This document shows positions 1 through 45,320 of a stretch of 45,320 nt of DNA, in pieces (the stretch's first letter is position 1; every line of letters begins with the position of its first letter). The notes beneath the pieces are model-generated. The model was not told the origin of the DNA, made no database searches, and worked only from the letters and a program-made list of their open reading frames with translations. Origin of the DNA: Minisyncoccota bacterium (GTDB taxonomy: Bacteria > Patescibacteriota > Minisyncoccia > Phycocordibacterales > UBA1550); contig JAQTPS010000004.1 in NCBI GenBank assembly GCA_028712595.1, forward strand, positions 1 through 45,320. The letters are read 5' to 3'. Both the position numbers and the translations under genes were made by a program.

Positions 1-180
1 GAAAAAGTCCAAAAATCAAATAGCGCACCAAAAACTCCCAAGAAAGTTCCGGCCGTAAGTACATCCACTCCTCCTAGCATAATATCTGCCACAGCTACGC
101 CGACACCAGAGATAACAGAGCCGACCCCGCAAGAGCACAAATCTTTCTTCTCGAAGATTTTGGATTTTTTGGGGTGGTAG
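1..180 (+). CDS. C-terminal end of an unidentified Pro/Thr-rich protein (partial)
   Basis: The reading frame is open from the first base and stops with TAG at 178-180, giving 59 residues of a protein that begins outside the window. The segment is low complexity, rich in Thr, Pro, Ser and Lys, and ends in a short hydrophobic/aromatic tail (FFSKILDFLGW). Such tails are typical of surface or periplasmic linker regions, but no domain is visible and the family cannot be named. Base composition and the Lys/Ser codons look like the neighbouring genes. Confidence 0.6.
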   Translation, partial: EKVQKSNSAPKTPKKVPAVSTSTPPSIISATATPTPEITEPTPQEHKSFFSKILDFLGW

Positions 181-451
181 GGAGAATAAGTCGGGGAATC
201 TCCTACAACTCTCGGCTCGTCGCACGCCGGGAGAGGGAATCTCCCTCGACTAAACTTTTGTCGTCGCAAAAATTTGTCTGGGCACTGGCTCGTGCGCACT
301 TGTGGTCACGAGTTACTAAGTCTGCTCGGATGAATACATCCTCCGCGGACTAAGTACTCGCGACCCCGGCTCGTGGTTTTTGATTACAAAAACATCACTG
401 CGCCTCGCACAACTAAAAAACCTCGCGCAGGCGAGGTTTTTCTTTACGTTG
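181..451 (-). repeat. Composite tRNA-trailing repeat element A (behind tRNA-Lys)
   Basis: No gene is seen here. Read on the minus strand, in the sense of tRNA-Lys, it holds a terminator hairpin, an 8-nt inverted copy of the tRNA trailer (GTTGTGCG), then shared modules: CGAGCCGGGGTCGCGAGTAC, CTTAGTAACTCGTGACC, CGAGCCAGTGCCCAGACAAA and a TTTTTGCGACGACAAAA hairpin. Two modules end in partial direct copies of the tRNA-Lys T-arm (GATTCCCTC at 233-241; GATTCCCC near 195-202). The same modules follow the other tRNA genes in this window. Confidence 0.75.
415..441 (-). terminator. Intrinsic terminator of tRNA-Lys
   Basis: CCTCGC (421-426) pairs with GCGAGG (431-436) around GCAG, with A and T runs on both sides. 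On the minus strand this is a stem followed by six T, 10-35 nt behind the tRNA. Confidence 0.75.
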
Positions 452-524
452 TGCGCCCGGAGGGAATCGGACCCCCGACCATCTCCTTAAAAGGGAGCTG
501 CTCTACCGACTGAGCTACGGGCGC
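452..524 (-). tRNA. tRNA-Lys (UUU)
   Basis: A complete cloverleaf of 73 nt: acceptor GCGCCCG/CGGGCGC with discriminator A, D stem GCTC/GAGC, and anticodon arm GCTCC-CTTTTAA-GGAGA with anticodon TTT, so it reads AAA/AAG. The first anticodon-stem pair is a G-A mismatch (27-43). The T arm carries the usual GGTCCGATTCC core. CCA is not encoded. It is followed by repeat element A. Confidence 0.93.
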
Positions 525-629
525 ATATTTATGAGAAAAAGAAGAGAAACCCCAAGAAGCTTTTTCTATTTTTATTAACCAAAAAATACTAACACAAAAG
601 GTCAAAATACGGAACCCCCTGCGCCTATT

Positions 630-1043
630 TTAGACAGGCAAGTCAAAAGCGAAAGATCCTGGGCCAAGGAAAATCAACACCCCCAATACTATTGCAAGAA
701 GAACAAAAAAGCTTGCTGTGTTCTCTGGCAATAGTTCTGGTCGTCGACGTTTGATAAAAACTGCGACGACCATGAGTACAAATCCGAGAAGGGCAACGCC
801 TTGAGTATAGAATCCCAAGAGGAGTCCAATACCAATAATTAGTTTTGCTATTGCTACAACCCAAAAGAAAAAATTACCTGGGCGTAATCCTAGCTTGTCG
901 AAAAAAGCAATTTCGTTTTCTCGATTACCAGAAAACTTAAGGTATGCGAAGCGTATAAAAAATAAACCAAGAGAAGCGCGAAGAATAAACGTCGCAAAGA
1001 ATCCATAGCTTAGAAGTTGGGGAAAGAGACTTACTGATTGCAT
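630..1043 (-). CDS. DoxX-like small integral membrane protein
   Basis: This 137-residue protein has about four hydrophobic segments (roughly residues 14-34, 59-78, 82-96 and 110-130) and the N-terminal pattern RxxLGxxFIRFAYxKF typical of the DoxX/DoxD-like family. Members are membrane proteins linked to quinone or thiol redox chemistry in some bacteria; the role here is unknown. The start is supported by a TACAAT -10 box on the minus strand (1056-1051) seven nt before the ATG, suggesting a leaderless message. It stands alone, between tRNA-Lys and the Mur ligase, and no partner gene is visible. Confidence 0.75.
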   Translation of the reverse strand: MQSVSLFPQLLSYGFFATFILRASLGLFFIRFAYLKFSGNRENEIAFFDKLGLRPGNFFFWVVAIAKLIIGIGLLLGFYTQGVALLGFVLMVVAVFIKRRRPELLPENTASFFVLLAIVLGVLIFLGPGSFAFDLPV

Positions 1044-1076
1044 ATATGAGATTGTAGCAAAAATAACTTTATTTTC

Positions 1077-2363
1077 CTACTTTTTAAATCCAAGCTTCGC
1101 AAGCTCTTCTCGCGCAACATCCGCATCGTCCCAAGGTGTTTTTGTTCCGTTCGGACCCATTATGTAGGGGTCTGTGCCCTTGCCTGTGATAATGACAGCA
1201 TCGCCTTTCTTGGCGTATTTTAATCCTTTAGCGATTGCCTTCCTGCGGTCCATAATAATTTCCGCTTTCCCTTTGGGGATTCCTCCCATAATATCTGACA
1301 CAATTTTTTTCGGGTCTTCGTCGTAAGGGTCTTCGTCCGTCAAAATTATTTTTTCGCAATTTTCGGATGCGACACGTCCCATAGCAGGGCGTTTCCTAGT
1401 ATCACGCCCACCGCCTGTGCCACCGAGAATACAAATTTTTCTTGAGCCCTCAAAAACTCCATAAACTTTTTCAAGAGAATCGACTGTGTGCGCATAGTCA
1501 ACAATAACATCGAATTCCTGCCCGGCATTTACACGCTCTACGCGCCCGCGAATACCTTTGAAATTTTGAATAGCATGACGAATGGCATCATCTGAAACAC
1601 CTAGTGTTTTTGCAAATGCTATTCCCGCAAGAATATTTGAAAGGTTAAATATCCCATAAAGATGCGCTTCTAGCGGTGCTCCACCAAACATAAATACTGT
1701 TTTATTTTTCTCGAGATTGTATGGCTCGCCGTCTTTTAGAGAATAAGTCTTTTTAATATCTGCATCAAAAGCAAGGAAATCTTTTGCGTGAGGGTCGTCA
1801 GAGTTTGCAATGAGAATGCGTGGACGTTTTGGCGAAGAAGTGAGCGCCTTTGCAAGAGAAAGTTTCGCCTTTTTGTAATTTTCGAAAGAGCCGTGCGACT
1901 CTATGTGCTCGGGAGAGAGGTTGGTAAACAAAAGTGCGTCAAATTCTATAAACTTATGACGGAAAACTTTTGCCGCTTCCGAAGTCATTTCAAGAATAGC
2001 GAAGTCGCACCCCGCTTTGACTGCGCGATGCAAGAAATTTTGCACAAAGAAGCGTCCCGGCATTGTCATCTTGAAAAGATTTCGTTCTTCTTGTTCGCCT
2101 ACTTTGAAACGAAGGGTTCCTGCGAGAGCTGTTTTGTAACCCGCCTCCTCGAGTATTGCGTTTACTACCTCGGCGGTGGAAGTTTTGCCCTTGGTGCCCG
2201 TTATAGCAATTACTTTTATATATCGAGAAGGAAAGCGATAAACAATCGCGCTCAAAAGCGCAAGAAAATAGTGGTATATTGGCTGGATTTTTTTGAAAAG
2301 ATTGCGCGGAATTAAACGCTTTACGAAATTCAGAATTTTTTCAGCAGTGCTATTTGGTCTCAT
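1077..2363 (-). CDS. Mur ligase family protein, MurE-like (UDP-N-acetylmuramyl-tripeptide synthetase type)
   Basis: This 428-residue ATP-dependent ligase would add an amino acid to a UDP-muramyl precursor in the cytoplasm. The P-loop GTKGKTST is at residues 56-63, followed by EMTSEA, TNLSPEHIESHGSFENYKKAK-type, VDYAHTVDSLE and GGTGGGRDTRKRPAMG motifs, in Mur order. It is shorter than classic MurE (about 490): the UDP-binding N-terminal domain is replaced by a roughly 50-residue leader with one hydrophobic segment (residues 30-43). The DNPR motif that recognises meso-diaminopimelate in MurE reads DEDPYDEDP, so the added residue is uncertain. It lies just downstream of ruvA on the same strand (12-nt gap). 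Confidence 0.82.
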   Translation of the reverse strand: MRPNSTAEKILNFVKRLIPRNLFKKIQPIYHYFLALLSAIVYRFPSRYIKVIAITGTKGKTSTAEVVNAILEEAGYKTALAGTLRFKVGEQEERNLFKMTMPGRFFVQNFLHRAVKAGCDFAILEMTSEAAKVFRHKFIEFDALLFTNLSPEHIESHGSFENYKKAKLSLAKALTSSPKRPRILIANSDDPHAKDFLAFDADIKKTYSLKDGEPYNLEKNKTVFMFGGAPLEAHLYGIFNLSNILAGIAFAKTLGVSDDAIRHAIQNFKGIRGRVERVNAGQEFDVIVDYAHTVDSLEKVYGVFEGSRKICILGGTGGGRDTRKRPAMGRVASENCEKIILTDEDPYDEDPKKIVSDIMGGIPKGKAEIIMDRRKAIAKGLKYAKKGDAVIITGKGTDPYIMGPNGTKTPWDDADVAREELAKLGFKK

Positions 2364-2375
2364 ATTTGTTTATCT

Positions 2376-2957
2376 TTATTTTCCTAATTGTTTTAATGCT
2401 TGTTTTATACGACCACTCGTTCCTTTTATATCTCCCGGCACTTTTTTCAATGCTTCTCGCGCTTCTCTATCTGTGTATCCCATTGCGACAAGACCTTCTA
2501 TCGCATCGTGCTCTTCCCTTAGCGCGCCGACTCCAGTTTCGCCCTCACCACTACCGCCAACTTTCTCGCGAAGCTCAAGAATTATTTTTTGCGCGCTCTT
2601 TGATCCAATTCCTGAAACTTTTGTAAGCGCTCCGGCATCTCCATTTGAGATTGCTTCTTTTATGTGGTCGATTGGAGCTGTATTCATTATGCCGAGCGCG
2701 GACTTTGGACCGATACCCGAGACACTGATAAGCATTTCAAAAAAATCTATCTCGTTTTCATCTTGAAATCCGTAAAGGTCTAGCGCGTCTTCTCGAACAA
2801 CGAGATGAGTCCAAAGAGAAACTTTTTTGTCGGTAGTTTTACGGAGCGCTTGCAGGGTGTCGACAGTGACTCTAACTTTATAACCCACTCCGCCAACGTC
2901 GACTACGATAAAACGGTCGTTTGCGGATAATAGTGTGCCCGAAAGGTGAGATATCAT
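2376..2957 (-). CDS. ruvA: Holliday junction branch migration protein RuvA
   Basis: A RuvA of 193 residues, normal length. It binds the Holliday junction as a tetramer and loads RuvB. The N-terminal OB fold (MISHLSGTLL...VDVGGVGYKV) is followed by two helix-hairpin-helix motifs, VSGIGPKSAL and VSGIGSKSAQ, and a C-terminal domain ending in AREALKKVPGDIKGTSGRIKQAL-type sequence that would contact RuvB. A TACTAT -10 box (2969-2964) lies six nt before the ATG, consistent with a leaderless start. It is followed by the Mur ligase; ruvB and ruvC are not in the window, while ruvX is at 21.4 kb. Confidence 0.95.
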   Translation of the reverse strand: MISHLSGTLLSANDRFIVVDVGGVGYKVRVTVDTLQALRKTTDKKVSLWTHLVVREDALDLYGFQDENEIDFFEMLISVSGIGPKSALGIMNTAPIDHIKEAISNGDAGALTKVSGIGSKSAQKIILELREKVGGSGEGETGVGALREEHDAIEGLVAMGYTDREAREALKKVPGDIKGTSGRIKQALKQLGK

Positions 2958-3016
2958 TCTTCTATAGTACAGGGTTTTTCGCTATTTTGCACTTTCGTGA
3001 TTTTCCTCGTAACCTA

Positions 3017-3044
3017 TTGCAAAATCTCAGTAATAATGTATAGT
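3017..3044 (+). promoter_or_regulatory. Promoter of rpsT
   Basis: TTGCAA (3017-3022), a 16-nt spacer and TATAGT (3039-3044). The -10 box ends 10 nt before the ATG, leaving only about 3-4 nt of leader. Confidence 0.6.
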
Positions 3045-3054
3045 ATCTCCACAT

Positions 3055-3318
3055 ATGGCAATTATTCAATCAGCAAAACGCGCAATTCGTGGTTCCGAAA
3101 GGAAGCGCGTGTACAACGAACGTCGTAGCAAAGCTATGAAGGAAGTAGTAAAAGAGGTAAAAGCTCTCGCTACCGCCAAGGATAAAAAAAGCGCTCAAGC
3201 GCTCCTCGCCAAGGCCTTCAAGGCAATAGACAAGGCAGCAAAGACAAACTTTATCAAGAAAAATACAGCTTCTCGAAAAAAGTCCCGCCTTGCAAAAATG
3301 ATTAAAAAGTTAGCGTAA
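3055..3318 (+). CDS. rpsT: 30S ribosomal protein S20
   Basis: An 87-residue, highly basic, helical protein with the S20 pattern MAIIQSAKRAIRGSERKRVYN at the N-terminus and TASRKKSRLAKMIKKLA at the C-terminus. S20 binds 16S rRNA early in small-subunit assembly. Its length matches the family. The ATG follows a TATAGT promoter almost directly and there is no Shine-Dalgarno sequence. The gene ends in a strong intrinsic terminator, so it is transcribed alone. Confidence 0.96.
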   Translation: MAIIQSAKRAIRGSERKRVYNERRSKAMKEVVKEVKALATAKDKKSAQALLAKAFKAIDKAAKTNFIKKNTASRKKSRLAKMIKKLA

Positions 3319-3330
3319 TAAAATAAAAAA

Positions 3331-3360
3331 ACCGAGCGCCATTTTGGCGCTCGGTCTTTT
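3331..3360 (+). terminator. Intrinsic terminator of rpsT
   Basis: An 11-bp perfect stem (ACCGAGCGCCA/TGGCGCTCGGT) with a TTT loop followed by CTTTTTGT. It overlaps the upstream part of the rhodanese promoter. Confidence 0.9.
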
Positions 3361-3376
3361 TGTATATACTTATTGT

Positions 3377-3691
3377 ATGAACAATATTATCCCAGCAGAA
3401 GCGCAAGACCTCATACAAAAAGAAGGCGCAACCGTGATAGATGTTCGTACTCCCGAAGAGTATGCATCTGGACACATACAAGGTGCAATAAATCTCAATA
3501 TTCAATTTTCTAATTTTGAAGATGAACTAAAAAGGCTTGATACCCAAAAATGTTACATTGTAAATTGCCAGCACGGATTTAGGTCAAGCAGGGCATCTAA
3601 GCGAATGAAAAATCTCGGCTTCTCGAATGTGAATAATCTTTTGGGCGGATTGGATGCGTGGAGGAGTTATGGGTTGGGGGTGGAGGTTTGA
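3377..3691 (+). CDS. Rhodanese-like domain protein
   Basis: A single rhodanese domain of 104 residues. The opening IDVRTPEEYASGHIQGAINL is the family signature, and the active-site loop NCQHGFRS places the catalytic Cys at residue 64. Members carry sulfur as a persulfide for tRNA thiolation, cofactor synthesis or detoxification; the partner is unknown here. An in-frame ATG at 3344 lies inside the rpsT terminator and is rejected. The ATG at 3377 is six nt behind a TATACT box (3365-3370), fitting a leaderless start. The gene is monocistronic. Confidence 0.87.
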   Translation: MNNIIPAEAQDLIQKEGATVIDVRTPEEYASGHIQGAINLNIQFSNFEDELKRLDTQKCYIVNCQHGFRSSRASKRMKNLGFSNVNNLLGGLDAWRSYGLGVEV

Positions 3692-4121
3692 ATTGATCGC
3701 ACTTGTGGTCACAAATATTTATTCGCCGTCGCTCATAAATTTTCTCACGGTAGGAATGCCCCCGCCTCTCGCCTCGTCGCCACTCGGCTCGGGCTAGGCG
3801 CCGGCTCATGGCCTCGCAAGCTTGCTTGGCACTCGGACGCACTTGTGGTCACAAGTTACTAAGTCTGCTCGGATGATTACACCCTGCGCGGACTAAGTAC
3901 TCGCGACCCCGGCTCGCGGTCTCGCAAGCTTGCTCGACATCGCTCGGTAGGATCTCCTTCGAGTTTTTCCTCGTCGCCACTCGGAAAACTCTAGGCACTG
4001 GCTCGATTGTTTTTTCTGCTGAAAAAACATATCTCCGCCATTCGATTCCTACACGCAAGGCAAGAAGTTGCCTTGCTCGGGAGCACAATAAAAAACCACC
4101 TTTCGGTGGAATTTTTTATTG
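3692..4121 (-). repeat. Composite tRNA-trailing repeat element B (behind tRNA-Arg GCG)
   Basis: No gene is seen. In tRNA sense (minus strand) it contains a terminator loop, an inverted acceptor stem (4078-4085), a hairpin insert (4053-4077), an inverted T-arm (4041-4052), GGCGGAGATATG, the TTTTTTCAGCAGAAAAAA hairpin, and CGAGCCAGTGCCTAG...CGAGTGGCGACGAGG. A direct T-arm copy follows (3945-3954), then CGAGCCGGGGTCGCGAGTAC...TTAGTAACTTGTGACC, a second GTGCCTAGCCCGAGCCGAG-type module, a second T-arm copy (3748-3757) and a final TTTGTGACCACAAGTGCG. It is the longest copy, apparently several rounds of the same insertion. Confidence 0.78.
4087..4120 (-). terminator. Intrinsic terminator of tRNA-Arg(GCG)
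   Basis: CCACC-TTTC-GGTGG stem with A and T runs on both sides (AATAAAAAA ... TTTTTTATT). It forms the loop of a larger palindrome made by the tRNA end and its inverted copy. Confidence 0.75.
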
Positions 4122-4193
4122 TGCTCCCGGTAGGAATCGAACCTACATCGCAGGCTCCGCAAGCTTGCGTCCTATCCATTGAACGACGGGAGC
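4122..4193 (-). tRNA. tRNA-Arg (GCG)
   Basis: A 72-nt cloverleaf: acceptor GCTCCCG/CGGGAGC with discriminator A, D stem GTTC/GGAC, and anticodon arm CAAGC-TTGCGGA-GCCTG with anticodon GCG and one A-C mismatch (29-41). The T arm is GTAGG-TTCGATT-CCTAC. It would read CGC/CGT. Most bacteria use ACG here, with A34 changed to inosine by TadA, so a G34 version is notable. CCA is not encoded. Confidence 0.9.
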
Positions 4194-4246
4194 ATGTCTC
4201 TAAAACTTCAACACTGTAACACAAAACCAAGAAAAATCAAAAGTTT

Positions 4247-4723
4247 CTAGAATCCTAGTCGTCTCATAACGCGGTCAGGCAATGGCTCTGCTTGTGGGTG
4301 TTCAGGAAGTATTGACGAGAGAGCTTTGTGCACTTCTTCGGTTGATGTGTCTCCGAGAGGAACTACAATGAGCGGCATAAAAGATTTTTTTGAAGTAAGA
4401 AGAATTTTTCCATTAGAATGTTTCCCATCTTTGTATTCTTCAGTTATCCAAAATGATTCAAGAAATTTCCACGGATAAAATGTTTTTCCGGCGCGTACGC
4501 CTTTTTTGGAAAGCTCATATTCTAGAATTTGTGGTGGATGAGTACTACTTGCCAGAAGTAGCCCCATACCAAGGAGGAGAATTATAGAAAGAAGGGCATT
4601 GCCAAAAACAAAAAACACCGCAGAAAGTACCACTACAATACCTCCGGTCCACCAATACCAACTTTGGGTGTGTTCTCGGTGCTCATATTCCGGCGCATGC
4701 CACTTAATGCGATAGTCGTCCAT
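4247..4723 (-). CDS. Conserved membrane protein, DUF5673-like
   Basis: 158 residues from the preferred start. Two adjacent hydrophobic segments (about residues 22-56, WWTGGIVVVLSAVFF and LLSIILLLGMGLLLAS) sit between a charged cytoplasmic N-terminus (MDDYRIKWHAPEYEH) and a soluble C-terminal domain with YELSKKGVRAGKTFYPWKFLESFWI. This layout is frequent in Patescibacteria and resembles DUF5673; the function is unknown. A longer frame would start at 4759, but the ATG at 4723 has TACACT (4736-4731) seven nt upstream and is chosen. rarA ends upstream in the same direction. Confidence 0.7.
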   Translation of the reverse strand: MDDYRIKWHAPEYEHREHTQSWYWWTGGIVVVLSAVFFVFGNALLSIILLLGMGLLLASSTHPPQILEYELSKKGVRAGKTFYPWKFLESFWITEEYKDGKHSNGKILLTSKKSFMPLIVVPLGDTSTEEVHKALSSILPEHPQAEPLPDRVMRRLGF

Positions 4724-4761
4724 ATTGTTTAGTGTATCAGGGGCTTCTCTTATGTGCAATT

Positions 4762-5925
4762 TTATTTATCTTCTTTTAAATATTTTTTACCTTTCAATTT
4801 TTCTGGAAGTAAATCTTTCTCAGTATATTTTTCATAACCTTTTCCGTAGCCGAGATCCTTCATCAACTTTGTTGGCGCGTTAAGAATCTCCATTGGAATC
4901 GGCAGGTTTCCGTGTTCTTTTGCGTCTGACATTGCCGATACATACGCCTCATAGCCCGCTCTGTTTTTTGGAGCTTTGCAAAGATAAATAACTCCATGAG
5001 AAAGATTGATGCCTGCTTCTGGGTAGCCGATAGTTTCCACCGCTCGGAAAACAGCATTGGCAACTACAAGCGCATTTGAATCCGCCATTCCAATATCTTC
5101 CGAAGCAAATATCACCATTCTTCTCGCGATGAATTTTGGATCTTCGCCAGCTTCAATCATTCGCGATAAATAATAGAGAGCAGAATTCGGCTGGCTCGCG
5201 CGCATGCTTTTTATGAATGCTGAAATGGTATTGTAGTGCTCCTCTCCTTTTTTATCATAACGCAGGAATTTTGATTGGAGAGTTTGTTTAAGATTTTGGA
5301 GAGTTAGGTCGCCGTAAAGTTTTTTTGTATTTTCAATCATCGCAAGAGCTTGTCTTGCGTCACCTCCAGCCATAGAGAGTAGCCATTCCAGAGCGTCCTC
5401 CATAAATTTTGCTCCAGAACGAGCAATAATTTGTCGCATATTCTTTTCTGACAATTCTTCCAGTACAAAAACTCGGCATCGCGAAAGAAGGGGAGGAATA
5501 ACTTCAAAAGAAGGGTTCTCGGTAGTTGCGCCTATCAAGGTAAGTTTACCGGACTCTACTGCAGGCAAAAGAAAATCTTGTTGCGCTTTATTGAAACGAT
5601 GAATTTCGTCGAGGAAAAGTATTTTTGGTCCAAAGAGGTCGCCGTGCGCGTCAATTATTTTCTTTATATCCTCTTTCCCCGCAGATACTGCAGAAAGTTC
5701 GTGATAGTCGGCGTTGAGAGCTTTTGCGTAGATGCGAGCGAGTGTGGTTTTTCCTACTCCGGGAGGTCCCCACAAAATAAATGAGAACAAATGTTTTTCT
5801 TCGATGGCCACGCGAAGGGGCCCCTTCGCGTGGCCCTTCGAAGGGTCTCCTTTCCCAACCAAGTGTTCCTGCCCAACGAATTCATCGAGGTTTTTTGGCC
5901 TTATTCTTGAAGCTAGTGGTTCCAT
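4762..5925 (-). CDS. rarA: Replication-associated recombination protein RarA (MgsA family AAA+ ATPase)
   Basis: 387 residues. RarA is a clamp-loader-like AAA+ ATPase acting at stalled replication forks. Visible parts are the N-terminal LASRIRPKNLDEFVGQEHLVG motif, Walker A GPPGVGKTT (53-61), Walker B FLDEIHRFNKAQQD, sensor GATTENPSFEV and the C-terminal tetramerisation region (DPKFIARRMVIFASEDIGMADSNAL). The frame could start earlier, but the ATG at 5925 begins at the family start and lies seven nt behind TATAAT (5938-5933). Odd: residues about 27-35 are extra relative to the family, made by a perfect 30-bp palindrome in the coding sequence (see findings). Confidence 0.92.
   Translation of the reverse strand: MEPLASRIRPKNLDEFVGQEHLVGKGDPSKGHAKGPLRVAIEEKHLFSFILWGPPGVGKTTLARIYAKALNADYHELSAVSAGKEDIKKIIDAHGDLFGPKILFLDEIHRFNKAQQDFLLPAVESGKLTLIGATTENPSFEVIPPLLSRCRVFVLEELSEKNMRQIIARSGAKFMEDALEWLLSMAGGDARQALAMIENTKKLYGDLTLQNLKQTLQSKFLRYDKKGEEHYNTISAFIKSMRASQPNSALYYLSRMIEAGEDPKFIARRMVIFASEDIGMADSNALVVANAVFRAVETIGYPEAGINLSHGVIYLCKAPKNRAGYEAYVSAMSDAKEHGNLPIPMEILNAPTKLMKDLGYGKGYEKYTEKDLLPEKLKGKKYLKEDK
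5806..5835 (-). repeat. Perfect 30-bp palindrome inside rarA
   Basis: Two 15-nt arms with no loop (GGCCACGCGAAGGGG and its reverse complement), encoding residues 31-40 (GHAKGPLRVA). PLRVA is the conserved part and GHAKG its inverted duplicate. A second palindrome, CCCTTCGAAGGG, abuts it at about 5834-5845. The insert keeps the reading frame. Confidence 0.85.
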
Positions 5926-5968
5926 ACATAACATTATACTCTTATCTTTGTGTGCTTGAGCTATCAAC

Positions 5969-5996
5969 AAAAAAGACCGAAAAACCGGTCTTTTTT
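5969..5996 (-). terminator. Intrinsic terminator of the MacAB-like operon
   Basis: AAAAAAGACCG / CGGTCTTTTTT stem around AAAAAC, between the permease stop at 6015 and the rarA promoter. It should end minus-strand transcription from the efflux operon. Confidence 0.85.
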
Positions 5997-6014
5997 AAAC
6001 AACCACTAAAACTT

Positions 6015-7265
6015 TTATTCGTACCTTAATGCGTCCACAGGATTTTTCTTGCCAGCTTTGCGCGCTGGGTAAATTCCGAAAACAATACCAGCAACACCCG
6101 ATACTCCAAGCCCAAGAAGAACAGCAGAGAGGGGGAAAGCAAACCCCCACCCAAGAGAAGAAAAGAAAGTTGAAATAACCAAGTATGCGATTCCGACGAT
6201 GATTGCGCCAAAAGCGATTCCGGCAGTGCCTCCAAGAAGGGTTAATAAAACCGATTCAATTAAAAACTGTTGCAAGATATCTCCGTCTGTTGCTCCAACA
6301 GCTTTTCGCAGTCCGATTTCGCGGGTTCTTTCTGTAACAGACACGAGCATTATATTCATAATTCCAATACCGCCAACGACAAGAGAAATCGATGCTATCG
6401 CTGCCAAGAAAATTGTAAGGATTGAAGTTATATTCCCAAGAATCGACAAAATATCCGCTTGGGTCATTATGTTGAAATCGTCTTTGTTTGGGTCGGTTAT
6501 GCCATGATTCTGACGCAAAACAAATTTCATTCGTGATTCCACAAAATTAAGATCATACTGTGAATTTGCTTGAACAATGACCGCGCTAAAATGAGAAATT
6601 CCGAGTAATTGTTTTTGGGCAACTGTTATCGGTACGATGACGACATTTCCTTGGTCAACGCCAAACATACCAGTACCGCCCTTCTCAAGTATTCCAACGA
6701 CGCGGAATGATAAATTTTTCAGTCGAATTGTTTTGTTGATTGGGTTAAGTGCGGAGCCAAAAAGAGTTTTTGCAAGTTCGGGCCCGATGACAACTACATG
6801 ATTTGCAGAATCAACATCTGCTTTGGTAAAGGCAGACCCAACTCCGATAGTTAGTTTTCGCACTGGGAACATGCTGGCAGATACCCCCTGATAAGTTATT
6901 GTTTTATTATTATTTCCATACACAACTTCGGCTTGCCCGTTGACTACTGCCGCCGCCGCATCGATAGAAGGCTCGCGCTCCAGAGAATCTATATCTCTTT
7001 GTTTGAGTGTAGTGATGATTATTCCTTGCTCGGATGCAGGTGGGGAGAATTTGCCGTTACTTGGCGCTCCTGGGATGACAATAACAAGGTTGGAACCGAC
7101 ACTTTGAACCTGATTCAGAATTAAATCTTGCGCTGACTGTCCAATCGACATAAGAATAATCACGGAAGATATGCCGATAACAATACCAAGCATTGTCAAA
7201 GCTGAACGCATCTTGCTTTGCGTCAGACTTCGAGTTGAAGTTTTGAATGCATCTCTAAAAAGCAT
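6015..7265 (-). CDS. ABC transporter permease, MacB/FtsX type
   Basis: 416 residues. One N-terminal membrane segment (about 21-42, ALTMLGIVIGISSVIILMSIG) is followed by a large extracytoplasmic MacB-PCD-like domain (about 45-270) and three C-terminal membrane segments, with the FtsX signature VGGIGIMNIMLVSVTERTREIGLRKAVGA between. This is the four-segment MacB permease layout without a fused ATPase, which is encoded by the adjacent gene (1-nt gap). Such mechanotransmission pumps act on antimicrobial peptides, lipids or surface proteins; the substrate is unknown. It is last in the operon marR-adaptor-ATPase-permease and followed by a terminator. Confidence 0.9.
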   Translation of the reverse strand: MLFRDAFKTSTRSLTQSKMRSALTMLGIVIGISSVIILMSIGQSAQDLILNQVQSVGSNLVIVIPGAPSNGKFSPPASEQGIIITTLKQRDIDSLEREPSIDAAAAVVNGQAEVVYGNNNKTITYQGVSASMFPVRKLTIGVGSAFTKADVDSANHVVVIGPELAKTLFGSALNPINKTIRLKNLSFRVVGILEKGGTGMFGVDQGNVVIVPITVAQKQLLGISHFSAVIVQANSQYDLNFVESRMKFVLRQNHGITDPNKDDFNIMTQADILSILGNITSILTIFLAAIASISLVVGGIGIMNIMLVSVTERTREIGLRKAVGATDGDILQQFLIESVLLTLLGGTAGIAFGAIIVGIAYLVISTFFSSLGWGFAFPLSAVLLGLGVSGVAGIVFGIYPARKAGKKNPVDALRYE

Positions 7266-7266
7266 A

Positions 7267-7974
7267 TTATTTTAAATTGCCGGTGTGGTGATGGCGGGCG
7301 ACAATTGCTTTGTCGCTCTCGACCGCTCCATCTTTTATTTTAATAATTCGGTTTGCAAATCCCGCGGTCTCCGTCTCATGCGTCACCAAAATCACAGTTC
7401 GACCTTTTTTGTTGAGTGATTCAAGTATCTCCATAACCTGAAGGCCAGACTGTGAGTCAAGATTCCCGGTTGGCTCATCGGCAAAGATAACATTTGGGTC
7501 TGTTACAAGCGCTCTCGCGATAGCAACGCGTTGTTTTTGTCCGCCAGAGAGTCTACCAGCTTCAGTGTGGATTTTATCTTCGAGCCCAACTGCTTTGATT
7601 GCATTTTCAATCAAGCCCTTTCTTTTTGATGAAGGAATATCTGAATACAAAAGAGGAATTTCGACATTGCTATAAACAGTAAGTCGAGAAAGAAGATTAA
7701 ACGACTGAAAAACAAATCCCATATCTTTGTTGCGAACGCGCGCAAGCTCATGGTCCGTCATATCGTCGATACTTTTTCCTTGAAATTTGTAAGAACCCCC
7801 GCTTGGTCTATCTAAAAAGCTAAGTATGTGAAGAAGCGTTGACTTGCCAGAACCCGAAGGTCCCATGATAGAAACAAACTCTCCCTTTTCAACAGAAAAA
7901 GTCACGCCACGCAGGGCCTGCGTTGGTGTTTCTTCTTCAAAATATTCTTTTTTTAAATTGTTTACCTCAATCAT
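7267..7974 (-). CDS. ABC transporter ATP-binding protein, MacB/LolD type
   Basis: A 235-residue nucleotide-binding subunit. Walker [10 protein letters not shown] (38-46), Q-loop Q90, signature LSGGQ (142-146), Walker [13 protein letters not shown] (162-173) and the VTHE switch His are all present, so it should hydrolyse ATP. The [12 protein letters not shown] start and [16 protein letters not shown] stretch are typical of the MacB/LolD branch. Its start overlaps the end of the adaptor gene by 4 nt, indicating translational coupling. The C-terminal tail ([10 protein letters not shown]) has three consecutive His, origin unclear. Confidence 0.93.
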
Positions 7975-9524
7975 TGTGCCTTAAGTCCGATATTGATAAC
8001 TTGTTCTCCGAGAGTGACGCCGGAAGTCACCTCAACGTTTCCTTTCTGGTCTTGTATGCCGAGGGTCACAGGATTTTGTTTTACCTGATTGTTTTCAAAT
8101 GTTTTCACAAATGTTCCTTGGTCGTCTTGTAGGATGGCATATTGCGGAAGAATGAGCACGTTATCCTTATGCTTTGTTTGTATCTCAATATTTGCTGTCA
8201 GACCACTCTTTAGTCGTGGGTCGGGCTTGCTGAATGAAATTTTGATTTTATAATTTACAACTCCTTGGGTATTTGTTTCTGCTGGAGCGATATAAAACAC
8301 AGACCCTTCAAATGTTTCGTTGAAGAAAGCATCCAGTGTCATTGTAACTGTATCGCCGACCGAGACCTTGCCAATATCAGTTTCAGAAACGCCAGCGTCC
8401 ACTTCGTATCCTGCGTCCGACATTATAGAAACAAGTGGTACGTTCGGCGATGCAAGCTGTCCTATTTTTGCGTCAAACTGCGTGATTGTGCCACTGATAG
8501 GCGCGACAATCTGCGCATTCTCCAGTTTAGCCAAAACGCTCTGAACGCTAGCTTTTGCCTGCTCGACTTGTGCCTCTTGCGCGGATATGTCGGTTGATAA
8601 AGACCCGGCATTTTTGAGGTCAAGTTCTGCCTGCTTCTGTGTCACGACCGCTTCCTTTTGCGCGACCGTAGTACTTTCTGTTGTTAGGGCAGAGTTATAA
8701 AGATTTAAGTTTGTGATGTATGTACTTGCTTGCGTGTTTGGCATTGGTATCTTCCAGCTTGCTCCCGAACCAATATTGTAGCCAGCAGGGAAGGAAATAT
8801 AGAGCCCACTTGTTCCGAGCGGAACTGAATTTGTGCTTACGGGCCCTGTTCCCGAGACAAGTCCACTGGCATTGAAATATCCCTCTCCACCACTTACAGT
8901 ATCAACCGTGATTAAACCCTCCGCGTCTCCTTCATAAGTTCCTGAAATAGTTGGCGCAGTGGCTGTCGAAGCAGTAGTCCCGGTATTTATAGTCGAGTAT
9001 GCTGTGATACTTGAGTTTAAGAGCGCGCGATGGGCGTTTGCTACGAGTGTTGCTTGTTGAGCCTTAGTATTTTCTAAATCAATTTTAGCGTTGGTCAAAC
9101 CTATTTGAGCAAGGTTGATATCTTCTGGTCGTGATCCGTTTTGTAAACCGTCGAGCCGAGCCTGTTGCGCATCAACGGTTGCCTCTGCTTGACGAAGTTG
9201 GGCAATAAGGTCGCTTGTATTTAGCTCTGCCAAAACTTGTCCTCTATAGACCTGTTTCCCGAGATCGGAATAAATATGAGAAATAGTGCCACTGCTACCA
9301 AAAGACAAAGACACATCTTGAGTAGGGGTGGTGTTTCCAGTGAGAGAAACTGATTCGACGATTGATCCTTTCTCTACTGTTACGAATTGGTATGTTGTGC
9401 CCCCGCGGAAAAATAGAAGATAACCACAAACAAGCACGACGAAGGCAACTATTATACCAACTCCGGTTTTTGTTTTGAGTAATTTTTTGGAAGTCTTTGA
9501 AATTGATGAAAATATTTTTGACAT
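7971..9524 (-). CDS. HlyD/MacA-type adaptor protein with an inserted beta-rich domain
   Basis: A 517-residue membrane-fusion-type protein anchored by one N-terminal membrane segment (about 22-38). The lipoyl-like half motif (76-104) leads into a coiled-coil helix (104-175); the returning helix spans about 270-338, followed by the second lipoyl half (APISGTITQFDAKIGQLASP), a beta-barrel and a membrane-proximal domain. Unusually, the tip of the helical hairpin is replaced by about 90 Gly/Ser/Thr-rich residues (176-268). In diderm MacA that tip docks TolC; in a cell probably lacking an outer membrane it may do something else. It is expected to work with the adjacent ABC pair. Confidence 0.85.
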   Translation of the reverse strand: MSKIFSSISKTSKKLLKTKTGVGIIVAFVVLVCGYLLFFRGGTTYQFVTVEKGSIVESVSLTGNTTPTQDVSLSFGSSGTISHIYSDLGKQVYRGQVLAELNTSDLIAQLRQAEATVDAQQARLDGLQNGSRPEDINLAQIGLTNAKIDLENTKAQQATLVANAHRALLNSSITAYSTINTGTTASTATAPTISGTYEGDAEGLITVDTVSGGEGYFNASGLVSGTGPVSTNSVPLGTSGLYISFPAGYNIGSGASWKIPMPNTQASTYITNLNLYNSALTTESTTVAQKEAVVTQKQAELDLKNAGSLSTDISAQEAQVEQAKASVQSVLAKLENAQIVAPISGTITQFDAKIGQLASPNVPLVSIMSDAGYEVDAGVSETDIGKVSVGDTVTMTLDAFFNETFEGSVFYIAPAETNTQGVVNYKIKISFSKPDPRLKSGLTANIEIQTKHKDNVLILPQYAILQDDQGTFVKTFENNQVKQNPVTLGIQDQKGNVEVTSGVTLGEQVINIGLKAQ

Positions 9525-9529
9525 GATTG

Positions 9530-9967
9530 TTATTTTTTTAAAAGCTTATCAATGATTTTTTTATTAAGCAAGATATATTGGTCAAATTCTTTGTCGTTCA
9601 GTGATTTGAAAAGTTCTAAAAACTTTCGCAAGCCTTCCTTTTTCATTTTGTCGACTTGCGCTCTGGTCTTTTTCGAAAGTGTCAGTATGACCGTGCGTCT
9701 GTCTTCGTCCGATGCCTCTCTAGTCACGTATCCGCTAGAAACTAAACCATCGACGAGCTGTGTTGTGGCGCTACTGGTTATTCCTAATGTTCTTGCCACA
9801 TCTTTGACTGTGCTCTCGCCTTGCTGTTCGATAAACATAAGCACACCCCACTGAGAAGGAGTGACTCTCGGCACGGTGATAGTTCCGTGGGCGTGAAATG
9901 CCATGATACGCCTTAAGCAATGTAGGTTGTCCAAAAATTCTTTAACTTTTTCTTTTCTATTGGTCAT
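9530..9967 (-). CDS. MarR family transcriptional regulator
   Basis: 145 residues with the winged-helix MarR fold: VTPSQWGVLMFIEQQGESTVKDVARTLGITSSATTQLVDGLVSSGYVTREASDEDRRTVILTLSKKTR covers helix-turn-helix and wing, flanked by dimerisation helices. It is first in the efflux operon (5 nt before the adaptor gene), and a long inverted repeat over its own promoter suggests autorepression relieved by a pump substrate. The ATG lies 9 nt behind TAGTAT with no ribosome-binding site. Confidence 0.9.
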   Translation of the reverse strand: MTNRKEKVKEFLDNLHCLRRIMAFHAHGTITVPRVTPSQWGVLMFIEQQGESTVKDVARTLGITSSATTQLVDGLVSSGYVTREASDEDRRTVILTLSKKTRAQVDKMKKEGLRKFLELFKSLNDKEFDQYILLNKKIIDKLLKK

Positions 9968-9968
9968 A

Positions 9969-10003
9969 TTGATAAGATACTAAATATGTAAGTATCTTAT
10001 CAA
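9969..10003 (-). promoter_or_regulatory. Probable MarR operator overlapping the efflux operon promoter
   Basis: Two perfect 13-nt inverted arms, TTGATAAGATACT (9969-9981) and AGTATCTTATCAA (9991-10003), separated by 9 nt. On the minus strand the distal arm supplies a TTGATA -35 candidate and the proximal arm a TAGTAT -10 candidate. A dimeric regulator bound here would block the promoter. Confidence 0.8.
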
Positions 10004-10051
10004 ATTGAATGTGAGTGTCAACAGAAGGCGAGGTTGTTAGTGGCTAAAAAG

Positions 10052-10675
10052 CTATTTTATAATCTGGCCTCGCAAACTTTCCGGATTTTTGCCGTCCCAC
10101 GATATTTCGCCCATCAGAACTTTTTCGGTAATAATTGGTTGCCATTTATGCTCTGTTTCAATGACTTTTTTTGCTAGGGTTTCGGCGGTGTCATTCGGAG
10201 AAATTTTCACAGGTTTAGAGAAAAACAAAGGCCCGCGATCGTATTCGTCGGTAACAAAATGCATCGATACGGCAGAATGAGTGACTGTGCCCGCTTTGTA
10301 TGCCTCCACAACAGCTTCGTGCACGTGGTGCCCGTACATTCCTTGTCCACCAAATCTCGGTAACGGCCCAGGGTGAATGTTAATTGTTTTTTGCGGGTTT
10401 AAACCAACGACGAGTTTAAGCCATCCTGACAGGCAAACCAAATCTGCATCTTTTGTGATTTCTTTGTATCTTTCGGCTGTGTAGGGTGGGAGGAAGTGAA
10501 TAAATTTAATGCCAAGCTTGTCGGCACGCTGTCTTACACCACCATTTTCGTGATTTGAAACCACGGCAGAAATTTTGCAGTTCAAAACTCCGCCTCTAGA
10601 AGCGTTTACCATATTTTCAAACCCTGAACCGCCACCGTCTTTTGTGCCGGAGGCGAAAATGATTATTTTTTTCAT
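10052..10675 (-). CDS. Formyltransferase of the PurN (phosphoribosylglycinamide formyltransferase) family
   Basis: 207 residues with the formyltransferase fold. It begins KKIIIFASGTKDGGGSGFENMV, the PurN-like substrate loop, carries the catalytic Asn-His in INIHPGPLPRFGG and a possible catalytic Asp in DEYDRGPLFF. PurN transfers a formyl group from 10-formyl-THF to GAR in purine synthesis. No other purine gene is nearby, so it may act on another amine. Its start overlaps the stop of the upstream membrane protein gene by 4 nt (same operon). Confidence 0.8.
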   Translation of the reverse strand: MKKIIIFASGTKDGGGSGFENMVNASRGGVLNCKISAVVSNHENGGVRQRADKLGIKFIHFLPPYTAERYKEITKDADLVCLSGWLKLVVGLNPQKTINIHPGPLPRFGGQGMYGHHVHEAVVEAYKAGTVTHSAVSMHFVTDEYDRGPLFFSKPVKISPNDTAETLAKKVIETEHKWQPIITEKVLMGEISWDGKNPESLRGQIIK

Positions 10676-11217
10676 GCGCGTTTTGGACTAAAAATCGCAA
10701 TCAAAGATTCTGTTTCAAGCTTTTTATTTTGAATAACAAATTTGTAAATTAGTGGAGAGAGGAAAACCGCAAAGCTTACATTTCCAACAAGATGCATTGC
10801 AGTAAATGGAATTTGTCCGACGAGCGCCTCCATAAAAGGTTGATTGAAAAATAGTGGTCCAATAGAAAGGCCCGTAACTATGTCAAAAGCAAGCGTTCCC
10901 AGAACGGCAAACTTCGCATAGTTCCATGAGTTGCTATTTTTGTTTTTTAAATAAAACGACGCCCACAATCCCAAGAATCCATAAGCGCTCGCCGTTATAA
11001 AAGTCCACATTCCAACTTTTCCGGTTAAAACGTCGTACAAAACCATGCTTAAAAATGGGAACAGAAATCCAGCGATTTTCCCGTACACTTTTGAGAATGG
11101 CATTTGTGTTGCGAGAATTGGTTCAATGTTTGGCGGACGAAACGGAATAAGTCGAATCACAAGGCAAGCAATAAATCCTAGAACGTATTTAAACCAATCT
11201 TTTTTGTATGTTTGCAT
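10672..11217 (-). CDS. ECF-transporter S-component-like membrane protein
   Basis: 181 residues with about five hydrophobic segments. The stretch RLIPFRPPNIEPILATQMPFSKVYG and the later VLYDVLTGKVGMWTFITASAYGFLG resemble substrate-specific (S) components of energy-coupling-factor vitamin transporters or DUF6580. No ECF ATPases or T component are near, as usual when S components use a shared module. The substrate cannot be predicted. A run of eight G (C on the coding strand, 11218-11225) lies directly against the ATG and the usual -10 box is not seen. Confidence 0.65.
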   Translation of the reverse strand: MQTYKKDWFKYVLGFIACLVIRLIPFRPPNIEPILATQMPFSKVYGKIAGFLFPFLSMVLYDVLTGKVGMWTFITASAYGFLGLWASFYLKNKNSNSWNYAKFAVLGTLAFDIVTGLSIGPLFFNQPFMEALVGQIPFTAMHLVGNVSFAVFLSPLIYKFVIQNKKLETESLIAIFSPKRA

Positions 11218-11225
11218 GGGGGGGG

Positions 11226-11429
11226 TTGGAATTAATGTGAGATGCGGTCACGAGTTACTAATGAGCCCAAGATGAGAGATTCTCCCTCGAGTTTCCCCTC
11301 GTCGTCACTCGGAGAACTCTGGGCACTGCCTCGCTTGTTTTTTCTGCTGAAAAAACATAGCTCCGGCATTCGAATCTCACACGGAAGTCGTGCAGACGAC
11401 TTCCTATCCTCCGCTTTCGCGGGCTCAAG
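11226..11429 (-). repeat. Composite tRNA-trailing repeat element C (behind tRNA-Ser ACU)
   Basis: In tRNA sense: a short GC-rich hairpin (11411-11422), an inverted acceptor stem, a 23-nt hairpin insert with arms GGAAGTCGT/ACGACTTCC, and an inverted T-arm (about 11369-11381). Then come GCCGGAGCTATG, the TTTTTTCAGCAGAAAAAA hairpin, GAGGCAGTGCCCAGAG...GAGTGACGACGAGG, TTAGTAACTCGTGACC, and a closing direct copy of the tRNA end (GCATCTCACATT). The hairpin insert is identical to that in element D. Confidence 0.78.
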
Positions 11430-11516
11430 CGGAGGATGTGAGATTCGAACTCACGGACCCGATTAAGGGTCGACGGTTTAGTAAACCGTTGATTTAAGCC
11501 ACTCATCCAATCCTCC
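11430..11516 (-). tRNA. tRNA-Ser (ACU), unusual A34 anticodon
   Basis: An 87-nt class II tRNA: acceptor GGAGGAT/ATCCTCC, discriminator G, D stem GAT/ATC, perfect anticodon stem ACGGT/ACCGT with loop TTACTAA, a long variable arm (GACCC...GGGTC), and T arm GTGAG-TTCGAAT-CTCAC. The loop puts ACT at 34-36, reading the serine codon AGT. Bacteria nearly always use GCT here. All stems are intact, so it is not an obvious pseudogene. CCA is not encoded. Confidence 0.88.
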
Positions 11517-11592
11517 AGTATTGAAAGTTTAGCATACTAGAAAATGAGGCGGATTGCACGACTTATCTCACAGAACTATTTTAGTCAAAAAA

Positions 11593-12267
11593 CTACCAAG
11601 CGACGTGTTCGTCTTTGAACCAAAACTGTCCCGTCTCTGGTTTTGAAATAGCAATGTTATAAATTCCTAACGCCGATTCTTCGGGAGACATATCTGCATC
11701 AGGCCCACCAATATCTGTCCGTACCCAACCCGGATGAACAGACGAAACTGTGATGTCGGATTCTTTGAGTCGCAAAGCCAGAGTTCTCGTGTACATATTG
11801 ATGCCCACTTTTGAAATCTTGTAGCTTGGATAGTGGTATGGATTGTGACTCAATCCTTTATCAACCATTTCTAAAGACCCAGCGGTGGAAGATATATTAA
11901 TAATATGCCCGCCTTTGTTGACCAGCGGAATAATGCGTTCCGCGAAATCTATCGCGCCGATGAGGTTGACCTCCAACGTTTTTCGCAATTTTTCTATCAC
12001 TACCTTGGTCTCATCTTCGTCTATGTTAATTCCGGCAAGATTGATTAGTATATCGATTTTCTTGCCAGACTTTATTATCTCTTCACTGCAAACGGCGATA
12101 CTTTCTCCCGACGACAAATCGAGTTTGTAAACCAGCAGATTATTGTTGGAGAGGGGAGCATTTTCGAAAAGAGTTGTTCCAATGACAAAAAATTGTTCTT
12201 TCAAGAATTTTTCCGCAAGCGCCTCGCCGATTCCTCTGTCGATACCGGTAATTAGAACTGTTTTCAT
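11593..12267 (-). CDS. Short-chain dehydrogenase/reductase
   Basis: 224 residues, a classical Rossmann-fold SDR. The cofactor motif TGIDRGIG is at residues 7-14, LINLAGIN corresponds to NNAG, INISSTAG carries the catalytic Ser, and YKISK is the catalytic YxxxK. HPGWVRTDIGG follows, as in NAD(P)H-dependent reductases of this group. The substrate is unknown. A longer in-frame start exists, but the ATG at 12267 begins the fold and is six nt behind TATAAT (12279-12274), fitting a leaderless start. It is divergent from csoR. Confidence 0.85.
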   Translation of the reverse strand: MKTVLITGIDRGIGEALAEKFLKEQFFVIGTTLFENAPLSNNNLLVYKLDLSSGESIAVCSEEIIKSGKKIDILINLAGINIDEDETKVVIEKLRKTLEVNLIGAIDFAERIIPLVNKGGHIINISSTAGSLEMVDKGLSHNPYHYPSYKISKVGINMYTRTLALRLKESDITVSSVHPGWVRTDIGGPDADMSPEESALGIYNIAISKPETGQFWFKDEHVAW

Positions 12268-12331
12268 AAGGAGATTATAGCAGAATTTAAAACAGTCGTC
12301 TTTCTTCATGGCTTTTAAATAGAATGTTAGA

Positions 12332-12360
12332 TTGACAGATACCCCTAGGGGGTATACACT
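12332..12360 (+). promoter_or_regulatory. Copper operon promoter with CsoR operator in the spacer
   Basis: TTGACA (12332-12337), exactly 17 nt, then TACACT (12355-12360). The spacer holds the near-perfect palindrome ATACCCCTAGGGGGTAT (12339-12355), the typical CsoR box. A bound tetramer would cover the promoter until Cu(I) releases it. Confidence 0.88.
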
Positions 12361-12367
12361 AATGGAT

Positions 12368-12643
12368 ATGAAATACATGAACGACCAAAAGAAGGGGAAA
12401 CTTATAAGACGACTTAAGATTATTGAGGGACAAGTTAGAGGATTGCAGGAAATGATAGAGAAAGATACTTATTGCATCGATGTTATTACCCAAACATCGG
12501 CCGTGAAGCAAGGGCTTTCGAATATAGAAGATTTATTGCTTGAAAATCACTTGAGTGGTTGTGTACTACACCAAGTAAAAGCAGGTCATCCAGATAAAGT
12601 AAGAGAAGAAGTGCTCAAAGTTTACAAACTTAAAAGAAAATAA
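12368..12643 (+). CDS. csoR: Copper-sensing repressor CsoR (DUF156 family)
   Basis: 91 residues from the chosen start, all-helical CsoR/RcnR fold. It carries the Cu(I) triad: a Cys in [18 protein letters not shown] and the H-x3-C pair in [29 protein letters not shown] is the family's first helix. In-frame ATGs lie at 12362, 12368 and 12377; the one at 12368 is seven nt behind the -10 box, matching the leaderless rule of this window, so it is preferred. It leads the operon csoR-copA-TauE-cupredoxin and should repress it through the operator in its own promoter. Confidence 0.92.
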
Positions 12644-12647
12644 AAAT

Positions 12648-14942
12648 TTGAATATATTTCAAACATACAAAATCAAAGGAATGCACTGCGCTTCTTGCGC
12701 CGGTATCATTGAAAGAGCTTTTAAGAAAATTGATGGAGTTTTTTCTGCAGAAGTAAACTATGGCACAGAAGCTGTCAAAGTTTCTTTTGATGAATCCAAA
12801 ACTAATCCTGAAAATCTATCCAAAAAAATAGAACCGCTTGGGTATTCTTTGATTGTTCCAACCGCAAGCGAGATGGGAATGAGTCCCGACGAACACCAAG
12901 CGCACCTCGGATTAAACCAATCGAAAAAAGATAAGCTTGCCGAGCTAAAAGATATGCGTAGTAAGCTTTACTCTCTCATTCCCATCGTTGTCGTCAGTAT
13001 TTTTGTAATGAGTTGGGATATTTTTGCTCAATTTAAATTGTCGCCAGAGATGTCTTATTTTTGGAGCGAATTTTTTCATCATCTTCTACCGGTGCTTGCC
13101 ACATACACACTTTTTGTAGTTGGGAAGCCGTATCTTCTTGGCTTGTATCGCTTTTTACGCTATGGCAAAGCAAATATGGATACGCTCATCGGACTTGGTA
13201 CCGTAGCGGCATTTCTTTATAGTTTTGTTATTGGCGCTTTTGAAGAAAGTTTGAAGCCGTTTATAAATGTTGACCAAAGTTATTTTGATGTGGTCATCGT
13301 AGTTATTGCTTTTATCACGCTTGGAAAATATCTTGAAGCGCGCTCAAAACTTAAAACGGGCGATGCTATCGAAAAACTTCTCAATCTTCAAGCAAAGACA
13401 GCTCTCGTTATGCGAGATGGCAAAGAAATTGAAATTCCTGTGAACCAAGTGGTACACGGCGACTTAATTATAGTAAAACCCGCAGGGAAAATTCCTGTTG
13501 ACGGGGTTATTGTCGACGGAACCTCTTTCGTTGACGAAGCTATGGTTACTGGTGAACCGATGCCGGTTGAAAAGAAAATCGGGGACAGCGTTGTTGCGGG
13601 AACGATGAATACAAATAGCGCTTTTACATTCAAGGCGACGAAAATTGGGGCGGAAACTTTTCTTGCGCATATAATAAAAATGGTAGAAGAAGCGCAGGGG
13701 AGCAAGGCACCCATACAAGCCCTAGCTGACAAAATCTCAAGTGTATTTGTGCCGGTCGTTCTCGCGCTCGCATTCGTTACTCTCGGTGTGTGGCTTATCG
13801 TTGGCACGCAAATTTTGGGATTCTCGCAAGCGTTCTCTCTTGGATTGGTTTCGTTTGTTGGAATTTTAGTAATTGCTTGTCCTTGCGCGCTTGGACTTGC
13901 GACGCCGACGGCTATCATTGTCGGTGTAGGTAAAGGAGCAAAAGAAGGCATTCTAATCAAGGATGCAGCAACGCTCGAAAAATTGCACAATGTAGATGTA
14001 ATTGTGGTTGACAAGACAGGAACTATCACAAAAGGGAAGCCGGAACTGGTTAGCATCAAAAATTATTCTCAAAAAAGCGAACAAGAAATTATTTCGATAC
14101 TTGCGTCGCTTGAAAATAAATCGGAACACCCCATTGCTCACGCTGTAATAAATTACTCGAAAGAAAAAAATATAAAAATTGGTGAAATTAAGAATTTTGA
14201 AATCATTAAAGGAAAAGGTTTGAAGGGGGTAATAGGCGATACAGAATATTTTGCAGGAAATACAAAACTGATTGCCGATCTCAACCTAAAATTCGACAAA
14301 GATGTGCTGGGAAAAGAAACATTGGAAGGAAAAACGCCAATAATTCTTGCAACGAAAGATTCTGTTCTTATGGTGGCTATGGTTGCTGATGCGGTCAAGC
14401 CAGAGGCAGTTGAAGCGATTAAAAATCTCCATAAAGTTGGAATTAAAATCGTGATGCTTACGGGAGATAACAAAAATACAGCAAAATATATTGCGAAACT
14501 TGTTGGTATCGACGAAGTGGTTGCGGAAGTAATGCCGGAAGATAAACTAAACAAAATAAAAGAACTCCAAAAAGGCGGACACCTCGTGGCAATGGCGGGA
14601 GATGGAGTAAATGATGCGCCGGCGCTTGCGCAAGCTGATGTTGGTATCGCTATGGCGACAGGGACGGATGTCGCGATAGAATCAGCCGGCATAACGCTTC
14701 TACACGGCGACATCTCAAAGATTGTTAAAGCGATTCGTCTGTCAAAAATGACAATGCGTGGAATAAAACAAAATCTTTTCTGGGCATTTATTTACAATAT
14801 TGTGGGCATTCCACTCGCCGGAGGATTGTTTTACCCTGTTTTTGGGTGGACACTCTCTCCTGTATTTGCCGGACTTGCAATGGCAGGGTCAAGCGTCTCT
14901 GTCGTGACGAATTCTTTAAGAATTAAAAGTAAAAAATTATGA
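12648..14942 (+). CDS. copA: Copper-exporting P1B-type ATPase CopA
   Basis: 764 residues, starting with TTG four nt behind the csoR stop. One heavy-metal-associated domain (GMHCASC, Cys 14 and 17) is followed by eight membrane segments with the Cu(I) motif CPC (411-413), the phosphorylated DKTGT (Asp455), SEHPIAHAV, and hinge GDGVNDAP (651-658). All are intact, so Cu(I) export driven by ATP hydrolysis is expected. It overlaps the next gene by 4 nt (ATGA), meaning coupled translation. Control should be through CsoR. Confidence 0.96.
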
Positions 14943-15949
14943 AAAAATACACATTCCATGTTTCTGGCACACACTGCGCATCATGCAAAATCTTGATTGA
15001 GGATATTTTGCTCGAGCAGGATTTTATTGAAGGTTCAAATGTGAATTTGAAAAAAGAGACTGTAGAAATTGAAATCAACACCGGTATGGGCGTTGAAGAA
15101 ATCGCAAATATTTTGACAAGCAAAATAAAATCTCATGGATATACGCTGTCGGTAGAGAAAACTGCGCAAGGGGATAAGAATAATGATGTTCTTTGGAGAG
15201 CAATACCCATCGGCCTCGTGTTCCTCATTTCGTTTTTCTTTTTACAGAGGTCTGGGATTCTCAACTTTGGCATTGGTGGCCAAACAACGCCGGTGACTGC
15301 TTTCATTATTGGTCTTATTGCTTCGGTCTCGAGTTGTTTGGCTATTGTCGGGGGATTGGTGCTTTCTCTTTCCGCAAAAGTTGCGCAAGACGAAAATGGA
15401 CCAAACAAAAAACCATTTATTCTTTTTCACGCGGGAAGATTATTCGGATTTGCTTTGCTCGGCGGAATTCTCGGCTTAATAGGACAAGCCATCGGAATAA
15501 ATTTTCTATTTTCCGCGATTCTCGGACTCGTTGCTTCGATAGTTATGATTTTGCTTGGGCTCAATTTACTTGGCGTCTTCAAGAAAAATAAAATTACTCT
15601 GCCTAGCAACATATTTTCTTTTTTTAGAAAAGTGGAACATGCAACATGGTCGCCGATTGTCATAGGAGTAGGCACTTTTTTCTTGCCGTGTGGTTTTACA
15701 CAGTCAATGCAGATATCGGCGCTCTCTACGGAATCATTTAATTCTGGAATGTTGATTATGTTTTCTTTTGCGCTTGGAACTCTACCAATGCTCGCGCTAA
15801 TTTCATTCGGTTCGGTGTCCTTCGCTCATTCAAAACATGCTCCGCTTTTCTTCAAATCCGCTGGCGTGGTGGTATTTGGACTCGGAGTGTTTGCGTTTCT
15901 TGCCGGACTTGCTGGAATAGGAATTATTAATCCATTATTTAATATATAA
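14939..15949 (+). CDS. HMA domain fused to a TauE/SafE (DsbD-like) membrane protein
   Basis: 336 residues. The N-terminal 70 residues form a second metal-binding HMA domain (SGTHCASCK, Cys 13 and 16). The rest is a six- to seven-segment membrane domain of the sulfite exporter TauE/SafE / DsbD group, with the paired Cys motifs [10 protein letters not shown] and [10 protein letters not shown]. In related operons such proteins are tied to copper handling and cytochrome or thiol redox work. Here it probably takes Cu(I) or reducing power across the membrane beside CopA; this is inferred from position and the Cys pairs. Confidence 0.85.
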
Positions 15950-15964
15950 CTTTTACAAAATCGC

Positions 15965-16363
15965 ATGAACAAAACCGCTTCAATTATTATCACTCTCGGA
16001 CTCGTTGGCGCTCTAGGTATTGTTTTTCTTGGTAGTTCAAAATCAAATACCGGCGCAAGCGATACAGGAACAACGCAAAATACTGAAATAAAAGATGGTG
16101 TTCAATATGTAACGATTGACGTCAAGGGTGGTTATTCTCCGCGAGTAGCAACGGCAAAAGGAGGCATTCCTACAAAACTTATTATGAAAACTGATGGCAC
16201 CTATGACTGCTCGTCGTCACTCGCGATCAATTCTATTGGTTATAGAAAAATATTGCCACAAACCGGAGAGACAGAAATTGACCTCGGTATTCCAAAAGCA
16301 GGGGAACCATTGCGTGGGGTATGCGGAATGGGAATGTATAGTTTTGTGATTAATTTTGAGTAA
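15965..16363 (+). CDS. Membrane-anchored cupredoxin-like protein
   Basis: 132 residues: an N-terminal anchor (about 5-24, IIITLGLVGALGIVFLG), a Ser/Thr-rich linker, then a cupredoxin-type beta domain. Candidate copper ligands are Cys82 (YDCSSSL), Cys120, Met122 and Met124 (GVCGMGMYSF); no His is seen, so a Cys/Met site suited to Cu(I) is likely. It is the last gene of the CsoR operon, 15 nt after the TauE gene, and probably buffers or accepts copper outside the membrane. No terminator is visible before the convergent gene at 16369. Confidence 0.8.
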   Translation: MNKTASIIITLGLVGALGIVFLGSSKSNTGASDTGTTQNTEIKDGVQYVTIDVKGGYSPRVATAKGGIPTKLIMKTDGTYDCSSSLAINSIGYRKILPQTGETEIDLGIPKAGEPLRGVCGMGMYSFVINFE

Positions 16364-16368
16364 AATTT

Positions 16369-16932
16369 TTATAAAGATTTTGCAAGGAATATTATAAATA
16401 AAATACCAAGGAAATTAAGAGTAAAAGAAAGAATAAGGAATTGCCATGTTTTTATTTTTGAAACACCCATAAGACCTATCCCTACTTCATCCGGAAAAGG
16501 TGAGGCGATAATAATGGCGCCAAGCACTGGAGCAAGCCATCCAAAATAAGGAGTAGTAAGAAGATGTGAAAAATAAGAACCCCCAAACTTCATAAACACA
16601 GGCTTTATCTCTTCAAATATTCGATCTTTTAAAAAACGAAGAATAATATAGTCCCCAAATACAGAACCCAGCCCTGCGATCAAAGCAACTTCGGCAAAGT
16701 TCAGTTCCTTTGCAAGATAAAACAACACAACGCCAGCTGGGGCAACAGTAAAAGTGGACACAAAAAGCATCCCCATAATAAATGCCCCAAAATAACCCAA
16801 GTTTCCTATGTCGTAGATTATGTTTTTTATGAATGGAGTATCAGCAAAATAAAAAAATAAAACCATACTCACAATAAGAAAAGATGTGTTTTTAAATTTC
16901 CAGTTTTTGTATTTTTCTATTGATTTGTTCAT
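16369..16932 (-). CDS. Multi-pass membrane protein, possibly DedA/VTT-related
   Basis: 187 residues with about five hydrophobic segments. GLGSVFGDYIILRFLKDRIFEEI, with the earlier FVSTFTVAPAGVVLFYLAKELNFAEVALIAG, resembles the 'small, acidic, loop' pattern of the DedA/SNARE-associated family, but the canonical PGD and RFxPxxRT motifs are missing. The function is unknown. GTG at 16938 and ATG at 16932 are both possible; the ATG is preferred because a TATGAT box lies eight nt upstream. Convergent with the copper operon. Confidence 0.6.
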   Translation of the reverse strand: MNKSIEKYKNWKFKNTSFLIVSMVLFFYFADTPFIKNIIYDIGNLGYFGAFIMGMLFVSTFTVAPAGVVLFYLAKELNFAEVALIAGLGSVFGDYIILRFLKDRIFEEIKPVFMKFGGSYFSHLLTTPYFGWLAPVLGAIIIASPFPDEVGIGLMGVSKIKTWQFLILSFTLNFLGILFIIFLAKSL

Positions 16933-17026
16933 TTTCACGCATCATAACACAAACAGCTCATCTAAGGAGAATAGAAAACTACACCGAAATAGCCTTTGTT
17001 GCAACTAATTAAAGCGGTTAACATTT

Positions 17027-17389
17027 CTAACTTTTTAATTGATCAGCACTATCGTCTATAGCCCCCTGTTCAATTTTTGAAATAATTTCTTCAGTTGGTT
17101 TGTCTTTTTTTGCAAAAAGAGTCAATTGTTTTTGCTTCTCAAGCTCTTCCTCAAGTTTTTTGTTTTCCTTCTTTAGGCTATTACAAATAAAGTACCTTTT
17201 TATAATTTCTGGGAGTACAAAAAGAGCGGTCATAAGAATTCCAACACTAATAGTTGCTAATAATATTAACGAAACAGGACCAGTTAAGTTCCAAGAAAAA
17301 AAAGTTACCGTTATAATATCGGTGTTTTGTAAAACAAAGACAACAAAAACTACTCCGAGTGTTAAGCCAGAAATTAAAGATAAAATCAT
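17027..17389 (-). CDS. LapA-like (DUF1049) membrane protein
   Basis: 120 residues with two membrane segments (about 5-22 and 38-62) and the LapA signature VFVLQNTDIITVTFFSWNLTGPVSLILLATISVGILM. A charged coiled coil follows (residues 68-92, rich in Lys/Glu), ending in an acidic tail. LapA proteins help assemble lipopolysaccharide in diderms, but the domain is widespread in monoderms with unknown role. TATAAT (17401-17396) is six nt before the ATG. The gene stands alone. Confidence 0.78.
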   Translation of the reverse strand: MILSLISGLTLGVVFVVFVLQNTDIITVTFFSWNLTGPVSLILLATISVGILMTALFVLPEIIKRYFICNSLKKENKKLEEELEKQKQLTLFAKKDKPTEEIISKIEQGAIDDSADQLKS

Positions 17390-17486
17390 TTTATAATTAT
17401 ATACTTTTTGTTGTTTATTTCAATAATAGAAAAAACATGATAGGGCGAGAAGTAACCAATTTTGATTTTTTTAAGATGTGATTCTT

Positions 17487-17566
17487 GATGGAGGAGATTA
17501 GGTTCTCTCCCTCAATTAAATTTTTGAATACATAGATTTAGTCTATGCAAAAATGTTGTATGTCTG
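17487..17566 (+). repeat. Degenerate orphan copy of a tRNA-trailing repeat module
   Basis: TCTCCCTCAATTAAATTTTTG, a CATAGA/TCTATG hairpin and CAAAAATGTTGTATGTCTG match, with several changes, the module TCTCCCTCGACTAAAC-TTTTG-hairpin-CAAAAATTTGTCTG seen behind tRNA-Lys (about 240-280) and tRNA-Ser(UGA). No tRNA gene is adjacent, so it looks like a stranded relic. It sits in the leader of the GH18 gene. Confidence 0.5.
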
Positions 17567-17580
17567 ATAGTATGTAAATT

Positions 17581-19026
17581 ATGAGACGAATTCTATTATT
17601 TGCTACATCATTTTTTTTGTTGCCATTTTTAATGCCGTTGAGTGCTCTTGCGGTTGTTCGTTCGCTTTCCCTCGGAATGTCCGGTAGTGATGTTACGGCT
17701 CTTCAAACAGAGCTTATCGCAAAGGGGTATCTCGCCACGGGCAAAAATACCGGCTACTTTGGTTTGCTTACACAAATTGCGTTAGAAAAATTTCAGTGCG
17801 ATCAGAAAATTACTTGCGCAACCTCTGCAATTTCAGGCTATGGTATATATGGACCAAAAACCCGGCAGGCTCTCTTGGGTGTCGGCTCTTCTGCGGGCGT
17901 TGTTACTACAAGCAAACTTGAGTTCTCCGGGTGGATACCGTATTGGCGTACTGATGCAGGCATACAGGATGTTACACCTCACTTATCGCAACTCACTAGC
18001 GTGATGCCGTTTGGTTACACGGTAAAAAGCAACGGCACTCTTTCTGATACAGCAAAAATTACAGAAGAACCATGGAAAAGCTTCATCGCGACCGCTAAGA
18101 AAAATAAAGTGAGAGTAATTCCAACAGTAATGTGGGGAAACGGCGACACGATACATAAAATATTGAGCAACACTAAAACACGCATAGCCCTTGAAGATGA
18201 AATTGCAAATATGGTAAAGAAAAATGGGTTCGATGGTATCGATATAGATTTTGAAGCCAAAAAACACGAAACGGTTGATTATTTTTCCACGTTTCTAAAA
18301 GGTCTTTACCAAAGAATGGGAAACAAATGGGTTTACTGCACCGTTGAAGCGCGTATGCCACTTAACGACCGATATAGTCCCAGCGCTACCATACCAGCTG
18401 ACGCTACTGACTACGCCAACGACTATGCGCAAATTAATAAATACTGCGACCGCGTGGAGATAATGGCTTATGACCAAGGGGTTATAGATGTGCGTCTTAA
18501 CAAAGCAAGGTCGGCGCCGTATGCGCCAGTTGCCGACCCGGGATGGGTGGAGAGTATGGTTACTTTGGCGATGAATGATATTGCAAAAAATAAAATAATT
18601 ATAGGAATTCCAACTTACGGATACGAATACACGGTGACGCCACTCGCTACCGGTGGTTACAAATACGACGTGTTGTGGCCTTTCAATTTGAAATATGCGA
18701 CAGACATCGCGACAAAACTTGGCATAACACCTACTCGCACGAGCGCAAACGAAATTGGTTTTTCATATGACCCGAAGAAACTTGAAGCAATAGCTCCTAC
18801 CGGTAGCGAGTCCACCCAAACACAACAAAATACAGTATCTTCCTCTGTTGCTCAAAATGCGGGGTCACAAGTAGATACTAGCCAGCCATTTAATTATTTA
18901 TCGTGGAGCGATGCCACGGCTATCGCCGACAAGGTTGCTCTGGCACGCAAATTGGGAGTGCGAGGAGTTGCAGTATTTAAATTTGATGGGGGAGAAGATC
19001 AGGGAATGTGGAATGTGTTGAAATAA
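17581..19026 (+). CDS. Secreted glycoside hydrolase family 18 protein with peptidoglycan-binding domain
   Basis: 481 residues. A signal peptide (about 1-24) precedes a peptidoglycan-binding type 1 domain (28-100, GMSGSDVTALQTELIAKGYL...YGPKTRQALL). The GH18 barrel follows, with catalytic motif DGIDIDFE (218-225, acid Glu225), so hydrolysis of a GlcNAc-containing polymer is expected, in the style of spore-coat SleL/YaaH enzymes. A Ser/Thr/Gln-rich insert (about 406-435) splits the last strands, and the C-terminal YLSWSDATAIADKVALARKLGVRGVAVFKFDGGED closes the barrel. TAGTAT (17568-17573) is seven nt before the ATG. Confidence 0.88.
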   Translation: MRRILLFATSFFLLPFLMPLSALAVVRSLSLGMSGSDVTALQTELIAKGYLATGKNTGYFGLLTQIALEKFQCDQKITCATSAISGYGIYGPKTRQALLGVGSSAGVVTTSKLEFSGWIPYWRTDAGIQDVTPHLSQLTSVMPFGYTVKSNGTLSDTAKITEEPWKSFIATAKKNKVRVIPTVMWGNGDTIHKILSNTKTRIALEDEIANMVKKNGFDGIDIDFEAKKHETVDYFSTFLKGLYQRMGNKWVYCTVEARMPLNDRYSPSATIPADATDYANDYAQINKYCDRVEIMAYDQGVIDVRLNKARSAPYAPVADPGWVESMVTLAMNDIAKNKIIIGIPTYGYEYTVTPLATGGYKYDVLWPFNLKYATDIATKLGITPTRTSANEIGFSYDPKKLEAIAPTGSESTQTQQNTVSSSVAQNAGSQVDTSQPFNYLSWSDATAIADKVALARKLGVRGVAVFKFDGGEDQGMWNVLK

Positions 19027-19118
19027 TTTTGTATTAAAAAACGATAGCTGTAATTACAGTTGCAACGGCTAAAACAATTCCAATTAAATTGCAGATAATT
19101 ATTGGTCAATCTTTCTTT

Positions 19119-20132
19119 TTATTTTTTCGGCAATAACGATTTAAGCTCCCCGGCTTTTAATGTGTATGCTCGCACAAATGAATCATCAACGTGGGCATAT
19201 AAAATCCCTTCGCCCTTTTTTGTTTCTACAAATTGGCTAGCGAATGTAATTGTTATTGCTTCAGTATCTTGGATAAGCGGTTTTGGAGAAACCCAATCAA
19301 TTTTTCCATTTTCGTAATCATAAATAAATAATCCCACCGAAAACATCCCGTATTTTGTTTTATCGCCAATTTTCTGGTTTGCTTCACGTCCATTTATTAC
19401 ACCCAATAATTTCCCTTCACCAACATCAATAAAATTCTTTGAAAAAAGAGGGCCGGGCGAAGCATGTCCTGCAATCCAAGGAATATTATGTTCTCCCGGA
19501 TGAAATACTGTGTCACCATATTTCCATGCTTTTCCCATATCCTCGGCTATGGCAACCTTAATTATTGAATAAGTTATATTCGTCTTGCGGTCTCGGGATT
19601 CAATCAAATTATAACGAATACCTTTATTGTTGGGTGGGGCGACAGAAACTTCTTTTGCACTCAAGTCGTAGGTATCCAAAAGCACAGGCGCGGTCATTTC
19701 TAGGGAATCCAGATCTTTGCCAACTGCGTGCCCAAGATGAACTTTAATTTTTTTAGTTTTATCAATATATTTAATGGGAATTGTGAAATACACATGCATT
19801 AAACCAGTTTCTTTGTCTATCCAAATATCAGGATCTTCCAGCCCAATAAAATCCCAATCTTTTTCGACAATCTGATTTAAAATTTCCTTTTCATTTTTTA
19901 TATTTAAACGTTCGCCAATTTTAAAAGATTCAAGGGAACTTCCTGTCAATTTATGTAACTCACTTTGGTCAACGTAGCCCTTGACCGTGACATCGCCCTC
20001 ACGACTTGTTATACATCTAACTATTCCTTCTTTGTAATCCGCTTGTGGATTAAGGGTGATAGCCATAACGTGCTTAAACTTGTTGTCGGTATTTATAACT
20101 TTCCCTGCATGTTGAAAATAGTGCTTTTCCAT
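19119..20132 (-). CDS. Five-bladed beta-propeller glycosidase/phosphorylase-like protein (GH130/GH43-like)
   Basis: 337 residues without signal peptide. The motif WDFIGLEDPDIWIDKETGLMHVYFTIPI resembles the GLEDPR strand of GH130 mannoside phosphorylases and related beta-propellers, and IPWIAGHASPGPLF and YGMFSVGLFIYDY could form other blades. Members act on beta-mannosides or related oligosaccharides; catalytic residues cannot be fixed by eye, so the activity is tentative. The ATG at 20132 is chosen because TATAAT lies six nt upstream (20144-20139); an upstream in-frame start is not supported. Possibly linked to glycan use with the GH18 gene, which is convergent. Confidence 0.6.
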   Translation of the reverse strand: MEKHYFQHAGKVINTDNKFKHVMAITLNPQADYKEGIVRCITSREGDVTVKGYVDQSELHKLTGSSLESFKIGERLNIKNEKEILNQIVEKDWDFIGLEDPDIWIDKETGLMHVYFTIPIKYIDKTKKIKVHLGHAVGKDLDSLEMTAPVLLDTYDLSAKEVSVAPPNNKGIRYNLIESRDRKTNITYSIIKVAIAEDMGKAWKYGDTVFHPGEHNIPWIAGHASPGPLFSKNFIDVGEGKLLGVINGREANQKIGDKTKYGMFSVGLFIYDYENGKIDWVSPKPLIQDTEAITITFASQFVETKKGEGILYAHVDDSFVRAYTLKAGELKSLLPKK

Positions 20133-20156
20133 ATATGTATTATAGCAAAGTTTTTT

Positions 20157-20174
20157 GAGGTGAGATGCGGTCAC
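20157..20174 (-). repeat. Solo 18-nt terminus of the tRNA-Ser trailing repeat
   Basis: GTGACCGCATCTCACCTC on the minus strand is identical to the end of element D (21012-21029). Its last 12 nt copy the 3' end of tRNA-Ser(UGA). It lies just behind the stop codon of the 20177-20593 gene, about 1.1 kb from the tRNA. Confidence 0.75.
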
Positions 20175-20176
20175 TT

Positions 20177-20593
20177 TTACGACAAAACAACATTACCGGC
20201 ACTGTCACTGTATCCTTCGGTGGCTTCGACGAAGAAGGGCTCTTTGAGCATTTCAAGTGTTCCGTTTTTTGATGCCTTCTCCAATAATTCGTTTGAATAA
20301 GTTGGTGGAATATTTTCTGCGCAAGAGATAGTTATATGTGGGTATTTGTTTTTTGACTTGGCGTTTTCGACAAGAAGAGCATCGCCGTTCTCGTCAAAAG
20401 CGCGTCCAATAATTTTAATTTTCACCAATTTGCCCACCTCGATACCTTTTAAAGACGCCGGCTTGAATTCAATAGTTGAATGATGGGCAAATACTTTTGA
20501 ATGTTTGGGCGCAAATTTTGAAATAAGTTTTTCAGGGTCAACAACAAATAAAGCGGTGTAGAGAATATCTTTTTCTGAAGGTTTGTTTCCCAT
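20177..20593 (-). CDS. Putative 2H phosphoesterase-type protein
   Basis: 138 residues. Two H-x-T-x motifs, HSTI (38-41) and HITI (86-89), spaced 48 residues apart in a small alpha/beta protein, are the hallmark of the 2H phosphoesterase superfamily (cyclic nucleotide phosphodiesterases, RNA ligase-like repair enzymes). GRAFDENGDALLVENAKSKNKYPHITIS resembles the RNA-repair subgroup. A role on 2',3'-cyclic phosphates, for example in tRNA repair, is inferred, not shown. TACAAT (20605-20600) is six nt before the ATG. Confidence 0.6.
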   Translation of the reverse strand: MGNKPSEKDILYTALFVVDPEKLISKFAPKHSKVFAHHSTIEFKPASLKGIEVGKLVKIKIIGRAFDENGDALLVENAKSKNKYPHITISCAENIPPTYSNELLEKASKNGTLEMLKEPFFVEATEGYSDSAGNVVLS

Positions 20594-20649
20594 AGTTTTA
20601 TTGTAGCACTATTCTTTTTCTGGCAGTTTGATGTGTGGTTAACACCAGT

Positions 20650-20979
20650 CTAGCTATTAAGAATCTCAACAGACCTTTTAATAGCAACAAAACCATAGGC
20701 CCACAAAAATGGTAACCAAATAGGCATGAGACCAAGTAATGAATTTCTTGTAAAAGTTTCTACACCCGTACTCACAAAAAGATATTCCGAAGCAATCATT
20801 ACGAAGAAGCCAAAAACAAGTACCAAAAAATCATTCGCGGTCTTCTTGGCGAGCAAGGAAACTACAATAATTCCAAAATAAACCAAAGCGAGGATATAGT
20901 CGTTTGCTATTAATGGTATTAATCCAATCATTACTATAATCGGAAGTGCGTTTTTTAAAATTTTTAAAACTTTTTGCAT
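20650..20979 (-). CDS. Small membrane protein of unknown function
   Basis: 109 residues with about four hydrophobic segments (roughly 11-26, 28-44, 50-70 and 82-100) and short loops; the family is not recognised. The N-terminus is basic (MQKVLKILKN), suggesting N-in topology. TATAAT (20991-20986) is six nt before the ATG, supporting this start and its reality as a gene. It is flanked by the 2H-type gene and by repeat element D. Confidence 0.6.
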   Translation of the reverse strand: MQKVLKILKNALPIIVMIGLIPLIANDYILALVYFGIIVVSLLAKKTANDFLVLVFGFFVMIASEYLFVSTGVETFTRNSLLGLMPIWLPFLWAYGFVAIKRSVEILNS

Positions 20980-21000
20980 AAATGCATTATATCATGCACT

Positions 21001-21291
21001 AAGATTGAGAGGAGGTGAGATGCGGTCACGGCATAAGGAGAGATTCGCCCGCGACTAAATTTTTGCCGTCGCAAAAATTTGTCTGGGCACTGGCTCGTCT
21101 ATTTTAAAGCCGGAGGAGAGATTCTCCTTCGAGTTTTTCTTCGCCGTCGCTCAGAAAACTCTAGGCACTGCCTCGCTTGTTTTTTCTACTGAAAAAACAT
21201 AGCTCCGGCATTCGAATCTCACACGGAAGTCGTGCAGACGACTTCCTCTCCTCCGCCAAATCAAAAAACCGCCCCTACGGACGGTTAGATT
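21001..21291 (-). repeat. Composite tRNA-trailing repeat element D (behind tRNA-Ser UGA)
   Basis: No gene is seen. In tRNA sense: a terminator hairpin, inverted acceptor stem, the same 23-nt hairpin insert as element C, an inverted T-arm, GCCGGAGCTATG, TTTTTTCAGTAGAAAAAA, GAGGCAGTGCCTAGAG, a T-arm copy (GAATCTCTCC), CGAGCCAGTGCCCAGACAAA, a TTTTTGCGACGGCAAAAA hairpin, a second copy (GAATCTCTCC), then GTGACCGCATCTCACCTC, closing with a copy of the tRNA end. Three module boundaries each repeat the tRNA end. Confidence 0.8.
21263..21288 (-). terminator. Intrinsic terminator of tRNA-Ser(UGA)
   Basis: AACCGTCC / GGGGCGGTT stem (minus strand) with a short loop, followed by six T. It is the loop of the palindrome formed by the tRNA end and its inverted copy. 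Confidence 0.75.
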
Positions 21292-21381
21292 TGGCGGAGG
21301 AGGTGAGATTCGAACTCACGGTCCGGTTGCCCAGACTCCTGTTTTCAAGACAGGTGCGATCGACCACTCCGCCACTCCTCC
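21292..21381 (-). tRNA. tRNA-Ser (UGA)
   Basis: A class II tRNA of 87 nt plus an encoded CCA (21292-21294). Acceptor GGAGGAG/CTCCTCC with discriminator G, anticodon stem CCTGT/ACAGG with loop CTTGAAA (anticodon TGA), a long variable arm, and T arm GTGAG-TTCGAAT-CTCAC. It reads UCA and neighbours. It is the only tRNA in this window with CCA in the DNA, possibly by chance because GCCAAA belongs to the trailing repeat. Confidence 0.93.
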
Positions 21382-21448
21382 AATTCGTCTATACTAGCAG
21401 AAAAAGCATAAAAGGCAATGGAGGCAAGAGATGCTATACTGTACATAT

Positions 21449-21853
21449 ATGCGATATTTGGGTATTGATTATGGGAGTAAACGCGTAGGCGTGGCCGTTT
21501 CCGACGAGGGTGGCAAGGTGGCTTTTCCGTACGCAATACTTCAAAACGGCAAAGGGCTCGTGGGGGAGATAAAAACCATCTGCGCTCACGAGTATGTCGA
21601 GAAGCTTGTCATTGGCGAGTCACTCGATTACAAAGGGAGTCCGAACCTGATAATGAAAGAAATCAGAGCTTTCATATTGGAGCTTAAAAAAGTTATCAAA
21701 ATTCCTATTTTAAACGAGCGTGAATTTATGTCGACTCAACAGGCGCGATTTTTCCAAGGAAAGAAAAAAAGAGTGGACGATTCCGCCGCCGCAATTATTT
21801 TACAAAGTTATTTAGACCGCAAAAACAACAAATCAATTTTAGAATCTATTTAA
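21449..21853 (+). CDS. ruvX: Putative pre-16S rRNA nuclease / Holliday junction resolvase-like RuvX (YqgF)
   Basis: 134 residues with the RNase H-like fold. The motif MRYLGIDYGSKRVGVAVSDEGG carries the first catalytic Asp, VIGESLDYKGSPN the Glu, and KKRVDDSAAAIILQSYL the last Asp. E. coli YqgF matures the 16S rRNA 5' end. The chosen ATG lies eight nt behind TATACT (21435-21440), which has a TG extension (ATGCTATACT). An upstream ATG at 21431 overlaps this promoter and is rejected. The tRNA-binding and DedA genes follow in the same direction. Confidence 0.9.
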   Translation: MRYLGIDYGSKRVGVAVSDEGGKVAFPYAILQNGKGLVGEIKTICAHEYVEKLVIGESLDYKGSPNLIMKEIRAFILELKKVIKIPILNEREFMSTQQARFFQGKKKRVDDSAAAIILQSYLDRKNNKSILESI

Positions 21854-21857
21854 AGAC

Positions 21858-22184
21858 ATGATTACTTTTGAAGAATTTAAAAAAGCAGAAATAAAAACAG
21901 GGAAAATTCTTTCAGCGGAAAAAGTTCCCGACGCCGACAAGCTAATTAAACTTATGGTTGATATTGGTGAAGAAACTCCTCGCCAAATACTTTCTGGCGT
22001 TGCTTTGCATTATCCAGACCCATCTGTTTTGGTTGGTAAGCGCGTGCCAGTGCTCGCAAATCTACCTACACGCACAATCCGCGGGCTTGAAAGCCAAGGA
22101 ATGGTGCTTTACGCAGTAGGGGAAGGATTTGTAACGACCGTGGAACCGGCAACTGAAATACCAACCGGAACACCGATCCAGTAA
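21858..22184 (+). CDS. Stand-alone tRNA-binding domain protein (EMAP-II / MetRS C-terminal type)
   Basis: 108 residues forming one OB fold: MITFEEFKKAEIKTGKILSAEKVPDADKLIKLMVDIG followed by RQILSGVALHYPDPSVLVGKRVPVLANLPTRTIRGLESQGMVL is the signature of the C-terminal tRNA-binding/dimerisation domain of MetRS, also known as the free proteins CsaA or Trbp111. It probably binds the tRNA elbow nonspecifically and may assist a MetRS lacking this domain. The start codon is 4 nt behind ruvX. Confidence 0.85.
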   Translation: MITFEEFKKAEIKTGKILSAEKVPDADKLIKLMVDIGEETPRQILSGVALHYPDPSVLVGKRVPVLANLPTRTIRGLESQGMVLYAVGEGFVTTVEPATEIPTGTPIQ

Positions 22185-22193
22185 TTTCCCCAG

Positions 22194-22793
22194 ATGCAGA
22201 GTATTTTCAACCCAAATCTAATTGCACTTATAGAGATATCCGGATATCTTGGCTTATTCACTATTGTATTTGCAGAATCCGGACTTTTCTTTGGTTTTTT
22301 TCTGCCGGGTGACAGCTTGCTTTTTACCGCGGGTCTTCTTTCTTCGCAAGGGCTTCTTAATATTTTTTATCTCGTTCCTTTGGTAGTTTTGGGAGCAATC
22401 CTTGGAGACAGCGTCGGATATTGGTTTGGCAAAAAAGTTGGTCCCAAAATTTTTTTTCACGAACATTCTTTTTTGTTTAATAAACGTCATCTCGAACGCA
22501 CAAAATCTTTTTACTTGAAGTATGGCCCGCGGGCAATAATTCTCGCGCGCTTCGTGCCGATAGTTCGTACTTTCACCCCGATTTTTGCCGGAGTTGGCGA
22601 AATGCCGTACAGCATGTTCCTCCGCTATAACGTTATAGGAGGAGTTGTATGGGCGGCAGGTGCCACCTTGCTCGGATATTTTTTGGGCGCTGTCATTCCG
22701 AATGCCGAAAACTATCTTTTGCCAATAGTTCTTGTGATTATTTTTGTATCTTTCCTGCCTATTATTTTTGAGTTTTGGAAAAACCGTAAATAA
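22194..22793 (+). CDS. DedA family membrane protein
   Basis: 199 residues. ESGLFFGFFLPGDSLLFTAGLL and ILARFVPIVRTFTPIFAGVGEMPYSMFLRYNVIGGVVWA are the two DedA/VTT motifs, including the conserved Arg residues, with about five membrane segments. DedA proteins are proton-driven and some flip undecaprenyl phosphate or phospholipids. It is the third gene of the ruvX run, 9 nt downstream of the tRNA-binding protein. A strong stem-loop follows its stop. Confidence 0.9.
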   Translation: MQSIFNPNLIALIEISGYLGLFTIVFAESGLFFGFFLPGDSLLFTAGLLSSQGLLNIFYLVPLVVLGAILGDSVGYWFGKKVGPKIFFHEHSFLFNKRHLERTKSFYLKYGPRAIILARFVPIVRTFTPIFAGVGEMPYSMFLRYNVIGGVVWAAGATLLGYFLGAVIPNAENYLLPIVLVIIFVSFLPIIFEFWKNRK

Positions 22794-22794
22794 T

Positions 22795-22839
22795 CCAGCT
22801 GGGTGTCGGGCTCTCGGTGGAGAGTCCTAACCTAGCTGG
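22795..22839 (+). other. Strong stem-loop between the DedA gene and pilM
   Basis: CCAGCTGGGT (22795-22804) pairs with ACCTAGCTGG (22830-22839), and inside it GGCTCTC pairs with GAGAGTCC around GGTG. There is no T run, so it is not a standard terminator. It lies 25 nt before the pilM -10 box. Confidence 0.6.
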
Positions 22840-22876
22840 GTACATTTTCTTCCTGTAGTGATGTATACTGTATATA

Positions 22877-23950
22877 ATGTCGCGTAGTAAATTCTACCAA
22901 TTTTTTCCGCCACCACAGTTGCTTCAAATGTCTGCCGTCGGACTTGATATTTCTGATGCTTCAGTACGTTTCGCAGAGCTTCTTGAGACACGTGATGGTT
23001 TTGTCATTGGGCGATACGGGGAACGACCAATTCCGCGCGGAATTATCGAGTCAGGAGAAGTAAAAAAACCAACCGACCTACGCGCAATTTTGACGGAACT
23101 TAAAAAGGCCTACAATCTCGAGTTTGCGATTATGTCCCTTCCCGAAGAAAAAGCATATCTTTTTGATTTACATTTGCCGAAAATGAAATACAGCGAGATT
23201 CGTGATGCCATAGAGCTTGTGCTTGAGGAGCGCGTGCCTCTAAAAAACCAAGAAGCGCTATTTGACTATGAAATAGAAAAAGAAACGAAGGACAGTATTC
23301 ACTTGGCCGTGTCTGCTGTGTCGCGAGTGTTTGTTGACGGTTATCTGGAGGCGTTTTCTGGAACGGGAATTACCCCAACAGCATTTGAAATAGAAGCGCA
23401 ATCCACTGCGCGGGCAATTATTCCAATGTGGGACATGGGCCCATCTATGATTGTTGATTTTGGAAAGACACGCACAGGAATTGCTATTGTGTCGAACGGC
23501 GTGGTGCGTTTTACGTCAACTTTACCGATAGGAGGCACTTCTCTCACCGATATAATCGCGAGAAAATTTGGAATCCCCTTTGACGAGGCCGAGAAACTAA
23601 AACGCGAGAAAGGGGTGGTGGGGGAGAGGGGAAAAGAAGATTTGTCGCTCACTCTTACTTCAACGATATCGATTCTTCGGGACGAGATAAAAAAACATTG
23701 TGTATTTTGGCGAACCCATGATGATTATGGAGAAAAACCTACACCCATACAAAAAATTTATTTATGCGGTGGTGATTCAAACTTGTCGGGATTCTCAGAC
23801 TATCTTTCCAAAGGGCTTGGAATCCCAATTTCTCTTGGAAATGTTATGGTTAATGTGAATTCTCTGGAACATTACGTGCCGGAGATTAACTTTAGTGACT
23901 CGCTTCGATATGCGACGGCAATCGGGCTTGCCCTTCGTCGGTTACGTTAA
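22877..23950 (+). CDS. pilM: Type IV pilus assembly protein PilM
   Basis: 357 residues with the actin-like ATPase fold of PilM. VGLDISDASVRFAELLE is the first phosphate loop, MIVDFGKTRTGIAIVSNGVVRFTSTLPIGG the second, and KIYLCGGDSNLSGFSDYLSKGLGIP the adenosine motif. PilM lies on the cytoplasmic face and holds the N-terminal tail of PilN. Its product fits with the next two genes; this reduced pilus set is common in Patescibacteria, used for attachment or DNA uptake. TATACT (22864-22869) is seven nt before the ATG. Confidence 0.88.
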   Translation: MSRSKFYQFFPPPQLLQMSAVGLDISDASVRFAELLETRDGFVIGRYGERPIPRGIIESGEVKKPTDLRAILTELKKAYNLEFAIMSLPEEKAYLFDLHLPKMKYSEIRDAIELVLEERVPLKNQEALFDYEIEKETKDSIHLAVSAVSRVFVDGYLEAFSGTGITPTAFEIEAQSTARAIIPMWDMGPSMIVDFGKTRTGIAIVSNGVVRFTSTLPIGGTSLTDIIARKFGIPFDEAEKLKREKGVVGERGKEDLSLTLTSTISILRDEIKKHCVFWRTHDDYGEKPTPIQKIYLCGGDSNLSGFSDYLSKGLGIPISLGNVMVNVNSLEHYVPEINFSDSLRYATAIGLALRRLR

Positions 23951-23959
23951 AATTATTTT

Positions 23960-24520
23960 ATGTTAAACATTTTACCAACTGAAGAAAAGAAAAAAGTAAT
24001 CTCGGAATACCATCTCCGACTCGGAATTGTTTTAGTTTGCGCAATAACAGCCCTCGTTATTGCAAGCTTAATTCTTTTGATTCCGTCATATATTCTCGCT
24101 ACATCCAAATATCATTTGGTTGCCGATAATTTTGCAAAACTTGAATCAATGCAGAACAACATTGATGAACAAAAAGGAATAGATGCCAAAATTACAGAAG
24201 TAAACAAAAAAATTTCTATGCTTCTAAACACAGATAGTTACACCTCTGCCACTGTCTCTAGTGTGATTTTAAAAATTATTGCGGAAAAAGGATCTGCTGT
24301 AAAAATAAAAAGCATATTGTATGACAAAAATTCTGATAGGGAACGCTATGTTGTTTCTGGCACAGCTGATACGAGAGACGGCATGGCTTCGTTTGTGGAA
24401 TCATTGAAAAAAGATTTATTTTTTACTAGGGTCGATATTCCAATTGGTAGTTATGTAAAGAGCGCTAATATTGATTTTGGCGTTGTTCTTGAGCACGGCA
24501 CTCCTCCAAAGACATTATGA
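23960..24520 (+). CDS. pilN: PilN-like type IV pilus assembly protein
   Basis: 186 residues: short N-terminal cytoplasmic tail MLNILPTEEKKKVISEYHLR, the PilM-binding element (NLLP-type), one membrane segment (about 23-46), a coiled coil (about 50-85) and a ferredoxin-like periplasmic domain. The sequence is diverged, so the call relies on tail, topology and position between pilM (9 nt before) and a pilO-like gene, which it overlaps by 4 nt. Confidence 0.72.
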   Translation: MLNILPTEEKKKVISEYHLRLGIVLVCAITALVIASLILLIPSYILATSKYHLVADNFAKLESMQNNIDEQKGIDAKITEVNKKISMLLNTDSYTSATVSSVILKIIAEKGSAVKIKSILYDKNSDRERYVVSGTADTRDGMASFVESLKKDLFFTRVDIPIGSYVKSANIDFGVVLEHGTPPKTL

Positions 24521-25089
24521 AAAAAAACAAAACAAAAACCCTTTTCTTTGTTGCTCTCGCCGTAATGGTTATCTCCGGCGGAGTGTATGCGTTTTTCTTC
24601 GTTGCCATGAAGGACAAGATTGGTTCGATAACGGATCTTTCTATAAAAGCTGAAGAACTTTCAGGGAGTGAATTTCAAAAAGTCTCCAGCGCTTATGCTG
24701 TTAGTATCGAAAGCGCCAATATCGAAAAACTTTCAACATACGATATTAAAGAAAGCGACATTGTAGAATTTACTAAAAAAATTGAATCACTGGGTCCGGA
24801 TTCGTCCACAGAACTTTCTATAGAATCATTGGATCAACAGACCGGCCAGAATGGTGAGCCAGTTCTCGTTTTTCGCCTTAAGGCGTCAGGAAAATTCCAA
24901 GACGTAATGCGCCTTATTTTGCTTCTTGAAAATTATCCTGCGCAATTTGAGTGGGCGGGGGTGGAATTAGCCCGCGAAGATAAGATGTTTACAGAGGTCG
25001 ATTCAAAAGGAGTATCTAAGGTCGTTGCCGGGCCGACAAAATGGAAGGTAAGGATTTCCTTGGTTGTCCTTAATTTTATAAAAGCATAA
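24517..25089 (+). CDS. pilO: PilO-like type IV pilus assembly protein
   Basis: 190 residues with one N-terminal membrane segment (about 7-29), a short coiled coil and an alpha/beta domain (FRLKASGKFQDVMRLILLLENYPAQFEWAGVEL) like the PilO C-terminal fold. It would pair with the PilN-like protein to link PilM to the secretin or, in a monoderm, to the wall-spanning pilus. The assignment rests on layout and gene order; similarity by eye is weak. It overlaps pilN by 4 nt and is followed 2 nt later by the next gene. Confidence 0.65.
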   Translation: MKKNKTKTLFFVALAVMVISGGVYAFFFVAMKDKIGSITDLSIKAEELSGSEFQKVSSAYAVSIESANIEKLSTYDIKESDIVEFTKKIESLGPDSSTELSIESLDQQTGQNGEPVLVFRLKASGKFQDVMRLILLLENYPAQFEWAGVELAREDKMFTEVDSKGVSKVVAGPTKWKVRISLVVLNFIKA

Positions 25090-25091
25090 AT

Positions 25092-25421
25092 ATGCCTAAA
25101 AAAGATTTAACCAAAAACTTCAAAAAACTATTTTCGAGCCGTGAGGCGGATTCCTCTAGGGCGGAAATCACGCCGTATCGTGATTGGCTAATAATAGTAA
25201 TAGTATTTTTTGTTGGAATTGTGGCATCGGTCTTGTTTAATATTTATCTATCGATGCAAATTAACAGCGATAGTTTTTCTGTAGCAGGGCAGAAAAATCC
25301 GGAAGGGTTGAAATTAAACCACAAAGGACTCACGGAAGTTCTTGATAATTTTTCCGCGAAAGAAACTGCATTTGAAAAATTAAAAACCGAAGGCGTGACG
25401 GTGGTTGACCCTTCGCTCTGA
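25092..25421 (+). CDS. Small single-pass membrane protein of the pilus cluster
   Basis: 109 residues: a charged cytoplasmic N-terminus (1-35), one membrane segment (about 35-54, WLIIVIVFFVGIVASVLFNIYLS) and a soluble tail. The family is not recognised; PilP lipoproteins sit at this place in diderms, but no lipobox is present. The 2-nt gap to the PilO-like gene makes a pilus role likely. It ends 35 nt before tRNA-Arg(UCU). Confidence 0.55.
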   Translation: MPKKDLTKNFKKLFSSREADSSRAEITPYRDWLIIVIVFFVGIVASVLFNIYLSMQINSDSFSVAGQKNPEGLKLNHKGLTEVLDNFSAKETAFEKLKTEGVTVVDPSL

Positions 25422-25456
25422 TGTGGTAGAGTTCGTGTGTTGGAAGTCTATTGGTT

Positions 25457-25528
25457 GCCCTTGTAGTTCAATGGATAGAACTGCGGACTTCTAAGCCGTC
25501 AATGTTGGTTCGATTCCAACCGGGGGCA
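25457..25528 (+). tRNA. tRNA-Arg (UCU)
   Basis: 72 nt: acceptor GCCCTTG/CGGGGGC with two G-T pairs and discriminator A, D stem GTTC/GAAC, anticodon arm GCGGA-CTTCTAA-GCCGT (anticodon TCT, A-G mismatch at 31-39), and T arm GTTGG-TTCGATT-CCAAC. It reads AGA/AGG. CCA is not encoded. Element E starts directly behind it. Confidence 0.92.
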
Positions 25529-25915
25529 CAGCTAAAAAATACTGCTTTAGGGCAGTATTTTTGTTGACGCTGTGCCCCCGGTTGGAATCGAACGGGAGGG
25601 GGTCGGGGAACGGTAGTTCCCCGTGGAGGAAAACAACGAGCGAAGCGAGTGTTAGAAACCGTGGGTTTCTAAAGAGCCCGAGTGAAACGCGGGCGAGTTC
25701 GATAGCGAAGCGTCCAACCAGTTGTGCCGGGCGTAGCGATGTTTTGCGAGCTCGCAAAACCGCGAGCCGGGGTCGCGAGTACTTACATTTTTTGCGAATT
25801 TATGAAGCAAAAAATTTAGTAACTCGTGACCACAAGCGTCACCACAGAAAACAACGAGTGAAGCGACGGCGAGTAAAATATTCGTGACCACAAATTATCT
25901 CCATTGTTTTTCTTT
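25529..25915 (+). repeat. Composite tRNA-trailing repeat element E (behind tRNA-Arg UCU)
   Basis: No gene is seen to 25980. After the terminator, 25571-25593 is a perfect 23-nt inverted copy of the tRNA end (25508-25530). Then follows a GC-rich stretch with several small hairpins (GGGGAACGGTAGTTCCCC, TTAGAAACC...GGTTTCTAA), a split T-arm copy (GTTCGAT...TCCAACC, 25697-25719), GTAGCGATG, TTTTGCGAGCTCGCAAAA, CGAGCCGGGGTCGCGAGTAC, TTTAGTAACTCGTGACCAC and a second ATTCGTGACCACAA end. The inverted copy is not split by a hairpin here. Bases 25916-25980 show no gene or feature. Confidence 0.75.
25534..25563 (+). terminator. Intrinsic terminator of tRNA-Arg(UCU)
   Basis: AAATACTGC / GCAGTATTT stem with a TTTAGG loop, then a T run. 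It is placed between the tRNA and the inverted copy of its end. Confidence 0.8.
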
Positions 25916-25980
25916 CGAAATCTGATATAGTGCCAAAATGATACCGGGCAAGAAGGGGATATAAGTTAAAAATTGAATAC

Positions 25981-26053
25981 GGGCGATTAGCTCAGTTGGT
26001 AGAGCAGCGCTTTTACACAGCGAAGGTCAGGGGTTCAAATCCCTTATCGCCCA
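25981..26053 (+). tRNA. tRNA-Val (UAC)
   Basis: 73 nt: acceptor GGGCGAT/ATCGCCC with discriminator A, D stem GCTC/GAGC, anticodon arm GCGCT-TTTACAC-AGCGA (anticodon TAC, G-A mismatch at 27-43), T arm GGGGT-TCAAATC-type. It reads GUA and other Val codons. CCA is not encoded. Two perfect 144-bp repeats start inside its 3' end. Confidence 0.93.
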
Positions 26054-26340
26054 CAAATATTAGCTCCAAATGCGGAGCATTTGAGCTGTATATTTGTGTG
26101 GCGATAAGGGATTTGAAAGCCGGAGCGCGACGGCGCGAGGCGGGGTCGAGGAATTTTTCAGCAGAAAAATATCCGTGACCGAATCCCTTATCGCCCACAA
26201 ATATTAGCTCCAAATGCGGAGCATTTGAGCTGTATATTTGTGTGGCGATAAGGGATTTGAAAGCCGGAGCGCGACGGCGCGAGGCGGGGTCGAGGAATTT
26301 TTCAGCAGAAAAATATCCGTGACCGAATCCCTTATCGCCC
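26047..26340 (+). repeat. Element F: perfect 144-bp tandem repeat at the tRNA-Val 3' end
   Basis: Units 26047-26190 and 26191-26334 are identical, and the last ends in a third partial copy of the tRNA end (26325-26340). Each unit holds the tRNA 3' end, a hairpin AAATGC-GGA-GCATTT, an inverted copy of the tRNA end (TGGCGATAAGGGATTTGAA), AGCCGGAGCGCGACGGCG, GGAATTTTTCAGCAGAAAAA, TATCCGTGACCG and again the tRNA end. Each unit is thus flanked by 16-nt direct copies of the tRNA terminus. Confidence 0.92.
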
Positions 26341-26348
26341 CCCATACC

Positions 26349-27134
26349 ATGTCCTCAACTATCCAAATCCCCATCCTCTACGAAGATTCCGAAGTGGTTG
26401 TTATCAATAAACCAGCTGGTCTTGTTGTGCACCCTGACGGTCGCACCAATGAAGAAACTCTTGTTGATTGGATTTCCTCTCATTATCCAGATATCGCCCA
26501 AAAAGAAGTGGGTGAGTCGATAAAACTCACCGATGGAGGTGAAATAAAAAAACCAGGAGTAGTTCACCGCATTGACCGCGAAACTTCGGGCGTGCTTTTG
26601 ATTGCAAAGACCCAAGAATCTTTTTTTAATTTAAAATCGCAATTTCAAGCGCGCACAATAAAGAAAAATTACAAAACTATTTGCTACGGATTTTTCAAAG
26701 AGCCGAAAGGTATGATAAATAAAGTAATTGGTCGCTCTGCTAGCGATTTCAGAAAATGGTCTGCGGAGTTTGGCGCAAGGGGAGAGCTTCGTGAGGCCTC
26801 AACAGAATACAAAGTGCTGGGTCAAGGTGAAGTTGATGCTACTGAAAGCAAAGACAGGAGCGAAGGAGAAATAAAACTTTCATACCTTGATGTTTTTCCT
26901 CACACCGGACGCACACACCAAATACGTGTTCACTTGAAGGCGATTGGCCACCCTATTGTTTGTGACGCTCTTTATGCTCCGAAAATGCCGAGAGTTTTGG
27001 GCTTTAAACGCATAGCTCTCCACGCGTCCTCTATTGTCTTTAAACTTCAAAATGGGAGAGAAAAAAAAGTTGAAGCGCCCCTACCTCCCGATTTCCAAGA
27101 CGGTCTTGCCACGTTAGAAATCGCGGGCGTTTAG
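26349..27134 (+). CDS. RluA family pseudouridine synthase
   Basis: 261 residues. The motif HRIDRETSGVLLIAK (73-87) carries the catalytic Asp76; NKPAGLVVHPDGRTNEETLVDW precedes it, and DVFPHTGRTHQIRVHLKAIGHPIVCDALY is the second RluA motif. It isomerises uridines in 23S rRNA or tRNA; the target cannot be decided between RluA, RluC and RluD. There is no N-terminal S4 domain. The ATG at 26349 begins right behind the tRNA-Val repeat, so its promoter must lie in that repeat or transcription runs on from the tRNA. Confidence 0.9.
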   Translation: MSSTIQIPILYEDSEVVVINKPAGLVVHPDGRTNEETLVDWISSHYPDIAQKEVGESIKLTDGGEIKKPGVVHRIDRETSGVLLIAKTQESFFNLKSQFQARTIKKNYKTICYGFFKEPKGMINKVIGRSASDFRKWSAEFGARGELREASTEYKVLGQGEVDATESKDRSEGEIKLSYLDVFPHTGRTHQIRVHLKAIGHPIVCDALYAPKMPRVLGFKRIALHASSIVFKLQNGREKKVEAPLPPDFQDGLATLEIAGV

Positions 27135-27232
27135 AGACATCTCGTCTGTAGTTGTGCAAAGAAAATCAATATATAAATGTTATTTGTCAGTGGAACTAAT
27201 GGGCGGAACGCCCTATTTCTAACGTGGCTTGC
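27107..27232 (+). repeat. Inverted duplication of the rluA-type gene end
   Basis: The last codons of the pseudouridine synthase gene (GCCACGTTAGAAATCGCGGGCGTT, given here only by position 27109-27132) recur inverted at 27207-27228, differing by one 2-nt gap and one mismatch. A small hairpin GGGCG-GAA-CGCCC (27201-27213) overlaps the second arm. It could act as a weak terminator. Confidence 0.65.
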
Positions 27233-27257
27233 AGAACTCGGTCTCGTGTGATAGAGT
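27229..27257 (+). promoter_or_regulatory. Promoter of rplS
   Basis: TTGCAG (27229-27234), 17 nt, TAGAGT (27252-27257). A start near 27264 would leave about a 20-nt leader without a Shine-Dalgarno sequence. Confidence 0.55.
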
Positions 27258-27283
27258 AGCGATTACTTGGTTTAGAAAAATTT

Positions 27284-27706
27284 ATGGGAAAAACAACTAT
27301 ACAAATGAGCCCCGTAGCCGTAGCAGATCGCAAAGATTTGCCTATTCGCGCTGGCGCAACCGTCAAGGTTTATCAAAAGATTGAAGAAAAGGGTAAAATC
27401 CGTCTTCAGGTTTTTGAAGGTCTTGTTCTCGGAATAAAAGGTGGAAAGAGCAACGGTTCTATGTTCACTGTTCGCAAGACAGCAAGTGGTGTTGGTGTTG
27501 AAAGAATTTTCCCTCTCTACTCTCCTTCGATAGACAAGATAGAAATTGTTCGACAATCTGACGTTCGTCGCGCAAAACTTTCATATTTGAGAGCAAAAAC
27601 AAGTCACGACATCCGTCGCAAAATGCGTCACACAAAGACAGGTAGCACAGTTCCTGTTCAGGAAGGTGAAGTGGTAGAAACAGAAGCAGCAGAAGCAAAA
27701 GCATAG
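27284..27706 (+). CDS. rplS: 50S ribosomal protein L19
   Basis: 140 residues. The L19 core reads GATVKVYQKIEEKGKIRLQVFEGLVLGIKGG...TVRKTASGVGVERIFPLYSPSIDKIEIVRQSDVRRAKLSYLR, which sits at the 30S-50S interface. The body is normal; a tail of about 25 residues (VPVQEGEVVETEAAEAKA) is acidic and unusual for a ribosomal protein end. A terminator follows 8 nt after the stop. It is monocistronic. Confidence 0.95.
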   Translation: MGKTTIQMSPVAVADRKDLPIRAGATVKVYQKIEEKGKIRLQVFEGLVLGIKGGKSNGSMFTVRKTASGVGVERIFPLYSPSIDKIEIVRQSDVRRAKLSYLRAKTSHDIRRKMRHTKTGSTVPVQEGEVVETEAAEAKA

Positions 27707-27713
27707 AGACGAC

Positions 27714-27738
27714 AAGCGGGCACAAGCCCGCTTTTGTT
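27714..27738 (+). terminator. Intrinsic terminator of rplS
   Basis: AGCGGGC-ACAA-GCCCGCT followed by TTTGTTTTT. Confidence 0.88.
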
Positions 27739-27793
27739 TTTAACTTGAAATTTGGTGGGTATTCCTCTATGATGTGGAAGTTATTGAAAATAT

Positions 27794-27877
27794 GCCCAGG
27801 TGGCGAAACTGGTAGACGTACTACCTTGAGGTGGTAGCGCCCGCAAGGGCATGGAGGTTCGAGTCCTCTCCTGGGCA
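27794..27877 (+). tRNA. tRNA-Leu (GAG)
   Basis: An 84-nt class II tRNA: acceptor GCCCAGG/CCTGGGC with discriminator A, anticodon arm CTACC-TTGAGGT-GGTAG (anticodon GAG), variable arm GCGCCC-GCAA-GGGC-type, T arm GGAGG-TTCGAGT-CCTCT. It reads CUC/CUU. CCA is not encoded. Confidence 0.93.
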
Positions 27878-28048
27878 CTAGCAAAAACCGCGTAAGCGGT
27901 TTTTTAGTGCCCAGGAAGCAAAGCGGAGCTTTGCGTGAGGACTCGAACGCCGGAGCGATAGTGAGCAAGCTTGCGAGTCCGCGAGGCGGTGCCTAGCCCG
28001 AGTTGAGTGGCGACGAAACGAGAGGCGAGGGAGAGTCACAGAATCTAA
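27878..28048 (+). repeat. Composite tRNA-trailing repeat element G (behind tRNA-Leu)
   Basis: A terminator hairpin, inverted acceptor stem (27906-27915), hairpin insert AGCAAAG-CGGAG-CTTTGCGT (27916-27936), inverted T-arm (27937-27948), GCCGGAGCGATAG, GAGCAAGCTTGCGAGTC, GCGAGGCGGTGCCTAGCCCG, GAGTGGCGACGAAACGAGAG and a weak T-arm copy (GGGAGAGTCACAG). One module only. Confidence 0.76.
27883..27904 (+). terminator. Intrinsic terminator of tRNA-Leu
   Basis: AAAAACCGC-GTAA-GCGGTTTTT, 5 nt behind the tRNA. Confidence 0.85.
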
Positions 28049-28051
28049 TAT

Positions 28052-28093
28052 AAAAAAATCCCAAGTAGACCGAAGTCGTACTTGAGATTTTTC
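28052..28093 (-). terminator. Probable terminator of the CDF transporter gene
   Basis: AAAATC-C-CAAGTA pairs with TACTTG-A-GATTTT around GACCGAAGTCG. A and T runs on both sides could make it work in both directions. Confidence 0.7.
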
Positions 28094-28108
28094 GCCGAAA
28101 CTAAAGAA

Positions 28109-28810
28109 CTAATGGTGGTCATCCTTGTCGAACCAAATTCTTGGCGCTGCGATGAATATCATGTATGCAGTAAGACCCCATGACAATGTACAGTCAATCC
28201 ACCGAATGACCAGGTTGTACAACTCTTTGTCTATTTCTCGATGAAATAGCAACAGCCCCAGCCAAAGCAAAAGTGTTCCAACTAGGCCAAGAAGTGCCGT
28301 TATGGAAACAATTGCACTGTGCCACATGTCAGCATTCACATGTTCGTATAAACCGCGCACAGTTGTTGTGTCATTGTGTGTCCGCGCGTTTGTTAGAACA
28401 AGCATTCTTATCAAATCTACTGAGAATCCCAACATTCCAAAAAATAAAACTGCCCACAAAGAAACTTGATAATCTGCTCCTACCAATTTTTGGTATGTTT
28501 CTATTGCAATCCATATTGCCCCTCCCACGAGAAGAAGAGCAATTATTTTCTTTGCGGTGTTACGCATCTCCTCTTTGTCTTTTCTGAGTGTGAAGAAGGC
28601 CGCAACAATATCAGCAACACCGTCGGACAACGAATGCAGGGCGTCAGACAAAAGTGACATGCTATAAAACCAACCAACAAAAAGCTGTACAGTTCCGGCC
28701 ATGAATGCGAAAAGACCGGTTATAAAATAAGTTATTGGTTCGCAAGCTTTGGAAGTACAAGGGTTACCTTGGCAATGAGGGGAGTATCCCCTCATGATCC
28801 GTTTGAGCAT
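28109..28810 (-). CDS. Cation diffusion facilitator (CDF) family transporter
   Basis: 233 residues with six hydrophobic segments and the CDF metal-site pattern SDALHSLSDGVADIV near the second segment and HVNADMWHSAIVS near the fifth, giving a plausible Asp/His/His/Asp Zn(II) or Mn(II) site. The N-terminus (SPHCQGNPCTSKAC) has three Cys and a His and could bind metal, and the C-terminus ends in DDHH; the usual cytoplasmic domain is missing. Translation may begin at 28810 or at the ATG at 28795. A consensus promoter (TTGACA-17-TATAAT, 28893-28865) lies about 55 nt upstream. Confidence 0.8.
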   Translation of the reverse strand: MLKRIMRGYSPHCQGNPCTSKACEPITYFITGLFAFMAGTVQLFVGWFYSMSLLSDALHSLSDGVADIVAAFFTLRKDKEEMRNTAKKIIALLLVGGAIWIAIETYQKLVGADYQVSLWAVLFFGMLGFSVDLIRMLVLTNARTHNDTTTVRGLYEHVNADMWHSAIVSITALLGLVGTLLLWLGLLLFHREIDKELYNLVIRWIDCTLSWGLTAYMIFIAAPRIWFDKDDHH

Positions 28811-28864
28811 GGGGGATTGGGGAAGAAAATAAAGAGTTTATTACTACATCAAAGAACTGCGTAT

Positions 28865-28915
28865 ATTATAACAAAAATTACTAGGATTGTCAATTGTGCC
28901 GATTTCTGCTATATT
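28865..28915. promoter_or_regulatory. Overlapping divergent promoters for the CDF and adenosyltransferase genes
   Basis: Plus strand: TTGTCA (28887-28892), 17 nt, TATATT (28910-28915). Minus strand: TTGACA (28893-28888), 17 nt, TATAAT (28870-28865). The two -35 boxes overlap base for base, so only one can be used at a time. Confidence 0.8.
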
Positions 28916-28921
28916 GTAACA

Positions 28922-29491
28922 ATGCTCTACACAGGCAAGGGCGACAAAGGCACTACAAAAACTTTTGGCGAATGCGACCAGCGCATTTCAAAAAGTTCTG
29001 CGGTTGCAGAAGCGCTAGGTACTCTCGACGAGATTAATTCTTTTCTTGGTGTTGTGAAAATGAAACCGCGTTCGCGAGAAATTACTGTTCCACGTGGTGA
29101 TGGAATGCGAAGCAAAATTGTCGATGTCGTATCGCAAGCCCAGCAGAATCTTTTTATCGTTCAAGCAGAAGTTGCTGGGGCGGACAAACACATAACTCTT
29201 GAAAAAATTTCAGAGCTAGAAGTAATCATAAATGCAACCGAACTTGAACTTCCGCCGATAAAAACTTTTTTTGTCTCTGGCGGAACGGAACTCGGAGCAT
29301 TGCTTGATGTCGCGCGTACGTTTGCAAGGAGAGCAGAGCGTCGTGTGGTAGCGGTTTCAGAGGAGGGGAAGGTTCCCGTCGGCAAAGACACTCTCGCGTA
29401 CTTGAATCGTTTGTCGAGTTTACTTTACGCAATGGCTCGACAGGTGAACCATAAATCTGGTATAACAGAGGAGCCTCCGACTTATTGGTAG
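28922..29491 (+). CDS. PduO-type ATP:cob(I)alamin adenosyltransferase
   Basis: 189 residues. The family signatures TGKGDKGTT (4-12), GGTELGALLDVARTFARRAERRVV and LAYLNRLSSLLYAMARQ are all present, in an all-helical protein that forms trimers and transfers adenosyl from ATP to cob(I)alamin. No other cobalamin gene is in the window, so the source and use of B12 are open. The start is fixed by TATATT six nt upstream; a longer frame into the CDF gene is rejected. Confidence 0.9.
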   Translation: MLYTGKGDKGTTKTFGECDQRISKSSAVAEALGTLDEINSFLGVVKMKPRSREITVPRGDGMRSKIVDVVSQAQQNLFIVQAEVAGADKHITLEKISELEVIINATELELPPIKTFFVSGGTELGALLDVARTFARRAERRVVAVSEEGKVPVGKDTLAYLNRLSSLLYAMARQVNHKSGITEEPPTYW

Positions 29492-29510
29492 CATATTTTG
29501 TAGTTAATAT

Positions 29511-29583
29511 GGTGGCTATGGTGTAAAGGTTAACACTAGAGCTTGTGGAGCTTTCGATCAGGGTTCGATTCCCTGTAGCCACC
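29511..29583 (+). tRNA. tRNA-His (GUG)
   Basis: 73 nt with the His-specific extra G at -1 (29511) facing C73 (29583). Acceptor GTGGCTA/TAGCCAC, anticodon arm AGAGC-TTGTGGA-GCTTT (anticodon GTG, one G-T pair), T arm CAGGG-TTCGATT-CCCTG. CCA is not encoded. Confidence 0.94.
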
Positions 29584-29876
29584 CAAAATGACAACCCGCT
29601 TTATGCGGGCTTTGTCATTTTGGGTGGCTAAGCAAGCAATTGGTATTGCTTGCGTCAGGGAATCGAATGGCGGAGCGATGTTTTGCAAGCTTGCAAAACC
29701 GCGAGCCAGTGCCTAGCCCGAGCCGAGTGGCGACGAGGCGAGAGGCGAAGGAGATTCCCTGCACCCAAAAATAAAGCGAAGCGAAAATTATACCTAGTAA
29801 CTCGTGACCGATTCCCTGTAGCCCCCCAGACAAAACTTTTTGACGAAAAAGTTTTAGTCGAGGGAGATTACCTGTA
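29584..29876 (+). repeat. Composite tRNA-trailing repeat element H (behind tRNA-His)
   Basis: A terminator loop, inverted acceptor (29622-29630), hairpin insert AGCAAGCAAT...ATTGCTTGCGT (29631-29655), inverted T-arm (29656-29667), GGCGGAGCGATG, TTTTGCAAGCTTGCAAAA, GAGCCAGTGCCTAGCCCGAG, CGAGTGGCGACGAGGCGAGA. T-arm copy 1 (29753-29766) follows, then TAGTAACTCGTGACC with copy 2 (29810-29823), then CAGACAAAACTTTTTGACG...AGTCGAGGGA with copy 3 (29866-29876). It is the clearest example of modules each closed by a tRNA end copy. The next 49 nt to the ATG at 29926 hold only a promoter. Confidence 0.85.
29585..29621 (+). terminator. Intrinsic terminator of tRNA-His
   Basis: AAAATGACA/TGTCATTTT outer stem with inner CCCGC/GCGGG, then T residues. 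It extends into the inverted acceptor copy to make a very long palindrome. Confidence 0.75.
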
Positions 29877-29925
29877 TCAATTTCCGTCACAGAATTTTAA
29901 TGTTAATCTGATATACTTAAAAAAC

Positions 29926-30285
29926 ATGAAAAACAGAACTGTTGCTTTTTGGACTATTTTTATGATTATTTTTGGAGGGGTAATTTTGTTTTTTTCTCTA
30001 AGTAAGAATCAAATCTCTCAAAATATAAATACTCCAACCGTTGTAAATAATGCTGTACAAATGCTCTATACTTTGGCTGATGTGTCAAAACATAGTGGGG
30101 AGACAAGCTGTTGGACTGTCATTGACGGCAAGATTTATGACATTACGAGTTTTATTTCTTCACATCCAGCCGGTGTGCAAAAAATCTTGCAAGGATGTGG
30201 CATAGACGCAACCACTCTCTATGGTCGCGTGGGCGCGCACGACATTTCTAAATTAACGAACTTTGTCGTCGGAACACTAAAATAA
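29926..30285 (+). CDS. Membrane-anchored cytochrome b5-like heme protein
   Basis: 119 residues: one N-terminal membrane anchor (about 6-25) and a cytochrome b5-like domain with YTLADVSKHSGETSCWTVIDGKIYDITSFISSHPAG; His80 of HPAG and His105 (VGAHD) would ligate heme. Cys62 and Cys91 might form a disulfide. It should pass electrons on the outer face. The next gene, 4 nt downstream, is a ferric-reductase-like flavoprotein, an obvious partner. TATACT (29912-29917, with TG extension) is eight nt before the ATG. Confidence 0.85.
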   Translation: MKNRTVAFWTIFMIIFGGVILFFSLSKNQISQNINTPTVVNNAVQMLYTLADVSKHSGETSCWTVIDGKIYDITSFISSHPAGVQKILQGCGIDATTLYGRVGAHDISKLTNFVVGTLK

Positions 30286-30289
30286 AAAA

Positions 30290-31576
30290 GTGAAAAAAAT
30301 ATTCTGGAATTCAATAATAATACTGAACTTTTATCTCATATTGTATTTTTGGTTTTCAAATTCCCATTATTTGATAACCGGAATCAATCCGGGGAGTTTT
30401 TTGATAGCATTGGGCAGATTAGCCGGGCTTTTGAGCGAATTTTTAATTCTAATTCAACTTTTATTGATTAGCAGATTTTCTTTTGTTGAAAAGGAATACG
30501 GTTTTGATAAACTAGCCGACCTTCACAGAAAAATTGGATTGTTCCTGGGTATTTTTTTGATAAGCCACCCGCTTCTTTTGACTTTTGGGTATGCGAAACT
30601 AAACAATATTAATTTTGCGAAACAATTCATCACTTTTCAAACAGGATGGAGCGGTGTCTTTACTGCGACGGTAGCTTTTTTGATAATAGTTATTACCGCT
30701 TTTATTTCCACAAAAGCAATTAGAAATAAGATTAAATATGAAGTATGGTATTTCGCTCATCTGCCATTATACATTGCGGTGGCTATCGCTTTTGGCCACC
30801 AAGTAAATACTGGGGATATGTCGCAAGGAGGGGCAATATTCTACTGGTATTTGATTAATCTAGTTGCGGTGGGGACTTTAGTAGCTTTTAGATTTATTAA
30901 ACCCGCATATTCATTTTTTAAACACTCGTTCGTCATAGAAAAAATAGTAAAAGAAAATGACAATGTTTATTCTATTTACATTGCTGGCAAAAAAATGGAG
31001 CAATACAAATTCGCAAGTGGCCAGTATGCAACTTTGATTTTTTTGCAAAAAAATATGTGGTTTCATCATCCGTTTTCTTTTTCTGATTCGCACAATGGGG
31101 AGAATCTGAGATTTACAGTAAAATCTTCCGGCGACTTCACTTCAAAAATAGAAAACCTAAAGAAAGGTACACGTGTTTGGATAGATGGGCCACTTGGAAC
31201 GTTTACGTTAGAAAAATCTATTAATAAAAAATATTTATTTATAGCTGGAGGCATAGGCATAACTCCAATATTGTCTATCATGAAATCTATTGAAGATAAA
31301 AAAAGTGCTATTTTACTTTATTCGAATAAAAGAAAGGAAGAAATAATTTTTCAAAAAGAAATAGCCGAAAGTGGAATAGAAACTTACTACTTTAACACAG
31401 ACCCTGGTGTTGGCAATAGAATTAATGACCAAAAAATAGCTAAATTCTGCTCAGATTATAAAGATAGAGATATTTATCTTTGCGGTCCGATACAAATGAC
31501 ATCGAGTTTAATGCAAAGTATAAAAAATAATGGAGTTTCGTCCGAGCAAATTCATTTTGAAAAATTTAACTACTAA
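30290..31576 (+). CDS. Ferric-reductase-like transmembrane FAD/NAD(P)H oxidoreductase
   Basis: 428 residues starting with GTG. The N-terminal half has about six membrane segments with His pairs in GLFLGIFLISHPLLLTFG and VWYFAHLPLYIAVAIAFGHQV suited to bind two b hemes, as in ferric reductase / NOX domains. The C-terminal half is a ferredoxin-NADP reductase module: FAD motif HHPFSFSD, GPLGTFTLE, nucleotide motif IAGGIGITPILSIM and CGP near the end. It would move electrons from NAD(P)H across the membrane to the b5-like protein or an outside acceptor such as Fe(III) or O2. Confidence 0.87.
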   Translation: MKKIFWNSIIILNFYLILYFWFSNSHYLITGINPGSFLIALGRLAGLLSEFLILIQLLLISRFSFVEKEYGFDKLADLHRKIGLFLGIFLISHPLLLTFGYAKLNNINFAKQFITFQTGWSGVFTATVAFLIIVITAFISTKAIRNKIKYEVWYFAHLPLYIAVAIAFGHQVNTGDMSQGGAIFYWYLINLVAVGTLVAFRFIKPAYSFFKHSFVIEKIVKENDNVYSIYIAGKKMEQYKFASGQYATLIFLQKNMWFHHPFSFSDSHNGENLRFTVKSSGDFTSKIENLKKGTRVWIDGPLGTFTLEKSINKKYLFIAGGIGITPILSIMKSIEDKKSAILLYSNKRKEEIIFQKEIAESGIETYYFNTDPGVGNRINDQKIAKFCSDYKDRDIYLCGPIQMTSSLMQSIKNNGVSSEQIHFEKFNY

Positions 31577-31670
31577 AACGTAGATAATGAATTATAAAAG
31601 ATAGTAAGCTAGCCCTTTTTAGGATAACTTCTTTCCGTTGTGTTGCAATGAACAAAAATTTAATAGTGGA

Positions 31671-31698
31671 TTGTTACTTTCCATTTTGATGTTACAAT
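31671..31698 (+). promoter_or_regulatory. Probable promoter of the lactate permease gene
   Basis: TTGTTA (31671-31676), 16 nt, TACAAT (31693-31698), leaving about a 40-nt leader, longer than most here. Confidence 0.5.
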
Positions 31699-31743
31699 CA
31701 GAAAATACATCGACAAAGGAAAAAGCTTCGTGACTAATTAACG

Positions 31744-33240
31744 ATGATTACCTTACCAATTTTTTTATCGGTTCTCCCATTTTTGGTTTTTACCGTGCTG
31801 TTAATTTTCAGGGAAACCTCTCTTCTAAAGGCCTCTATTATTACACTGGTTTTGTTTACCGTTCTAGCGATTTTTTATTGGGGAATTCTTCCTGCTTCGC
31901 TGATGGTTTCTTATGGAAAGGGATTTTTTGTCGCCCTCGATATTTTTATTATCATTTTTGGCGCGATTTTTTTCTTACTTTTACTTGAAGAAATTCAAGT
32001 TATTGAAAATATTTCATACTACCTTGAGCACTTCTCGGGGGACTACAGATTACAGATAATTTTATTGGCTTGGCTCTTTGAAGCTTTTTTGGAAGGAACA
32101 GCGGGGTTCGGAACTCCTGTGGCTATAGTTGCTCCGCTTTTGGTGGGACTTGGGCTTACCCCGATTAGAGCTTTGATAGTGTCTCTCTTGGGTAACAGTA
32201 TTGCCGGAGTCTTTGGTGCGGTTGGTACTCCGATTAGAATAGGATTTGCAGGTCTTGATACCACCTCTGTCCCGGTTATTTCAGCACTCATAAATTGCGC
32301 GGGTTTTATAGTCCCAGTTTTTATGTTGTGGATAATTACCACAGGTCGAGTCAATCGTAAAAAAGAATTTTTAAGCGCGTTGCCGTTTGCGATTTGGGCG
32401 GGAATTGTTTTTGTTTTGCCGTCGGTATTTGTATCCCTATGGAGTCAGGAATTTGCAACGATACTCGGCTCGATCATTGGCATAATTCTTGTGTTCTTAA
32501 CGACAAAATTAGGGTTGTTTGTTCCTAAAGACAAAATTTCTCTAAAACAAGTGGGAGAAAAATTGTTTAAATCAATGTCTCCAGCGCACGCTTTTTTGCC
32601 CTATGTCTTTCTTGTATTTTTACTTGTGGCGGGGAAGATTTTTATTGGTAATGCCGGCATAAATATCTCTCTCGGGTTTTCTCATTTTTTTAATTTATTT
32701 AATCCCGGGTTTGCTTTCATTTTGGCTGGGCTTTTGGTCGCTATCATCTGGCGAAGGAAAAAAGAGGCAGTTGTTCCTTTGGTATCAAAATCTTTTATTG
32801 AAGCGCTGAATCCATTTTTTGTAATTATCTCTACATCAGTGTTAGTGCAACTAATGATAAATTCCGGACAAAATCGCTCTGGCCTTCCTTCGGCAATTTC
32901 TATCTTGTCTAAAGTTTTTGAAACTCCTTTATTGCCATTTTTTGCTCCCTTTATTGGCGCCTTCGGTAGTTTCATAACTGGAAGTGTCACCATTTCCAAT
33001 ATTATGTTTGGTAGTTTTTTTGATACAGCTGCGACGAATTTGGGAAACAGTACGGCCGTGATATTATCTCTTGCAATCGTGGGCGCGGGAGCTGGTAGTA
33101 TGATTGCTTTGGCCGATATGTTGGCAGCACAAGCTGTTCTACGATTAAAAAATCAAGAGAGAAAAATTTTAAGAGGCGTCTTTGTTCCTTGCTTCTTGTT
33201 TTTGATAATCGTAGGTGGAATTGGATTGTTTTTAAGTTAA
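31744..33240 (+). CDS. lctP: L-lactate permease (LctP family)
   Basis: 498 residues with about 13 hydrophobic segments. EAFLEGTAGFGTPVAIVAPLLVGLGLTPIRALIVSLLGNSIAGVFGAVGTPI is the LctP signature, and APFIGAFGSFITGSVTISNIMFGSF the second conserved half. It imports or exports lactate (or glycolate) with protons, which suits a fermenting cell excreting lactate. The protein is slightly shorter than E. coli LldP (551). It stands alone. Confidence 0.92.
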   Translation: MITLPIFLSVLPFLVFTVLLIFRETSLLKASIITLVLFTVLAIFYWGILPASLMVSYGKGFFVALDIFIIIFGAIFFLLLLEEIQVIENISYYLEHFSGDYRLQIILLAWLFEAFLEGTAGFGTPVAIVAPLLVGLGLTPIRALIVSLLGNSIAGVFGAVGTPIRIGFAGLDTTSVPVISALINCAGFIVPVFMLWIITTGRVNRKKEFLSALPFAIWAGIVFVLPSVFVSLWSQEFATILGSIIGIILVFLTTKLGLFVPKDKISLKQVGEKLFKSMSPAHAFLPYVFLVFLLVAGKIFIGNAGINISLGFSHFFNLFNPGFAFILAGLLVAIIWRRKKEAVVPLVSKSFIEALNPFFVIISTSVLVQLMINSGQNRSGLPSAISILSKVFETPLLPFFAPFIGAFGSFITGSVTISNIMFGSFFDTAATNLGNSTAVILSLAIVGAGAGSMIALADMLAAQAVLRLKNQERKILRGVFVPCFLFLIIVGGIGLFLS

Positions 33241-33246
33241 TAATTA

Positions 33247-33283
33247 CACACAAAAACCCCGCAGGGAGGGCCTTTTTCGTGTG
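33247..33283 (+). terminator. Imperfect terminator behind lctP
   Basis: ACACAAAAACCC and GGGCCTTTTTCGTGTGT pair imperfectly around CGCAGGGA. The next gene's -10 box begins within the 3' arm. Confidence 0.5.
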
Positions 33284-33297
33284 TTATAATGCCGATT

Positions 33298-33651
33298 ATG
33301 TATAAAATTTCCAAAATTCCCCACAAAGAACAAAGATACAATACCGTCGGGGATTGGGTGTTTGAAGGTGATGAAATAAAAATAATGGTTTCCGATACCG
33401 GCGACCCCAGGATGAACGCCTTAGTGGGTGTTCATGAATTAGTGGAAGTTTTGCTCTGCAAAGACAGAGGAATATCCCAATCAGATGTAGATAAATTTGA
33501 CATGGGTCATCCAGAATTAAGCGACCCAGGCAGCCACCCAGACGCTCCATACAAAAAAGAACACGAGTTTGCCACAAAAGTTGAAAAAATGCTATGTGAT
33601 GAGTTTGGTATAAAATGGGAGGAATATGAAAAAATTTTGCATAATTTGTAA
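33298..33651 (+). CDS. Small protein with an HELVE metal-binding-like motif
   Basis: 117 residues, soluble and acidic. The centre reads MNALVGVHELVEVLLCKDRGIS; HELVE followed by HPELSDPGSHPDAPYKKEHEFA gives several His and Glu that could bind a metal ion, as in small zincin-like proteins, but the classic HExxH is not met. It is not recognised beyond a conserved hypothetical of phage/plasmid type. The ATG at 33298 is chosen over 33289 because TATAAT (33285-33290) overlaps the earlier one and stands seven nt before the later one. Confidence 0.6.
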   Translation: MYKISKIPHKEQRYNTVGDWVFEGDEIKIMVSDTGDPRMNALVGVHELVEVLLCKDRGISQSDVDKFDMGHPELSDPGSHPDAPYKKEHEFATKVEKMLCDEFGIKWEEYEKILHNL

Positions 33652-33692
33652 TATTGATATATAGAATTATCGCCAATATCTAGACTTCTTTT

Positions 33693-33721
33693 TTGGACTT
33701 TTTCCTCAAAACTGATAGTAT
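33693..33721 (+). promoter_or_regulatory. Promoter of the tspO gene
   Basis: TTGGAC (33693-33698), 17 nt, TAGTAT (33716-33721), six nt before the ATG at 33728. Confidence 0.65.
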
Positions 33722-33727
33722 TTTAGT

Positions 33728-34231
33728 ATGGAAAAAGAAATTTCAAATAAGAGAAAGTTCTCCAGTTTTCTAGCGCTCATAGTATCTATTGCTATTTGTG
33801 AGTTTGCAGGAATTGTCGGCTCCTTTTTCACCTTTTCGGAAATTCCAACATGGTACGCGACAATAACCAAGCCAGCAATCAATCCACCATCATGGGTTTT
33901 TGGTCCAGTTTGGACGACCCTATTTTTCTTGATGGGCATATCAGCATTTCTTGTTTGGAGAAAAATGGAAACCAATCGCGAAGATGTAAAAATGGCCCTC
34001 TCAATTTTTGGTTTTCAATTAATATTAAACACCCTTTGGTCGATCATTTTTTTCGGTATGCATAATATAGGTCTTGCTCTTGCAGAGATCGTTGTCCTCT
34101 GGCTTGCGATAGTTTGGACAATAGTTGAATTTTATAAACTCTCTCGTGCCTCGGCGTACCTTCTCTTGCCATACATCGTCTGGGTAACTTTTGCCGGCTA
34201 CCTTACTTATAATCTTTGGGTTTTAAATTAA
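33728..34231 (+). CDS. tspO: TspO/MBR family protein
   Basis: 167 residues with five membrane segments. The signature WYATITKPAINPPSWVFGPVWTTLFFLMGISAFLVW and the later FQLILNTLWSIIFFG and ALAEIVVLWLAIVWTI are typical of TspO, which binds porphyrins and cholesterol-like ligands. Close to the heme-using cytochrome b5 module, a porphyrin link is possible but not shown. It is 4 nt upstream of the metal-binding protein gene, so the two are one operon. Confidence 0.92.
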   Translation: MEKEISNKRKFSSFLALIVSIAICEFAGIVGSFFTFSEIPTWYATITKPAINPPSWVFGPVWTTLFFLMGISAFLVWRKMETNREDVKMALSIFGFQLILNTLWSIIFFGMHNIGLALAEIVVLWLAIVWTIVEFYKLSRASAYLLLPYIVWVTFAGYLTYNLWVLN

Positions 34232-34235
34232 AATT

Positions 34236-35174
34236 ATGAATAAAAGATATATTTTTGGCCTCTGCCTACTCGGGATTGTAATCTTGATTGTCACGGTTTT
34301 TGTGATAAATCTTCCAAACAGACCACTACCTCAAACAAAAACAGAAAAGCTTAGCGTTGTCACAAGTTTTTACCCACTTTATTTTTTCTCGGAACAGATA
34401 GGAGGGGATAAGGCGGAAATAATAAACATAACACCCGCTGGAGCTGAACCTCACGACTACGAACCATCACCTCAAGACATTATTAGTATTACAAAGGGTA
34501 AACTTTTGATACTGAACGGAGGAGGTCTTGAAGCGTGGGGCCCTAAGGTAATTCATATCATCGATCCAAACCATACTCTCGTTGTAACCGCCGGTGAGGG
34601 GTTGGCAATGCAAGAATTTAAACAAGATGAGCAGACTGTTACCGATCCGCACATTTGGCTCTCTCCTCGTCTTGCGCAGAAAATGGTGGATAAAATCACT
34701 GAAGGTTTTGTGAAAGCTGACCCAGCAAATAGCGGGTTTTACACGCAAAACAGCGAACTGCTGAAAATCAAATTAAATGTTCTGGATCAAGAATATCAAA
34801 CCGGACTCAATGTGTGCGCCAGCAGAAACATCGTCACTTCTCATTCAGCGTTTGGATACCTAGCAATGGATTATAATTTGAACCAAGTTCCAATCACGGG
34901 GTTGTCTCTTGATGCTGAGCCGTCGCTTAAGAAACTTGGCGAAATCGCAAAGTTTGCAAAAGATAATAAAGTGAAATATATATTTTTTGAAAGCCTTGTG
35001 AGCCCAAAACTTTCCGATGTTATAGCAACAGAAATAGGTGCAAAAACAATGGTGCTCGATCCTATTGAAGGGCTTACTCCTGATGCCATAAAACTCGGGA
35101 GAAACTACCTTAGTGTAATGCGCGACAATCTTGCAAATCTAGAGATTGCGCTTGAGTGCGCGCCTATGAATTAA
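34236..35174 (+). CDS. ZnuA-like metal ABC transporter substrate-binding protein
   Basis: 312 residues of the cluster 9 (ZnuA/PsaA) family: VVTSFYPLYFFSEQIGGDKAEI, AGAEPHDYEPSPQDI (His73), DPHIWLSPRLAQKM (His139), NIVTSHSAFGYLA (third His near 200) and FFESLVSPKLSDVIATEIGA. It binds Zn(II) or Mn(II) outside the cell. The N-terminus is an uncleaved-looking anchor (about 5-25), and no lipobox Cys is present. No permease or ATPase gene is adjacent, so it either works with distant partners or has another role. Confidence 0.85.
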   Translation: MNKRYIFGLCLLGIVILIVTVFVINLPNRPLPQTKTEKLSVVTSFYPLYFFSEQIGGDKAEIINITPAGAEPHDYEPSPQDIISITKGKLLILNGGGLEAWGPKVIHIIDPNHTLVVTAGEGLAMQEFKQDEQTVTDPHIWLSPRLAQKMVDKITEGFVKADPANSGFYTQNSELLKIKLNVLDQEYQTGLNVCASRNIVTSHSAFGYLAMDYNLNQVPITGLSLDAEPSLKKLGEIAKFAKDNKVKYIFFESLVSPKLSDVIATEIGAKTMVLDPIEGLTPDAIKLGRNYLSVMRDNLANLEIALECAPMN

Positions 35175-35184
35175 AGTGTTCGGA

Positions 35185-35213
35185 TTGCACCTCCTTGGCG
35201 TCGTTGGTATACT
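35185..35213 (+). promoter_or_regulatory. Promoter of the DUF1189 gene
   Basis: TTGCAC (35185-35190), 17 nt, TATACT (35208-35213), six nt before the ATG at 35220. Confidence 0.7.
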
Positions 35214-35219
35214 TGTCTT

Positions 35220-36068
35220 ATGAAAACCTTCTTAAAAATCTTCAAAGATAGCGCTTATAATCCGTTTTTCTATACTACTATACCTAGTATCCCAGCAAAA
35301 AAAGTTTTTAAAGACTACTTTAAGATTGCTGTATTCTTGTCTTTTGTTATGACGCTGGTTTTCTCTGCTTTTTTGGTGCCTCGCGGGGTCTCTTTCGTAA
35401 AAGATGATGCTCCAATGCTTGTGAAAGAATATTATCCTTCGGAGCTCGAGATAAATATTGAAAAAGGACAAGCCTCCGCCAATGTCCCAATGCCGTATTT
35501 CATTCCTGCTAAACACGAAGGAACTCCTCCTGCAAACAGTCAAATAGAAAATATTTTAGTCATTGATACGGAGAATAATTTTGACACAAAGAAATTTGAT
35601 GAATACAAAACCTATGCTCTCCTCACAAAGACTGATCTGGTAACGCAAGATAGCAGTGGAAGCATAACCATAAAAAGCGTCAACACTTTGCCCTCTGGAG
35701 TCATAAACCAAGACAAACTTCTTTCGTGGGTTGGGAAGGTCGATGGGGCGTTAGTTTATGTCGTTCCGGTGGTCATTCTTTTGATGTTCGTGTTATTCTT
35801 TCTTGGTTATTCTCTTTATTTAATCCCCCTATTTTTCTTTGCGCTCATCACTTTTCTTATTTCGTGGGTGAAAAAAGCTCCGACGCTTACTTATGGCAAT
35901 GCATATAAAATAAGTATGTATGCAATTGTGCCAAGTCTCGTTCTCAAATCATTTCTAAATATGGTTGGTTTCTTGTTTGTGCCGCCATACCTTACGCTCT
36001 TTGTTTTTCTTCTTGTAGTTTCTCTTAATATGAGAGAAAATCAAACGCTAACCTCTTCTGCCCAATAA
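35220..36068 (+). CDS. DUF1189 family membrane protein
   Basis: 282 residues. FLKIFKDSAYNPFFYTTIPSIPAKKVFKDYFKIAVFLSFVMTLVFS is the N-terminal DUF1189 pattern with the first membrane segment; a soluble extracytoplasmic part (about 65-175) follows, then four membrane segments (about 178-275). The function is not known; in Firmicutes the family is linked to cell-envelope stress and maltodextrin operons only loosely. Monocistronic. Confidence 0.75.
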   Translation: MKTFLKIFKDSAYNPFFYTTIPSIPAKKVFKDYFKIAVFLSFVMTLVFSAFLVPRGVSFVKDDAPMLVKEYYPSELEINIEKGQASANVPMPYFIPAKHEGTPPANSQIENILVIDTENNFDTKKFDEYKTYALLTKTDLVTQDSSGSITIKSVNTLPSGVINQDKLLSWVGKVDGALVYVVPVVILLMFVLFFLGYSLYLIPLFFFALITFLISWVKKAPTLTYGNAYKISMYAIVPSLVLKSFLNMVGFLFVPPYLTLFVFLLVVSLNMRENQTLTSSAQ

Positions 36069-36137
36069 ACCCCCTTGCGCTTCTGGTTCTCTCGCCCATT
36101 TTGTTTTAATCTTTGGTGTACTATACTATAGCTAGAT

Positions 36138-36515
36138 ATGACGAAAAAAATATTAATTATTGACGACGATAAGATTTTCTCGAAAGTTCTTCGTGATGCT
36201 CTTTTGGCGAAAGAAAAAGATGCTTATGAAGTTACTACGGCTTTTGATGGCAAAGAAGGACTCGAAATTGCTAGTAAAGTAAAGCCGGACCTTATCTTAT
36301 GCGACCTCGTTATGCCAAATATGGGGGGCATCGATTTTATAAAACAGCTTAGGTCGGAGGAGTGGGGGAAGCTTCTTAAGGTTGTCGTTGTCACTCAAAT
36401 TTCGGACATAGAAAAGATGAGTGAAGGTCTCGAGCTCGGGATACACGGGTATATTCTTAAGTCAGATTATTCGATAGATGAAATCCTCCATCAGATTGAG
36501 GAAGCTCTTAAATAG
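36138..36515 (+). CDS. CheY-like response regulator (receiver domain only)
   Basis: 125 residues, one receiver domain. IDDDK at the N-terminus holds the acidic pair, LILCDLVMPNMGG the phosphorylated Asp (residue 56), VVTQ the switch Thr/Ser position, and LKSDYS the conserved Lys. There is no output domain and no histidine kinase next to it, so it acts by protein contact, perhaps with the pilus motor. TATACT (36122-36127) lies 10 nt before the ATG. Confidence 0.9.
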   Translation: MTKKILIIDDDKIFSKVLRDALLAKEKDAYEVTTAFDGKEGLEIASKVKPDLILCDLVMPNMGGIDFIKQLRSEEWGKLLKVVVVTQISDIEKMSEGLELGIHGYILKSDYSIDEILHQIEEALK

Positions 36516-36571
36516 TTTATAAGCGTCGCGTTTCAGTGGAAGATTGCGCGACATAATTATTGTTAAATTAT

Positions 36572-37372
36572 ATGGATAAAGATAAAACAAGATTTTTTAA
36601 AGCGCTCACAGTTCTTGCTGTCGTAGGCGCAGTGCTTTTATTCGCGATGACTATCACTGAAATAAAAGGGTACAGGTTTATTGGTGGTGGAGTTTCTGCA
36701 TCCAATACTATTTCAGTCAGCGGAGATGGAGAGGTCTATGCCGCTCCAGATATTGCAACAGTTTCTTTTACTGTAACCGAAGAATCAAAAAAAGTTGCTG
36801 ATGCGCAAGACAAGGTGACAACAAAAGTAAAAACTGCCCTAACGGCTATTCGTAGTTTGGGCGTAGCGGATAAAGATATTAAAACAGAAAACTATTCTTC
36901 ATATCCAAAGTATGAATATCGACAAGGAGGGACTGTGGTCTGCATGAGTTTGGATTGTCCGTCTCCGGTAAGCAAGCAAGTTTTGGTTGGATACGAAGTT
37001 TCTCAATATGTGTCCATAACTGTGCGGGATTTGGATTCTGTGAATTCGGTTGTAGATGCTCTCGGCACGGCAGGAGTTACCAACATGCAAGGTCCGGATT
37101 TTGCAATAGACAAACAGGATGCTTTTAAAGCAGACGCGCGAAAACAAGCTATAGACAAAGCAAAGGAAAAAGCAAAAGTTCTCGCCCGAGACCTTGGAGT
37201 TTCGCTTGTTCGCATCGTTTCTTTCTCTGAAGGAGGAGATTATCCAGTATATTATGACCGCGCGATGATGTCGTCTGGCAAGGGAGTATCTGCTCCACAG
37301 GCGCTACCCGAACTGCCTCAAGGCCAGGAAAAGATTACTTCTCAAGTCACTATTACGTACGAAATTCGCTAA
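36572..37372 (+). CDS. SIMPL domain (DUF541) protein
   Basis: 266 residues: an N-terminal membrane anchor (about 10-30) and a SIMPL domain, ISVSGDGEVYAAPDIATVSFTVTEESKKVADAQDKV at its start and KAIDKAKEKAKVLARDLGVSLVRIVSFSEGG near its end. Proteins of this type (E. coli YggE, B. subtilis BP26-like) form oligomeric channels or rings linked to oxidative stress; the role here is unknown. Between the strands, YEYRQGGTVVCMSLDCPSPVSKQVLVGYE is an insert with two Cys. A terminator follows. Confidence 0.85.
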   Translation: MDKDKTRFFKALTVLAVVGAVLLFAMTITEIKGYRFIGGGVSASNTISVSGDGEVYAAPDIATVSFTVTEESKKVADAQDKVTTKVKTALTAIRSLGVADKDIKTENYSSYPKYEYRQGGTVVCMSLDCPSPVSKQVLVGYEVSQYVSITVRDLDSVNSVVDALGTAGVTNMQGPDFAIDKQDAFKADARKQAIDKAKEKAKVLARDLGVSLVRIVSFSEGGDYPVYYDRAMMSSGKGVSAPQALPELPQGQEKITSQVTITYEIR

Positions 37373-37392
37373 ATCCCTTAATTCTAAAGGAT

Positions 37393-37426
37393 AAAAACCC
37401 GGCACCATTTATGGTGCCGGGTTTTT
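37393..37426 (+). terminator. Intrinsic terminator of the SIMPL gene
   Basis: AAAAACCCGGCACCAT pairs with ATGGTGCCGGGTTTTT around TT, a 16-bp stem. Confidence 0.92.
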
Positions 37427-37530
37427 GCATTGACTTTTTATTGGCTATGGAGTACTGTGAATTAAAGCCCTGCGGGGCGGTTTTTTAAATGGGAAGTAGT
37501 TAAAAATAAGTAGCTACAATCAAATTGATT

Positions 37531-37710
37531 ATGAACTTTATCCAATATTTACGAGATACAAAAAGTGAAATGAAGCACGTTGTGTGGCCAACACGCCGTC
37601 AGGCGGTAGCTTTTACCGTGCTTGTGGTAGTACTCTCTGTCTTTACCGCTCTTTATCTCAGCACTTTTGACACGCTGTTTACATCTCTTATTAAAAAGTT
37701 GATCGGTTAA
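37531..37710 (+). CDS. secE: Preprotein translocase subunit SecE
   Basis: 59 residues, the minimal SecE: MNFIQYLRDTKSEMKHVVWPTRRQAVAFTVLVVVLSVFTALYL has the conserved amphipathic helix with KHVVWPTRRQ and the single membrane segment. It stabilises SecY. A TTG at 37525 is possible, but the ATG matches the family start. A TACAAT box lies at 37515-37520. nusG follows 18 nt downstream, the classical order. Confidence 0.93.
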   Translation: MNFIQYLRDTKSEMKHVVWPTRRQAVAFTVLVVVLSVFTALYLSTFDTLFTSLIKKLIG

Positions 37711-37728
37711 TTTTTTAAAACTAACTCT

Positions 37729-38274
37729 ATGGTAAAACAAGAAACAACCGGCGAGCGACATTGGTATGCAATTCATACTTACGTTGGATATGAAAATGCT
37801 GTTTTGCGCAACTTAAAACAGCGCATTGAGTCTTTGGGAATGGAAGACAGGATTTTCAACACCATTATTCCAGTTGAGAAAAAAATAAAAGTAAAAGGAG
37901 GCAAACGAGTCGAGGTGGAAGAAAAAATCTATCCCGGTTATGTTCTCGTAGACATGATTGTAACCGATGATTCTTGGTATGTTGTCAGAAATACTCCTCG
38001 TGTGACCGGATTCGTTGGCGCCGGGGTAACCCCTGTTCCTCTTGAGAAAGCGGAAGTTGATTCTCTGTTTAGCAGAATGTCAGCAGGCACTCCAAAACAC
38101 AATATCGACCTCGTAATAGGAGACCAAGTAACAATCGTAGACGGCCCGTTCAAAGAACTCGAAGGGAAAGTTGCTGAATTGGATGATGAGCGCGGGCGTG
38201 TAAAAGTTCTCGTATCAATGTTCGGTCGCGAAACGCCGGTTGAGCTTGATTTCCTTCAGATCCGAAAGATGTAA
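37729..38274 (+). CDS. nusG: Transcription termination/antitermination protein NusG
   Basis: 181 residues. The NGN domain (HWYAIHTYVGYENAVLRNLKQRIESLGMEDRIFNTIIPVEK...YPGYVLVDM...YVVRNTPRVTGFVG) is followed by the KOW domain (GDQVTIVDGPFKELEGKVAELDDERGRVKVLVSMFGRETPVELDFLQI). It binds RNA polymerase and couples it to the ribosome or Rho. Normal length, and in the canonical secE-nusG-rplK order. Confidence 0.96.
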   Translation: MVKQETTGERHWYAIHTYVGYENAVLRNLKQRIESLGMEDRIFNTIIPVEKKIKVKGGKRVEVEEKIYPGYVLVDMIVTDDSWYVVRNTPRVTGFVGAGVTPVPLEKAEVDSLFSRMSAGTPKHNIDLVIGDQVTIVDGPFKELEGKVAELDDERGRVKVLVSMFGRETPVELDFLQIRKM

Positions 38275-38283
38275 TTAACAGAC

Positions 38284-38312
38284 TTGATAAAGACCACAAA
38301 CTAAGGTAGACT
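38284..38312 (+). promoter_or_regulatory. Promoter of rplK
   Basis: TTGATA (38284-38289), 17 nt, TAGACT (38307-38312), 15 nt before the ATG, so a leader of about 8 nt. Confidence 0.6.
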
Positions 38313-38327
38313 CTCTAAACTATAAAT

Positions 38328-38753
38328 ATGGCAAAGAAAATAACAAAAAAGATAAAGGTAGTAATCCCAGCCGGCAAAGCAACCCCAGCTCCTCCTTTGG
38401 GGCCCGCACTCGGACAGGCAGGCGTAAATATCGGTGAATTCGTAACGAAATTCAACGACGCTACTCGCGCTCAAATGGGCGACATTGTTCCGGTAGTTAT
38501 TACCGTCTATGAAGATCGCTCTTTCACGTTTGTCACAAAGACTCCTCCAGCTTCCTCTCTTATCTTCAAAGCCGCTAAAGTTGAGAAAGGTTCTGGCAAA
38601 AATAAAATAAGTTCAGCCGGAAGTATTACAAAAGCTCAATTGCGTGAAATTGCAGAAAAAAAGATGAAAGACTTGAATGCTAATGATGTCGATGCAGCAA
38701 TGAAAATTATTGCAGGCTCAGCTCGTTCAGCAGGAATAGAGGTTAAAGGATAA
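38328..38753 (+). CDS. rplK: 50S ribosomal protein L11
   Basis: 141 residues, the usual length. [37 protein letters not shown] is the N-terminal thiostrepton-site domain and [27 protein letters not shown] the rRNA-binding domain. L11 forms the GTPase-associated centre. The gene normally followed by rplA (L1) is here followed by a terminator and convergent thyA; rplA is not seen in the window. Confidence 0.97.
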
Positions 38754-38767
38754 TTTTTATACAAATG

Positions 38768-38802
38768 AAAAACCCGGCGTCGTTCACGATGCCGGGTTTT
38801 TT
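38768..38802 (+). terminator. Bidirectional terminator between rplK and thyA
   Basis: AAAAACCCGGC / GCCGGGTTTTTT with an inner GTCGT/ACGAT stem. A and T runs on both sides suit both converging genes. The outer stem repeats that at 37393-37426. Confidence 0.9.
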
Positions 38803-38813
38803 GTTGCAAGTTT

Positions 38814-39608
38814 TTAGACTGCTATTTGAGCTTTTATCGCTTCGTGGGGATTGTAGCCCACAAGCTTGAAGTCCTCAAATTTGAATTTAAAAATATCTTT
38901 TATTTTTGGATTGATTACCACACGCGGGAGCGGTCGTGGCCTGCGAGACAAGAGGAGCTTCGCCTGCTTTATGTGGTTTAGATAGAGATGAACATCTCCG
39001 CCATCCCAGACAAATTCTCCGGGACGTAAACCGCACACCTTCGCAATCATCATCGTGAGAAGGGAATAGGAAGCGATATTGAAAGGCACTCCTAGGAACG
39101 TATCGCAACTCCGTTGATAGAGCTGGCATGAAAGTTTTCCCTTTGCCACATAGAACTGGAAGAGGCAATGGCAAGGTGCCAATGCCATCTTTGGCAAATC
39201 GGCCACATTCCACGCTGAGATGATCAACCGACGCGAGCTTGGGTTATTCTTGATCTGTTCGATGAGCGATGAGATCTGATCGTGGATCTTGCCGTCCGCA
39301 CCCTGCCACTTGCGCCATTGGTGGCCGTACACTGGACCCAGATTTCCGTCCTTGTCCGCCCACTCATCCCAGATGTGGACATCATTGTCCACCAAATATT
39401 TAATATTGGTGTCTCCTTTTAGAAACCACAGAAGTTCGTGGACAATAAGTCGAAACGGAACTTTCTTTGTGGTAAGGAGCGGGAAGCCCTTGCTCAAGTC
39501 AAACCGCATATTGTATCCAAAGACGCTCAATGTGCCGACTCCAGTTCTGTCTTTCTTTTTGACGCCATTTTTCAATATATGTTTTAAGAGGTCCTGATAC
39601 TGCTTCAT
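38814..39608 (-). CDS. thyA: Thymidylate synthase
   Basis: 264 residues, as in E. coli Thy[14 protein letters not shown] holds the phosphate-binding Arg, [12 protein letters not shown] the catalytic Cys146, [20 protein letters not shown] the substrate motif, and it ends in IKAQIAV, the typical C-terminus. It methylates dUMP to dTMP with methylene-THF. A longer frame starts at 39650, but the ATG at 39608 is the family start. dcd lies upstream on the same strand, supplying dUMP or dUTP. Confidence 0.96.
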
Positions 39609-39661
39609 GGGATGAAGGTGGGGAAAAAGTAAAAGCGGTCTGCACTCCACGCAAACCCTTA

Positions 39662-39728
39662 TATTAGCTCCTCAGCTCGGAAATAAGAAAGATTACTTTC
39701 TCATTTCTCTCGCCTTACGTCGCTAATA
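39662..39728 (-). repeat. Imperfect palindrome between dcd and thyA
   Basis: TATTAGC (39662-39668) pairs with GCTAATA (39722-39728), and inside GGAAATAAGAAAG pairs with CTTTCTCATTTC around ATTA. A smaller hairpin CAGCCCTTTT-GA-AAAGAGCTG follows at about 39732-39752. No ORF is present between 39609 and 39783; the hairpins may end dcd transcription. Confidence 0.6.
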
Positions 39729-39783
39729 AAACAGCCCTTTTGAAAAGAGCTGATCTAAAAGGATTACATCAAATTGGAACCTA

Positions 39784-40470
39784 TTAGTCAATCAATATAG
39801 ATTTTTTCGTTTCGCGGTCGTTGTAAAGTTTTGGGAGCATATCCTCCGGCTTCCACGAAGCTTTCATGCTTGCGAAAGAAGAAGCTTTTTGGTATTTCCC
39901 GGTTTTTGTGTAATCGCTTTTAAGAATTGGCCCTGTTTCAAAAAATATAATTTGCGCAATGCGTCTTCCAACGACGATAGGTATCGCGTAATGGCGAGAA
40001 TTGTTTGTGATTTCCATAGTCCAGCGATTTGTATATCCGACGTCGCCCCAGCCGGCGCATTTGCAGACTTCGATGAAGTTTCTGCCGAGAGAGGAACGCG
40101 CTTTCATCATTGTTGTGATGTGCTCGCGACCGCCGATAAATTCATCTGTGTGAGCGAGGATAGTCTCGCCTGGTTGGATAAGGATAACTTTATCATTCGG
40201 CTTGATACCCTCCCATTTGAATTTGAATTTTTTGAATACCTCTTTAGCTTTTTCAGCGCGAATTGCTTTTGTACCCCAGACATGGTCTGTGTGGGCCTTG
40301 CTCCAAATATTATAGATGAGGTTATTGTACTTAGAGGGCTGTTCTCGGAAATACCATTCACCGAGCGAAACGTCATAACTAGAAGTGGCAAGATTTTCTT
40401 TCTTGAAGGGCTCGATTACAATATCGCCCTTTTTCATCTGCTCTAGAATTGTTTTATCTGAAAGCGCCAT
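39784..40470 (-). CDS. dcd: dCTP deaminase / dUTPase family protein
   Basis: 228 residues. ARSSLGRNFIEVCKCAGWGDVGYTNRWTMEITN is the dCTP deaminase core with the catalytic Glu region, and TILAHTDEFIGG and RRIAQIIFF are other conserved strands. It converts dCTP to dUTP (or dUMP in the bifunctional type), feeding thyA downstream. It is longer than E. coli Dcd (193); extra residues (SKYNNLIYNIWSKAHTDHVWGTKAIRAEKAKEVFKKF) lie near the N-terminus. TACACT (40485-40480) lies nine nt before the ATG. Confidence 0.88.
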   Translation of the reverse strand: MALSDKTILEQMKKGDIVIEPFKKENLATSSYDVSLGEWYFREQPSKYNNLIYNIWSKAHTDHVWGTKAIRAEKAKEVFKKFKFKWEGIKPNDKVILIQPGETILAHTDEFIGGREHITTMMKARSSLGRNFIEVCKCAGWGDVGYTNRWTMEITNNSRHYAIPIVVGRRIAQIIFFETGPILKSDYTKTGKYQKASSFASMKASWKPEDMLPKLYNDRETKKSILID

Positions 40471-40536
40471 AGTTTAGATAGTGTATCATGCTCCACACAT
40501 TTTTTGACAGACATCTATGATAAAATATCATGATAT

Positions 40537-41091
40537 ATGCGCATCGCTGTTATAGGCCCCCAAAACACCGGCAAATCAACCTTTATTAGGGATTTTCTCG
40601 TTGCGTTTCCAAAATATAGAACCTCCAAAGAAACTTATCGGGACATTGTGAGAGGGGGCGAGCTCGCAATCAATCAAAACGCCACAGAAGAAAACCAGCG
40701 CTTGATTCGCGATTTTTTAGCTCGTCAAGCCAAAGAAAATAAAATAGAAAATATTATTTTTGATAGATGCATTGTTGATAATTACATTTACACACTAGCG
40801 CAGACCGAAAAAGGAGCCATCAGTCAAAAATTTCTCAAGGAGAGCGAAGCTGTTATGTACGAAACTCTAAAATTTTTTGATGCGCTGATTTTTATTCCCA
40901 CTGCAACATCCGTTTCATTAGTTAAAAACAAATTTAGAGACACAGATACAATCTTCATTGACCAAATTAATACATTTTTCATTGAAACTCTGTTCCAAAT
41001 TGCAAAGCACTCTCAAGTAAAAATAATTATAGTGTCCGGAACACGAAAAATACGCATAGATAAAGTAAAGAAGGAGCTAGTGGCAAATTAG
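40537..41091 (+). CDS. P-loop NTPase of the AAA_28/NadR-like kinase type
   Basis: 184 residues. Walker A GPQNTGKST (7-15), then KETYRDIVRGG and a strand IIFDRCIVDNYIYT with a DR pair, then a C-terminal lid with RDTDTIFI. This is the nucleotide/nicotinamide-riboside kinase-like fold (NadR C-terminal, Ttd14). The substrate is unknown; adjacency to divergent dcd and to thyA makes a nucleoside kinase role possible. argS follows 30 nt later. Confidence 0.68.
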   Translation: MRIAVIGPQNTGKSTFIRDFLVAFPKYRTSKETYRDIVRGGELAINQNATEENQRLIRDFLARQAKENKIENIIFDRCIVDNYIYTLAQTEKGAISQKFLKESEAVMYETLKFFDALIFIPTATSVSLVKNKFRDTDTIFIDQINTFFIETLFQIAKHSQVKIIIVSGTRKIRIDKVKKELVAN

Positions 41092-41121
41092 GCATAATTT
41101 GCTATTGTTTAAGGTGATTAT

Positions 41122-42828
41122 ATGATAACCAAAAAATTGGAAACTTTAATACGCGAAGCCCTAAAGAAAATGGGCATCGAGTCGAGCGAGATAAAACTCG
41201 AACGTCCAGAGGATGCCAGTCACGGGGATTATGCAACAAATGTAGCTCTTGCGTGCGCTAAAACTCAAAAAATCGCGCCGAAACAATTTGCGGAAAAGCT
41301 TGTAGCAGAACTTTTGAACGCGCCTCACGAAGGTATTGAGAAAATAGAAATAGCAGGTCCGGGATTTATCAATTTTTTCTTTGATGATGCATATTTTTCA
41401 AAGTCGCTTGAAGACGCTCTTGGAGCTGGCGATAAATGGGGGACTAACGCAACGCTTAAAAATAAAAAAGTTTTGGTTGAATATACCGACCCAAATATTT
41501 TAAAAGAATTTCATATCGGGCATTTGATGTCCAACACAATAGGAGAATCAATAGCTTGCATAATGGAGACCACTGGCGCAGAGGTTAAGAGAGCTTGTTA
41601 TCAAGGAGATGTTGGAATGCATGTAGCTTGCGCTATTTGGGGAATAATTGATCTCAAAAAAGATGGAAGCGCAGAACCAATGAACTCTAAGTTTTTGGGT
41701 AAAGCCTATGCTCGTGGAGCGACAGCTTCGAAGGAAAACGAAAATGCAAAAAAAGAAATTATTGAAATAAATAAAAAAATTTACACTCGCTCTGACGAGA
41801 AGATAAATAAACTTTACGATCTTGGTCGCCAAGTAAGCTTGGATGATTTTGAAGGGAAATATAAAAAACTCGGAATGAAGACTCGCCTAAACGGAAAGTC
41901 ATTCGATTTCTATTTTTTTGAATCCAAGACGTGGGAGTTCGGCAAAAAAATCGTGCTAGACAACCCAAAAATATTTGAAAAAAGCGATGGCGCTATCATT
42001 TATAAAGGAGACGAATCCAAAGGCCTTCACACAAGAGTGTTTATAAACAGTGAAGGAATTCCTACATATGAGGCAAAAGACCTTGGTTTGTCAAAAATAA
42101 AATACGAAACATATCCATACGAAATATCAATAGTTGTTACAGCAAACGAGCAAAAAGAATATTTCAGGGTAGTTTTGGACGCAATGGCAAAAGTTTCTCC
42201 CGAGCTCGCAAAAAAGACCGAGCACTATTCTCACGGAATGCTCCGACTTCCTACCGGCAAAATGTCTTCACGAACGGGCGATGTTGTAACTGCCGAAGCA
42301 CTGCTCCGCGACGTGAAAGGGCTTGCTATTGGTAAAATAAAAGATTCTAATTTTTCTTCGGAAGAAAAAAATGATATTGCCGAGAAAGTTGCGCTTGGCG
42401 CAATTAAATATTCCATTCTTCGTCAATCGTCCGGCAAAGACATTATTTTTGATTTTGAAAAGTCGCTCTCATTTGAGGGGGACTCTGGTCCGTATCTTCA
42501 ATATTCATACGCTCGAGCTCGGTCACTCCTAGAAAAGGCAAGTGGAAAGAAAATTGACGTAACAAACTATAAAGAAATCTCTCCGCTTCATAAATACATT
42601 GTCCGCTTTCCAGAAGTTGTTCTTCGCGCGGGCGAAACACGCCAGTCGCATTACATCACCACGTATCTGATTGACCTTGCTCGCGAGTTTAATTCATTTT
42701 ATGGAAATACTCTTGTGCTCGATGGTTCGCCTGACGAGGCATACAAGCTCGCTCTTGTAAAAGCGACATCGCAAACTCTCAAAAATGGTCTTGAACTTCT
42801 CGGTATTCCTGTTCCAGAAAGAATGTAA
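41122..42828 (+). CDS. argS: Arginyl-tRNA synthetase
   Basis: 568 residues, normal for ArgRS. The N-terminal Add1 tRNA-binding domain (about 1-110) precedes the catalytic core with DPNILKEFHIGHLMSNTIGESI (the HIGH motif), HGMLRLPTGKMSSRTGDVV near the second motif (KMSSR is intact here), and the DALR anticodon-binding domain with SYARARSLLEKA and the end LKNGLELLGIPVPERM. It charges the Arg tRNAs of this window. AAGGTGA (41111-41117) before the ATG is one of the few Shine-Dalgarno-like sites seen. Confidence 0.96.
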   Translation: MITKKLETLIREALKKMGIESSEIKLERPEDASHGDYATNVALACAKTQKIAPKQFAEKLVAELLNAPHEGIEKIEIAGPGFINFFFDDAYFSKSLEDALGAGDKWGTNATLKNKKVLVEYTDPNILKEFHIGHLMSNTIGESIACIMETTGAEVKRACYQGDVGMHVACAIWGIIDLKKDGSAEPMNSKFLGKAYARGATASKENENAKKEIIEINKKIYTRSDEKINKLYDLGRQVSLDDFEGKYKKLGMKTRLNGKSFDFYFFESKTWEFGKKIVLDNPKIFEKSDGAIIYKGDESKGLHTRVFINSEGIPTYEAKDLGLSKIKYETYPYEISIVVTANEQKEYFRVVLDAMAKVSPELAKKTEHYSHGMLRLPTGKMSSRTGDVVTAEALLRDVKGLAIGKIKDSNFSSEEKNDIAEKVALGAIKYSILRQSSGKDIIFDFEKSLSFEGDSGPYLQYSYARARSLLEKASGKKIDVTNYKEISPLHKYIVRFPEVVLRAGETRQSHYITTYLIDLAREFNSFYGNTLVLDGSPDEAYKLALVKATSQTLKNGLELLGIPVPERM

Positions 42829-42833
42829 TAAAA

Positions 42834-43045
42834 GCCCCCAGGGTCTGTTCAAAATCTAACCGCAAAACAAATTAAAGATAATGCTTGTCTGCCAAAACTT
42901 TTAAATTTCGGCTGCAAATCGCCAATTCCTCCTCAGCATATATCTATATGCTTCGTCGGACTTCGCGGTTTTCGCTCGAAATTTGAAAGTTTTAGCTAGA
43001 CATTAGATTTTTAACAGACCCTTGCACAGCAAGGGGCTTTTTGAT
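42834..43045 (+). terminator. argS terminator split by an inserted palindromic element
   Basis: GCCCC (42834-42838) and TTGC-ACA-GCAAGGGGC-TTTTT (43022-43042) together would make a perfect terminator, GCCCCTTGC-ACA-GCAAGGGGC. The 5' arm is now cut off by the 183-bp element at 42840-43022. Confidence 0.8.
42840..43022. mobile_element. 183-bp MITE-like palindromic element
   Basis: Terminal inverted repeats AGGGTCTGTTCAAAATCTAA (left) and AGGGTCTGTTAAAAATCTAA (right, inverted) differ by one base. Inner inverted segments GTCTGCCAAAACTTTTAAAT / ATTTGAAAGTTTTAGCTAGAC, a pairing AT-rich centre and a 16-nt palindrome GCATATATCTATATGC make the whole an imperfect hairpin. It encodes nothing. A target duplication is not evident. 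Non-autonomous transposon of IS type is the best reading. Confidence 0.78.
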
Positions 43046-43077
43046 AGTCGCTCCCTTTTGTGGTATTCTCAATAAAT

Positions 43078-45320
43078 ATGGATGAATTGGGGAAAAAATC
43101 AGATATAGCAAAACGAGAAGAAGAAACACTGGCAAAATGGGAACGCGAGCATATTTTTGAAAAATCTCTGGCGCAAACCAAAAAAGGCAAACCATTTGTT
43201 TTTTACGACGGACCTCCTTTTGCTACAGGACTTCCTCACTATGGGCACATTGTTGCAAGTACAATAAAAGACACAATTCCTCGCTATCAAACTATGCGCG
43301 GGCGTTATGTTCGTCGTGTGTGGGGCTGGGATTGTCACGGACTTCCTATTGAGAACTTGATAGAAAAAGAACTTGGTCTTGAGCATAAACAAGATATTGA
43401 AAAATACGGAGTCGCGAATTTTAATGAAGCCGCTCGTAAATCAGTGACTCGTTATGAAACAGAGTGGAAGAAAATGATTCCACGCATTGGAAGGTGGATT
43501 GACATGGAGCATTCATACAAGACGATGGATGCAAGCTATACAGAGTCAATCTGGTGGTCATTTAAAGACCTTTATGCGAAAGGACTCATCTATCAAAACT
43601 TCAAATCGATGCACATTTGCACGCGATGCGAAACGACTCTTTCAAACAACGAAGTTGCCGAAGGGTATAAAGAAATTAGCGATATCTCGGTAACAATAAA
43701 GCTTGAACTTATAGACGAACCCAAGACTTTTGCTCTCGCTTGGACCACGACTCCATGGACGTTGCCGGGGAACGTTGCTCTCGCAGTAAACCCAGACGAG
43801 AAATATTCTATTGTGAAAATGGAAGATGAGAAATATATTCTCGCCACACCATTCCTCGAAAAAGTTTTAGCCGGTAAAAAATATGAGACAATAAAAACAA
43901 TAAAAGGCAGAGAACTTGTTGGGAAATCCTACAGACCACTTTTTGACTATTATTCTAGTGACAAAAAACTTGAGAATCGCGAGAATGGTTGGAAAATTTA
44001 CGGAGCAGACTTTGTAACAATGGAAAGCGGTACGGGAATTGTGCATGTGGCTCCTGCTTTTGGTGAAGACGACATGTTGCTCGGCAAGCGTGAGAATTTG
44101 CCTTTTGTTCAGCATGTTCGCGTAGACGGAATAATGAAGCCAGAAGTAAAAGATTTTGCAGGAATGCATGTAAAGCCAAAATCTGAGGATGAAAAAACAC
44201 GTCTTGCCACCGACATTGCCGTATTAAAATATCTACAAGAACACGGAACATTTTTCTCGAAAGAAAAAATTAAGCACGCATATCCGCACTGCTGGCGTTG
44301 CGACACACCGCTACTAAACTACGCGGCGGAGTCATGGTTCGTAAAATCCCCAGCTCTAAAAGATAAACTTCTTTCCGAAAATGTGAAAACAACATGGGTT
44401 CCAGATACTTTGCGTGATGGACGTTTTGGCAAATGGATAGAAAACACTCGCGATTGGGCAATTTCCCGCTCCCGCTATTGGGGCGCGCCACTTCCGGTGT
44501 GGAACTGTACAAAATGTGACAAGCGTTTAGTAATTGGTTCACGCGACGAGCTCGAAAGACAAACCAAAAAATCCGGCAACAAATATATTGTAATGCGTCA
44601 CGGAGAAGCAGAAAGCAATGTTTCCGGTATCGTAAGTTCAAAAATAAAAGGCAGTGACGCATTTAAGTTGACCACAAAGGGTTGCGCGCAAGCCAAAAAG
44701 ACGGGCATTAAACTAAAGAACAAAAAGATTGACATCATTTTCGCTTCGCCACTTGGACGAACGAAGGAAACTGCAAATATTGTTTCCGAAGTCATAGGGT
44801 ATGACCCAAAAAAGATAATTACAGATGAACGCATAAAAGAAATAGATGTTGGAGTATTCAATGGGCGTTTAATAGGGGAATATCGCAAGCACATTTCTTC
44901 TGATGAAGAAAAAATCAACAAACGTCCCGATGGTGGAGAAAATCTTTTGGATGTTAAGCGTCGTGTCATGGCGTTCCTCGCAGAGATTGAAGAGCATTAC
45001 GAAAATAAAAATATACTTATAGTTACACACGAATATCCGGCATGGATGCTTGCATCCGGATCTCGTGGTCTAACATCGGAAGAAACAATAGCCCTAAAGG
45101 GCGACAAAGATGAATTTGTTGAAACTAGTGATTTCTTTGATTTAAAGTTTGCTCCGTTTCCACGCAATGACAATTTCGAGTTTGACCTTCACCGTCCATA
45201 TATCGATGATGTTCCTGTCGTATGTTCTTGCGGAGGCGCGATGACTCGCGTTCCGTATGTTTTCGATTGTTGGTTTGAGTCTGGCTCTATGCCACACGCT
45301 CAATTCCATTATCCTTTTGA
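43078..45320 (+). CDS. ileS: Isoleucyl-tRNA synthetase with an inserted histidine-phosphatase domain (partial, C-terminus outside)
   Basis: 747 residues are in the window. FYDGPPFATGLPHYGHIVAS (HIGH at 54-57), WGWDCHGLPIENLIEKELG, the editing (CP1) region with WTTTPWTLPGNVAL and ESGTGIVHVAPAFGEDD, RSRYWGAPLPVWNCTKC and CWFESGSMPHAQFHYPF are the IleRS core of the eukaryote-like branch. Between IGSRDELE (about 487-494) and DLHRPYIDDV (703-712) lies an extra domain of about 190 residues with IVMRHGEAESN (Arg507, His508), FASPLGRTKET (Arg561), KEIDVGVFNG (Glu588) and IVTHEYP (His651), the full catalytic set of the phosphoglycerate-mutase-like histidine phosphatases. The frame is unbroken. TATTCT (43064-43069) is eight nt before the ATG. 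Confidence 0.93.
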   Translation, partial: MDELGKKSDIAKREEETLAKWEREHIFEKSLAQTKKGKPFVFYDGPPFATGLPHYGHIVASTIKDTIPRYQTMRGRYVRRVWGWDCHGLPIENLIEKELGLEHKQDIEKYGVANFNEAARKSVTRYETEWKKMIPRIGRWIDMEHSYKTMDASYTESIWWSFKDLYAKGLIYQNFKSMHICTRCETTLSNNEVAEGYKEISDISVTIKLELIDEPKTFALAWTTTPWTLPGNVALAVNPDEKYSIVKMEDEKYILATPFLEKVLAGKKYETIKTIKGRELVGKSYRPLFDYYSSDKKLENRENGWKIYGADFVTMESGTGIVHVAPAFGEDDMLLGKRENLPFVQHVRVDGIMKPEVKDFAGMHVKPKSEDEKTRLATDIAVLKYLQEHGTFFSKEKIKHAYPHCWRCDTPLLNYAAESWFVKSPALKDKLLSENVKTTWVPDTLRDGRFGKWIENTRDWAISRSRYWGAPLPVWNCTKCDKRLVIGSRDELERQTKKSGNKYIVMRHGEAESNVSGIVSSKIKGSDAFKLTTKGCAQAKKTGIKLKNKKIDIIFASPLGRTKETANIVSEVIGYDPKKIITDERIKEIDVGVFNGRLIGEYRKHISSDEEKINKRPDGGENLLDVKRRVMAFLAEIEEHYENKNILIVTHEYPAWMLASGSRGLTSEETIALKGDKDEFVETSDFFDLKFAPFPRNDNFEFDLHRPYIDDVPVVCSCGGAMTRVPYVFDCWFESGSMPHAQFHYPF

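Follow-up and report, generated by a model that had tools for sequence, protein, structure and literature searches.

A perfect 144-bp tandem array behind tRNA-Val and a family of palindromic tRNA-trailing elements in Patescibacteria

Short, hairpin-forming, non-coding sequences that occur in many copies per genome, sometimes in tandem, are known as REP/BIME elements, which go together with RAYT genes flanked by the same repeat. Integrative elements that use att sites within tRNA genes, on the other hand, carry a direct copy of the 3' part of the tRNA, which runs from a T-loop position to about the 3' end. Mitochondrial mobile hairpin elements (double-hairpin elements, RHE), for which the parts of the account consulted here describe a multi-hairpin structure, spreading, and a location near tRNA genes and in rRNA regions, are mobilized by a mechanism that is uncertain (PMC2800124). 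Finally, in ODIRA, fork errors at short inverted repeats result in a direct–inverted–direct arrangement of the sequence involved (PMC4689423).

The window, i.e. the whole stretch of 45,320 nucleotides analysed here, holds on its plus strand a gene for tRNA-Val(tac) at 25981–26054 (ARAGORN; Rfam RF00005, 69.7 bits), from whose 3' part a perfect tandem repeat extends over 26038–26340 (TRF: period 144, 2.1 copies, 100% matches, 0 indels, score 606); apart from it, TRF lists a single tandem repeat in the window, of 20 bp. An earlier note on this DNA had described the 144-bp duplication with units at 26047–26190 and 26191–26334, which is one phase of the array confirmed here. It had also placed the anchor of the unit in the tail of tRNA-Val, and indeed AATCCCTTATCGCCC is present three times (26038–26052, 26182–26196 and 26326–26340) and bounds the units, with the first copy being nt 58–72 of the tRNA itself, i.e. 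its 3' end, and the third leading into rluA (ATG at 26349). The middle copy is a hybrid, since its left flank (GTGACCG) is that of copy 3 and its right flank (ACAAAT) that of copy 1. As the two units are identical, the recent origin proposed in the note is supported as well, and the best explanation of the array is one recent head-to-tail duplication of a tRNA-anchored composite palindromic element.

A single unit (26038–26196) is composed of the direct tail (nt 57/58 to about 72), which begins in the T-loop of the tRNA, a hairpin whose arms extend the palindrome of tail and inverted tail (26053–26099), an inverted copy of about nt 54–71 (or 54–73) of the tRNA (GGCGATAAGGGATTTGAA, 26100–26117), a body of two hairpins, SL1 (GCC..GGC) and SL2 (GGTCG..TGACC), which is referred to as class I (26118–26180), and tail copy 2. 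Unit 2 (26197–26324, plus strand) is the same throughout, with the hairpin at 26197–26243, the inverted tail at 26244–26261 and the body at 26262–26324. Neither the inverted tail copy nor the conserved body had been part of the earlier account. Direct tail, hairpin and inverted tail make up one continuous stem, and the inverted tail is equally able to pair with tail copy 2. Compared with dinucleotide shuffles, a single unit folds with a z-score of −11.7 as DNA and −10.4 as RNA; with a fold so far beyond shuffles and a unit of the same plan behind tRNA-Val in several relatives, the array is not a product of chance.

The direct–inverted–direct order at 26038–26196, with a terminator or hairpin at one junction and the T-loop (often TTCGAA) at the other, resembles the outcome of ODIRA or tandem inversion duplication, in which junctions also lie at short inverted repeats (PMC4689423). 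These events, however, are one-off and affect large chromosomal segments (PMC4689423), whereas here tails of about 20 nt are involved at many tRNAs, and the junctions are not free of extra sequence, as a conserved body occupies the T-loop junction nearly everywhere and is missing at one tRNA. Unlike REP/BIME, the trails (as we call the sequences behind the tRNA genes) are anchored on tRNA genes and contain the tail of the tRNA at hand in both inverted and direct orientation, and none of their bodies was detected around 20 Y1_Tnp genes. With integrative elements they have in common that the 3' part of the tRNA is copied in direct orientation, starting at a constant point in the T-loop, but they are only 100–200 bp long, gene-free and found at nearly all tRNA families, and they contain an internal inverted tail; moreover, instead of one att site per element family, one body class is combined with more than 15 different tRNA tails in a single genome. 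Mitochondrial hairpin elements are similarly multi-hairpin, spreading and close to tRNA genes, but belong to eukaryotic organelles, and copies of tRNA tails are not described for them in the parts of the source consulted (PMC2800124). A mode of working like that of palindromic repeats or hairpin elements, i.e. REP/BIME or the mitochondrial elements, seems plausible; that the trails belong to REP/RAYT finds no support.

That the unit is one of a set of tRNA-trailing elements, as the earlier note had suspected, is borne out far beyond the window. All eight tRNA genes in the window have trails, and seven of the eight have an inverted tail copy. When this copy was defined as nt 54–65, found in the 250 nt after the tRNA with no more than one mismatch, and the tails of other (mismatched) tRNAs were used as a null, it was found behind 29 of the 48 tRNAs in the window's genome (null 0.4%), at 16/36 and 8/35 tRNAs in sister genomes of the same genus (nulls 0 and 0.5%) and, by the same criterion, at none of 30 tRNAs in an outgroup family. 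Direct tail copies, in many cases located after the body, number 65 among the 261 tRNAs of all fetched loci, i.e. stretches around tRNAs and hits, which is not a genome frequency because the loci were picked partly around elements. Their starts are narrowly placed, as would be expected of an integrase with a fixed crossover (nt 56 or 57 in 38 and nt 56–60 in 57 of the 65). Their ends vary, with most of them 2–4 nt past nt 72 and a minority at +13 to +68, and at five loci (L211, L214, L210, L223 and L224) the direct repeat continues after the tRNA and enters either its hairpin or a further hairpin, H. This small, conserved hairpin H, most often of 25 nt, lies exactly at the boundary between the inverted acceptor strand and the inverted T-stem in 19 of the 26 cases scored in genome G000.

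This one plan accommodates several bodies that are unrelated to each other, namely classes I to IV and, in genome G005, further ones. The commonest is class II, which in the window is represented by elements behind tRNA-His (29656–29767, plus strand; 118.8 bits with model R1), tRNA-Ser(tga) (21110–21222, minus strand; 115.7 bits) and tRNA-Ser(act) (11268–11380, minus strand; 116.0 bits). In an alignment of 22 copies, all from the window's genome, 91.6% of the cells of a 34-pair structure can pair, compared with 69.9% in shuffles, and both sides have changed at 26 of the 34 pairs, with a covariation score that was reached by none of 500 shuffles and that is abolished by sliding the partners. 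More weight attaches to the double changes, since the structure was derived from the same sequences and the percentage paired is therefore biased towards it. RNAalifold yields a near-identical fold, and the body also has invariant unpaired positions. The covarying changes can result from selection on the fold or from palindrome-correcting copying; as both yield compensatory changes, covariation is neutral with respect to a host function.

In the window's own genome, a DNA search found the class II body beside tRNA genes and nowhere else. Its covariance model, which can be used on other genomes, matches 72 of the 286 genomes of the class (E ≤ 1e-4) as well as genomes of other classes in the phylum. 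Of the best 19 loci outside the window's genome, 15 immediately follow a tRNA that matches the element ends in sequence, as do all five of the next set, two of which come from outside the class. Of the 19 class II matches listed for two distant genomes, 18 are located 20–126 nt downstream of a tRNA on the same strand (0.6% with random placement). The family is phylum-wide. In Rfam 15, the tRNAs gave the only matches above gathering score in the window, and the trail produced weak sub-threshold matches, mostly to microRNA models.

The class I body was found in 31 of 41 related genomes, located behind other tRNAs and a tmRNA, on both sides of a 5S rRNA gene and, in other cases, at a distance from any RNA gene. 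At the tmRNA gene, two class I trail units follow each other (L005, 1227–1465), and degenerate 5S copies on both sides of the 5S rRNA gene each hold a class I body, in opposite orientations (L008, 1086–1530). A class I body with inverted and direct copies of a gene's last bases also sits at the 3' end of what, by inspection, is an rplK-like protein gene (L017, 1430–1600), so the plan is not limited to RNA genes. Elsewhere, class I bodies occupy the centre of long inverted repeats (L104, 1920–2010; L011, 1480–1600), which suggests palindrome centres as preferred sites. In the window, the trail of tRNA-Arg(tct) (25530–25890, plus strand) consists of a terminator, a perfect inverted tail and a class IV body, followed by class II/III modules. 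Further module classes (III, GTCGAGAGTACTTAG..TTAGTAACTCGTGACC; IV, GGGGTCGGGGAACGG..) are mixed or nested within trails at 25761–25880 of the window and at loci L112 and L115, and bodies thus seem to be swapped between tRNAs.

What is found behind the orthologous tRNA-Val differs between relatives, all of which, in this comparison of the same locus, are other species. One class I unit is present in genomes G004, G026 and G030, several, nested or other bodies in G001, G006 and other Yonathbacteria, and no trail in several other Paceibacterota. Unit number is therefore not fixed across relatives, so that the fixed number which the earlier note had named as speaking against its reading of the array, as a direct snapshot of how trails grow, is not what is seen. 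Growth of units bounded by tail copies is also seen at other tRNAs: the block from tail to inverted copy is doubled with at most one mismatch at tRNA-Gly(tcc) of G001 (77 nt, L115) and at a tRNA-Arg (76 nt, L203), and two diverged units follow tRNA-Phe of G000. The snapshot thus finds parallels elsewhere, whereas for the site-specific insertion that the note had offered as one route no integrase-like site or enzyme was identified. As the block is duplicated around different bodies at the tRNA-Gly and tRNA-Arg, arrays grow by arrival of bodies as well. An inverted tail without a body at tRNA-Met and inverted and direct tails without a body at tRNA-Tyr are possible intermediates.

For the 144-bp duplication itself, the sequence makes hairpin-assisted slippage or unequal recombination between the 15-bp tail copies the probable origin. 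In an ancestor with one unit, two such copies 144 bp apart would misalign in replication or recombine between sister chromosomes, which would be promoted by the very strong hairpins in the interval. The product would be two identical units separated by a hybrid tail that is flanked on its left as copy 3 is and on its right as copy 1 is. The middle tail observed is exactly what an exchange within the 15-bp identity should leave, and, with both units identical, parsimony makes a whole-unit duplication simpler than two insertions. A second insertion of an identical unit would leave the same sequence, i.e. sequence alone has no power to separate the two.

How a single element arises is a different question, to which our answer is a weaker inference: template switching at hairpins might produce the direct–inverted–direct tails with the body at the T-loop junction, and new bodies would come in together with a duplicate of the block from tail to inverted tail. 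Template switching alone leaves two features unaccounted for, namely the exact location of several unrelated conserved bodies at the T-loop junction and the placement of hairpin H, and snap-back copying as the sole cause was rejected on these grounds. The simplest version of template switching also predicts a palindrome as the spacer behind tail 1, which locus L203 does not have. For the family as a whole, a tentative though serious candidate are structured elements, spread across the phylum and either enzyme-less or mobilized in trans, whose ends are remade from the target, so that each insertion would gain an inverted and a direct local tail, duplicate the block and thereby build arrays. If so, the trails would represent a mode of insertion for which known bacterial elements offer no described precedent, and the 144-bp array would be a fresh step of it.

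Against slippage or unequal exchange between tail copies, other explanations have to be weighed. A tyrosine recombinase could repeatedly place a small non-autonomous element at the T-loop, an event that would rebuild the tRNA and push its former tail aside, with a second copy arriving in tandem; direct copies with a constant start in the T-loop (nt 56/57) and an end close to that of the tRNA itself, as well as tandem units with different bodies (L115, L203), would fit this idea. Yet it is unlikely, as integrases are confined to one or a few att sites, while elements with the matching tail are found here at almost all tRNA families, an internal inverted tail copy is foreign to the integrase mechanism, an integrase gene is neither contained in the 144-bp unit nor seen linked to it, and an exact 29-mer of the class I hairpin, searched as a single pattern, is absent from IMG/VR viral contigs. 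Similarly unlikely, if slightly more so, is that the two-copy array represents an unresolved cycle in the assembly graph of a genome with one or more than two units. The source is a MAG assembly, the repeat including its overlap amounts to 159 bp and exceeds the usual short-read k-mers, and another contig of the same MAG stops inside an element of the same family (end of C31); the figure of exactly two units is therefore to be read with caution and may be an assembly count. Assemblers, however, usually collapse perfect repeats rather than expanding them, and perfect or near-perfect block duplications of 57–77 nt with differing flanks occur in independent assemblies (L203, L211, L115).

An improbable alternative is that the trail serves the host as a structured RNA or tRNA 3' trailer, i.e. 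a tRNA-like fold of acceptor and T-stem copies under selection, to which the duplication would be incidental. The covariation and invariant unpaired positions of class II and its location 20–126 nt behind tRNAs on the same strand agree with such a role, but the class II body usually lies after the tRNA terminator, sister species have differing bodies at the same tRNA, and a related body is also found away from tRNAs, with the tRNAs of some relatives mostly lacking any. Very improbable, finally, is an RNA-templated insertion, in which an element RNA pairs with the tRNA tail via its inverted copy and is reverse transcribed at the T-loop, so that the 3' junction would be precise, the 5' junction variable and the target duplicated over a long stretch. 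The direct repeat with one fixed and one variable end and the internal sequence complementary to the target are in line with this scenario; no reverse transcriptase (RVT_1, PF00078), however, is present in genomes G000 and G001, both rich in elements, and this enzyme was discarded as a candidate mobilizer.

A RAYT or Y1 transposase was likewise rejected. Y1_Tnp domains co-occur weakly with class I (in 24/31 genomes with and 3/10 without it), but none of the trail bodies (classes I–IV and the class I upstream hairpin) was detected in stretches of 2.6–4 kb around 20 Y1_Tnp genes (E 0.001), and these genes are flanked by private palindromes unrelated to the trail bodies. Many Y1_Tnp genes (L181–L200) are bracketed by such palindromes, e.g. 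TTGGCGGTTCAACCGCCAA, which are different for each gene.

Overall, a tandem duplication alone is ordinary, and the interest lies in the family behind the array. The family is apparently undescribed: the open-access (PMC) literature yielded no description of tRNA-trailing elements in Patescibacteria/CPR, which is weak evidence because subscription journals were outside the search. Patescibacteria have very small genomes, and yet many of their tRNA genes bear a structured and turnover-prone tail that is missing from Rfam. The family also shows that a non-coding element can be housed behind the 3' ends of a wide range of tRNAs with the tRNA left intact, and provides natural snapshots of hairpins as what may be drivers of duplication and inversion.

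With respect to inversion, two arrangements are worth recording. Upstream of a tRNA-Asp gene (L083; contig C22 of G000, about 7836–8020), a class II remnant and a tRNA-Asp tail copy are oriented opposite to the gene, which looks like a flip of the tRNA relative to its trail. Judging by the neighbours of rluA, the host of the window belongs to the Paceibacterota/Patescibacteria and is Yonathbacteria-like. In the window, tRNA-Val and rluA share a strand, whereas at every related locus at which tRNA-Val was found beside rluA the two are on opposite strands; tRNA-Val together with its trail thus seems to have been inverted, and the palindromic trails could have mediated this inversion.
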